Below are positions 1 through 41,972 of a stretch of 41,972 nt of DNA, one piece after another (within the stretch, counting starts at the first letter, position 1; each line of letters begins with the position of its first letter). Under the pieces are notes generated by a model. That model ran no database searches and was not told where the DNA came from. It was given only the letters and a program-made list of their open reading frames with translations. The DNA comes from a virus, in the IMG/VR virus record IMGVR_UViG_3300010160_000007, positions 1 to 41,972 of that record; one strand, written 5' to 3'. The translations under genes were made by a program, and so were the position numbers.

Positions 1-123
1 ATAATTCGTGGTGATAATTGTAGTGCGGTTGTTTGATGTACGCTCGTCAATGATTGCAAAAATATCTGTTTCCATTCGTTGCGTGAATCTTTCCTTACCT
101 AAATCATCAAAGCAAAGTACTGG
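1..123. repeat. Terminal direct repeat, left copy
   Basis: These 123 bases are identical to 41850-41972. The helicase-loader reading frame continues correctly through the repeat, so it marks the overlap of a circular assembly or a terminally redundant phage end. A length of 123 bp suits an assembler overlap better than a typical biological terminal repeat, but both are possible. Confidence 0.95.
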
Positions 124-600
124 TACTGTGCATAGAAAGTCTAATGCTTGTCCGTGCTTGTGTTCCTCAAACCCTTTCTCGATTGCCATCTCCAACTTAC
201 GCATCGACAACCAGACTGCACGACTTGGGAAGTCATCCATCCACAATCGATTGAATACGATCCAAGCGGTTCTCGTCTTGCCGGCCCCAGTCGTTCCGTG
301 AAGCAATAAAGATTTCTTATCTGTGGGAGTCCAAGCCGATGCAGCTTTCAGATTGTCGGTGAGTCTGTTGATGTCGGTATCCAGAAATGCAATAGGGTAA
401 TCTGGATGTTGATCGAGCCACACTAGGTTATTCTTTTCCATCAGCTCTGGATAAAAAAATGGGGTATCCCAGTACTCAGTCTTCCGTGCTTCAGCGCACG
501 TACGACAAGTGTAGTACTTGCCGACAATAACTTCTTTGACTGTGTCGTACATCGGTGATGCGACATTCTTGCAAGAAGTGCAAAGTTTTCTAGAACCCAT
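1..600 (-). CDS. DnaC-like helicase loader (AAA+ ATPase), N-terminal 200 residues
   Basis: This is the 5' part of a gene whose 3' end lies at 41754; joined across the repeat it encodes about 231 residues. It has an N-terminal zinc-finger-like region with CxxC pairs at residues 7/10 and 32/35. The Walker A motif GTTGAGKT is at 102-109, Walker B VLCFDDLG at 161-168, and the sensor-1-like ITTN at 196-199. This order is that of DnaC/DnaI-type loaders, which place the host replicative helicase at the phage origin. The ATG at 598-600 overlaps the end of the initiator gene by 11 bp, so the two are co-translated, as lambda O and P are neighbours. No Shine-Dalgarno sequence is visible. Confidence 0.88.
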   Translation of the reverse strand, partial: MGSRKLCTSCKNVASPMYDTVKEVIVGKYYTCRTCAEARKTEYWDTPFFYPELMEKNNLVWLDQHPDYPIAFLDTDINRLTDNLKAASAWTPTDKKSLLLHGTTGAGKTRTAWIVFNRLWMDDFPSRAVWLSMRKLEMAIEKGFEEHKHGQALDFLCTVPVLCFDDLGKERFTQRMETDIFAIIDERTSNNRTTIITTNY

Positions 601-1249
601 TGTTGTGGTCTCTGTCCGTTAGAATTTTAGAAAAGGGTTTACTATTCTTGTTGTTCTTATCTGGGAATAATCCCTGCCAGTCATTGGCTATGGATCTTTC
701 GATGGTCGCTATTGCTTCTGGCTCGGTCAATGCAGCCAACATCTTCAACTGATATTCCTGTGCGTACTGGGATAGTTTTTTCTTTGTCTTGGTTCTGTAG
801 TTCAACCACTCGTCCCAAGATTTTTTAAATAAATCAGAATGAGGTAATGGGGTTTGGGGTGTCTCTATCTCTATTTTATTCTCTCTTTTACTCTTGGGTG
901 ACAACTTGGCGTTAGGGTCACGACAACTTGACGTGAGGGTCACGACAGATTGTCGTGAGGGGGTAACCGCTACCGATCCAATGGTTTGTACCCTGCGCTG
1001 GTTACCAGCGGACTCATTGATTACCTTTACCACCAGACCTACACCCTCAAGCTTTGACAGGTATCGTTGTATTGCCCTCTCGCTGACACCCAGACGGCTC
1101 GCAAGCCAGTCATTGGATGCCCAGCACCCCTTGCCCCCATCAAGGACTTCTAGGAGTCCGTAGAGTGCTTTCTCCTCAAGGGATATATCTGTGCGTGACA
1201 GGACTGCCCCTGGAATCCAGAGACCAAATCCTTCTTTCTCTTGGGTCAT
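590..1249 (-). CDS. Phage replication initiator (winged-helix, lambda O / DnaD-like)
   Basis: The 219-residue protein has an N-terminal winged-helix domain (about residues 20-90, including LASRLGVSERAIQRYLSKLE). A low-complexity linker (about 95-140) follows, then a C-terminal domain with W-x2-W-x2-Y and an SIANDWQGLF motif typical of phage primosome/replisome organisers. It probably binds the repeats inside its own gene (896-958) and hands the origin to the helicase loader encoded next. The ATG overlaps the stop of the upstream nuclease gene as TAATG. The exact Pfam family is not certain, but the HTH plus WQGLF-type tail and the neighbour make the initiator role likely. Confidence 0.78.
   Translation of the reverse strand: MTQEKEGFGLWIPGAVLSRTDISLEEKALYGLLEVLDGGKGCWASNDWLASRLGVSERAIQRYLSKLEGVGLVVKVINESAGNQRRVQTIGSVAVTPSRQSVVTLTSSCRDPNAKLSPKSKRENKIEIETPQTPLPHSDLFKKSWDEWLNYRTKTKKKLSQYAQEYQLKMLAALTEPEAIATIERSIANDWQGLFPDKNNKNSKPFSKILTDRDHNNGF
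862..958. other. Putative replication origin: three iterons plus pyrimidine tract inside the initiator gene
   Basis: Three direct repeats lie head to tail at 896-914, 915-936 and 937-958. Units 2 and 3 are 22 bp each and begin GGGTCACGACA. Unit 1 lacks three of these bases. Unit 3 contains a perfect inverted repeat CACGACA-GAT-TGTCGTG (941-957), and unit 2 an imperfect version. Immediately beside them (862-895) is a strand-asymmetric C/T- and AT-rich tract. Iterons with internal dyads next to an AT-rich tract, located in the linker-coding part of an O-like gene (residues about 98-118), is the arrangement of lambda ori. Function is inferred. Confidence 0.6.
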
Positions 1250-2049
1250 TAGAGTGGGTCTCCTAAAGAAAGGTTAAGTGGTTTTCCGTAATTGAAAGGT
1301 GGATACACACCAGAGTCATAGCACATTGCGTACTGCTCGTAATATTGATCCAGGCGATGTTCAGCCAATGACAACCAACCTTCATCAATGGTTACCTTAA
1401 CGCAATCGTGTGCAGCCGTTTCAGTCTCAACAAAATATAATGCCATCTCTGCTGGGCTATCGTTCAATACCATCTGCAACATTCTGCGATAGTGTACCAG
1501 TTGCAAATCGTATCCACGCTCACGGATATCCCAGAATAAAGATTTCTTTGTAAATGGTTTACCATACGTTTTAATATCTCCAAGAATCATTTCCTTGCCA
1601 CGATGTAAGATATCAATCCGTGCTTTCATTGGGAAACCATACTTGGGGTGTTCGGTGTACAATGTTACTTCCGAATCAAACTTAAGATCCACAAGTTCTT
1701 TGTATGGTGGATACGCAATCAAGGAATCAGCGCAAGCTTTGCCTGTCTCCATTGCAGATGGGGAAAGTAAAATACCATTAGGGTTATTCTTCTTCCACTC
1801 ATCTCTGGCTTTACGAGAACCCTCACCAGTTGTGGGAAGGACTGCAAAGTTATTAAGACTGCTACGATCAATCAACAGAGCGTGAACATAGTTGCCTAAG
1901 TCAGTAGCCGCTGAAGACTCAAATGTATCTGTCTTTGCGTACAAAGGTGAAACTACAAACTTCTTGAGGAAGGATGCATTGACACCAGGATTCTTTTTAT
2001 ACTCCTCAAACGGAAGGTCGAGGATGATTTGTGATTTCGGTTTTTTCAT
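1249..2049 (-). CDS. RecE-like PD-(D/E)XK exonuclease (DUF3799-like)
   Basis: The 266-residue protein fits the exonuclease VIII/RecE-type nuclease group. It has a GxxxH motif (LGNYVHALL, residues 51-59), SEVTL with E127, ARID with D146, and GDIK with D158 and K160. A Q-x3-Y motif (Q183, Y187) follows. These are the catalytic elements of PD-(D/E)XK nucleases acting on double-stranded ends. It would resect DNA to give single strands for the Rad52-family annealing protein encoded at 39866-40705, forming a Red-like recombination pair. It sits 16 bp downstream of the RusA gene and overlaps the initiator start. Confidence 0.82.
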   Translation of the reverse strand: MKKPKSQIILDLPFEEYKKNPGVNASFLKKFVVSPLYAKTDTFESSAATDLGNYVHALLIDRSSLNNFAVLPTTGEGSRKARDEWKKNNPNGILLSPSAMETGKACADSLIAYPPYKELVDLKFDSEVTLYTEHPKYGFPMKARIDILHRGKEMILGDIKTYGKPFTKKSLFWDIRERGYDLQLVHYRRMLQMVLNDSPAEMALYFVETETAAHDCVKVTIDEGWLSLAEHRLDQYYEQYAMCYDSGVYPPFNYGKPLNLSLGDPL

Positions 2050-2065
2050 AAGGAAGAAATGTTAA

Positions 2066-2506
2066 TTATTTATTGTATGGATCGATGTCAATAAAAACCG
2101 CTGCCTGTTTTCCATAAACTTTTTTGATGCTTAGTTCCACGATTAGTCCATCATCGGTAATCCATTGTGAATCGACCAAGCAATCAAGTATAGTCTTGAC
2201 CACGTTGTCCACATCTGGGCGAGTAGACTTTGGAATAAATATTTCTCCTGTCTTTGCCTGGATCTTGGCAGAGTCTTTTGTGTTAGGATAAACCAGCAAT
2301 ACCCCCACTTGTGCCGCCTCGTCTAAAGTTTTCCATTGATGTTTTATGAACTCACTTTTCATCAATAGAATTGCGGTCTTGCTCCACTTTACGTTAGATG
2401 ACTTTGATGTCTTACCAATGAATTGCCTACCATCCCTAGTTTTTAAAATGCGTAGAGCAGCTTGGTGTGTAGGGGGTGGCTCAATTGGTAATGCAATAGT
2501 AGGCAT
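2066..2506 (-). CDS. rusA: RusA-family Holliday junction resolvase
   Basis: The 146-residue protein carries the RusA signature RPDVDNVVKTILDCL (residues 96-110). Aspartates 98 and 100 are there, followed by DD at 118-119 and a conserved lysine near 129 (SIKKVY). The family cuts four-way junctions as a dimer and would resolve recombination or replication intermediates before packaging. It is the first gene of the leftward unit, 52 bp from the first rightward gene. A TTGACT hexamer lies 28 bp upstream of the ATG, and no leader with a ribosome-binding site is evident. Confidence 0.9.
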   Translation of the reverse strand: MPTIALPIEPPPTHQAALRILKTRDGRQFIGKTSKSSNVKWSKTAILLMKSEFIKHQWKTLDEAAQVGVLLVYPNTKDSAKIQAKTGEIFIPKSTRPDVDNVVKTILDCLVDSQWITDDGLIVELSIKKVYGKQAAVFIDIDPYNK

Positions 2507-2558
2507 AACATTGCTTACCTTATTTGCTTTTTGAAGTCAACCTACCATATTTACTCTT
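2507..2558. promoter_or_regulatory. Divergent promoter region for both transcription units
   Basis: Only 52 bp separate the two divergent start codons. Rightward, TTGCTT (2525-2530), an 18-bp gap after the overlap with the leftward elements, and TATTTA (2548-2553) form a sigma-70-like pair ending 5 bp before the ATG at 2559. Leftward, TTGACT (2540-2535) with a 17-bp spacer leads to TAAGCA just 5 bp before the RusA ATG. The space is too short for two conventional leaders, so both mRNAs would be leaderless or nearly so. Promoter assignment is by eye. Confidence 0.5.
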
Positions 2559-3029
2559 ATGGATACTGACCCTAAATTTGAACGACTGGATGACGGAACA
2601 AGGCCGGCAAAGAAACTACCCAAGTCATCCGTTAAACGGATCGAGGAACTTTTAAAGCAGGGCAACCCTGTGAAGGATACGGCTAAACTTGCGGCAGTAG
2701 AACCCAAAGCCGTGACTGAAATCAAGAATCAATTACAAGACTCTGGGCAATTAGATGTGCTGGCATTCAAGCGCAAGACCGCAAGCCGACTGGCATCCTT
2801 TGTGGATAAATCAATTCAAAGATTGGATGAAGAGGTGGATAATATACCCATCGGTCAGTTGATGTTATCAACGGCAATTGCTATCGATAAATTTGATAAG
2901 TTGGTAGACCCTACCCCTACTGTGAACATTAAGGCAGAGTTACGCATTAGTGCGGATGATATCAATCGACTCCTTGATCCGTCAATAGGTGCAATAGATA
3001 TTACCCCATCAGACGGCTCGGCAAAATAA
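2559..3029 (+). CDS. Helix-turn-helix protein, possible terminase small subunit or regulator
   Basis: The 156-residue protein has an HTH-like segment at about residues 24-60 (SVKRIEELLKQGNPVKDTAK and following). A helical region ending IGQLMLSTAIAIDKFDKL (about 98-115) follows, and then a polar tail. The 'xxIAIDKxxxL' ending is frequent in phage HTH proteins, including small terminase-like ones. It heads the rightward unit but is 8.9 kb from the large terminase, so an early regulator is equally plausible. The ATG lies only 5 bp past a TATTTA element. Coding is well supported; the role is not. Confidence 0.7.
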   Translation: MDTDPKFERLDDGTRPAKKLPKSSVKRIEELLKQGNPVKDTAKLAAVEPKAVTEIKNQLQDSGQLDVLAFKRKTASRLASFVDKSIQRLDEEVDNIPIGQLMLSTAIAIDKFDKLVDPTPTVNIKAELRISADDINRLLDPSIGAIDITPSDGSAK

Positions 3030-3091
3030 ATACAAAAAGTTTTATTATTTGGTTGACTGGATGACAGACCTATGAAAGTCTATGCGTCCTT

Positions 3092-3445
3092 ATGTCACCC
3101 AATATTAAATTCATCGTTACATCTGTTCGCACAGATAACACTACACAAGAAACGGAAATACATTCTGTAATGTGCCTCACTCTAATCCAAGTCTTTGACC
3201 ACCTGGATTACTTTGTTAATCGCAGAGCAGAATATAATTTCACAACATTCAAACTTGATTATTACGTTCAAGCCATTGAATTTTTTTCTACCGATCCAAT
3301 GGTCACTTGTTCGATAGTACCAAAGTATAGAACCAAGTCGGTATTCATATCTCCACTTTTAAAATTTACAGATCAAGGTACACCCATCTGGGCTACCGAC
3401 AATGTTTTCTACAAAGAATTCCACAACAATGAGCAACACAACTGA
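3092..3445 (+). CDS. Hypothetical protein, 117 aa
   Basis: No family is recognised. The sequence is rich in Thr, Phe, Tyr and Val with alternating hydrophobics, suggesting a small alpha/beta fold, and has no membrane segment or cysteine motif. The 62-bp gap before it contains TTGACT (3053-3058), a recurring upstream element in this genome. Its 3' end overlaps the next gene's chosen start (3429) by 17 bp, so the two are probably co-translated. Confidence 0.6.
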   Translation: MSPNIKFIVTSVRTDNTTQETEIHSVMCLTLIQVFDHLDYFVNRRAEYNFTTFKLDYYVQAIEFFSTDPMVTCSIVPKYRTKSVFISPLLKFTDQGTPIWATDNVFYKEFHNNEQHN

Positions 3446-3803
3446 ACAAAAAAATAATCGTAAACCAAAGAATATTGCGGAAGCTGCCGAATATTTTTCT
3501 TTACTGCCAAGAGCAGTAGAGCGTTTACACCAAGCAACAACCGATGAGATACTTAACGAGTACGAATGGAATACGTTACGAGCATTGGCATTTGCTTGTA
3601 AAGATCCACGCACAAGTGCCAAAGGTATAACTCTTTCTCAGAAGGTTATGATGTACCGCAAGTATGACAAACTTTGGGACTCTATTTCTGAAGCAACCAG
3701 ACTATATGGCGCAAAGATTAACTCTATCAAAATCCAACCAGAAATCGGTGAAGGTGTAGCAGATTTCCGTGCAAGATATCTAAAGGAGATATTAGGACTA
3801 TAA
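3429..3803 (+). CDS. Hypothetical helical protein, 124 aa
   Basis: No family is recognised. The protein is mostly helical and charged. I prefer the ATG at 3429 (MSNTTEQKNN) to the upstream ATG at 3402, because it lies close to the preceding stop and avoids a longer overlap. The stop and the methyltransferase ATG overlap as TAATG at 3801-3805, so translation of the methyltransferase is coupled to it. It might be an accessory or small DNA-binding partner of the methyltransferase, but nothing in the sequence proves that. Confidence 0.65.
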   Translation: MSNTTEQKNNRKPKNIAEAAEYFSLLPRAVERLHQATTDEILNEYEWNTLRALAFACKDPRTSAKGITLSQKVMMYRKYDKLWDSISEATRLYGAKINSIKIQPEIGEGVADFRARYLKEILGL

Positions 3804-5353
3804 TGAAATATTTTTCGGTATGTTCTGGAATAGAAGCTGCATCTGTAGCGTGGCACGATCTTGGGTGGACTCCATTGGGGTTTGCAGAGATCGAGCCATT
3901 TCCATCAGCCGTACTGAAAGAAAGATTTCCTAACACAAAAAACTATGGAGACATCACCCAATACAAATCGTGGGGAATCGAGCCAGGAACAATTAACGTT
4001 CTGGCAGGTGGGCCACCGTGCCAAGCATTTTCAGTCGCAGGTCTCAGAGAAGGAATGGCTGATCCACGTGGTAACCTGTCCCTTACCTATGTCGGAATGG
4101 TTGATCACTTTAAACCAAAGTGGATCATATACGAAAATGTGCCTGGACTCTTGTCAAGTAACGGAGGAAAAGATTTTTCAGCCCTCACAACTGCGTTGGC
4201 AAACATCGGGTATAGCTTCGCCTACAGAATTTTGGACGCTCAATTCTTCTCCGTGCCGCAACGGAGGCGGCGAATTTTCCTCGTTGGCAGCCGTACTGGA
4301 GACTGGAGATATCCCACCGCAGTATTATTTGACGGCCAAAGCGTGTTCGGGAATCCTACGCAGAAGCCAAAACAGAGGCAAAGTATTGCCCCCACTTCTG
4401 GAGCAAGCACTAAGGGCGAAAGCAGAATCAATTGCACCCCAGACGGAATCACAGGAACAGTAAGTGCTAAATGGAGTAAAGGTACAGGTGGGCCGGCAGG
4501 AGATGAGCATTATAATCTTATTACAGAATCACCTGTATCATATAGCATTCGTGAGGATGCAAAGGCAAATACGTTTAGTGTAACTGAAGATGATGTTGCG
4601 CTATGTGTAACTAAAGTACGTCCATCCCCACAATCGCATCACGCACAAAACTTTATTGTGCAACCTAATCAAGTAATGTTCCGTAAATCAAAACGTGCAT
4701 CATCTACTGACGATCACGAAACTTGGGTAGCAGACAATAAATCAAACACATTAAATAATTTTGATGTTGGTGATGTGCGTACTACCCACGCAGTTGTATA
4801 TGAGAACCATCCAAATGATTCCAGAGTTACAGGGCCGCACGATGTAGCACCCACAGTAACATCAAGGTACGGCACAGGTGGTGGTAATGTACCATTTGTT
4901 CAAGATACATCAGCAATTGCATTTCAACCTGGCAACCTTGCACGTAGAGCTGGCAGCGATCCAAGCACAGAAGTATTTCCTACATTGTCAAAAGATAGTG
5001 GAGATCAGAATCCTCACGTTGCACACATTCAAGCATTTGATGTTTATAACCAAAGCGTATCAAATACAAATCAGACATTAAGTTCATCTGCTACAGATGC
5101 TTGTCATACAGGGACAGTGTTTTCACCTACAATGGCGGTACGTAGATTAACACCCAATGAATGTTTAGCATTACAAGGATTCCCAAAAAATTGGACAAAG
5201 ATTTCTTGGAAAGGAAAACCACCAGAACAATGTCCCGATGGCCCACAATATAAAGCCGCAGGTAATAGTATGGCAGTACCTTGTATGCGCTGGATCGGGG
5301 AACGCATTATGTTGGTTGAACAAGTGATAGCCGAGGTACGAAACATTAAGTGA
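3803..5353 (+). CDS. dcm: DNA (cytosine-5) methyltransferase, orphan
   Basis: The 516-residue protein shows the ordered C5-methyltransferase motifs. These are motif I FSVCSGIEAAS (4-14), motif IV GGPPCQAFS with nucleophile Cys73, motif VI YENVPG (110-115), motif VIII QRRRR (153-157), motif IX RRLTPNE (447-453) and motif X GNSMAVP (487-493). It transfers a methyl group from SAM to cytosine in DNA. The target-recognition region (about 190-440) is unusually long. It carries repeated modules of the type 'APTVTSRYGTGGGNVPFV' and 'FPTLSKDSGDQNPHVAHI', a pattern seen in phage C5 methyltransferases. No restriction enzyme is nearby, so evasion of host restriction is the likely role. Confidence 0.95.
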   Translation: MKYFSVCSGIEAASVAWHDLGWTPLGFAEIEPFPSAVLKERFPNTKNYGDITQYKSWGIEPGTINVLAGGPPCQAFSVAGLREGMADPRGNLSLTYVGMVDHFKPKWIIYENVPGLLSSNGGKDFSALTTALANIGYSFAYRILDAQFFSVPQRRRRIFLVGSRTGDWRYPTAVLFDGQSVFGNPTQKPKQRQSIAPTSGASTKGESRINCTPDGITGTVSAKWSKGTGGPAGDEHYNLITESPVSYSIREDAKANTFSVTEDDVALCVTKVRPSPQSHHAQNFIVQPNQVMFRKSKRASSTDDHETWVADNKSNTLNNFDVGDVRTTHAVVYENHPNDSRVTGPHDVAPTVTSRYGTGGGNVPFVQDTSAIAFQPGNLARRAGSDPSTEVFPTLSKDSGDQNPHVAHIQAFDVYNQSVSNTNQTLSSSATDACHTGTVFSPTMAVRRLTPNECLALQGFPKNWTKISWKGKPPEQCPDGPQYKAAGNSMAVPCMRWIGERIMLVEQVIAEVRNIK

Positions 5354-5425
5354 GGTATGCCGAGGTATGACAAGGTATGCCGAGGTAGGGTAAAGATATG
5401 CTGGGTAGGCAGGTATGCCGAGGTA
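5353..5425 (+). repeat. GGTA-rich repeat array 1
   Basis: The 15-mer AGGTATGCCGAGGTA occurs three times (5353-5367, 5373-5387, 5411-5425), separated by related GGTA-containing sequence. A partial copy, GCCGAGGTA, is inside the methyltransferase 3' end (5330-5338). The array starts at the methyltransferase stop codon and marks the left edge of the AT-rich small-gene island. A similar GGTA array lies at 7754-7819. Confidence 0.85.
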
Positions 5426-5611
5426 GGTACAAATAACATATGTGATAGGGCCATCGTTTCCAAGCGCCTGGATGGGAAGATCACATACAATTATGATATC
5501 CTGGTTAGCTGCCTGGCGCTCCACCTGGATAACGATAGACATTCAGCTATCGAATGGATTCAAAAAAACGTCATTCCTTTAGATCGGAAATATGTGAATC
5601 TTTGCTATTGA
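5357..5611 (+). CDS. Hypothetical protein, 84 aa, start inside repeat array
   Basis: The first ~20 residues are encoded by the GGTA repeat array and look non-natural, whereas residues 30-84 (containing DRHSAIEWIQKNVIPLDRKY) have ordinary protein composition. No internal ATG offers a cleaner start. The gene may be a real small protein whose 5' end has been overrun by repeats, or a remnant. No family is recognised. Confidence 0.4.
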   Translation: MPRYDKVCRGRVKICWVGRYAEVGTNNICDRAIVSKRLDGKITYNYDILVSCLALHLDNDRHSAIEWIQKNVIPLDRKYVNLCY

Positions 5612-5660
5612 CGGAATTGACTAAATAGTTTTCTATGTGTGAATAATAAATTTCACTCAT

Positions 5661-5978
5661 ATGAATAGCACACAAAATGATCACCACGAATTCCCTTGTT
5701 ATTGTTGCGGCAAATTAACAAAAGGGAAAAAACTACAATATATTGTTACAACGGATGGATGTAATTTTATGTCTCATAATGAATGGATCGAATTCTGTAA
5801 CAAGAATGGATTTGATCACACAGATCCTATTTCCGCATTTGATATAGCTGGATGTGGATGGAGACCAGAATGGTTTGGATCTGTGTGCTATAAGAATTGG
5901 AAAAAGATTTATCCCATACACATAGAGATCAAAGATTCTAAAGGGGATCGTTATCTATTTATTACCGAACAAAAATAA
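5661..5978 (+). CDS. Hypothetical Cys-containing protein, 105 aa
   Basis: No family is recognised. It contains FPCYCCGKLTKGK (residues 11-23), a zinc-knuckle-like start with C13, C15 and C16. Further cysteines follow at about 34, 46, 65 and 76, and the protein is rich in Trp and aromatics. A small metal-binding protein is plausible. It is the first gene of the island, preceded by CACTCATATG, a variant of the common start box. It ends in EQK-stop like the next gene. Confidence 0.65.
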   Translation: MNSTQNDHHEFPCYCCGKLTKGKKLQYIVTTDGCNFMSHNEWIEFCNKNGFDHTDPISAFDIAGCGWRPEWFGSVCYKNWKKIYPIHIEIKDSKGDRYLFITEQK

Positions 5979-5987
5979 TTTACCCAC
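5965..5987 (+). repeat. Duplicated stop-to-linker junction, copy 1
   Basis: This 23-bp stretch beginning CCGAACAAAAATAATTT matches 6208-6230 at 22 of 23 positions. It spans the last codons (E-Q-K), the stop and the start of the linker to the next gene, so two consecutive genes have the same 3' junction. Confidence 0.85.
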
Positions 5988-5996
5988 CACACACAT

Positions 5997-6221
5997 ATGA
6001 AAACGATATTACAATTCAAACCATCATCAAATTATAACGTATTACTTTGGAAACCTGTTAATTCAGCTGCCGAAAAATTATTACCAAAAAAGAGAAAGGC
6101 ATTTAATAATGATGATCTAACAAAATTGTTCGGCGCTGATTATGAAATCCAAATTGATTTAGGTTTCTATTTAGGGGAATCTAATTTTGTTAAATGCGAA
6201 TCCATACCCGAACAAAAATAA
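5997..6221 (+). CDS. Hypothetical protein, 74 aa
   Basis: No family is recognised. It is a short alpha/beta-looking protein with Lys-rich middle (LLPKKRKAFNNDDLTKLFG, residues 28-46). It starts at ATG 5997 behind the full leader ACCCACCACACACATATG. Its C-terminus ESIPEQK resembles that of the preceding gene at DNA level. There is no Shine-Dalgarno sequence. Confidence 0.65.
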   Translation: MKTILQFKPSSNYNVLLWKPVNSAAEKLLPKKRKAFNNDDLTKLFGADYEIQIDLGFYLGESNFVKCESIPEQK

Positions 6222-6230
6222 TTTACTCAC
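6208..6230 (+). repeat. Duplicated stop-to-linker junction, copy 2
   Basis: Second copy of the 23-bp junction at 5965-5987, with one C-to-T difference. The following linker again runs through a C/A-only stretch into CACATATG at 6244. Confidence 0.85.
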
Positions 6231-6243
6231 ACCATACACACAT

Positions 6244-6774
6244 ATGAAAAATCCACATCACAAATCATTAGAAGGCATTACCGATCTATCGGAAAAGGCA
6301 TTAATCATTTCCTATAATATGGGAATAGACAAAGGCATTAATGCAGCTGAATGGGACATCCAATATGCATTTGGTGGGAGACAAACCAGCGCAAGGAATG
6401 GTTATTTAATCGCCAAAGAAATAGTAAAGGCATTGGACGATGGTGATCCATCATTTTGGGATCATAGAGAATTACCAAATCTATCTGGAGAATGGTGTGG
6501 TGGAATGATTCCACACACATTATTAGAAGACATTCTGTATGAATTGGACATTGATGATGAATCTCAAGACAAGGAATATATGACAGATCAATTGGATGAA
6601 TTTTGCACCGAATGGGAAAATGGTGTTAACGATGGATTTACTTGGCATATGGAAACCAGCGCAAAGGAATACATTAAAAGCTATGAAGAAAATTTAAGGG
6701 AATTAAACAATGAGAGAGTTAAACGTTATCCCGATTTACCAGAGGAAGACAGAGAGGAAGATGACAATTATTAA
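6244..6774 (+). CDS. Hypothetical acidic protein, 176 aa
   Basis: This is the largest island gene, with no recognised family. It has a mixed N-terminus with SARNGYLIAKEIVKAL (about 48-63). A very acidic C-terminal half follows (clusters DIDDESQDKE and LPEEDREEDDNY). I start it at the ATG 6244 behind CACACATATG rather than an in-frame upstream ATG at 6187, which would overlap the previous gene. Strong acidity is a feature of DNA-mimic and anti-restriction proteins, but no specific similarity is seen, so this remains speculation. Confidence 0.7.
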   Translation: MKNPHHKSLEGITDLSEKALIISYNMGIDKGINAAEWDIQYAFGGRQTSARNGYLIAKEIVKALDDGDPSFWDHRELPNLSGEWCGGMIPHTLLEDILYELDIDDESQDKEYMTDQLDEFCTEWENGVNDGFTWHMETSAKEYIKSYEENLRELNNERVKRYPDLPEEDREEDDNY

Positions 6775-6797
6775 TTCTAATTTTACCCACCACACAT

Positions 6798-6980
6798 ATG
6801 AAAACTAAACTAAAAAAATATATGGTTACACAAATAACCTACACCACAATGATCATAAAAGCTGAAGATGAACGTGCAGCGGAATTGGAAATGAAAGATC
6901 AAATGTCTCAAGGCACAGATCAATATCATAATGCCTTATCCGCCGCCGTTGATGAATATAATTCGGAGGAAATTAAATAA
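6798..6980 (+). CDS. Hypothetical small protein, 60 aa
   Basis: The protein (MKTKLKKYMVTQITYTTMII and acidic helix after it) has the look of a beta-hairpin followed by a helix, as in many small phage 'DUF'-type proteins with a VTxxxxxTxxIxAxDExxA pattern. No assigned function. The start box is ACCCACCACACATATG. The next gene follows one base after its stop. Confidence 0.6.
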   Translation: MKTKLKKYMVTQITYTTMIIKAEDERAAELEMKDQMSQGTDQYHNALSAAVDEYNSEEIK

Positions 6981-6981
6981 T

Positions 6982-7257
6982 ATGAAAAAACAAAATCAAT
7001 TGTTAGCTGCTATGGTGCATTGTGTAATGAAATACGCGCCGTACACAGAAATGGATGATATCAAAATCGCTGCCTACGTTTATTGTAATGATAACTACAA
7101 AGGGGAGTATTCCGATTATTATAAATTAATGTGTGAGATCGATTTAAGATATCATTGTACTGAAGATGAATTATTTGAATCATTCCCTAATGCATTACTT
7201 TCCTATGATATTTTATCCGTTCATTTTAATCTCACAGACAAATATGAAAACAAGTAA
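6982..7257 (+). CDS. Hypothetical protein, 91 aa
   Basis: No family is recognised; mainly helical with several Tyr and Asp and cysteines near residues 12, 35, 49 and 56. I use ATG 6982 (MKKQNQLLAA), one base after the previous stop, rather than the in-frame ATG at 6931 within the preceding gene. This gene lacks the CACATATG box and is instead closely coupled to its upstream neighbour. Confidence 0.6.
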   Translation: MKKQNQLLAAMVHCVMKYAPYTEMDDIKIAAYVYCNDNYKGEYSDYYKLMCEIDLRYHCTEDELFESFPNALLSYDILSVHFNLTDKYENK

Positions 7258-7498
7258 ACCTATAGTTAAACATTACGGATGGGGATCATATAGTAAACGA
7301 TTCACCATTCCACGTGGGCATAAAATCGTTTGCGCTGATAATTTACCACAGAATGAAATAGATCATTGTGGTAAAATCATCCCAATCGGGAAACGTTATT
7401 GGCTGCTCAACATCCCTAAATCCGAAAGGCATAATGAAGATCTAAAATCCTGGCACAGAAATTATGGGATCTTAATTTATGAATCCGATTTAATTTAA
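7244..7498 (+). CDS. Hypothetical protein, 84 aa
   Basis: No family is recognised. It is basic and aromatic, with KHYGWGSYSKRFTIPRGHKI at residues 9-28. The ATG at 7244 overlaps the end of the previous gene by 14 bp, so the two genes are translationally coupled. An upstream in-frame ATG at 7166 lies well inside the preceding gene and is unlikely. Confidence 0.6.
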   Translation: MKTSKPIVKHYGWGSYSKRFTIPRGHKIVCADNLPQNEIDHCGKIIPIGKRYWLLNIPKSERHNEDLKSWHRNYGILIYESDLI

Positions 7499-7514
7499 CC
7501 CACACCACACACAT

Positions 7515-7664
7515 ATGTTTTATAAATCACAAAAACAAAATGATGGCACATATAATATTTTACGTTCCACATTCGGATTAAATTGGGAAATTGTATTAAT
7601 TGGAATTCGTGGATGTAACGTAAACAGAATGATCAACAAATTATATTATAATGATAATTTATGA
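7515..7664 (+). CDS. Hypothetical small protein, 49 aa
   Basis: This short frame (MFYKSQKQNDGTYNILRS at the start, ending YYNDNL) sits directly behind the strongest copy of the leader, ACCCACACCACACACATATG. The leader and normal spacing argue that it is a real gene. Its stop overlaps the start of an 18-codon frame as ATGA. Function unknown. Confidence 0.55.
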   Translation: MFYKSQKQNDGTYNILRSTFGLNWEIVLIGIRGCNVNRMINKLYYNDNL

Positions 7665-7717
7665 TCTATTTTATATTATTCGTGCTAACCATTTTGTGGT
7701 TTGCATTTGAAAAATAA
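7661..7717 (+). CDS. Possible 18-aa single-span membrane peptide
   Basis: An 18-codon frame encodes MIYFILFVLTILWFAFEK, almost entirely a hydrophobic helix with a charged C-terminal end. It begins in an ATGA overlap with the stop of the 49-aa gene and ends 5 bp before a strong terminator. Coupling and position make translation credible, but a frame this short may arise by chance. Confidence 0.35.
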   Translation: MIYFILFVLTILWFAFEK

Positions 7718-7722
7718 TTAAT

Positions 7723-7745
7723 GGGGATTCACATCCCCTTTTTTA
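7723..7745 (+). terminator. Rho-independent terminator
   Basis: GGGGAT (7723-7728) and ATCCCC (7733-7738) form a 6-bp stem with a TCAC loop, followed by TTTTTTATTT. It closes the first half of the small-gene island. Confidence 0.8.
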
Positions 7746-7753
7746 TTTATGTG

Positions 7754-7819
7754 TACGTGGGTAGGTAGGTAGGTAGGTACGTGGGTAGGTAGGTAGGTAG
7801 GTAGGTATGCACGTGCATA
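7754..7819 (+). repeat. GGTA tandem array 2 ending in a 14-bp palindrome
   Basis: Two blocks begin TACGTGG and continue as (GTAG)n: 7754-7777 and 7778-7805, the second one tetranucleotide longer. The array ends in the perfect palindrome TATGCACGTGCATA (7806-7819). The 290-bp gene-free stretch 7718-8007 also holds a terminator at 7723-7745 and four AGCTG-containing repeats between 7823 and about 7895. A TAAATAGTTAACTAA element precedes the next gene. No tRNA or reading frame is seen. Confidence 0.85.
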
Positions 7820-8007
7820 TGTTAAGCTGCTATAAGCTGTGGCTGCACAAAGCTGTGATCCAAAATTTTAAAAATAAAAATCCTGGCGCACCAGCTGCGG
7901 CTAAAAAAATTGTGCAAAAAACCTGGCACCATTTACCCCTAAAAATTGATCTTGTAACGTGGTAAATAGTTAACTAATCTAATGGACGTACCAAATACAC
8001 CACACAT

Positions 8008-8427
8008 ATGAAATACAAACCTACAGACATTAAACTATTAACAATGATTGATCGGGTAAAATATTACCTGCAAAAAAATCACAATTATAATTCCGTTTCC
8101 GTTTTTATGGATTCAATTGATAATTGTTCAAACGATGATGACGTGAAATATATTATTATTGAAACTACGATGACATTATTTGGACAAGATGTTTTAGGGG
8201 ATGATTATAATTCCCCCGACAGATTAATTCCTTCCATTGATGAATTAGATTTAGAATATCAAAAATGCATTGATGAAAATTGGGAAGATCGATTGATGAC
8301 TCTCTACGTTTTAGAAATGCATTCCAATGACACAAACGAAACAATGTATAATTATTTCGTTGGTGCCTTCCCATTCATTATGATGAATGACAAATCCAAA
8401 TTTTCATCCATTAGCGATTCGGAATAA
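8008..8427 (+). CDS. Hypothetical acidic protein, 139 aa
   Basis: No family is recognised. It is helical, acidic and Asp/Asn-rich, without cysteine clusters or membrane segments. It is the first gene after the second GGTA array, behind the start box ACACCACACATATG. A TAAATAGTTAAC stretch about 40 bp upstream may belong to a promoter. Confidence 0.65.
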   Translation: MKYKPTDIKLLTMIDRVKYYLQKNHNYNSVSVFMDSIDNCSNDDDVKYIIIETTMTLFGQDVLGDDYNSPDRLIPSIDELDLEYQKCIDENWEDRLMTLYVLEMHSNDTNETMYNYFVGAFPFIMMNDKSKFSSISDSE

Positions 8428-8429
8428 TT

Positions 8430-8449
8430 TTTTTTAGGATCACAAAAAT
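8430..8449 (+). repeat. 20-bp dispersed repeat, copy 1
   Basis: TTTTTTAGGATCACAAAAAT precedes the gene at 8463. It recurs at 9605-9624 with one difference, where no gene follows. Confidence 0.75.
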
Positions 8450-8462
8450 TTCCCTCACACAT

Positions 8463-8759
8463 ATGAACACCAAAAAACCACAAACCATAAAACGTAAACA
8501 GACCTATGTAATCGCCAAAGAAATTTGCGAATTACTAAAAACAGATTCCGCAAACGGATATGACCCTCACGCTATCGGAACAGAGATTGGAAAATTTCTA
8601 ATTAAGAAATTTGAAAATGAGGAATTCAATTTCGGTTATGACCCAAACCTTGCCAGCGAATGCGTTCAAATTATTTTAAGGGTCGCATTGGACAAAATTG
8701 AAAACCATTCCCCTTCAAATATTTTGCCACCATTGAATCCCGAAAATAGAAAAAAATAA
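8463..8759 (+). CDS. Hypothetical protein, 98 aa
   Basis: No family is recognised. It has a basic N-terminus (KKPQTIKRKQTYVIAKEICE) and helical middle, and a proline-containing basic tail. The 'xxYxIAKEI' phrase is also found in the 176-aa island protein (GYLIAKEIVKAL), hinting at distant kinship or a shared motif. It begins behind CTCACACATATG. Confidence 0.62.
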   Translation: MNTKKPQTIKRKQTYVIAKEICELLKTDSANGYDPHAIGTEIGKFLIKKFENEEFNFGYDPNLASECVQIILRVALDKIENHSPSNILPPLNPENRKK

Positions 8760-8809
8760 GATCAAATTTCAGCGCACACATCACAGAAAAAAATTTCCAC
8801 ACCACACAT

Positions 8810-9040
8810 ATGAAAAAAATAACAGACCAACAAATCCAAGAGATTACAGAAAATCTCTTAAACGAAATCGTGATCAAAATTCAAGAGACCCAAGACCCGA
8901 AAGGGGAATATGCATTGGGAGATATATGGGGTCTCTATTGTTCCCACGATTGGGACGAATTAATCGCCCACGTTTCCGAATATATGATCACAAAAAAATC
9001 CGAAATAGATTTATCCTATTTCAAAAATCCAAGATCCTAA
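8810..9040 (+). CDS. Hypothetical protein, 76 aa
   Basis: No family is recognised. The N-terminal half is an amphipathic helix (DQQIQEITENLLNEIVIKIQ). The rest is aromatic and charged, with LYCSHDWDELIAHV near residues 43-56. The start box is CACACCACACATATG. There is a 50-bp gap before it that contains no other frame. Confidence 0.62.
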   Translation: MKKITDQQIQEITENLLNEIVIKIQETQDPKGEYALGDIWGLYCSHDWDELIAHVSEYMITKKSEIDLSYFKNPRS

Positions 9041-9069
9041 ATTTTTTTCCACCATTTCGCCGCACACAT

Positions 9070-9165
9070 ATGAAAACAAAAATAATATTAGAATCGTTGG
9101 CAATTACTTGCCTCATTATTTCCCTCTCTCTTTTCTTAAGGGTCATTAAGGCATTCATTTCTTAA
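9070..9165 (+). CDS. Single-span membrane peptide, 31 aa
   Basis: The frame begins MKTKIILESLAIT and continues as a hydrophobic helix ending RVIKAFIS, giving one transmembrane span with a positively charged N-terminus. It stands behind the start box CGCACACATATG, which strongly favours translation. Candidate roles are membrane perturbation, superinfection exclusion or a lysis accessory; none can be chosen from sequence. Confidence 0.5.
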   Translation: MKTKIILESLAITCLIISLSLFLRVIKAFIS

Positions 9166-9198
9166 CCCACACAATAAACCACATAATAATAAAAACCT

Positions 9199-9516
9199 AT
9201 GATCATAGAAATAAACATCCACCAATTCAAAAAATGGATAAATGAATCAGACGATTACAAAAAATGGTCAGATGAATCGTTAGACATTCTTTGGGAATGG
9301 TATGAGGAACAAGAGGCGGAAAATGGCACACCAATGAAATTTGATTTTGTCCTAATCAGATCTTGTTGGGCGGAATATGATTCCATCAAGGAATTACGTG
9401 ATGACTACGAACAATGCGTTGAAACCACCGATGAGGAATTCTTACAATGGATGGAAGACCACACCACCATTTTCAAATTATCATTTGGCAGGTTTTTAAT
9501 TTGGTCAGACTTCTAA
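9199..9516 (+). CDS. Hypothetical acidic protein, 105 aa
   Basis: No family is recognised. The protein is rich in Trp and acidic residues (KKWSDESLDILWEWYEEQEA at about 20-39; WMEDHTTIFKL near 89-99). Its high negative charge and aromatic content resemble small phage inhibitors, but this is not specific. It is the last island gene, followed by a terminator at 9542. Its upstream sequence keeps ACCCACACA but lacks the final CACATATG. Confidence 0.65.
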   Translation: MIIEINIHQFKKWINESDDYKKWSDESLDILWEWYEEQEAENGTPMKFDFVLIRSCWAEYDSIKELRDDYEQCVETTDEEFLQWMEDHTTIFKLSFGRFLIWSDF

Positions 9517-9541
9517 AATAGTTAACAGATCAAACCTTAAG

Positions 9542-9570
9542 GGAATCATTTAAACGTGATTCCTTTTTTT
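9542..9570 (+). terminator. Rho-independent terminator at end of small-gene island
   Basis: GGAATCA (9542-9548) and TGATTCC (9557-9563) form a 7-bp stem with an 8-base loop, followed by seven T residues. Confidence 0.8.
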
Positions 9571-9604
9571 GTGCCTATTCATTTGGAATCATTGGATGGG
9601 ATTA

Positions 9605-9624
9605 TTTTTTAGGATCATAAAAAT
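9605..9624 (+). repeat. 20-bp dispersed repeat, copy 2
   Basis: Matches 8430-8449 at 19 of 20 positions. At the first copy a gene follows 14 bp later; here no frame follows, so this may be the remnant leader of a lost island gene. Confidence 0.7.
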
Positions 9625-9719
9625 CCCGTTTCCGATTCCGCATTCTTTCCATAAAAATTTAATTTGTGTGAGTGCAGCTAAAGCGCACGAATGATGTAAT
9701 TGTTTTTTAAATACATTTT

Positions 9720-9763
9720 TTGTATCCATATTATAATTACGTTGTATCCATTTTCTAATTACA
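9720..9763 (+). repeat. Tandem 22-bp repeat (two units)
   Basis: Two adjacent 22-bp units both begin TTGTATCCAT and share TAATTAC near the end (9720-9741 and 9742-9763; 19 of 22 identical). The 22-bp phasing, two helical turns, would suit cooperative protein binding. An ATACA-TTTTT-TGTAT inverted repeat overlaps the left edge. Confidence 0.7.
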
Positions 9764-9897
9764 AATTATCCAGGAACAACGTCATTATAAATTTCTATAA
9801 TAATTATAACGATCATAGGAATCTTGACCTATTATAATTTTGCAACGTATTTATAATTACACAGATACAGAAAATAAATATGCACCACGTGCAGCCA

Positions 9898-9911
9898 GGG
9901 GGGGGGTGGGG
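9898..9911 (+). other. G9-T-G4 run
   Basis: Nine G residues, one T and four G residues stand alone in AT-rich sequence, followed by a run of A then T. It could be part of a terminase recognition or cohesive-end site, or simply a slippage-prone homopolymer that also makes the assembly uncertain here. Confidence 0.6.
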
Positions 9912-10098
9912 TCTGAAAATTTTTTCCCTGCGGCAAGCGGATTAGGTCATACAGATTTTTTTGCTAAAAAGACCATAACCCTATGGCAATTGAGTACTTA
10001 CGAGATCCAGGTCGTGTATTAGAATGCTAATAATGGTCATTAGATAAACTAATAGGTCTATGGGAAATGTGTTATTGATTTGACAGACCGACAAAAAT

Positions 10099-10143
10099 CC
10101 CCCTTTGAATCCCCCTATCCCCCCTTTAGTCCCCCGATGGGGG
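10099..10143 (-). other. Four C tracts: minus-strand G-quadruplex motif plus GC hairpin
   Basis: C tracts of 5, 5, 6 and 5 at 10099, 10111, 10119 and 10131 give, on the minus strand, four G runs with loops of 6, 3 and 7 bases. This is a canonical quadruplex-capable pattern. The last tract also pairs with GGGGG (10139-10143) over a GAT loop. It lies about 90 bp upstream of the virion operon. Confidence 0.75.
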
Positions 10144-10192
10144 AAAGGGTTAGGAATGAACGACTGTGAATGGATAACACTTGGGGGAAGAG

Positions 10193-10220
10193 TTGACGAA
10201 GTTACATTAATCTGTATTTA
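10193..10220 (+). promoter_or_regulatory. Sigma-70-like promoter for the virion operon
   Basis: TTGACG (10193-10198), a 16-bp spacer and TATTTA (10215-10220) end 9 bp before the ATG at 10230. The transcript would have a leader of only a few bases. The same TATTTA element precedes the gene at 2559. Confidence 0.5.
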
Positions 10221-10229
10221 AGGTTAATT

Positions 10230-10667
10230 ATGGAAGAATGGAAAGAATCAGATATATGCCGATTACTTGGGTTAAGCCGATCCGAACTTAAGGGATATCG
10301 GGAGCAAGCTGAGGAAGGGAAGCATTGGCGCAGGAAGCCAGGCAACAACTTGAAGTTTATGTGGCCGATTATGTGGAATGCTGAAGGGGTTAAGTTTATT
10401 AAGGTAAAGGCAGGTATTGAGGATTCTTTGGTTGAGGAGTTGAAGGAGCAGGTTAGCCAATCCAGAGAGATATTTGGCATTGTTAAGATGAAGTTTAAAA
10501 ACAACCATATTATCCTTTGCAGCATTCAATATGACAAAGTAAACAAGGATGTTAACGTGCTTGTGCGTGATAGTAAGAATTTTGTGGTGGGTATGAAAGT
10601 TCCATTGCGATCTGATGGGGAGCGTTATGTTGCGGCTAAACATCCACGATTTGGGGGTAAATGGTAA
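10230..10667 (+). CDS. HTH-containing phage protein, possible small terminase-type DNA binder
   Basis: The 145-residue protein starts with an HTH-like segment (ICRLLGLSRSELKGYREQAE, residues 9-28). A basic patch and WNAEGV phrase resembling a winged helix follow. The C-terminal part reads DVNVLVRDSKNFVVGMKVPL and ends AKHPRFGGKW. As first gene of the packaging/virion operon it could be the small terminase or a late regulator. I do not recognise a named family with confidence. Confidence 0.7.
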   Translation: MEEWKESDICRLLGLSRSELKGYREQAEEGKHWRRKPGNNLKFMWPIMWNAEGVKFIKVKAGIEDSLVEELKEQVSQSREIFGIVKMKFKNNHIILCSIQYDKVNKDVNVLVRDSKNFVVGMKVPLRSDGERYVAAKHPRFGGKW

Positions 10668-10963
10668 TGAAAAAGCGTAGAAAACCCAGTCGTAAGCGTA
10701 GTAAACAGAACAATATGGGTAAGTATGTGGTTACCCATTCTGACGAGCAGCTTGAGGGTGCTTTGATGGAATGCCTACAGAAACTTAAGAATTATAGCAT
10801 CGAGGGGGCTATTATACTGCGATCCGATGACGAGAAGTGGAAGGTTTTAGCGTTTGGCTATACAAAAACCCGAAACTTTGAGGCGGTTCTCGGTGATTCA
10901 CTCATTGCAGGGGTCGAGGCGCTGGAAGCAGGAAGTGATAATATTACCACTTGGGACGCTTGA
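10667..10963 (+). CDS. Hypothetical basic-N-terminus protein, 98 aa
   Basis: The ATG at 10667 overlaps the previous stop as TAATG. The N-terminus is highly basic (KKRRKPSRKRSKQ). The remainder is a probable alpha/beta domain (IEGAIILRSDDEKWKVLAFG) of a sort found in small phage proteins of unknown function. Basic tail plus small fold suggests nucleic-acid contact. Confidence 0.65.
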   Translation: MKKRRKPSRKRSKQNNMGKYVVTHSDEQLEGALMECLQKLKNYSIEGAIILRSDDEKWKVLAFGYTKTRNFEAVLGDSLIAGVEALEAGSDNITTWDA

Positions 10964-10993
10964 CTAAAAACTTTAACAAATAACATCAACGAT

Positions 10994-11149
10994 ATGAAAT
11001 GTAAAAAATGCGGAATGGAAACTAAAGGGTCTGAATCCAAGAAAAAGGATTCTGGCGAAGATCGTATGCATACGATGGAGAAGGCAATGCACGGCAAGAA
11101 TGTCGGCAAGGGTTATAAGGGTTACGGCAGCACAAAAGGAATGAAATAG
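10994..11149 (+). CDS. Small zinc-knuckle basic protein, 51 aa
   Basis: The frame begins MKCKKCGMETKG, a CxxC pair, and ends in a Gly/Lys-rich tail (GKGYKGYGSTKGMK). It fills the gap between neighbours exactly, one base before the next ATG. TTGACT at 10960-10965 lies upstream. Zinc binding with only one CxxC would need dimerisation. Function unknown. Confidence 0.5.
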   Translation: MKCKKCGMETKGSESKKKDSGEDRMHTMEKAMHGKNVGKGYKGYGSTKGMK

Positions 11150-11150
11150 T

Positions 11151-11249
11151 ATGATGTTTGGAGATCCAGAAAACGATGAAGACGATCTGGATGATTTCGA
11201 CACATCAGATGTTGCGGCTATGATAAATTTTAAGAACCCCAAGAAATAA
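11151..11249 (+). CDS. Small acidic protein, 32 aa
   Basis: The frame starts MMFGDPENDEDDLDDFDTSD and ends FKNPKK. It lies one base after the previous stop and one base before the next ATG, so it is tightly packed in the operon. Its acidity mirrors the basic proteins either side and hints at a partner or chaperone role, which is only a guess. Confidence 0.45.
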   Translation: MMFGDPENDEDDLDDFDTSDVAAMINFKNPKK

Positions 11250-11250
11250 T

Positions 11251-11496
11251 ATGGCTAACTACAAGGGTCGTAATGTCTCATTGAATAAACCTTTCAGAAC
11301 ACCTGGTGCTTCTAAGAAATCTGCCGTTTATGTAAAGGGTGCAAATGGCAAAGCAAAGATTGTTCGTTTCGGTGACCCTAATATGTCGATCAAGAAAAAC
11401 ATTCCTGCTAGACGCAAATCATTCAGAGCAAGACATAATTGTGCAAACCCCGGCCCTAAAACAAAAGCCAGGTACTGGAGTTGCAAAGCTTGGTGA
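11251..11496 (+). CDS. Conserved small basic phage protein upstream of terminase, 81 aa
   Basis: The protein has a distinctive pattern: NKPFRTPGASKKSAVYVK (12-29), KIVRFGDPNMSIKKNIPARR (36-55) and a C-terminal RHNC...KARYWSC with two cysteines. I recall this pattern from other tailed-phage morphogenesis clusters, as a conserved protein of unknown role. No database check was possible. Its stop overlaps the likely GTG start of the large terminase. Confidence 0.7.
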   Translation: MANYKGRNVSLNKPFRTPGASKKSAVYVKGANGKAKIVRFGDPNMSIKKNIPARRKSFRARHNCANPGPKTKARYWSCKAW

Positions 11497-13103
11497 AGTT
11501 AACACCGCATCCTGTAATTAAACTCCCTAACAATGAGGAGTTGAAACAACTTGCCCAGAAATTGGGATCGGACGAACTTGCACGAATCCTACGGATTCGT
11601 GAAGAGAAGATACTTGCTGAGAAAACTGACCCCTATCGACACGGCTACGAGCCATTTCATTGGATGGCTGCGGATGAGTTGCTCAAGGGTCACCAAGAAT
11701 TATGTGTATTAGGGGGTAATCGTGCAGGAAAAACGGAATGGGCTGCTAAACGTATTGTATCTACGATGATAAATGTACCAAATGCAAGGGTCTGGTGCTT
11801 GCACACGACATCTCCGTCATCAATCCAGATGCAACAGAACGTAATTTGGAAATATATACCAGCAGAATACAAAACTTTGAAGAAAGGTAAGGTTACCAAT
11901 GTGCAGTATTCGCAAAAGAATGGTTTTTCGGATGGCACTTTTATCTTTCCGAATGGTAGCCAATGTTATTTTATGAATTACGCGCAAGAAAAGCGTGTTA
12001 TCGAGGGTGGCGAGTGCGATGTTATCTGGTGTGACGAATTAGTTCCGCTTGATTGGATCGAAACATTGCGATATCGTGTAGTTACAAGACGAGGAAAGTT
12101 GATTGTTACCTTTACACCGATTTCTGGGTACACAAATGTCGTTAAGGAGTATATTTCTGGGTGCAAGGTACTCGAAAGTAAGCAAGCAACCATTTTAGAT
12201 CAGAAAATACAACATACACCTGGCATTCCACCTGGTCATATGCCTTACAGGGCAAAAAGTCGTGGTAAGGATGCTGGAGTCATCTGGTTTCACTCTCAGT
12301 TCAATCCCTACAACCCCTTTGATGAGCTTTGCCGCACCCTAGAAGGCAAGACAACGTACGAGAAGAAGATTCGTGCTTACGGATGGGCAGACGGCCTTGC
12401 AGGGGCGCAGTTCCCACGCTTTGGAGATTTAAACGAGATAGACCACGACAAGATCCCAGAGGTTGGAACAAATTATATGGTTGTTGACCCTGCTGGAGCA
12501 AGAAACTGGTTTATGCTTTGGTTACGAGCCGTAGGGAACGGAGATAAGACTCAATGGTTCATTTATCGTGAATGGCCCGATGCTACATTTGGTGAATGGG
12601 CGCTACCAGACTCAAAACTAGACGGCAAAGCCGGCCCAGCACAACGAGCAGGTGGTGGAAGGGGCATAAACGAGTACAAGGAACTAATTCGTGAACTTGA
12701 GGGGGCTGAAGTGATTGAGGAACGATTTATCGACCCAAGAGCAGGAGCAACCCAAGCTGCAAGCAAGGAAGGTGGCACATCCCTTATTGAACTTTTAGAT
12801 TCTGATCCAGACCCGATGTATTTCCAACAAGCCGCCGGCCTAAGAATCGAGGATGGAGTAACTTTGATAAATGACGCTCTGGCTCACAATCCTGGAGAAC
12901 CATTGTCCTCAATCAATCAGCCGAAACTATATATCAGCAAGAGATGTGAGAATCTAATATACTCATTGCGTGAATGGACTGGAGCAGATGGTGACAAGGG
13001 TGCTTCCAAAGATCCAATTGACTGCTTACGTTATTTAGCCGTAATGCAACCCGAACAATACGATGAAGAGTCATTTAAATGCAAGGGTGGGGGTTCTTAC
13101 TAA
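11493..13103 (+). CDS. terL: Terminase large subunit
   Basis: The motor ATPase and nuclease that packages DNA into proheads. Counting from the TTG at 11481, Walker A is GGNRAGKT (78-85), Walker B VIWCDE (181-186), and the RuvC-like nuclease begins MVVDPAG (D336). Later acidic positions follow in ERFIDPRAG and KDPIDCLRYL. There is no ATG start. TTG 11481, TTG 11490 and GTG 11493 are possible. I chose GTG 11493 because it forms a GTGA overlap with the upstream stop, matching the ATGA/TAATG coupling used elsewhere here. About 536 residues is normal for the family. Confidence 0.93.
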   Translation: MKLTPHPVIKLPNNEELKQLAQKLGSDELARILRIREEKILAEKTDPYRHGYEPFHWMAADELLKGHQELCVLGGNRAGKTEWAAKRIVSTMINVPNARVWCLHTTSPSSIQMQQNVIWKYIPAEYKTLKKGKVTNVQYSQKNGFSDGTFIFPNGSQCYFMNYAQEKRVIEGGECDVIWCDELVPLDWIETLRYRVVTRRGKLIVTFTPISGYTNVVKEYISGCKVLESKQATILDQKIQHTPGIPPGHMPYRAKSRGKDAGVIWFHSQFNPYNPFDELCRTLEGKTTYEKKIRAYGWADGLAGAQFPRFGDLNEIDHDKIPEVGTNYMVVDPAGARNWFMLWLRAVGNGDKTQWFIYREWPDATFGEWALPDSKLDGKAGPAQRAGGGRGINEYKELIRELEGAEVIEERFIDPRAGATQAASKEGGTSLIELLDSDPDPMYFQQAAGLRIEDGVTLINDALAHNPGEPLSSINQPKLYISKRCENLIYSLREWTGADGDKGASKDPIDCLRYLAVMQPEQYDEESFKCKGGGSY

Positions 13104-13327
13104 TGCGAAATCCAGATGATTATCCAATGCTCCTTTCCAGGGGTGCTGCAGAACAATTAACAGGAATAGATGTTCGTGAATTGGACAAATTAAGAAAATT
13201 AGGCATTTTGCGGTGTTACACAACTTTAGGGGGTCAACACAGATTCCACAAAACCTCACTTTTAACATATATCGACAATAAATCAACAAAACAATGTCCA
13301 CTCCAGACTCTCGAAAAGACGAATTAA
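13103..13327 (+). CDS. MerR/excisionase-like HTH protein, 74 aa
   Basis: The start ATG overlaps the terminase stop as TAATG. The sequence LLSRGAAEQLTGIDVRELDK followed by LRKLGIL and GGQHRFHKTSLLTYI is a compact winged-helix typical of MerR/Xis DNA-binding domains (TPGGQHR-like wing). It overlaps the portal start by 34 bp. Without an integrase it is more likely a transcription regulator or packaging-related DNA binder than an excisionase. Confidence 0.75.
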   Translation: MRNPDDYPMLLSRGAAEQLTGIDVRELDKLRKLGILRCYTTLGGQHRFHKTSLLTYIDNKSTKQCPLQTLEKTN

Positions 13328-15441
13328 CATTTTATAAGGATACACCAGATGTAGTATACTTGCGCAAAGAACTTGAACGCTCGTTGTACAATGGCGGCAA
13401 TGTAGCCCGACTCAATAGCAATGACGATATCCGTCTTGCTCGCTGGGAAGACCAATCTGACGATGGCAAGAAATATTCATACAATAGCCGTGAAGGTGAA
13501 AGTGTTTTTCCGTTTGAAGGAGCTTCAGATGTCCGTTGCCGTCTTGTAGATCAAACAATCAACGAACTCGTTGTACTGCTTTGTTCTTCTTGGCAGTTGG
13601 CTCGTTTACGTGTTTCTGGTACTGAGTTTAATGATGCTGCTACCGCTGGATCAATTCAGACTTTTTCAAGTTGGTTGATTAACAACCGAATGAAAGCCGA
13701 TTTAACCAAAGAGGCAGAACTGCTTGCACAATACGCACTTCAATTTGGTTGGACTGTGGCACACATCGGATGGGAAAAGAAACTTGGTGTTCGCAGTAGA
13801 ACTTTGACTACTGGTGAACTTCAGTCTCAAGCAATGAACGGAGACCAGATTGCCGCAACCTTACTTCAGTCATTACAAACTTCTGGAGCGTCAGACTTTA
13901 GTAAACAAATTTTAATTGATGCATATTCTGTTTCCGAAAAAGAAGCGGAACGAGTTTCGGTTGAGTTAAGCGTCAGCGGAACTTCAACCTATCGTGAACA
14001 GTATGCGGTATCAAGTATGCCAGCAATCGCTGCATTAAAGCCGTTTGACGAAATTGCATTCCCACCAGAAACCCTGGATCTTCAAGACGCACGTGTAATC
14101 TTCCGCAGACATCATATGACTGAGGTTGAGATGCGTGAGTTAATTGAAACCGATGGCTGGAATCCAGACTTTGTTGAACAAGCATCAACTGTTGCAGGAA
14201 AATCCTCTTGGTATGCCGATCCAAACTTAATTCCTACAACAACCAACATCACGAACACATTACATCGTGCTGATAATTTAATTGAAATCGTTTATGCATA
14301 TACACGACAAATCAATGAAGATGGCATCCCTTGCATTTATTACACAGTATTCTGCCCACAGGTTCAAGAGGACTTGTATGCTAAACACGAAGCATTAGAC
14401 TATGCTCACGGACAATATCCATTCGTAGAGTTCCGCAGAGAGCAATTAAGACGCAGTATCATTGAATCACGTGGTATTCCAGAAATTGCTTACACAGACC
14501 AACTTGAAATTAAGGCGCAACACGACTCTATTCGAGATCGTACTGCCTTTGAAACATTACCACCAATCAAGGTAAAGAAGCGTTTAGGAACACAAAATAT
14601 TATTCAACCAGGCGGTCTATTGCCTGTAACTACTCCAGATGACTATACATTCCTTGCTCCACCACAAGGCAATCCGTCACTCGCATTTAACTTGATTGAT
14701 CGTGTTGAGGCGCGTAACGCAGCTTACTTTGGTTTATACCACGCAACAATTCCTCCTGTGAAAACTCAAACGACCCAACAATTCATTGTAAATAATTGGC
14801 TAGGTGCTTGGAGTAAAATATTTAAACAAATAGTTTCTCTTGCACTCCAATACACCGATGGGTCAGAGATTGAGAGAGTAGCAGGAGTCCCAATTATAGT
14901 GTCACCAAATGAAATCTGCCAAACGTATGATTTCAATGTATCTTACAACGTAAAAGAATTAGATACAGATTATGTACTCGAAAAACTCAAAGCCATTTCT
15001 CAATTTGTTATTCCAATGGATGCTGGTGGTGTCATTGATCGGAATAAACTTACTATTCGTTTCGTAGAAGCAATTAGCCCAGAAGCGGCTAAAGATATCA
15101 TCTTGGATCAATCCTCTGCGTCACAAAAGATGTACGAAGGAGTCCAAACAGACATTGCTAAAATGTTACTTGGTATGGAAGTTCAATACACAGAGAACGA
15201 TCCTGCCGCTAAATCTAAATTACAATATGCACAAGACATCATCCAAAAAAACCCCAAAGCACAACAAGCAGCTCAAGGAGACCCCCAGTTCCAAGCTCTT
15301 ATACAGAATTACTTTAAAAATCTACAGATGTCTGTTAGCCAACAAGAGAATAAAACAATTGGTCGATTGGGTGTCACACCTGTTTCAGACAAGTTCAACC
15401 AGCAAGGACAACAAGGGCAACAAATGCCAGGCGGTATGTAA
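13294..15441 (+). CDS. Portal protein
   Basis: At 715 residues this matches the large portal proteins of short-tailed phages. They form the dodecameric head vertex for DNA entry and tail joining. Features include an N-terminal segment with FPFEGASDVRCRLVDQTINE (about 69-88), a long helical middle with YPFVEFRREQLRRSI, and a glutamine-rich C-terminus that may thread the channel. It lies directly after the terminase and before scaffold and capsid. No Shine-Dalgarno sequence precedes the ATG (context ACAAAACAATG). Confidence 0.85.
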   Translation: MSTPDSRKDELTFYKDTPDVVYLRKELERSLYNGGNVARLNSNDDIRLARWEDQSDDGKKYSYNSREGESVFPFEGASDVRCRLVDQTINELVVLLCSSWQLARLRVSGTEFNDAATAGSIQTFSSWLINNRMKADLTKEAELLAQYALQFGWTVAHIGWEKKLGVRSRTLTTGELQSQAMNGDQIAATLLQSLQTSGASDFSKQILIDAYSVSEKEAERVSVELSVSGTSTYREQYAVSSMPAIAALKPFDEIAFPPETLDLQDARVIFRRHHMTEVEMRELIETDGWNPDFVEQASTVAGKSSWYADPNLIPTTTNITNTLHRADNLIEIVYAYTRQINEDGIPCIYYTVFCPQVQEDLYAKHEALDYAHGQYPFVEFRREQLRRSIIESRGIPEIAYTDQLEIKAQHDSIRDRTAFETLPPIKVKKRLGTQNIIQPGGLLPVTTPDDYTFLAPPQGNPSLAFNLIDRVEARNAAYFGLYHATIPPVKTQTTQQFIVNNWLGAWSKIFKQIVSLALQYTDGSEIERVAGVPIIVSPNEICQTYDFNVSYNVKELDTDYVLEKLKAISQFVIPMDAGGVIDRNKLTIRFVEAISPEAAKDIILDQSSASQKMYEGVQTDIAKMLLGMEVQYTENDPAAKSKLQYAQDIIQKNPKAQQAAQGDPQFQALIQNYFKNLQMSVSQQENKTIGRLGVTPVSDKFNQQGQQGQQMPGGM

Positions 15442-15599
15442 TGGGAAAAACGTACAAGGATCGAAGAGACTATCGCATAAAAGTGCGAAAGGGAAAAGGG
15501 TTGATGCCATCAAGGCCTCATAAAGATAAACGAAACAAACGAAACGATTCATATGATCAAAAAAACATTGACGGAACACAAGACGGCCCTGTCGTTTGA
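15441..15599 (+). CDS. Small basic protein, 52 aa
   Basis: The start overlaps the portal stop as TAATG. The protein is strongly basic over its first 35 residues (KDRRDYRIKVRKGKG, then PHKDKRNKRN) and ends IDGTQDGPVV. It overlaps the following gene by 47 bp in another frame. It is probably a minor virion or DNA-contacting protein. Confidence 0.45.
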   Translation: MGKTYKDRRDYRIKVRKGKGLMPSRPHKDKRNKRNDSYDQKNIDGTQDGPVV

Positions 15600-15795
15600 G
15601 CAGAACAATATCTTTGATGCAGTAGTCGCATTTTTAGATGCAAGTATTGAGGCAGAGGTTGATCGTGCTATTTCTTATTCAATTGATGAGTCTAAACGTA
15701 CTCACGCTTGTGGTCGTGCTGAGGCGCTAAAAGATTTCAAAGATTTGCTTTATATTCAGAATGACGAAGCAAAAAATGGTAAGTTTAAGACTTGA
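15553..15795 (+). CDS. Hypothetical protein, 80 aa
   Basis: A small, mostly helical protein with the phrase FLDASIEAEVDRAISYSIDE and a Cys-Gly-Arg turn, a composition common in phage proteins that lie between portal and scaffold. The start context is GATTCATATG, an AT-rich box without Shine-Dalgarno sequence. Confidence 0.6.
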   Translation: MIKKTLTEHKTALSFEQNNIFDAVVAFLDASIEAEVDRAISYSIDESKRTHACGRAEALKDFKDLLYIQNDEAKNGKFKT

Positions 15796-15839
15796 GTCGT
15801 GCAAAACATTGCCAGAACTTACAACACGCTTGGATCTCT

Positions 15840-15871
15840 TTGACTAAATCAATTTTATAGTGTTAATCTTG
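15840..15871 (+). promoter_or_regulatory. Possible promoter upstream of scaffold/capsid genes
   Basis: The 104-bp gap 15796-15899 contains TTGACT (15840-15845) followed by AT-rich sequence with TATAGT and TAATCTTG. The latter also fits a TTTG-N21-TAnnTTTG Bacteroidota-type promoter with one mismatch. High capsid demand makes an internal promoter plausible. No consensus can be proved by eye. Confidence 0.3.
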
Positions 15872-15899
15872 CAAGTCCCTGGGAACTTTATCCCTGTCT

Positions 15900-16928
15900 A
15901 TGGAAAATAATCAAGCCGATATCGGAACGGCAGAAAACAACTCCGAGGTACAGTCAAATGCCTATTCTTCTGGCACTTTAAACGAAGAATCGCTTGCGGC
16001 TAAACTCCGTGAGACTCTGTTCGCCGATGACGATCAGACGGCAGAACCCCAAGCCGATATAGAGGGTGAAGACCAGACGGAAGTCAAGGATGACCCAGAG
16101 GAAGCACTCGATCAAAGTGACGAATCTGAACAGGAAGTCCCCCAGGCAGAGGATGGCGAAGAAGTTCATTCACAGGATGCAGAAGAAGAATTGGAAGATA
16201 GCAATCTTTCCAAAGGTGTTCAGAAGCGTATCGACAAACTAACGGCAAAGCGCAAGCAAGCCGAAGAAGCTGCCGAAACACTCCGCAAGGAAGTGGAATC
16301 GCTGAAGAATCAACTAACCGAATCCCAGCAGTTGGGCGAGAAGAGCGTCAATAGCACAAATAGTGCAGAAAATCCGTTTGCCTCGTTAAAAACAATTGCT
16401 GAAGTGGAGAAGGAAGTTGAACAAGCCCGATGGCTACGCTATAAGTGTATGGAGAATCCAGACGGATTCGTACTTGGTGAGAGTGAGTATGGCCCAGAAG
16501 ATGTTAGACGAATGCTGGTCAATTCTACTAAGGCAATTGAGGATCATCTGCCAAAACAGATGCAACGAATCGATGCCGAAGGAAAAATTAAACCTATCGC
16601 AGAATCTACATATCCCTGGTGGAAACAAGCTCAATCAAGTGAGTACCAAATGGCGCAACAAGTATTGCGGACATTCCCACAATTGAAAAACTTCCCAGAT
16701 TGGCAAATGTTTGTCGGAGACTATGTCCGAGGAGCAAAAGCTAGGGAAGCAGCGGTTGCAAAACCTACTCAATCAAAGAAAGTTCCAACACAAGCAATTC
16801 GACCAACTGCAACACCAGCACGGAGTAACCCCAACGAAACTAGGGCGAAACAAGCTGAGTCCCGATTCGCAAAATCGACATCCGCTGATGACCTTGCAAA
16901 AGTCCTACTGTCAAAAGGTTTCATCTAA
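15900..16928 (+). CDS. Scaffolding protein
   Basis: The 342-residue protein sits immediately before the major capsid gene. Its first 100 residues are highly acidic (for example DDPEEALDQSDESEQEVPQA). A coiled coil follows (about 100-145: RIDKLTAKRKQAEEAAETLR and on), and the C-terminus is basic. This acidic/coiled-coil/basic plan is usual for capsid scaffolds, which nucleate prohead assembly and leave afterwards. There is no protease domain. Confidence 0.78.
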   Translation: MENNQADIGTAENNSEVQSNAYSSGTLNEESLAAKLRETLFADDDQTAEPQADIEGEDQTEVKDDPEEALDQSDESEQEVPQAEDGEEVHSQDAEEELEDSNLSKGVQKRIDKLTAKRKQAEEAAETLRKEVESLKNQLTESQQLGEKSVNSTNSAENPFASLKTIAEVEKEVEQARWLRYKCMENPDGFVLGESEYGPEDVRRMLVNSTKAIEDHLPKQMQRIDAEGKIKPIAESTYPWWKQAQSSEYQMAQQVLRTFPQLKNFPDWQMFVGDYVRGAKAREAAVAKPTQSKKVPTQAIRPTATPARSNPNETRAKQAESRFAKSTSADDLAKVLLSKGFI

Positions 16929-16954
16929 ACTAACTCCTAAATCTATATATTACA

Positions 16955-17986
16955 ATGCCTAAACTCCTTGAAAAAGATATCGTCAATGCAGGTAAGCGCG
17001 AAGACCTCGCCAACCTCATTGCTCTCGTTGATGCCAAAGACACTCCCTTCACCTCTATGGCGAAGAAGGGTGCGCAACCTGGCAACACACTATTCCGCTG
17101 GCAAGCTGACCGCCTTCCGTCCACCTCTACTCCTACCCCTGTAGTTGATGGTACTGATGTCGATGTTAGCTCTGGTGTAACTAACTTCACCAACGATGGA
17201 ACTACCCAGTTCCGTGTTGAACTCTCTAACCGAGTCCAGATCTTCCGTAAGGCAGTTCGTGTGTCCAAACTTACCCAAGATGTCACAAACATCGCTGGTG
17301 TTAAGGATGAACTCGCAAACAATGTCTCGAAGGCAATTACGCTTGTTAAGCGTGATATGGAAAAAGCTTTCTGCTCCAATCAAGGCGCACAAGTTGACAA
17401 CGGAACTGTTGGATACCGCACCCGTGGTCTCGACAAGTGGCTCGTAGCCGCTGCCGATATCGATAGTGTGGATCTTCCAGCCGCCGCTTCAGCATTCTGC
17501 TTAGACGCTTCTCAAATCAGCACAGTTGGTACTGCTTCTCTTACCGAGACTGTTGTACAGAACATTCTAACTGGCATCTATAGCCAAACTGGTCAATTCA
17601 AAGATTACGATGCACTCGTAGGCCCAACTCTTAAACGAGCATTCACGAATCTCGTATTCACGACTGCTTCTTCTGGATCAACTAACACCCAGACTGCCGT
17701 TCGTACATTCAATCGTGATGCAAACGAAGCAACCTACATCTCGTCTGTCGATGTGTTTGAAGGTGACTTTGGTCGCATCCGTCTCCACCCCAGCTTATTC
17801 CTAAAGAATAACTTCTCTGGTTATATCATTCCTTTTGATATGGTCGAAGTTCGCTATGGTGGCAATGTAGCCCAAGTTACTGAGTTGACTGATAATGGTG
17901 GCGGCCCTGCTCGTTTGATCGAAGCAGTTGCTGGTCTCTGTATCTACAATCCATTAGCATTCGGCAAGTTCGACTTCAGCGCCTAA
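16955..17986 (+). CDS. Major capsid protein, SU10-like (DUF5309 type)
   Basis: The 343-residue protein begins with KREDLANLIALVDAKDTPFT (about 14-33), characteristic of the SU10/DUF5309 capsid family with HK97 fold. It continues with SNRVQIFRKAVRVSKLTQDV in the E-loop/P-domain region and ends with LIEAVAGLCIYNPLAFGKF. It forms the icosahedral shell. Codon use is the most GC- and C-ending-biased in the window, as expected for the most highly expressed gene. Start context is TATTACAATG. Confidence 0.9.
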   Translation: MPKLLEKDIVNAGKREDLANLIALVDAKDTPFTSMAKKGAQPGNTLFRWQADRLPSTSTPTPVVDGTDVDVSSGVTNFTNDGTTQFRVELSNRVQIFRKAVRVSKLTQDVTNIAGVKDELANNVSKAITLVKRDMEKAFCSNQGAQVDNGTVGYRTRGLDKWLVAAADIDSVDLPAAASAFCLDASQISTVGTASLTETVVQNILTGIYSQTGQFKDYDALVGPTLKRAFTNLVFTTASSGSTNTQTAVRTFNRDANEATYISSVDVFEGDFGRIRLHPSLFLKNNFSGYIIPFDMVEVRYGGNVAQVTELTDNGGGPARLIEAVAGLCIYNPLAFGKFDFSA

Positions 17987-17993
17987 TCGGCTC

Positions 17994-18359
17994 TTGTCTG
18001 ACATTATCCAAAGTCTGTCGGAAGCAATCCCTCCTCATCTGCGAAAACAGGTGGAGAAGGAACTTCTGACAGGTTGGAGAATGCAGGAAGCGGCGGCTTA
18101 TACGCAAGCCAAGCAGATGGCTTCCTTTCGGCATCAAAATGCTGCTAAGGCAATCGATGGGGTCGGGGAATTAAAAGCCCAGATACCCATTTCTGCATTT
18201 CACTACTGGGGTCAGCGTCTTGGCTATGAATGCTGGGATGACAAGACATTTATGGATGACTACATAAAGCACAATCCAGAAGTTGCGGTCAAAAACCGCA
18301 TCAAACGCACTACAGTCAATGGTGCATTATTTACAGGGGATGGTTATTTAATTAAATGA
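17994..18359 (+). CDS. Hypothetical virion-associated protein, 121 aa (TTG start)
   Basis: The frame begins at TTG 17994, 7 bp after the capsid stop; no ATG is available near the 5' end. The protein is helical in its first half and ends with a compact region containing FHYWGQRLGYECWDDKTFMD. It lies between capsid and adaptor, so a head-completion or small terminal protein is likely. Its last codons overlap the next ATG as ATGA. Confidence 0.65.
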   Translation: MSDIIQSLSEAIPPHLRKQVEKELLTGWRMQEAAAYTQAKQMASFRHQNAAKAIDGVGELKAQIPISAFHYWGQRLGYECWDDKTFMDDYIKHNPEVAVKNRIKRTTVNGALFTGDGYLIK

Positions 18360-19129
18360 AAACTACGAACTTCTCGACCATTCTTTTTAATTCACTCCAG
18401 TATTCTGGATTGGATCGCCACAATATCACGGATGAGACATTTGCTCAGTTCCGTGACTTTTGCAATGAGCGTATTCGTATGGCCTGGGATATGCAAGACT
18501 GGCCAGATTTAGTTCGTGTTGCCCAACTTACAGTTGTTAATGATGGTAATGGATTAGTCACCGCAGAACTCCCTGCAGAGGCAGGAGATATACTGAATTG
18601 CTATGACAGAGATCCGTTGGTATCAACAAGAGCTGCTGGATTATCGTATCGTATATATGATAATGGATCTGTACAAAAACTAGTGTTCCCAACTGATCCA
18701 GGAACTATTTACGCTGAATATCGTATAAAGCGTACAGAACTCAATGGCGATATCTACTTAGCAACTCAAGCGTACTCCGTTGGCGCTCAAGTTTATTTTG
18801 ATAGCGGATCGGAATCTGGTACTTATACACCAGTATCTGGTAAGCCGTACAATGGTAATTTTTATCAATGCATTACCGCCACGGATGCAGGAGAAAAACC
18901 AGTATCTGCTGGTGTATCGTCTGCTAAATGGAGTCTGGTTAAAATCCCTTATGTTTTGGCATCATTTGCCGCAAGGGGTGCATTTGCTGATTGGCTCAAA
19001 TCTGAGTTACAATTAGAAGCAGCTCAGTTGGCAGAACAGGAAGCACAAGTTGCCCTGGTCGATGCTATCGATGTTGTACTGCGCCAGCAAAAGCAAATCA
19101 ATCGATTGAATATGAACCGAACCTACTAA
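18356..19129 (+). CDS. Head-tail adaptor (T7 gp11/P22 gp4-like) with carbohydrate-binding-like insert
   Basis: The 257-residue protein follows the capsid block, where tail adaptors lie. The N-terminal helical part has FRDFCNERIRMAWDMQDWPD (about 31-50), the core is beta-rich, and the C-terminus is a long helix (ELQLEAAQLAEQEAQVALVD). Residues about 140-195 (YSVGAQVYFDSGSESGTYTP, then NGNFYQCI and AKWSLV) resemble a chitin-binding/CBM5_12-type insert. Adaptors join the portal to the tail nozzle. The insert may contact host glycans. Confidence 0.7.
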   Translation: MKTTNFSTILFNSLQYSGLDRHNITDETFAQFRDFCNERIRMAWDMQDWPDLVRVAQLTVVNDGNGLVTAELPAEAGDILNCYDRDPLVSTRAAGLSYRIYDNGSVQKLVFPTDPGTIYAEYRIKRTELNGDIYLATQAYSVGAQVYFDSGSESGTYTPVSGKPYNGNFYQCITATDAGEKPVSAGVSSAKWSLVKIPYVLASFAARGAFADWLKSELQLEAAQLAEQEAQVALVDAIDVVLRQQKQINRLNMNRTY

Positions 19130-19148
19130 TTTCCAAACAAATAATAAT

Positions 19149-19451
19149 ATGGCACAAATCCAAGTCTCATCTCCGTTCCTACGATCTATCAGTCATTCTG
19201 ATGTAACTGTAGGAATTACCAAATCACAAATTGTAGTACCATCAACCAACATTAGCGATAAGCGTGTTGCCGTGATTATTCAAAACAAATCTTCAACCGC
19301 AACGATCCAGGTCATTGGTAATGCTACCGATAGCGTTGGTATTGCAATTGCACCTTTAAGTACAATTACCCTCGATAACTACAATGGTGCATTGTACGCA
19401 GTTTCTACTGCGGCAGGAACTACTGTTCACATCGCAATCTCTTCTGTATAA
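19149..19451 (+). CDS. Small beta-rich virion protein, 100 aa
   Basis: The protein is entirely beta-like, rich in Ser, Thr, Val and Ile (NISDKRVAVIIQNKSSTATI near 35-54). It looks like an immunoglobulin-like or jelly-roll decoration/tail domain. Its stop overlaps the next ATG as TAATG. A capsid decoration or tail accessory role fits the position; no family is certain. Confidence 0.6.
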   Translation: MAQIQVSSPFLRSISHSDVTVGITKSQIVVPSTNISDKRVAVIIQNKSSTATIQVIGNATDSVGIAIAPLSTITLDNYNGALYAVSTAAGTTVHIAISSV

Positions 19452-20311
19452 TGAGTATAACTGTAACAGGCGGTGGGCTTCCTGCCAATGTAGTTGAGAT
19501 CGGTAATGAGGTAACTCAAGGGATCGTTGATGCTCTTAATGGTGCTAGTCCTGCACCTACGAGTTCAAATGTTTTTGCAACTCAATCTAACCTTGCCGTA
19601 CAAGCAACGATGGTACAAGCACAGGCAGGGGTATCAACTACTACTGTCATTTCGCCTTCAACACTTCAAGATGCTAAGTATTTTCAAGGTGGTAAGTCGA
19701 TGGTGCAGATTGCTTGGTCAACGGCAGTAAGCGGTGCTGGTGCTTCTGCTGGCGCTCAAAACTCTAACGCTCGATTAAACACCGCTCCTACTACTGCAAC
19801 AGGTTATGCAATTGCTTCGGCAATCATCGCAAATAACTCTCGTGGTGTAGTCTACAATTCTGGTTTCGACTTTTCAAAGCGTGTTTCTTTTGGTGTTCGT
19901 GTAGCACGAAATGTTGCAAGCCCAGACTCTGCCTCAGTCTTTCGTTTCTCGATTGGTAAAGGATCGGCAACTGACGCAAGCGATTTATCAATGCGTGGTC
20001 TTATGATTAAGGTCTCTGGCTCTGGTGCATTGCAACTGCTGGTGCATAATGGCACGACACTTACGACAACGACTTCATCGTTTACACCTGTTGATGGACA
20101 AGTATATGATGTAAGAGTAATTTCAGATGGTGCAGGAAACGCAACACTTTTGGTCAATGGATCATCTGTTGCAACTTCAACTGGCGCTCCAACAACTGCA
20201 GGGGCTACCAACAATGGCTATTTAATGTTTGAGGTGCAAAACACTTCAGTAATTACAGGCAGTCCAATGTCTGTTGCCGTTTCTGATTATTCCGTTCAAG
20301 TAAATTCCTAA
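19451..20311 (+). CDS. Virion protein with LamG/concanavalin-like domain
   Basis: The 286-residue protein has an Ala/Ser/Thr-rich N-terminal 130 residues. It then has a beta-sandwich pattern (FSKRVSFGVRVARN, GQVYDVRVISDGAGNATLLV) typical of LamG-like sugar-binding modules. Such modules in tailed phages sit on tail fibres or capsid surfaces and bind glycans. It is coupled to the preceding small beta protein. Confidence 0.6.
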   Translation: MSITVTGGGLPANVVEIGNEVTQGIVDALNGASPAPTSSNVFATQSNLAVQATMVQAQAGVSTTTVISPSTLQDAKYFQGGKSMVQIAWSTAVSGAGASAGAQNSNARLNTAPTTATGYAIASAIIANNSRGVVYNSGFDFSKRVSFGVRVARNVASPDSASVFRFSIGKGSATDASDLSMRGLMIKVSGSGALQLLVHNGTTLTTTTSSFTPVDGQVYDVRVISDGAGNATLLVNGSSVATSTGAPTTAGATNNGYLMFEVQNTSVITGSPMSVAVSDYSVQVNS

Positions 20312-20315
20312 TTCT

Positions 20316-20510
20316 ATGTTTACATACAAAATTACTTATCTAATCGGTAAACTTGACACATCGGTATGCCCACCAGCAATCGTGTCTGTAATTTTCCCTG
20401 CGTACAATGGCGAACCTGTCACGCTAAGTGAATCGGAAATTACAGTCACCTTTGAAACCGAGCAGACCCCTGTGGATCTCGGCCCACTCGTCAAAATAGA
20501 ACTTTTATGA
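20316..20510 (+). CDS. Hypothetical small beta protein, 64 aa
   Basis: A short beta-rich frame (FTYKITYLIGKLDTSVCPPA at the start, VTFETEQTPVDLGPLVKIEL near the end), tightly packed 4 bp after the previous stop. It overlaps the next start as ATGA. Function unknown; probably a small tail or capsid component. Confidence 0.55.
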   Translation: MFTYKITYLIGKLDTSVCPPAIVSVIFPAYNGEPVTLSESEITVTFETEQTPVDLGPLVKIELL

Positions 20511-20665
20511 TCTCATATATTATCACATTCCTAGTTGGTTTCGTTTTGGGCGCTCTCGTATTTCGCAACAATGCGAAAAAGGCAGAAGCCGCAGTAACTC
20601 AAGCTGAAGAATTAAAAGCAAAAGGTAAATACTTATTAGACGCACTTAAAGGCCGAAATAAGTAA
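20507..20665 (+). CDS. Single-span membrane protein with coiled-coil tail, 52 aa
   Basis: The frame starts in an ATGA overlap and ends in a TAATG overlap, so both neighbours support it. Residues 2-20 (ISYIITFLVGFVLGALVF) form a transmembrane helix. The rest is a charged helix (KKAEAAVTQAEELKAKGKYL). This is the topology of inner-membrane spanin-like or small holin-associated proteins, unusual inside a tail gene cluster. Confidence 0.55.
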   Translation: MISYIITFLVGFVLGALVFRNNAKKAEAAVTQAEELKAKGKYLLDALKGRNK

Positions 20666-22326
20666 TGCCAGCAAGAGAGTACGCAGTCGATGGTGACCAG
20701 GGGTTCATTGGCTTGAACTCTAAGGACAATCCTGTAAATCTCGGAAAGAACTTTGTTTCTAAATCGGTCAACTTTCGTTTTGATCGTGGTATAGCAATTG
20801 TTCGTAAGGGTACTAAGAAACTTACTGGAACATCCTTTACTGATACAATCTACGGATCTTGCACATACACTAATTCAACTGGTGGAGAGTCTATTGTGCT
20901 TGTAGTTTCTAATGGAATCTATGTGTACACACCAGACACGGATACGATGAGTGCAAAGATTTCGTTTCCTGCTGGTCAAACCATTGTATCAACAGACGAG
21001 GTTGATGTCTACCAGGCGCAAGGTGTTGGCTATGTATATATCTGTCGTGGTTTTGCCAAGTCAACTTTAAGGTGGGATGGTGTAACCACGATTGCAGTTC
21101 CAGCTGCTGGTGTGCATCACAATTATCCCAATAGCCGTCACGCAATCTATTTTGGTAATCGTCATATCGTACAGACCGATCAAAATTCATTTAGCGTAAG
21201 TCACTATTTGTCAGATAGTACTTGGTCGGCACTTGATATGTTCAGCATTAATGACGGAAGTTCGGATCGTCTTGTTGGCATTGCTCCCTGGCAGTTAAAT
21301 GAATTTGTAGTGTTTATGCGTAATAGCATTCACTATTGTGCAGTTGGTGTAGGTGCTAATGCATCTGGAGATGCTGCCACAGAGCCAGACTCGTATGTTA
21401 AGTCTTTGGCTACCGACATTGGTTGCATTGCAAAAGGGTCTATAATTCAAGCAGGAGGAGGCATTTTTTTCTTATCAGATAATGGTGTGTATATGCTTAA
21501 TCCTGCTGGCGCTGGACAGGGATCGTCAAACACCCCAGAAGGAATGCGTCTTTTGACAGTAGCAGAGCCGTTGTCAGCACCTATCAATGATGTAATTGCT
21601 CGTATCAATTTTAATTATGTAGACCAAGCCGTTGCCGCATATTGGGAGAACCGCTATTATCTAGCCGTACCACTTGATAGTTCTACAACAAATAACGCTA
21701 TCTTAGTTTATAATTTTATCAACAAAGCGTGGGAGTCTGTAGATGTATACCAATCTGGCTTTGATGTTAAGAGTCTGTTGGTTGCCAAGAAAGGAAACAA
21801 GAGACGAATGATTTCAGTAGATGGCTCGGATGGAGTATTCCTATTTGAAGAACTAGACTGGGATGAATTTGGATCTTCTACAGGAACTCCATTACTGCCT
21901 ACCCCAGACGATACAGGATTAACCCTTACTGCGGACATTCCATCTCCGTGGATTGCTGCGGTTGCAGATGCATTAACTATTTCTACTGTGGCATTTACTC
22001 CTTATCCAGTTAATGGAGAATTAACTACCAGAGCGTATAACTTTGAAACTAATCGTGAAAAGCGGTATTCTAGTTTTCAAACAGATGTGTATGCCCCTGC
22101 TGGCGGCGTAGTTAACTTTGGTCTTTCTACCACGAACCCAGACGCTACATTGCCGTCTTATCGCTTTGGATCAGCAAAGGCATCTGACGCATTAATCCGT
22201 CTACCAGTTCGCAAATCTGGGTATTTTGCTCAAATTAACATCACCACCACCAATTTACGACCAGAGGTTCGGTCAGTCTCAGTTGAGGCGCTCGTCCCAG
22301 GTCATATGACTCAAACAAGAAAATAA
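20665..22326 (+). CDS. Tail nozzle/hub protein (T7 gp12/P22 gp10-like)
   Basis: The 553-residue, beta-rich protein begins with FIGLNSKDNPVNLGKNFVSK (about 14-33), a segment resembling the 'GlnSrdnP' opening of podovirus tail-hub proteins. It continues with repeated blade-like motifs (for example GVYMLNPAGAGQG and YWENRYYLAVPLD). A beta-propeller fold is likely. Together with the adaptor at 18356 it would form the tail tube end that is exposed to the host surface. Confidence 0.65.
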   Translation: MPAREYAVDGDQGFIGLNSKDNPVNLGKNFVSKSVNFRFDRGIAIVRKGTKKLTGTSFTDTIYGSCTYTNSTGGESIVLVVSNGIYVYTPDTDTMSAKISFPAGQTIVSTDEVDVYQAQGVGYVYICRGFAKSTLRWDGVTTIAVPAAGVHHNYPNSRHAIYFGNRHIVQTDQNSFSVSHYLSDSTWSALDMFSINDGSSDRLVGIAPWQLNEFVVFMRNSIHYCAVGVGANASGDAATEPDSYVKSLATDIGCIAKGSIIQAGGGIFFLSDNGVYMLNPAGAGQGSSNTPEGMRLLTVAEPLSAPINDVIARINFNYVDQAVAAYWENRYYLAVPLDSSTTNNAILVYNFINKAWESVDVYQSGFDVKSLLVAKKGNKRRMISVDGSDGVFLFEELDWDEFGSSTGTPLLPTPDDTGLTLTADIPSPWIAAVADALTISTVAFTPYPVNGELTTRAYNFETNREKRYSSFQTDVYAPAGGVVNFGLSTTNPDATLPSYRFGSAKASDALIRLPVRKSGYFAQINITTTNLRPEVRSVSVEALVPGHMTQTRK

Positions 22327-22327
22327 T

Positions 22328-23512
22328 ATGGCACAACAATTCCAATCACCAGAAACCTATGCAGTAGGTCAACAATTAACGGCTGCTCGCCTTAACAATA
22401 TGGTCAACAATGCCGTTCCACTTCCTGGACTCATTACTGATCGTGCAAATCTTTCTTCAAACACAGTAGCAACAGGTGACTCGTTATTACTTAATGATGT
22501 ATCTGCATCTGCGCTAGTTGAAGCTACGGCATCTGACTTACTTAACTCTAACATTGCTATAACCACATCGTCCATAACTGCTGGAACTGGTTCTGATATT
22601 TTAATTAGTCCGCAAGACGGAACAATTGTAACTGGATCTTCATTTACATCTGCAGATGGACTAACCACAGTTGTAACTACCTCTGTTGCCCACGGACTTT
22701 CTGTTGGTCAAGTTGTTACGATCTCGGCGGCTACACAGACTGGATATAACGGAACACACCGCATTACTGCCGTTACAATCATCTCACCTTTTACATTCAC
22801 TTTTGTAATGACAACTGCTGGGACTGTTGGTTCTGGAACTCTTTCGTATTTAAAGCAGGGTGTTATTAAAAACCCAGAACACCAAGTTGTTAACGGAAAT
22901 CTGTATGTAGATGGAAATGTCGTAATTGCTGGAACTACTGTTAATACTGGTGCAGTTACTCAAACAGGTGCAGTTACTCAAACAGGTGCGGTTACTCAAA
23001 CAGGAACTGTTAATGTAACTGGTGCTATTCAATATAACGGAACTCCTGTTTTTGGGTTGTATGAAGTATATGAAGAAACTGTTACTTCTTACACATCAAC
23101 AACTGCAAGTACTTGGATTAATAACTGGAGTTCTGCTTCATTTACTAAACCATCAGATGAAATTTGGAAATTTGAAATGGTTGTTTCTGTTCAAACTCCA
23201 TCTGTTTCTTCTACTACAACAGAAGACCATTATTTAAAAACAACAAATACTGCTAACTCGGTTACTTATTATCATAGACAAGGAAAACAAACTGGTTTTG
23301 TAGCACAAACTATTACTACTCCTTCTTTTACTCACGAACTTCATTGGATTGTTAATGCAGGAACTGCATTGACATCTGAAACAGTTAAGTTCTGGAGTTA
23401 TACAAAAACTGGCACAGGTACATACACTTGGGGATATACTGGTGCAGATTCTCAAACTGGAACTTCTTTACCAGCATCTAAACTACGCATATACAAATAC
23501 AAGACCGCCTAA
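22328..23512 (+). CDS. Tail fibre or tail spike-like protein
   Basis: The 394-residue, Thr/Ser/Val-rich protein has an N-terminal attachment-like region and a beta domain with SVAHGLSVGQVVTIS and YNGTHRI. A six-residue repeat GAVTQT occurs three times (about 208-225). The C-terminal jelly-roll-like domain has YTWGYTGADSQTGTSL. This plan (attachment, beta-repeat shaft, head) fits a receptor-binding fibre. The precise trimer fold cannot be established here. Confidence 0.65.
   Translation: MAQQFQSPETYAVGQQLTAARLNNMVNNAVPLPGLITDRANLSSNTVATGDSLLLNDVSASALVEATASDLLNSNIAITTSSITAGTGSDILISPQDGTIVTGSSFTSADGLTTVVTTSVAHGLSVGQVVTISAATQTGYNGTHRITAVTIISPFTFTFVMTTAGTVGSGTLSYLKQGVIKNPEHQVVNGNLYVDGNVVIAGTTVNTGAVTQTGAVTQTGAVTQTGTVNVTGAIQYNGTPVFGLYEVYEETVTSYTSTTASTWINNWSSASFTKPSDEIWKFEMVVSVQTPSVSSTTTEDHYLKTTNTANSVTYYHRQGKQTGFVAQTITTPSFTHELHWIVNAGTALTSETVKFWSYTKTGTGTYTWGYTGADSQTGTSLPASKLRIYKYKTA
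22949..23002 (+). repeat. Three 18-bp tandem repeats in the tail fibre gene
   Basis: Units at 22949-22966, 22967-22984 and 22985-23002 read GGTGCAGTTACTCAAACA, with one base changed in the third. Each encodes GAVTQT, and degenerate flanking units suggest slippage-driven changes in shaft length. Confidence 0.9.
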
Positions 23513-23539
23513 TTCAATAACTAACCAACCACTACTAAT

Positions 23540-24427
23540 ATGGCAAGCATTCCATCCTGGATTAACGGATCAAGAACCAATCAATCTCAACCTGTAAACA
23601 ACTATGGCGGTTTCTTAACCCCAGATGCTCAACAGTACTACAATGAGTCGATGGGGGCATTGTCTGCCCAGCAACGAATTGTTCCTGCTACCATAGCGGC
23701 TGAACAACAAATGATGCCTGGACTCCAAGAGTATCAGCGCAACATCTATGCTACACAAGGTCAGTCCTTATTGGGAATGTATGGCAACCTAATGCCACAA
23801 GCAGAGCAGATGCAAGCTCGCTATGGTGCTGGTCAGATGTCGATTATGGGCGGCTTGGCACAACAAGGTACTGCCAATGCCATTGGATCTTTAGATCCGA
23901 CCACACAGGGCATTTACAACACATTCCAGAACCAAGCCCTAAGTGATCTACAGATGGGTACTGGTCTTTCTGCACAAGAAACCAATTATGCCCAGCAATC
24001 AGCCAGGGCTGCTGCTCAAGCCAGAGGGCTTAATTTTAGCCGTCAAGGTGGCGATTTGGAAGTTCTTAATACCTACCGCCTCGGTCAAGAGCGTCTCAAA
24101 CAACGTCAAGCAGCCGCAATGTCTGGTATGCAATTAGGAATGGGTATGCAGGAAATTGGTGCAAAGAATTTCCTCAGCCCAATTATGCAAACTGGTGTTG
24201 GCTTTACTACCCCAGGAATGATGTCTGGAATTGAAGGTTCTTATGGCACACTTGGTTCTCAGTTCCTTCAACCAGAGTCGCAATACCTTGCCAATATTCG
24301 CGCAAATCGTATCCAACAAGAGAATGCAAATAAAGCTGCAGCAGCACAAGTATCCGCTGGTAAAGCTGCTGGTATTGGATCTGCAATTGGTGGTATCGGT
24401 GCAGCAGTCGCTGGAGCATTTATTTAA
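23540..24427 (+). CDS. Internal virion (ejection) protein, small component
   Basis: The 295-residue protein is rich in Gln, Ala, Met and Gly. It has helical repeats (QSARAAAQARGLNFSRQGGD) and ends in a glycine-zipper hydrophobic segment (AGIGSAIGGIGAAVAGAFI). It has the position and composition of T7 gp14-like ejection proteins, which insert in the outer membrane to start the DNA channel. Its stop overlaps the PP-loop gene's start as TAATG. Confidence 0.65.
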   Translation: MASIPSWINGSRTNQSQPVNNYGGFLTPDAQQYYNESMGALSAQQRIVPATIAAEQQMMPGLQEYQRNIYATQGQSLLGMYGNLMPQAEQMQARYGAGQMSIMGGLAQQGTANAIGSLDPTTQGIYNTFQNQALSDLQMGTGLSAQETNYAQQSARAAAQARGLNFSRQGGDLEVLNTYRLGQERLKQRQAAAMSGMQLGMGMQEIGAKNFLSPIMQTGVGFTTPGMMSGIEGSYGTLGSQFLQPESQYLANIRANRIQQENANKAAAAQVSAGKAAGIGSAIGGIGAAVAGAFI

Positions 24428-25230
24428 TGTCTAAACTAAACCGAACAATAGAGATAATTGCGAGTGGACTATCTCAGTCCAGCCGTAGTGCTATTGCTTG
24501 GTCTGGTGGCAAGGACTCGATGGTGTTGTTGCATATCATTCAAAGAGTGATGGGCAAAAAACTTCCTGTAATTTTCTTTCGTGAACCTTGGCAACCATCA
24601 AAGTATATTTTCCAAGATATGCTTATTAAAGAATGGGGATTAGAAGTTTACACTTGGCATCCACAGACATCAGCATTCCAACAAGCAGGGGACGAGTTTG
24701 AAGTCCAAAATGTATACAAATTTGACAACACTAAAGTTACTTGTCCTAGTGGAATAACAAAACCAGTTGATGGTAAGCCGTGGGTCTGTGCCATTGATAT
24801 GGCAAAGCGCCCCAAACAAGATACTTTATTTACTGGATGGGATATGGTCTGGGTCGGACACAAATCTGCTGATAGCGATCCAATTTATGGCGGTGATGCA
24901 GGAACAAGAGTTGAAGTTAGGGTAGTCCCAGGACAAGCCACAATGATGTTCCCATTGCGTGACTGGACTCACGAAGACATCTGGAATTACATTGAGTCAG
25001 AAAACATTCCATTCGACTCAGACCGCTACGAAAAGGTAGACGGAAAGTACCAAGAGAAAGCCGACAAACTTTTAAATGTAGACTACGTTCACGCTTGTAC
25101 TGCTTGTATTGATCGCAGAGCAAACGCACCTAAGTTTGTACATTGCCCAAAATTTAACGCTACGATTGAAAACTGCGCAGACAAATTGCCGTGGTTCGAT
25201 CAAGCACTACCAACATATATGAAAGACTAA
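24427..25230 (+). CDS. PP-loop ATPase, PAPS-reductase/sulfurtransferase-like
   Basis: The 267-residue protein has the PP-loop SGGKDS (26-31) and the family motif PLRDWTHEDIWNYI (176-189). A cysteine set follows at 106, 121, 224, 227 and 240. This family adenylates a substrate or uses PAPS. Members reduce PAPS or insert sulfur in nucleic acids (for example DndC in DNA phosphorothioation). Partners for either pathway are not seen. It is coupled at the start to one ejection-protein gene and lies 3 bp before another, an odd location for a metabolic enzyme. Confidence 0.85.
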   Translation: MSKLNRTIEIIASGLSQSSRSAIAWSGGKDSMVLLHIIQRVMGKKLPVIFFREPWQPSKYIFQDMLIKEWGLEVYTWHPQTSAFQQAGDEFEVQNVYKFDNTKVTCPSGITKPVDGKPWVCAIDMAKRPKQDTLFTGWDMVWVGHKSADSDPIYGGDAGTRVEVRVVPGQATMMFPLRDWTHEDIWNYIESENIPFDSDRYEKVDGKYQEKADKLLNVDYVHACTACIDRRANAPKFVHCPKFNATIENCADKLPWFDQALPTYMKD

Positions 25231-25233
25231 CCT

Positions 25234-27774
25234 ATGGCATCACCAAAACAAAGCGGACAACCTAGCGGAGGAATGTTCCAAAAATATACAGGCGAACAAA
25301 TTAATCAAATCCCAGAAGGTTATGTCGAGGGAATGGGGTCGATGGGTAAAGCATATGCATCCATTGGTCAATCAGTCGGACAGATGGCTCAATACATTGG
25401 ACAGGCATATACTGCCAACAAAGCTGAAGAAGCAAAACTTCAAGGTCAACTTGCTCCATATCTCAAAAGAGATCCAAGAGTTCAAATGGTTGATGCAAGT
25501 ATTTCTGCTGGTAATCTTGTAAAGGGTGCTGACGGAAAGATTGGATTAGGCGCTGGAATTGACGAAAGTATGTTAAGCACAGATGCACGTAGTTCTATTG
25601 ATTTTTATAACAAGATTGGTGGAGATGGAAGTGCTTTAAGTGGAAGTGAATTAACTAAGTTTGCTACCCAGTTTGAGACAGAACAAAAGATTGCTTCACT
25701 TGAAACTGAAAAATTAGATAAAGAGCAAGATCGTAAACTTAAAGCAGCTCAAATCAAAGAACTTGAATCTAAGGCCGCTAAAAATCTTAATACGATGGGC
25801 AATGCTGCTATTATTGGTGGACTTGGTTCTGGACAAGATATTGGTTCTTACAACGCACCTACACAAACTGGTCAACAACCAGCGCAAGTTCAGTCACAAG
25901 CACAACCAGAAGAACAACCACAAGCATTTGTTACACCTGTTGTTAATCGTACTGGTGGACAACTTAATCAACCTGGTGCAATTGATTTTAGTCGATTTGG
26001 AATTTCTCCTGTTTACACGCAGGATCGTGCTAATGCTGGTGCTGCATTAACAACCTCTCTTGGGCAAACACCTATATCTGCAAGTAGATATTATACCGCA
26101 CCAGAAGTAATTCCATCTTCCCCTGCAGAACAAGCATTGCCAGCAAGTGCAACACCAGAAGAACTTAAAGCAGACATTGCTATGCTTCAAGGTCAGATTT
26201 CTACATTTGAGAATTCAACCAATGGGGAATACAATGAAGGAATAGCACAAACTATTCAAACATTGCAAGGTAAGATCCAGGCAAAACAGGTAATGCTTGA
26301 TGCCGCAACTGCACCTGAAACTGGTGGAACTGCTCCTGCTAAACAAGGTACTGCCGTAGTACCTGCAACTGGAACTGCACCTATTGGCGCTGGAACTGCA
26401 CCTGCAGCCCTACCAGCAATGACCCCAGCAGAACAACAGATTACAAGCGAATTTGTTCGTACTGAACAAACTAGACTTACAAATAAATTTAACGCAGATG
26501 CCGCTGCACTCGAAGCGGATTATTTAAGACGAAAGTTAGCCATTACAAAAAATGGTGCTACATCTGGTGATATTGAAATACTTACTAAAAATTATACTGC
26601 AATGCTTGATGGTACGCGTAAACTGTATGAAGCAAATTATGCTAATGTAGGTAATCAAATTGCTGAAGTTAGAGCTGCAGATAAAGCCGAACAAGATAAA
26701 GTTGCTGCTGCACGTGCAGAAGAAGAATACGCATTTAAATTTGGAAGACCTAAATCAACCACCCCCACTTCTGCCGTTAGTACTGCACCTGCAACTGCTG
26801 CAACTCCTGCAACTACAACTGCAACCACAGAAACTGCTCCTGCAGCCGCTGAAACTACTACTGCAACAGGTGAAAAGCCAGTTACATTTGCACAGACAAT
26901 AGCCGACAGGTTTGCTGGTGCAACTCAAGGTCGAATTGGTGGAACTGTTGTTCAAGACGAAGTAAGAAAAGTAAGAAAAGAACATTCAGAAATTCTGTCA
27001 GACCATCCTGCCTGGTGGCAAAGTGGTATGTACACACAAGGAGCTAAAGAGTACCAATGGGGTCTTTCTCCATATCCTGTGTCTGCTGGCATTGATGGAT
27101 CTATTAAAGCTAAAGTTCAAGAAGAAGTTACTGGCTATGTAGAGTCACAGAACTTCTTACAAGTGTTATATAAAAACATTGAAAGTGGTAGTGATAATGA
27201 AATCAGAAATTACCTTGATAGGTTCTTAATCTTTACTTCTAAAGATGAAAGCCAGTCAACGGCTGAACTTGCAAATCAATTTGGTGTGGCAGCATTCCGA
27301 AGAGCAATTGTTTCTGGTGGTAACTTCTCCGATGCTGACCGAGAATATGTTGCAAGAATTATTACCAATATGAATTCTCCAAATATCTTTAAAGACAAGA
27401 AGCGATTACTTATTGAAGCCAAGGCGCTTGCTAAATTTATTGATAGCAAGTTTAGATCTACGTTATCTTCTCAAAATGTTACCATTGATCCAGCGTTATC
27501 TCGTAAGTTCCTTGAGCGTGAAGGTAATCAAGCAGGACTAAATATATTAGAAAAGACCGAGAACTTCTTTAAGATGTTTAGCATTAATCCAACTGCAAAA
27601 CCAAGCGCGTACAACTTAGATAACAATACTGTGTCTGGATGGAGAAAACAAGCGGCTGCTAATCGCAAAGTAGGAAATGAGAAAGGTGCTAAACTAGCCG
27701 ATGAACAAGCAAATAAACTTGAAACAGAACTTAAAGCATCAGAAGCAGACGCTCGTAAACGCTTAGGTCTATAA
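25234..27774 (+). CDS. Internal virion (ejection) protein, medium component
   Basis: The 846-residue protein has a helical N-terminus and a long middle rich in Ala, Thr, Pro and Gln (about 190-560, with TAPATAATPATTTATTETAP). A more ordered C-terminal part follows (about 560-846). No enzyme motif is evident. Size, composition and place between small and giant ejection proteins resemble T7 gp15. The low-complexity middle also yields long spurious frames in other reading frames. Confidence 0.65.
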   Translation: MASPKQSGQPSGGMFQKYTGEQINQIPEGYVEGMGSMGKAYASIGQSVGQMAQYIGQAYTANKAEEAKLQGQLAPYLKRDPRVQMVDASISAGNLVKGADGKIGLGAGIDESMLSTDARSSIDFYNKIGGDGSALSGSELTKFATQFETEQKIASLETEKLDKEQDRKLKAAQIKELESKAAKNLNTMGNAAIIGGLGSGQDIGSYNAPTQTGQQPAQVQSQAQPEEQPQAFVTPVVNRTGGQLNQPGAIDFSRFGISPVYTQDRANAGAALTTSLGQTPISASRYYTAPEVIPSSPAEQALPASATPEELKADIAMLQGQISTFENSTNGEYNEGIAQTIQTLQGKIQAKQVMLDAATAPETGGTAPAKQGTAVVPATGTAPIGAGTAPAALPAMTPAEQQITSEFVRTEQTRLTNKFNADAAALEADYLRRKLAITKNGATSGDIEILTKNYTAMLDGTRKLYEANYANVGNQIAEVRAADKAEQDKVAAARAEEEYAFKFGRPKSTTPTSAVSTAPATAATPATTTATTETAPAAAETTTATGEKPVTFAQTIADRFAGATQGRIGGTVVQDEVRKVRKEHSEILSDHPAWWQSGMYTQGAKEYQWGLSPYPVSAGIDGSIKAKVQEEVTGYVESQNFLQVLYKNIESGSDNEIRNYLDRFLIFTSKDESQSTAELANQFGVAAFRRAIVSGGNFSDADREYVARIITNMNSPNIFKDKKRLLIEAKALAKFIDSKFRSTLSSQNVTIDPALSRKFLEREGNQAGLNILEKTENFFKMFSINPTAKPSAYNLDNNTVSGWRKQAAANRKVGNEKGAKLADEQANKLETELKASEADARKRLGL

Positions 27775-27777
27775 TTT

Positions 27778-30700
27778 ATGCCACCCCCTGGAACAAACCC
27801 TGTTATACCTGTACAGGATACTGCACCAGCAGTAGCAGTCGCACCCATTGATGTATACAAACTTCCTTATGCCCATAAGGATGAGTCTGGAAATGTAGTA
27901 GGTGCGGCGGCTCAACGACCAGAAACATTACCTGGAACACCAGAGTATGAAGTAACCAAGACTGGGGATTTGCGGAGGGACTACGGATGGATCTTTGACA
28001 GGGTTACAAAAATATCAAGTACAGTTGGCAACTCAGATGCACAATCAGTATTATTTCCACAAGGCAGGACTAAAACAGAAGGAACTGCTGCAGCGATTGG
28101 TGAAGGAAATGCGCGCGATGTAGAAGATGCAGCTTGGAGAATCATTAAATATGACGCTCCTGCTTCAGTACACAATGCACAAATAATTACATCTGCATTA
28201 GTTCCTATTTCAAAAACATTTTATGACGAAGAGGTTGCAAATGGCAATAGACAAGCAGTTCCATTTGGATCAAAGAACGATGACCTATTAGCATTTATAC
28301 AAGAACCAAACAACGGCATCCCACCAGATGTTGCATTTGAGTTAACCAAAGAAATAATGAGTCCTTCTTATTATGACACAAAGAAAGAGTTTGGTACTGA
28401 CTTACTTGGTAAAGTTAAACGTGGATTGCTCTCTGCAGATGGATCTTATGAAGCAGGAAGACTTGCGTTGTCCCAGGGTGATAAGGCATTTGATGGATTA
28501 TCTCCTAGTGAAAGAAAGCGTGTATGGCTTGACATTGTTCACTATAAGAAACTTGAAGGTGAAAATATTGGTATGGGTGAAACTGTTGCAAATGCATTGG
28601 TTGGTGGCGCTGATTATGTAGCAAACTTTATCAATGGAACTGTTGGAATGGTTGATGCATTAAATCCCCAAACAGCACCAGAAGAATATCTTGCGCCATC
28701 TTGGAGAGCAGATCCAGACAGGTCGATGAAAGCCGACTCAACAATTAAAGCTGCGCTTCCAATCATACAACAAAAAGTAGACGAACTCATTGATTATCAA
28801 CGCACAGGAGATATTGCTGGATATACAGTTGCTTTAAAAAGATACACAGACCCTTCAGACCCAAGCAACACAGAGTTCTTAACTGCTATGTCTAATATTG
28901 TAGCACTTAGAGATGCTGGTGCTTTTAAGCCAGGATCGCACGGAGAGAAACTTGCTTCTGGCGGTGAAGGTATTTTGATGTCATTAAAGGATTTTAAGAA
29001 TTGGGCAGTAGATTCAGTTGACCCAAACTCGATGGGTTTTATTGCTCAACACGAACTTGGTTCTGACAATCAAGTATTAAGTCCATTAACCACTCCTCTT
29101 ATGGTTAAGTTCTTTGGTGATGCTGAAAAGTATTGGGATGCAAAAACACCAATTGAAATTGATAATGCCATTAAGCAGCTAACATCTTCACAGAAAAACA
29201 TCAGCAGTAACTCTGATAGTATTATTTACTCTGGGCAAAACTTAGCGTATAATATTATGACAGGTGATAATGTTCCATTAACGGAAGCAAATCAAAAGAT
29301 TATGTCTGCGTATGGTGACAAGCGTCTTCTTAATGAAATGAGAGCAAGTGGAGATCCAATAACTCTTGCTATGGGTGCGGCTAAATTGCTTACTTTTAGC
29401 AAGGCATTAAAGGCAGTTGAATTTGCCGAGATATCCAAGCGTGGTCAGACCATTATGACTAAGGCAGAAGAACTTGGCGCTAGGATTAAACTTACAGAAC
29501 AACTCGCAACCGCAGAAGCAAAGCCGCTTATCGATGAGGTTAAGGCGGCATTTGAGAAAGAAACAGGAAGAAAACTTACAGACCCAGAAGCCCTGGCATT
29601 AGTTATTTCAGATCAAGTTGGTGGAATCAAAGGTGTAAACCAAGCCACAACTGCAAATCTAAAAAGACTTGTTACTGAACACGTGGGTACTTTTGGTGAA
29701 GATGTTGCTAAACAGATTGCTGATATAGCTGCAGAAGCCCAGGCACACCTAGATGATGTAAATAAAATAGCCGTAGAAAAGGGACAGATATCTGGAAGAT
29801 TTATTCAAATGGGCGGTGCTGGTGTAGCAGGTACTGGAAAAGGTATTGCTGGTATCGGAAATTACCTTGAAGGCGGTGCTGCTCAGAAATGGACTACTAA
29901 GTGGGCAGTAAGACAGGTATTAAATAATCAAAATCCTGTTGTAAATTGGTCAATTAGATCTGCTGCAATTGGTGTCCCTGTGGCTTATAGTGGTTGGGGA
30001 AACAATGATTGGTCTAACGCTGCATATTCTGCATTAGCCCCTGCTGGTGCAGTTCTTGCACATATGGTAATTAAACCATCAATGTTAATTGGAGCTGGTA
30101 AGTATTTGCAAGAAACTGGTGCAGTAATTAAACGCGCAGGAATCGTTGTCCAAGAAGGCAAGATGATTGCTGGATCATATTCTCAAGCAATTGAAAATGG
30201 CATCAGACTTGAACTTGCTGCAATAAATGCATCAACAACAAGAGATGCGGCGGCAGTTGCAAACAATAATGCTCGCAGATTATCACTAAATAATCAATTA
30301 GGTCTTGTTAAGAAACTGCGTGAAAACGGATGGGATAGTGCAATCTCTGCTGGCTATCACGTAATCTCAAAAGACTTTGTACAAGGTGGAACTACTGGTG
30401 CTATCTTTGCAAGCTGGAATGATTCCAATGCCGCTGGACAGGGGTTTGGTGTTGGCGCTGCATCGTCTTTATTGATGAGGGGTCTTAACAGAGTAAGTAC
30501 TGGAACATCGCCAGAAACATCTGCACAATTAAGAGAGCAAGGAATAATTGCAGAAGTTCTTGCACAAGATATGCATAATACTCCAGAGCAGTCTACACGA
30601 CTTAGGGAGTGGCTTAATGGTGCAAAGGATAATGCCGAATTTACTGCAAGAGCAGACTCATACAGAAAAGCGTGGAATGCATCTGGTGGACGATTGATTC

Positions 30701-33700
30701 TTGGCAACTCAACCGAGATGGCATCATTAACAATCACATCTCATTTAGACCCAGCACAAGTTCAAAGTATTAAAGAGAGAGCAAATGCTGAACATCCTGG
30801 AGATCCAACCGCTGCGGCTATTAAGGCAGAAAACCTTATGGCTGAAATGACAATGTCAACGCAGAATAAGATAAACCTGGATGCAATTAATTCAAACATT
30901 TCAAACAACCAATCTCGTATTGATGCATCACAATCAAGAGAAGGTAAACTTACATCGGATATTGCTACTGAAGAAGCAAACTTACAAAAAGGTGGCAAGA
31001 CAACGTCAAGCAAACTTGAGCGACTTAAGAACGATTTAAATAATGAGAAGATGGCGCAGGAAGTGTTGTTTCACGAAAAAATGCAATTGGCAGCTCAACA
31101 TACAGAAGCGTTTAGGAAAGTGGAAAACCCACTAGTATTCAGAAATGGTGAAACAAGAACTACTGTGGATGGTGGTGAAGCAAGACAGGTTGCTGATGGC
31201 TTGTTTGTATTAGATGGCCCAAGCGGACGATCTATTTACATCAATTCAGAGAATGCAAGTCGAATGACATTTAGTCACGAAACTTTTGAGGCATTATTAT
31301 CTGATGATGCAGTCGCACCTATTGCAAAGGAACTAACTCAAACTATATGGGGTGGTGAAGGAAACGGACAGAGAATATCTGATGATGCAAGAACTGCATT
31401 CTTTAATTCTTATATGGCTAGTCTGACTCCAGATCGTGCAAAGGCATATAAAGCTGCTATGGATCTTGGTCTCAAGCATTACAAAGAAACAGGAAGCACA
31501 ATTGGATTAAACAGATTTACGCACGAAGCGTTAGCGTGGTGGATGGCTACGATTGATATGTATGGCCGTCCTGTTGGATATGGCGGTGCTAACGTAAGCC
31601 CTAAGACTATTGGAACTACTGGTACTGGATTCACGGATATCATCAGACGCAATGTGCTTGGTGAGCGCCGATTCCTTGATATCTTTAATTCAGACCAAAC
31701 GATGGCTCAGTTGAATGCATTGTTTGACCCAGAAGTTGGTTATGTACCAAAGAGATTTGCAGGAAACATTGTATCAAATCTGCAAGAAGCAGGAATGAAA
31801 TTTATCAAAAAATCAGATGGAACTGCAGAGGGCTTCTTTGTTAATAATAGGGGTGAGATTGTCCGTGATCCAGTTATGAGCAAACTCTACGAGTCCGTAC
31901 TCAGAATGACTGGCGGTAAGGGTTCTCCTCGATTAAATGATTTAACCGCACGATTAAGCCCAGAAATGAAAGCAGAAGTATTTAAAGTTTCTGGTATGTC
32001 TTGGTTACTTGGTGCTGACGGATTACCACTTCCAGGATTAGACCCTAATGTTCCTATCGTAAAGCCAGGCACAGGGGCTGCAGGTGGCACAGGAACAGGC
32101 ACTCCAGGCGGTGCAGCACCAACAGTTACATTGGTTGATGTAGTTACAAATAACTCAAGAGGCATAATTGAAGCACTACAAAGCGTACCAGAAGGTCAAA
32201 GAGGAATCAGATGGAGCGTTGATAATACTGCAAAAGGAAGTAAAACCATACTTTGGGGCAAACCGACCAATGCAGAAATCGCCGCAGTTCAAGGACTACA
32301 GGACATTCCAGAAACTATTAAGAACAATATGGTTCAAATACTTACCGCACTTCAAAGCACAGGTGATAAGCCAATTTTTACAGGCAGATATGTTAACGTA
32401 TTCTCTCGTAATAAGTCAACAAGAACCGAGGGAAGAAGTTATGTTGGGCCGGAGTTTCAATTTGTTTCTGATCGTACATTTGTTCCTATTGGAATTGAAA
32501 CAACAACCAGATATTATAATGCAGATGGTAAAGTGTTAAGCGCGGCTCAATTTGCAGACCTGCAAAGCAAACGACCAGCAGAAGCGGCTGCATATACACC
32601 TAAAGATGGTGTAAATATTAAGGTGTTCGACATAGATGCGTTTAATCAGAATAAGACAATAGCTCGTTCTGAGGGGTTACGCATATATGACAAAGACGGC
32701 AACCCGACAGGATATGTTAAAGACATAAAGGGTCGTGATATTACTGCACAAGTATTCAACGAAATCTTTAGAGACGATGCAGAACTTGGATCGTTGGCTA
32801 ATACTTGGTTTCAGCATTATAACGAGGGTGGCCCGATTGACCCAACGAGAGTTGAAACACCTGGTGGTGCTATTACAGAACCATCCGCTAAACTTCTTGG
32901 CAACGGAGATGAAGTTCTTGGTGAACGCAGACTTACTGCCCTACGAGCAATGTACGGACTGACAGTACGAAAGGGTCGTGTTGTTGTTAACCCAACAAAC
33001 TTTACCAATCAAATTACCAGAGGGTTACAATTCCCCATTATGAACATCGATCCATCTGGTCTTGCCGCAATACAAGATACTGGTGGAAGGTCTTTAATTA
33101 CCCAAGAGGGTGTAACCAGAGGTTCATTTAATATGGCCCCAGCGTCTTGGAACAAAGTTGATGCAGCTAATATAACTAAACTATATGGTGCTGACTTTGC
33201 TAAGGAGTACGGAGTCAAAGTGTGGAGTCATCCTAATTTAGAGAATACAACGATTACCGAACTGACTCAGCCAGGTAAAACTAAAACCTACGAGATTAAG
33301 GTTGGCGGTTTTGATGTTAAGACATCTGCTACTACCTATGAAGCAGCCGTTATCGATGCAAACCAACAAGTTAAGGTTCATCGTGAGGAACTTAGAACTC
33401 GTCAACTTGCTGATGAAATCTTTAGAGATGAAGCCAAGAGACGTGAAAAGATTCCAGGCACTCTTGAGTATCAACAAAAGCAAATTGAACTCCAAAGAAC
33501 TGAACGTGAAAAAGCAGTCCTTGCTGAAGTAGCCAAAGAGCAAGCAACGTATAACGCACAGATCCAAGAACTTAACCGCAAGCAAGCAAAGATTGAGGCA
33601 CAGATGGAGCGTGATGCTGAAGCACAACGTAAGAAGTATAGCGAGGATGTTGCAAAGGCAGAAGCACAGAACAAGCAAGCGGTCATTGAACTTGAGAACG

Positions 33701-34464
33701 AGCGTAAGCGTATCACGGAACAACTTAGACAGGACATTGAACAACGATCTAAACTGCGTGAGACTGAGGATGCCGCCGCTATTGAGACTGCTTTAAACTC
33801 AGATACTGAACGACTAGATATAGCAGGACAAGTTAACCAAGCATTGACTGTCGATCCATCTGGACTGCCTGTTGCTATTCTTAATAGCCCATTAACTGTA
33901 ACCAGAGTTATTGGTGGTAAGCCACAAGTACTTCCCAAACCAAAGTTATATCAGCAAGGTGGCCCTGCCGTTAATAGCGCCAATGGTAATATAGCTGCGG
34001 CTCGTATGCTTGGCAGTCAAGCAACGGCTGAAGCAGTACCAACTGTTAACAGGTTCTATAACAATTCCGTCCAACAGACCATTGCTCTAAACAAAGCAAT
34101 TGGAAATGTATGGAAGACCGAACTTGGTAATCAACTGGTTGCTAAATATGAAGGTGTTGATCCACAAGGTAAGAAGATTTACAGATACCGCATCTATGGT
34201 GCTGGCAATGTAGAACTTTATAACACTTTGGATGTTAATGCCGCAATCAAGTCCCTGCGGATTAATGAGTACAGACTCCGCAACCCAGAGGCAAAGATAA
34301 GCCCAGAAGAGAAACAAGCAGAGAAAGTTCAAGGAGAACTAATGCGTATGAGTTCTGGTGATTCATTTATTACCAACCAATACATTAAATCCATAGATTA
34401 CTATAGGGATAAAGAAGCTGAAAAGAAATACCCTGTTTCCGATTTCGATAAATACAACCAATGA
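27778..34464 (+). CDS. Giant internal virion (ejection) protein, 2,228 aa
   Basis: This single gene uses 16% of the genome. It opens with a proline-rich segment, then a long helical body. It has coiled coils at about 1040-1115 and 1885-2000 (EVAKEQATYNAQIQELNRKQ), a Gly-rich linker near 1431-1447, and hydrophobic stretches near 690-780. A zincin-like HETFE (1167-1171) has Glu where the second His of HExxH belongs, and another HE is at 1249. The position after the 295- and 846-residue proteins matches T7 gp16, which crosses the cell wall with the DNA. No transglycosylase motif was found. Confidence 0.75.
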   Translation: MPPPGTNPVIPVQDTAPAVAVAPIDVYKLPYAHKDESGNVVGAAAQRPETLPGTPEYEVTKTGDLRRDYGWIFDRVTKISSTVGNSDAQSVLFPQGRTKTEGTAAAIGEGNARDVEDAAWRIIKYDAPASVHNAQIITSALVPISKTFYDEEVANGNRQAVPFGSKNDDLLAFIQEPNNGIPPDVAFELTKEIMSPSYYDTKKEFGTDLLGKVKRGLLSADGSYEAGRLALSQGDKAFDGLSPSERKRVWLDIVHYKKLEGENIGMGETVANALVGGADYVANFINGTVGMVDALNPQTAPEEYLAPSWRADPDRSMKADSTIKAALPIIQQKVDELIDYQRTGDIAGYTVALKRYTDPSDPSNTEFLTAMSNIVALRDAGAFKPGSHGEKLASGGEGILMSLKDFKNWAVDSVDPNSMGFIAQHELGSDNQVLSPLTTPLMVKFFGDAEKYWDAKTPIEIDNAIKQLTSSQKNISSNSDSIIYSGQNLAYNIMTGDNVPLTEANQKIMSAYGDKRLLNEMRASGDPITLAMGAAKLLTFSKALKAVEFAEISKRGQTIMTKAEELGARIKLTEQLATAEAKPLIDEVKAAFEKETGRKLTDPEALALVISDQVGGIKGVNQATTANLKRLVTEHVGTFGEDVAKQIADIAAEAQAHLDDVNKIAVEKGQISGRFIQMGGAGVAGTGKGIAGIGNYLEGGAAQKWTTKWAVRQVLNNQNPVVNWSIRSAAIGVPVAYSGWGNNDWSNAAYSALAPAGAVLAHMVIKPSMLIGAGKYLQETGAVIKRAGIVVQEGKMIAGSYSQAIENGIRLELAAINASTTRDAAAVANNNARRLSLNNQLGLVKKLRENGWDSAISAGYHVISKDFVQGGTTGAIFASWNDSNAAGQGFGVGAASSLLMRGLNRVSTGTSPETSAQLREQGIIAEVLAQDMHNTPEQSTRLREWLNGAKDNAEFTARADSYRKAWNASGGRLILGNSTEMASLTITSHLDPAQVQSIKERANAEHPGDPTAAAIKAENLMAEMTMSTQNKINLDAINSNISNNQSRIDASQSREGKLTSDIATEEANLQKGGKTTSSKLERLKNDLNNEKMAQEVLFHEKMQLAAQHTEAFRKVENPLVFRNGETRTTVDGGEARQVADGLFVLDGPSGRSIYINSENASRMTFSHETFEALLSDDAVAPIAKELTQTIWGGEGNGQRISDDARTAFFNSYMASLTPDRAKAYKAAMDLGLKHYKETGSTIGLNRFTHEALAWWMATIDMYGRPVGYGGANVSPKTIGTTGTGFTDIIRRNVLGERRFLDIFNSDQTMAQLNALFDPEVGYVPKRFAGNIVSNLQEAGMKFIKKSDGTAEGFFVNNRGEIVRDPVMSKLYESVLRMTGGKGSPRLNDLTARLSPEMKAEVFKVSGMSWLLGADGLPLPGLDPNVPIVKPGTGAAGGTGTGTPGGAAPTVTLVDVVTNNSRGIIEALQSVPEGQRGIRWSVDNTAKGSKTILWGKPTNAEIAAVQGLQDIPETIKNNMVQILTALQSTGDKPIFTGRYVNVFSRNKSTRTEGRSYVGPEFQFVSDRTFVPIGIETTTRYYNADGKVLSAAQFADLQSKRPAEAAAYTPKDGVNIKVFDIDAFNQNKTIARSEGLRIYDKDGNPTGYVKDIKGRDITAQVFNEIFRDDAELGSLANTWFQHYNEGGPIDPTRVETPGGAITEPSAKLLGNGDEVLGERRLTALRAMYGLTVRKGRVVVNPTNFTNQITRGLQFPIMNIDPSGLAAIQDTGGRSLITQEGVTRGSFNMAPASWNKVDAANITKLYGADFAKEYGVKVWSHPNLENTTITELTQPGKTKTYEIKVGGFDVKTSATTYEAAVIDANQQVKVHREELRTRQLADEIFRDEAKRREKIPGTLEYQQKQIELQRTEREKAVLAEVAKEQATYNAQIQELNRKQAKIEAQMERDAEAQRKKYSEDVAKAEAQNKQAVIELENERKRITEQLRQDIEQRSKLRETEDAAAIETALNSDTERLDIAGQVNQALTVDPSGLPVAILNSPLTVTRVIGGKPQVLPKPKLYQQGGPAVNSANGNIAAARMLGSQATAEAVPTVNRFYNNSVQQTIALNKAIGNVWKTELGNQLVAKYEGVDPQGKKIYRYRIYGAGNVELYNTLDVNAAIKSLRINEYRLRNPEAKISPEEKQAEKVQGELMRMSSGDSFITNQYIKSIDYYRDKEAEKKYPVSDFDKYNQ

Positions 34465-34868
34465 ACAAACTTATAATACTATCATTGCTCCTGCTTACTG
34501 GGTGCGTGTCTAACCCAGTTGAAGACTACTACGATCAGTATGAGATTATGGATGGACTCTCGTTATCGGAAGGTGGCGCTGATGCCACTATGGTAGCAAT
34601 GAAGAAGTCTAGTCTATTTGTATGGACTGCTACAGGTGCATTACTAGTTATCATTGGAAGCATTGCCTGTGCCTTCTCATCCATAAGGGTTGGCATACCT
34701 ATCGTACTAGCAGGGGCATTTGCTGGATGCTTGCCCTATGTGCTAGAGTCTGAGTATTTTTCTTGGGTCGCTGGATCAACACTATTGGCTTTTGCCTCTC
34801 TGGCAATTTGGTGGTTATACGACAAAATCCGAGACAATGTAAACAATGGCAACTCCGACCCCAAATAG
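34461..34868 (+). CDS. Lipoprotein with three membrane segments, 135 aa
   Basis: Residues 1-15 are a signal peptide with lipobox LLTGC. The mature part has a short acidic tract and then three hydrophobic spans (about 51-74, 77-96 and 99-120). It overlaps the giant protein's stop as ATGA and the next gene by 23 bp. Place and features suggest a lysis role such as a spanin-like or holin-associated protein, although true outer-membrane spanins lack such spans. Confidence 0.65.
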   Translation: MNKLIILSLLLLTGCVSNPVEDYYDQYEIMDGLSLSEGGADATMVAMKKSSLFVWTATGALLVIIGSIACAFSSIRVGIPIVLAGAFAGCLPYVLESEYFSWVAGSTLLAFASLAIWWLYDKIRDNVNNGNSDPK

Positions 34869-35193
34869 TGAAGACTACTCAAGTCTGTTAAAGGACGGCA
34901 TCATTGCCGCGGCTCTAGGGGCTGCTGGAATGGTAAGCCGTATCCTGCTATCCCCCGATAAGCTTACAGTCGGGTGGATCGCCAGACGCTTACTTGCCTC
35001 TGGACTAGTGTCTATCTTTGCTGGGTTTGCCCTACAAGACCACATTACCAGTCTGTCCTTACGCTATGCCTGTATCGGCTTGTGTGGGGCTGCAGCGCCC
35101 GAATTATTAGACGCAGGGATTGCCTGGGCTAAGAACAAGGCAAACGCTGAAGTAAAGAAAGTTAAGCCAAATGAAAAACGGAAAAGAAAATAA
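34846..35193 (+). CDS. Putative holin (Phage_holin_2_3/LydA-like)
   Basis: The 115-residue protein has two to three membrane segments: DGIIAAALGAAGMVSRILL, RRLLASGLVSIFAGFAL and YACIGLCGAAAPELLDAGIA. A strongly basic tail (KVKPNEKRKRK) follows. The arrangement, including GWIARRLLAS and the AAPELLD turn, matches small phage holins, which open the inner membrane at the time of lysis. It overlaps both neighbours, marking a lysis cassette. Confidence 0.75.
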   Translation: MATPTPNSEDYSSLLKDGIIAAALGAAGMVSRILLSPDKLTVGWIARRLLASGLVSIFAGFALQDHITSLSLRYACIGLCGAAAPELLDAGIAWAKNKANAEVKKVKPNEKRKRK

Positions 35194-35479
35194 CCTTCTT
35201 TGGGCAGTCGGATTTATACTATTGATCTCCTGTGGGTGTGCCTTGTTTACAGTCATAACGATTGAGGATACGCTCTATGCCTTGAGTCATTCAAACTCTA
35301 TGGCTATGATAATCGTGGATGGCGGTAAGAGTTTTGTGTCAGATGACGGCACGACAGGAGAACAGTTAACAAGTTCAAAGAATACCCTGCAAGCAACTCT
35401 TGAGGTTTCCTATGCTATCATTGCCGCCTGTGCCATTATGGGTGTCGGTCTTATTACCAGGGTTGTAAAGAGACTGTGA
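35171..35479 (+). CDS. Two-span membrane protein, probable lysis accessory, 102 aa
   Basis: Hydrophobic segments at about 8-30 (LLWAVGFILLISCGCALFTV) and 78-97 (VSYAIIAACAIMGVGLITRV) flank a polar, probably exported loop of about 45 residues. It overlaps the holin gene by 23 bp. A second holin, antiholin or spanin subunit are all possible. It is the last rightward gene. Confidence 0.6.
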   Translation: MKNGKENNLLWAVGFILLISCGCALFTVITIEDTLYALSHSNSMAMIIVDGGKSFVSDDGTTGEQLTSSKNTLQATLEVSYAIIAACAIMGVGLITRVVKRL

Positions 35480-35585
35480 AACAATTTTAAGTTTGTGGTT
35501 ATAATTACATCCTATTGTTTATAACAAGTGCTGGGTGTGGTTGAAACATATGTGTGATGTTTATCATAAGGGACACCCAAGCATT

Positions 35586-35617
35586 AGAGCAATCCGTTCC
35601 AACCAGCGGATTGTTCG
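35586..35617. terminator. Possible bidirectional terminator between converging units
   Basis: In the 139-bp gap 35480-35618, CAATCCG (35590-35596) and CGGATTG (35607-35613) form a 7-bp stem with a 10-base loop. A longer-range pair TGCT-GGGTGT / ACACCCAAGCA lies just before. T runs are weak on both strands, so efficiency is uncertain. Confidence 0.45.
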
Positions 35618-35618
35618 C

Positions 35619-35903
35619 CTATAGTTTAATCCCAAGATCCTTAAGTACTGACGGCTTGATCTTATAGAATCCAATCTTCTTCATAGCACCATTATGATGC
35701 CGCTTTAACTGAATGCACTCAATGCTATTAGTTAATTTAAGTTTCTGTATTAACACAATAAACATCTTGGTCGTGCAGCCAAATTTCTTGTAGTAAAATT
35801 CTTTGTCGTAAAACCCTTTAGGAATATCTTGTTCCTTTGAGTTCCTGTTAACATACGACACTATAGCTTTAAGAATGCTATTTCCTTTTATGCGTTTGTT
35901 CAT
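35619..35903 (-). CDS. Hypothetical basic protein, 94 aa
   Basis: A small basic protein (MNKRIKGNSILKAIVSYVNR; FYKIKPSVLKDLGIKL at the end). It may be a compact winged-helix or DNA-binding protein but no motif is decisive. Its start overlaps the end of the next upstream gene (in transcription order) as ATGA. Last gene of the leftward unit. Confidence 0.6.
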   Translation of the reverse strand: MNKRIKGNSILKAIVSYVNRNSKEQDIPKGFYDKEFYYKKFGCTTKMFIVLIQKLKLTNSIECIQLKRHHNGAMKKIGFYKIKPSVLKDLGIKL

Positions 35904-36133
35904 AGTTTAGGAAATTTTGGAAGTGGAATCCAATGGGTTGGCTCAACCATTTCATCGGTAACTGATGATCGCATAGACCACCAACCTTCGTCCTCTATTC
36001 CTTGACCATAATCGATTGCGTCTTTTTTAGACATATACCACAACAGTCTAACAGATTCAATGCCTCCATTAGTAAATAGACCAATAATTTCTCTGTCCCT
36101 TGGTGCAGTCTCAATCGGTTGCCATTCGTTCAT
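35900..36133 (-). CDS. DUF551-like protein, 77 aa
   Basis: The protein has the DUF551 frame: N-terminal EWQPIETAPRDREIIGLF (residues 3-20), a WWSMRS in the middle, and C-terminal THWIPLPKFP. DUF551 members are common small phage and prophage proteins of unknown function. It overlaps both neighbours by 4 bp, so it is part of a tightly coupled string of small genes. Confidence 0.8.
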   Translation of the reverse strand: MNEWQPIETAPRDREIIGLFTNGGIESVRLLWYMSKKDAIDYGQGIEDEGWWSMRSSVTDEMVEPTHWIPLPKFPKL

Positions 36134-36321
36134 TTTCTTTTCCTTTCATTGGAATAGTCTTTGATGTATAAGGAACATTTACCCTTGTCGGAAAGTTTAG
36201 GGGTTACCCATTCTTGAAACAGATCGTCCTGCTTCTTATTGTAGCGCAAGCAATCGTTCTTGTTAATGCACAGGTCACCTTCAATAAACCCATCACACTT
36301 TGCTTGAGTCTGTTCGTACAT
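36130..36321 (-). CDS. Hypothetical Cys-rich protein, 63 aa
   Basis: Four cysteines (about residues 9, 18, 24 and 49) with DLCINKNDCLRYNKKQDD suggest a small metal- or disulfide-stabilised protein. It ends in a basic tail, NERKRK. It resembles small phage early proteins of unknown role. Overlaps its neighbours by 4 and 29 bp. Confidence 0.6.
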   Translation of the reverse strand: MYEQTQAKCDGFIEGDLCINKNDCLRYNKKQDDLFQEWVTPKLSDKGKCSLYIKDYSNERKRK

Positions 36322-36496
36322 AGTATTTGATTAGTGGTTTAGATGGATCACGCAAACGAATACCAAGTTCCCTAGCCGCTGATTTAATACTTTGAATGGG
36401 AATGCCTGTACCAAAGTGAATCTCTCCACAGGTCATCCCTACCGCCTGGCATACAGACACAATATGTTTAACAGAACCCCAGGGCCGGCGGCTCAT
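36293..36496 (-). CDS. Small HTH-like protein, 67 aa
   Basis: The middle (CGEIHFGTGIPIQSIKSAAR, residues 23-42) has the helix-turn-helix spacing of small phage regulators, followed by a basic segment. It may belong with the tandem-HTH proteins at 37731 and 39275. Translationally coupled to its neighbours by overlaps. Confidence 0.55.
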   Translation of the reverse strand: MSRRPWGSVKHIVSVCQAVGMTCGEIHFGTGIPIQSIKSAARELGIRLRDPSKPLIKYYVRTDSSKV

Positions 36497-36666
36497 TTAT
36501 CTCCGTACCACTTCTGGTACTTCTCATTGAAAGCTTTTAACTTATCTGTAATCTCGTCATCTGGGCATTCACAAAACATTATTTTTTGCCAAAGGCGAGT
36601 AGTGTTAACTACATCATATAATTCTTTTGCGGCTTTGATTATATCTTCCTTTTCTTGGTTGATCAT
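36493..36666 (-). CDS. Hypothetical helical protein, 57 aa
   Basis: I use the ATG at 36664-36666, which forms an ATGA overlap with the stop of the PP-loop gene, rather than a GTG three codons upstream. The protein is helical and charged (EDIIKAAKELYDVVNTTRLW), with FCECPDDE in the middle. Function unknown. Confidence 0.6.
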   Translation of the reverse strand: MINQEKEDIIKAAKELYDVVNTTRLWQKIMFCECPDDEITDKLKAFNEKYQKWYGDK

Positions 36667-37556
36667 AAGCCACACATCCCTTCACATTCAGATTCAAAAT
36701 CAAAGTCTAAATCCTGTACCTTAGATTTCTTCTTTTTCTTTTCGTCAATCAAACCTTGAAAATCCAACTCTTCTAATGGCTTACATTTTCTGTGCAGGAA
36801 TAACCCCATCTCCATACCGCCTGGATGCTGGTTGTTTAGGTCTCTGATGGTTCTGTCAAACTCTACTGCCTTTTGAAAGTGAACTGGATCTTCAGTCTTT
36901 AATTTAATCCATTCTTCATTGGAATGAAATGGGCAATAGTAACAAGCAGATCGGGGTGGTTCTGGGTATCCGTTTTCAAGCATCCACTTTAAGCAATCCT
37001 CTCTGTGCATTTTCTTTTCAATCAATGGCCATCTGTTTTGCGCCCATTTGTTTGGTGATGCTTTCATACGCTGCATCTCATCATAGGATATCCCAATCCA
37101 TTGTGTGATTGTGATTTCTTTTTGTCCGTGTCTAATACCACACAACTCTTTAATCTTTTTAAAGATTGGTTTAATCTTAAAGTCTGCGGTGCAGGATCTA
37201 CCAATTGCAGGAACTACAGACCCATCGGCTTTCTTTCCAAACATAGGTATGAGTCTGCGTACATAACTTATTCCATTGCCGTATTTACTTTTGGTTTTAA
37301 TTCTTACCTTTAGTGATTCGTCTGTTAGGTTTCCTTTAGTAACTCGATATACAGGAAATGGAAGTTGAGTCTCCAACCAATCAAGCCATTTATATACTGA
37401 CTCTGGTTCTGCTTGGGTATCTGCAAATATGGCAAAGTCTGGCATAGGATCAATCTGTCCTTTGGCCGCCATCAAAGCCAAACAAGATGACTGAACTCCA
37501 GCGCCCAGCGAAAGAACATTATATTTTGTTTGTTGTGGTGGTTCAAAAAAACTCAT
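36663..37556 (-). CDS. Phage PP-loop protein, PAPS-reductase-like ('GAGVQS' type)
   Basis: The 297-residue protein carries SLGAGVQSS (16-24), a variant PP-loop, and ADTQAEPESVYKWLDW (45-60). RSCTADFKIKPI (120-131) and CYYCPFHSNEEW (205-216) follow. These are hallmarks of a large phage-borne branch annotated as PAPS-reductase family, with unproven substrate. The Cys sets may bind a metal or Fe-S cluster. It is distinct from the SGGKDS protein at 24427. Its ATG overlaps its upstream neighbour's stop by 4 bp. A Lys-rich stretch and acidic tail end the protein. Confidence 0.85.
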   Translation of the reverse strand: MSFFEPPQQTKYNVLSLGAGVQSSCLALMAAKGQIDPMPDFAIFADTQAEPESVYKWLDWLETQLPFPVYRVTKGNLTDESLKVRIKTKSKYGNGISYVRRLIPMFGKKADGSVVPAIGRSCTADFKIKPIFKKIKELCGIRHGQKEITITQWIGISYDEMQRMKASPNKWAQNRWPLIEKKMHREDCLKWMLENGYPEPPRSACYYCPFHSNEEWIKLKTEDPVHFQKAVEFDRTIRDLNNQHPGGMEMGLFLHRKCKPLEELDFQGLIDEKKKKKSKVQDLDFDFESECEGMCGL

Positions 37557-37744
37557 TGTTGTTTTTCTTTAAGTTGTTTCCGTACCTTATGCAATTCTTC
37601 TAATGCCGATAACCATCTGTTATGGTCTGTGTTTGCTTCAATGGTCATATAGTTCAATTGATGTTCAAGTCGTTCAATCTTTTGATGAAGCTCGACCCAC
37701 TTATCTTCATACACCCACATCTGCTTACGCTTATGAGTTTCCAT
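37553..37744 (-). CDS. Small coiled-coil protein, 63 aa
   Basis: Residues 12-60 form a continuous heptad-like helix (WVELHQKIERLEHQLNYMTI; HKVRKQLKEKQQ). It probably oligomerises or pairs with a neighbour's product. It overlaps the genes on both sides by 4 and 14 bp. No family is recognised. Confidence 0.55.
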   Translation of the reverse strand: METHKRKQMWVYEDKWVELHQKIERLEHQLNYMTIEANTDHNRWLSALEELHKVRKQLKEKQQ

Positions 37745-38174
37745 TTAGTTTTTTTATATATCGTTGAATCGTTAAATTAGATATTTTATATTCGGCACAC
37801 GCTTTGGTCTGACACCATCCGTGGTTCTTCATCTTATCGTATGCCTGTTCGCATAATGCTTTAACTTCAGCCCTTGGTCTATGATGTACTATTGTTCCTG
37901 TTTGATCCACCTTGCCACGCTTAAGTGGTATTAAATTATTATCTCTTATCCAAGATCGCAGACGATCTACATTTATATTAAACTCTTGGCAGACTTCCTT
38001 TGCGGTCTTCTTGTTATTCTGACCCCACAGGTAAGCGTGTTCATTTAACTTGCGACCCTTCAGATTAATTACCTTCTTTGCTTTCGGAAGTTTTTCAACA
38101 ATAGGTTTACTAATTTTATTCGCAATAGTATGGTATTCAGAGAACCAGGTCTCTGCTAGATCATATATGTTCAT
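37731..38174 (-). CDS. Tandem-HTH protein, 147 aa
   Basis: Two helix-turn-helix segments are visible. KKTAKEVCQEFNINVDRLRS covers about residues 55-74, and CQTKACAEYKISNLTIQRYI about 121-140. The inter-domain region is basic with HHRPRAEV. The same plan is seen at 39275-39718, although the sequences differ. Likely a DNA-binding regulator of phage or host genes; no named family is certain. Confidence 0.65.
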   Translation of the reverse strand: MNIYDLAETWFSEYHTIANKISKPIVEKLPKAKKVINLKGRKLNEHAYLWGQNNKKTAKEVCQEFNINVDRLRSWIRDNNLIPLKRGKVDQTGTIVHHRPRAEVKALCEQAYDKMKNHGWCQTKACAEYKISNLTIQRYIKKLNGNS

Positions 38175-38370
38175 TTTTGTTTTTTATATCAAAGGTTGGA
38201 TTTTCTAAGACTGTGAACTGGTCAGAACGAAAATGCCGTATGCGACCATCACATTCAAGAACAATAGCAAAAATATCATTGGAGAAAGTTCCTCCGCTTT
38301 GGACATATAATATAGTGCCACCCCCAAGTTCAGTAAGCACAGGAATAGGGTTACGAAACTCATAGATCAT
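38161..38370 (-). CDS. Hypothetical beta protein, 69 aa
   Basis: A short beta-rich protein (TELGGGTILYVQSGGTFSND; IFAIVLECDGRIRHFRSDQF) that could be an SH3-like or OB-like small fold. The ATG makes an ATGA overlap with the preceding gene's stop (38367-38370). Function unknown. Confidence 0.6.
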   Translation of the reverse strand: MIYEFRNPIPVLTELGGGTILYVQSGGTFSNDIFAIVLECDGRIRHFRSDQFTVLENPTFDIKNKNEHI

Positions 38371-38534
38371 TGAGGGATTTCTATTTTAAGGGATTCAAAA
38401 AACTCTTCCGTTTTACCAGCGGCTTGTTTCTTGTATTCCATATATACATTAAGTATACTGGCTAGTTCGTCTGGGGTAATGCATAGCGCAAGAGCTGCTG
38501 CACGTAGTGAGTTTGATTTAGGATCGTAGGTCAT
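38367..38534 (-). CDS. Hypothetical protein, 55 aa
   Basis: The frame starts MTYDPKSNSLRAAALALCIT and is helical with an acidic end (EEFFESLKIEIPQ). It fits the 6-bp gap after the phosphoesterase stop (38541) and overlaps the next gene as ATGA, so it is well supported by position. Function unknown. Confidence 0.55.
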   Translation of the reverse strand: MTYDPKSNSLRAAALALCITPDELASILNVYMEYKKQAAGKTEEFFESLKIEIPQ

Positions 38535-38540
38535 AAGATG

Positions 38541-39275
38541 TTATGCTGGGAGATACCAGCCCTTGCCAAAACGATGGGCTTGTTTACCGATGTAGTCAGA
38601 CCCATCAACTTTGTAATACATAAAGCCATTCTGCCAGCGCAGGGTACTGCTATGTCGCATAGCATATTCAGCAAGAGATATATCCATAGCACATCCACAG
38701 AGCCAACTTGCACCACCATCAAATGCCTCGTTGTTAAGTTGCTCAAGTCTATGTAGATGACCCATAGTGAAGCCACCGCCTGGTGTGCCAAATGTTCGTG
38801 CGTCTTTGAGTAATGCATTCTGTCCGTGAGAAAATCCGTGTATGAAAGTCAGAGGCCCTAGCACAATGCGACCTTCTTTAACTGTATACTTTTTGATAAC
38901 CTTGCATCCAACCTTGCGCAAAGTTTGCATCATCTTGTCTTGGATCTCCTGCATATCTTCTTTGTCTTTGATCGAATCTGTGTTGTGCAGGATTTGACGG
39001 ATGCGGTCATCGTGGTTACCCATTAAAAAATGAGTGGGGCGATACTGCTCAATCCATTTTATTCCCGACAAAAAATCTAATTCCAGACCCTCTTTTGCTT
39101 CAGCAGATGATTTGTCCACACCCTTTCTTGCCCAACGGAAATCCCAATTGTCCCCTAAATGGACACGATAGATTGGCTTAACTCGTTTAACAAACGATAG
39201 GATTTCATTCAGCGTATCGTGACAAGCCAAGTCTCCGTGGTTATCACCCATAGCCACTACATCAAATTTATTCAT
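38541..39275 (-). CDS. Metallophosphoesterase (calcineurin-like)
   Basis: The 244-residue enzyme has the five blocks of the family: GDNHGD (10-15), GDNWD (41-45), GNHDDR (86-91), HGFSHG (146-151) and MGHLHR (171-176). Together they bind two metal ions and hydrolyse phosphodiesters or phosphomonoesters. The ATG at 39273-39275 gives a TAATG overlap with the preceding HTH gene; an upstream start at 39323 would overlap it by 49 bp. Phage members may degrade nucleotide signals or act in DNA repair; the substrate is unknown. Confidence 0.88.
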   Translation of the reverse strand: MNKFDVVAMGDNHGDLACHDTLNEILSFVKRVKPIYRVHLGDNWDFRWARKGVDKSSAEAKEGLELDFLSGIKWIEQYRPTHFLMGNHDDRIRQILHNTDSIKDKEDMQEIQDKMMQTLRKVGCKVIKKYTVKEGRIVLGPLTFIHGFSHGQNALLKDARTFGTPGGGFTMGHLHRLEQLNNEAFDGGASWLCGCAMDISLAEYAMRHSSTLRWQNGFMYYKVDGSDYIGKQAHRFGKGWYLPA

Positions 39276-39718
39276 TAGATTCCTGTTACTCGTATTGGAG
39301 TTGGCAGATCGTAGCGCAAGCAATAGTAGTATAAATTCCTGCGTGAAACACCAATGGTTCTACACGCTTCACTAACCCCTACCTGTAGTGCAAGTTCATA
39401 TGCAGCTCTGGCTTTAAGACCAAATGTAATCTTATGAAACTGCTTCTTCTGAACAATCTCTTTTGCTTGCTTGGTTAAACTATCCTTAGACCAAACAAGA
39501 TCCAGGTTGTTGTCCTTTGCAAAGGAAATAATTTCCTTGATTGCAACGTTCCAAGACTTGGATGCCGCAGCCAAAGAACATTTAGTCTTAGTAATCATCT
39601 CGTATGCTCGTTCAACCTTAAGTTTCTTATTAGGAGTCTTAACAGGTTTGGGTTCTTCCTTTGGTTGCATTTCTGCCATTAACCTACGAACTGTTTCTGG
39701 ATCAAGAATCTTGTTCAT
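39275..39718 (-). CDS. Tandem-HTH protein, 147 aa
   Basis: Residues 47-66 (CSLAAASKSWNVAIKEIISF) and 113-132 (VSEACRTIGVSRRNLYYYCL) are two homeodomain-like helix-turn-helix segments, joined by a basic linker. Its length and architecture equal those of the protein at 37731, which suggests two related regulators. The stop is coupled to the phosphoesterase start. Confidence 0.65.
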   Translation of the reverse strand: MNKILDPETVRRLMAEMQPKEEPKPVKTPNKKLKVERAYEMITKTKCSLAAASKSWNVAIKEIISFAKDNNLDLVWSKDSLTKQAKEIVQKKQFHKITFGLKARAAYELALQVGVSEACRTIGVSRRNLYYYCLRYDLPTPIRVTGI

Positions 39719-39863
39719 TGTCTAGTAGGCGCTTGCCGTAGTTAAGGATGTCAACGATTTCATCGTCAGTAAGTCGCACAAAGATAACATCGATGTGTTG
39801 TTTAGAACCAGTCTTCTCATCAAGAATTTCTGGCTCATCATCATAATCATTATGTTTAAGCAT
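39702..39863 (-). CDS. Hypothetical acidic protein, 53 aa
   Basis: The frame begins MLKHNDYDDEPEILDEKTGS and continues with HIDVIFVRLTDDEIVDILNY. It overlaps the tandem-HTH gene start by 17 bp and begins 3 bp after the end of the annealing-protein gene. Small and acidic; function unknown. Confidence 0.55.
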   Translation of the reverse strand: MLKHNDYDDEPEILDEKTGSKQHIDVIFVRLTDDEIVDILNYGKRLLDNEQDS

Positions 39864-39865
39864 AA

Positions 39866-40705
39866 TTAGAATGGGACATCGTCCATTGCTTCTGGTTCTT
39901 CAAATGCTGGCACTTCAAATGCTGGTGCTGGCTTTGATGTGGCAGGGCCGGCAGATTGATCCAGAGCATCACGGAATGCTTTGTCCTTGTCGCTAATCTT
40001 TCCTTTGAATGGTTTGGGTTGGTAGTTATCTCTCCACCATTTAAGTGAAGCTGCAGGAAGACTTCCAAGTGCCATACCTTTTTGCTTACCGAATGGAATA
40101 ATAACTGTTCGCCAAGTTCCATCTGACTCAACAACAGGCAATGCTTTTACAGGAGCAATGGCAGGAATAGTTGGAAGGTCATCAATGAAATTTGCCGACT
40201 CTGCTTTAACCATACTTAACGTATTGGCATCGATGCCTGGTGGATTCCAGCGGAAGCGTGTACCTGTCTTGGTCTTGCCATCGTACTTGCCCTTTGGATC
40301 AATGATAGCCCAAGTCTCTGGCAGGTCATACAAGTAACGACCCACTCCTAAATTAACCACGGCACGTTTCATAGCCCCAGATGCAGCCGACTTAAAAGGG
40401 TCGATGTCACCATTGGATTCTACTGCACAAGTACCAGTAACAGATCGTGCTTGGATACCAGGCGCTTCGTGGATGTTAATCTCCACAACGCATACTGCTT
40501 TGTCACCAATTTGTTGGAAGGTTTCGTGGGATGACCATCCATCCTCAAAGACTTCATCGAGTCGTTCCTGCGCGGCACGATTGTCGATGTAGCAAAGGCA
40601 TTTCGCCCAGATGCTACCATCTTGTTTTTCACCGCAGGATTGTAATCGCCACTCGATGCGGTCTGGAGTGAATGGCTTACGGAGTATGTTTAGTATTTCT
40701 TTCAT
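39866..40705 (-). CDS. Rad52-family single-strand annealing protein with SSB-like acidic tip
   Basis: The 279-residue protein has the Rad52/Rad22 annealing core (about 14-135): IEWRLQSCGEKQDGSIWAKC, ERLDEVFEDGW, SGAMKRAVVNLGVGRYLY and a following DLPETW. Residues about 205-225 (PFGKQKGMALGSLPAASLKW) resemble the DUF3820 'FGKxKG' motif. The C-terminus EEPEAMDDVPF looks like the acidic hook of bacterial SSB. With the RecE-like nuclease it would form the phage recombination system. The start box is ACATATG. Confidence 0.85.
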   Translation of the reverse strand: MKEILNILRKPFTPDRIEWRLQSCGEKQDGSIWAKCLCYIDNRAAQERLDEVFEDGWSSHETFQQIGDKAVCVVEINIHEAPGIQARSVTGTCAVESNGDIDPFKSAASGAMKRAVVNLGVGRYLYDLPETWAIIDPKGKYDGKTKTGTRFRWNPPGIDANTLSMVKAESANFIDDLPTIPAIAPVKALPVVESDGTWRTVIIPFGKQKGMALGSLPAASLKWWRDNYQPKPFKGKISDKDKAFRDALDQSAGPATSKPAPAFEVPAFEEPEAMDDVPF

Positions 40706-40726
40706 ATGTATTTGTTTGGGTGGAAA

Positions 40727-41020
40727 TTAGTCGATGTCGAAATTGTTCTCTGGGAAGTTACCAGACTTCATATAGGACTGCCAAGTATCAAATGATGCTT
40801 CGTGGTTTCTCCAAGCTGCATTGAATGCTTCAAGGGTTTCTGGATCAAGGTCACGACCATTATTAGCGTGGAAGTATCTGAGTGAATGGAATAATTTGTT
40901 TAACTTATCTTGCAAATATAAAATGTTGTCCTGTTGCACGTGAAGTTTTGCTTCAACGTTATCTGCTTCAGCAGCGGTAAGTCTTAACAAGGAATGAAGA
41001 TTGGAAATTTTGTCGCTCAT
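40727..41020 (-). CDS. Hypothetical helical protein, 97 aa
   Basis: Residues 1-50 form coiled-coil-like helices (LLRLTAAEADNVEAKLHVQQ; ILYLQDKLNKLFHSLRY), followed by a Trp-containing acidic end. It lies between the transglycosylase and annealing-protein genes. No family is recognised. Confidence 0.6.
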   Translation of the reverse strand: MSDKISNLHSLLRLTAAEADNVEAKLHVQQDNILYLQDKLNKLFHSLRYFHANNGRDLDPETLEAFNAAWRNHEASFDTWQSYMKSGNFPENNFDID

Positions 41021-41024
41021 ATTA

Positions 41025-41504
41025 TTATTTGTTTAAGATTAGTTCTGCTCTGCGTAAGGTTGCATAGCGATCTGGTGGAAGGGTAAGTGCGTGAGGATTA
41101 AATTCAAATAGTGCCGCACCGCTAAAACCCATATTATATGCCATATATAACTGAAGTTGTGTTGGTTTAATCCCACGCTTGTTGAACCGATGCTCAAGAA
41201 GTTTAAAGTAATATGTGGCAACAATGCGTGAGATGTACGGATCGTGAGCGCAGTCTTTCCAGGGACGGATAGCCGCAGTCATAACGTAATTAGATTCGTT
41301 CTTACCATTGGTAATCTCATACCACTTCATAGCATCTTGATATGCCCCTTCGTGAAGCTGCCACGCTCCTCTAGCTTTTTTGGAGTCTCCGACTGCAGCG
41401 TAGTTAAAATTAGATTCAATAATTGCTACACGATCAATGAACTGTGTAGTGATTGGTTGTGCTTGTAAGCCAACCGCTGATAATAATAATGTGAATAATT
41501 TCAT
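41025..41504 (-). CDS. Secreted lytic transglycosylase-like muramidase
   Basis: The 159-residue protein has a signal peptide (MKLFTLLLSAVGLQA, 1-15). A lysozyme-fold segment IIESNFNYAAVGDSKKARGA with candidate catalytic Glu30 follows, then GAWQL, the usual transglycosylase order of ES-x-AVGD-x-ARGAWQ. YMAYNMGFSGA near 123-133 fits the later motif. It would cut peptidoglycan from the periplasm, hence no holin is needed for export. It lies in the early leftward unit rather than the lysis cassette at 34.5-35.5 kb. Confidence 0.75.
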   Translation of the reverse strand: MKLFTLLLSAVGLQAQPITTQFIDRVAIIESNFNYAAVGDSKKARGAWQLHEGAYQDAMKWYEITNGKNESNYVMTAAIRPWKDCAHDPYISRIVATYYFKLLEHRFNKRGIKPTQLQLYMAYNMGFSGAALFEFNPHALTLPPDRYATLRRAELILNK

Positions 41505-41539
41505 AAGGAATATCGTTGTGTATTATATGTGAATAAGTG

Positions 41540-41833
41540 TCAACCATCAATTTTCATATTTTCTAAAACTATATTTAGGCATTGTTCCCTAGCCGCCTCA
41601 ATGTGCTTGCATCTGCGATCCTGGATCGGCAGTTCCCTCAATCGAAATAGGTAATGTTTACAGGTGCAAGATGTCTGTAGCAAGTCTATGTCATATGCGC
41701 CAGATTCCCCTTTGGCTATCCAGTAGACAGGGGGGTCTAACGTGCCGACTGGCTCAAGCGTGAATGGCGGTGAAGTAGTCACGGAGTCTGCGGATAAATG
41801 CCTCTGCGGTTTCCTTGTTATTGAATCGGTCAT
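41540..41833 (-). CDS. SWIM zinc-finger protein, 97 aa
   Basis: CTCKH with C56 and C58, a spacer, and CKH with C75 and H77 form a CxC...CxH SWIM finger, a DNA- or protein-binding zinc module. I start at ATG 41831-41833, which overlaps the helicase-loader 3' end by 80 bp in another frame. An upstream start at 41908 would overlap still further. A role with the loader or recombination proteins is inferred only from the neighbours. Confidence 0.65.
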   Translation of the reverse strand: MTDSITRKPQRHLSADSVTTSPPFTLEPVGTLDPPVYWIAKGESGAYDIDLLQTSCTCKHYLFRLRELPIQDRRCKHIEAAREQCLNIVLENMKIDG

Positions 41834-41972
41834 ACAATGTTTTACTATTATAATTCGTGGTGATAATTGTAGTGCGGTTGTTTGATGTACGCTCGTCAAT
41901 GATTGCAAAAATATCTGTTTCCATTCGTTGCGTGAATCTTTCCTTACCTAAATCATCAAAGCAAAGTACTGG
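41754..41972 (-). CDS. DnaC-like helicase loader, C-terminal part
   Basis: Continuation of the gene whose 5' part is at 1-600. After the repeat the frame adds about 31 codons, including LYDRFNNKETAEAFIRRLRD with arginines in the sensor-2-like position, and stops with TGA at 41754-41756. The part within 41850-41972 is the same sequence as 1-123. Confidence 0.85.
   Translation of the reverse strand, partial: PVLCFDDLGKERFTQRMETDIFAIIDERTSNNRTTIITTNYNSKTLYDRFNNKETAEAFIRRLRDYFTAIHA
41850..41972. repeat. Terminal direct repeat, right copy
   Basis: Identical to 1-123. Joining the copies restores the helicase-loader gene and gives a unit of 41,849 bp. Confidence 0.95.

Follow-up and report, generated by a model that had tools for sequence, protein, structure and literature searches.

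The window, as we call the whole stretch of DNA analysed here, comprises 41,972 bases and is an IMG/VR virus record from an uncultured phage. Tailed-phage genes for a terminase, a C5-cytosine methylase, RusA and a Rad52/22-family annealing protein (PF04098) are present. The window gave no match in Rfam or tRNA scans, no DNA-level relative was found among named phages, and phage C75C1 is the only full-length protein relative (30% identity in the terminase, 27% in the portal).

An island of 12 genes is arranged on the plus strand in two runs, 5661-7664 and 8008-9516. Intrinsic-terminator-like hairpins followed by a T run close the first run (7723..7748) and the second (9539..9573), both on the plus strand. 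The region holds five terminator-like hairpins against 3.9 in shuffles, which is not above chance, so that any argument from them rests on their position. Searches of the island proteins against PHROGs and Pfam gave no convincing match except PHROG 9974 for the product of gene 9199, and none of the proteins has a recognisable function. Most are without a homologue in the related loci described below, and the island genes vary between relatives. For protein 6244, a separate scan for relatives found none, and tblastn against the terminase-related loci gave six at ~35% identity.

Several repeats accompany the island. An array of GGTA repeats (GTAGGTAGGTAGG...) at 7750-7813 separates the first terminator from the second run, and degenerate GAGGTATGCC/GGTAGG repeats at 5353-5430 overlap the start of the ORF 5357-5611, just 3' of the methylase gene. 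The element AAATAGTTAAC is found at 7964-7982, upstream of gene 8008, and again at 9516-9534, at the end of the second run. A similar ATAGTTAACACCATT precedes a gene in two relatives (L019 near 7280, L023 near 7292); these elements are possibly a promoter or a regulator site.

The exact box CACATATG spans the starts of eight island genes (5997, 6244, 6798, 7515, 8008, 8463, 8810 and 9070), each of which opens an ORF, and a ninth start, 5661, lies within CTCATATG; both observations of an earlier note on this DNA are thereby reproduced. The box occurs 11 times in the window, compared with a mean of 1.9 in shuffled sequence, and none of 100 shuffles reached 11. ACA, the motif that marks CA-rich translation enhancers, is present in all eight boxes. 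As the same note had stated, no Shine-Dalgarno (SD) sequence precedes the nine starts (GGAG, GAGG or AGGA in 0/9 at -18..-5), and the annealing-protein gene, which starts at 40705 on the minus strand, begins in AAACAAATACATATG. Its further statement that most boxes follow a run of only A and C holds in part: the run is uninterrupted for at least 10 nt at five of the eight boxes, and is shorter or interrupted at 6244, 8463 and 9070, the last of which has a G at -8.

The leaders fill the short gaps between genes. In the first run, a G-free leader ending in CTCAT before the ATG (5642..5660) precedes gene 5661-5978. Directly 3' of the stop codon of this gene lies TTTACCCACCACACACAT (5979..5996), the leader of gene 5997-6221, which is followed by TTTACTCACACCATACACACAT (6222..6243) before gene 6244-6774, TTCTAATTTTACCCACCACACAT (6775..6797) before gene 6798-6980 and CCCACACCACACACAT (7499..7514) before gene 7515-7664. 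The second run is opened by gene 8008-8427 behind the G-free leader TACCAAATACACCACACAT (7989..8007). Further G-free leaders end in CCCTCACACAT (8439..8462) before gene 8463-8759 and in TTTCCACACCACACAT (8787..8809) before gene 8810-9040, and an intergenic leader that contains G ends in CGCACACAT (9041..9069) before gene 9070-9165. Gene 9199-9516 is box-less, with a G-free, A/C-rich leader (9166..9198) and a 47-nt G-free run. All of these lie on the plus strand; on the minus strand, the G-free leader of the annealing-protein gene (39866-40705) spans 40706..40731 and ends in TAATTTCCACCCAAACAAATACAT.

G makes up 2% of positions -16..-1 of the box genes, 12% of those of other genes and 21% of the whole window. 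A G-free run of at least 12 nt precedes the ATG of 10 of the 12 island genes, compared with 7% of random positions. Genes 6982 and 7244 have no box, and 6982 is the only island gene with an SD motif. The late phage genes mostly have A/T-rich leaders, and the A/C form is therefore dispensable for some genes.

The start regions of the box genes are predicted to be weakly folded. Their mean unpaired probability over -20..+6 is 0.77, compared with 0.58 for other window genes (p = 2e-4) and 0.46 for random ATGs (p = 2e-6); shuffled box regions still score 0.69, so that much of the low predicted folding follows from composition. SD-like motifs are not enriched across the phage family (0.08-0.11, against 0.06-0.09 in shuffles).

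A terminase search yielded 70 related viral loci, nearly all at 62-90% identity. Small genes of these relatives begin behind A/C-only tracts of up to 40 nt that abut the ATG, and the tract unit varies by phage: CCCCCCACACACAT in L010, CAACCCACCACCCAC in L046 and L050, AAAACCCAAAAACCAAAAAAAC in L073, and CCAAACCAAACCAA in L037 and L039. Related phage DNA totalling 880 kb holds 34 A/C-only tracts of at least 20 nt, and 21 of them end at the ATG start of an ORF that is 40 or more codons long, as do 0/34 G/T tracts (the same tracts on the other strand) and 0/15 A/G tracts; at 25 nt or more the figures are 14/16 for A/C and 0/16 for the other strand, all these counts being partly non-independent because some loci come from near-identical contigs. 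After removal of redundancy, 74 leaders from 35 contigs were left. A occupies -6, the sole fixed position, in 85% of them, compared with ~35% at neighbouring positions, and is not favoured at -3 (A 51%, C 49%).

The orthologues of the Rad52-type gene allow one leader to be followed across the relatives. Its G content is 3.7%, against 26.6% in the coding part, with A at -6 in 96% and C at -3 in 70%. Ungapped identity between these leaders is 0.42, where 0.35 is expected from composition; the composition is kept and the sequence has changed. Together with the variety of tracts, this indicates that what is conserved is a lack of G, frequently also of T, plus the A at -6. The exact box is a dialect of the window phage alone, and what ~70 related contigs conserve is its composition. 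Recurrence of the box in related phages, a point raised in the earlier note, is found at starts at the level of A/C composition and not of the exact sequence. As a widespread motif the exact box was rejected: CCACACCACACATATGAAA occurs in one contig only, a relative, and occurrences of TTTACCCACCACACA elsewhere are attributed to chance, with 1/46 sites preceding an ORF start.

Two relatives of the terminase were found on genome contigs of GTDB species, both from Verrucomicrobiota: a MAG contig of chromosomal appearance (L079) carries a truncated copy (52% identity), and an Opitutae MAG (L080) one at 33%. The truncated copy lies at 1332-1919 of its contig, with an integrase-like gene, judged by eye, on the other strand, and the region is apparently a prophage remnant. 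A profile search found terminase relatives in 12/388 Verrucomicrobiota genomes; because it covered this phylum only, phylum specificity rests on the GTDB-species matches. Some relatives carry TTGAC/TAGACT promoters, which we take to be unlike those of Bacteroidota. We infer an SD-poor host from the Verrucomicrobiota, at phylum level only, an assignment weakened by the G+C content of the candidate hosts (0.60-0.68), which is much higher than that of the phage (~0.41). In the G147 prophage region (L154-L155), on a Verrucomicrobiota chromosome, a distant terminase relative has some A/C leaders nearby, for example ACACCCAACCACACACCAAC before an ATG.

The motif search at host ribosomal-protein genes proposed in the earlier note turned up G-poor, A/C-rich, SD-free rplQ leaders in the candidate host family. 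This is the family of the first MAG (L079), where these leaders contain 6% G, an SD in 1/28 and an A/C tract of at least 9 nt in 10/28; in a sample across the phylum, the values are 24%, 19/26 and 0/26. Other ribosomal genes with A/C leaders in this family are probably rpsC, rplO and rpsM, as judged by their N-termini. Across the rplQ loci L229-L258, one Verrucomicrobiota family is A/C-rich and SD-free and the other families mostly have an SD, a contrast that suggests a lineage-level switch of initiation mode. Random chromosome samples of the candidate hosts lacked A/C tracts and showed SD enrichment that was slight or absent. On these samples a general presence of A/C tracts in the hosts was rejected; the enrichment is confined to ribosomal-protein genes of one family. 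The 3' end of 16S rRNA was not found in the candidate host genomes by family or by pattern. Judged from these genomes, the A/C leader appears to be customary in the hosts at certain highly expressed genes, a usage which the phages would have intensified.

We consider it probable, at roughly 75%, that the boxes are the ends of a G-poor A/C leader that replaces the SD in translation initiation. A/C-rich, nearly G-free RNA directly before the AUG, with A at -6, would stand in for the SD. Because A does not pair with C, such RNA is expected to leave the start region unpaired and accessible to the 30S subunit. The leader would serve two uses, as a 5' UTR behind a promoter in one clade of relatives, and as an intercistronic ribosome entry site after a stop codon in the window and in other relatives. 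Composition, the lock to the ATG, recurrence, lack of SD, promoter independence and low predicted folding are all computed properties of the leaders. Ribosome loading at the leader, raised translation and the importance of A-6 are what we infer. The unstructured ribosome-loading site envisaged by the earlier note is supported by the recurrence in relatives, the conservation of composition rather than sequence, the position at the ATG, the low predicted folding and the presence of such leaders at ribosomal-protein genes in the candidate host family.

Non-homologous genes have more similar leaders within a contig (identity 0.67) than between contigs (0.49), a difference reached in 0/2000 label permutations. 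This likeness goes beyond composition, so unfoldedness alone is an insufficient explanation. Either the gain of genes within a phage lineage has multiplied the leaders, or they are read by some factor. The latter would fit leaders that are a binding site for a phage or host protein or small RNA which switches the early genes together, with coevolution of site and binder giving rise to the dialects, and in enteric bacteria CA-rich leaders act as enhancers and are also targeted by the small RNA GcvB (PMC3879156). Against this, the units differ widely across the family, there is no known binder, and host rplQ genes have leaders of the same composition; we regard such a site as an unlikely main explanation, although it is compatible with an SD-replacing leader rather than exclusive of it.

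The box might instead belong to a promoter unit that recurs gene by gene, the alternative offered in the earlier note. In one clade (L043, L044, L046, L048 and L050), 12 of the 13 A/C-leader genes do have a promoter of the TTGAC-N17/18-TAGACT type (0.06 expected from shuffles). Its -10 element ends 23-53 nt before the ATG, which makes the A/C tract the predicted 5' UTR (~16-46 nt); the tract begins about 7 nt or more downstream of the -10, hence in the RNA. The box coincides with neither the -10 nor the -35 of sigma-70, and the tract offers no T for a -10. In the other clades, including the window, such a promoter is found at 1/38 leaders (0.36 in shuffles), and the internal boxes of the window lie in 16-50-nt gaps 3' of the previous stop codon, inside the two terminator-bounded runs. 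The tract is locked to the ATG and not to a promoter, and a repeated promoter unit finds no support in the window; we judge it improbable. The leader occurs both with and without a promoter of its own, which points to a role in the RNA, and its place within operons, right after a stop codon and free of a promoter, points to an RNA element. The A/C tract is most likely such an element for SD-independent translation, not a promoter.

It is very improbable that the boxes are recombination linkers, at which the Rad52-type annealing protein would shuffle small-gene cassettes by short identity at their borders. The phage encodes such a protein, the island genes differ between relatives, and the boxes do give unrelated genes near-identical stretches of 15-23 nt at their borders. 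Such linkers would not account, however, for the lack of G and T, for A at -6 or for the host rplQ leaders, and the Rad52-gene orthologues hold composition while sequence shifts, the opposite of what homology-based exchange needs; recombination linkage may be a by-product. A neutral origin by CA-microsatellite slippage or mutational bias can be dismissed, because most tracts are not simple repeats, even if some are plain (CA)n, and the strict strand and ATG position (21/34 against 0/34) already contradicts it.

The leader replacing the SD has partial counterparts in known systems. In initiation of the Bacteroidota type, the anti-SD is sequestered by bS21, bS18 and bS6 in the ribosome. Flavobacterium johnsoniae of this phylum uses SD-independent, Kozak-like starts with A at -3 and -6 (PMC6847099). 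The phage leaders share with it the lack of SD, little structure around the start and the preference for A at -6 (PMC6847099). Unlike those of F. johnsoniae, they are also C-rich, nearly without G and often without T over 12-40 nt, and do not favour A at -3; moreover, the relatives here have TTGAC/TAGACT promoters and an inferred host in the Verrucomicrobiota. ACA- and CA-rich translation enhancers act at yifK, dppA and gltI of enteric bacteria (Salmonella), and an ACAA repeat cited in the same work is functional without an SD (PMC3879156). These likewise consist of a CA-rich, position-tolerant stretch upstream of the start (PMC3879156). At yifK and dppA the enhancer is located beside an SD or upstream of it, whereas the phage tract abuts the AUG without one and is common to many genes of one phage. 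For Verrucomicrobia, the same phylum as the inferred host, PMC10783764 describes the SD as rarely used (Akkermansia, IMCC26134), and its passages on this contain no description of the A/C-only leader which we find in one family at ribosomal genes, rplQ among them. We rate the phage leader as a variant form of SD-independent initiation, with the A-6 of Flavobacterium and the ACA content of the enteric enhancers. The omega leader of TMV, a (CAA)n plant-virus sequence, is also unstructured, G-free and A/C-rich and is thought to aid translation; the likeness is in composition, the difference in being a single long leader of a eukaryotic virus with other initiation machinery.

A wider proposal is possible, though we hold it with less than even confidence. 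A Verrucomicrobiota lineage and its phages may use a ribosome-loading signal set by composition (A/C only, A-6) and not by pairing with 16S rRNA, which the phages would intensify at early genes, with a dialect fixed in each phage; a ribosomal or phage factor may be what reads it.

How bacteria that lack Shine-Dalgarno sequences select a start codon is not settled, and most work on it has been in Bacteroidota. In the present case one solution is found at many genes of many phages, with differing sequences, the same composition and two transcription settings, and the ribosomal-protein genes of a candidate host family echo the leader. The leaders form a natural variant set for testing composition, folding and position -6, and a practical basis for the design of G-free leaders.
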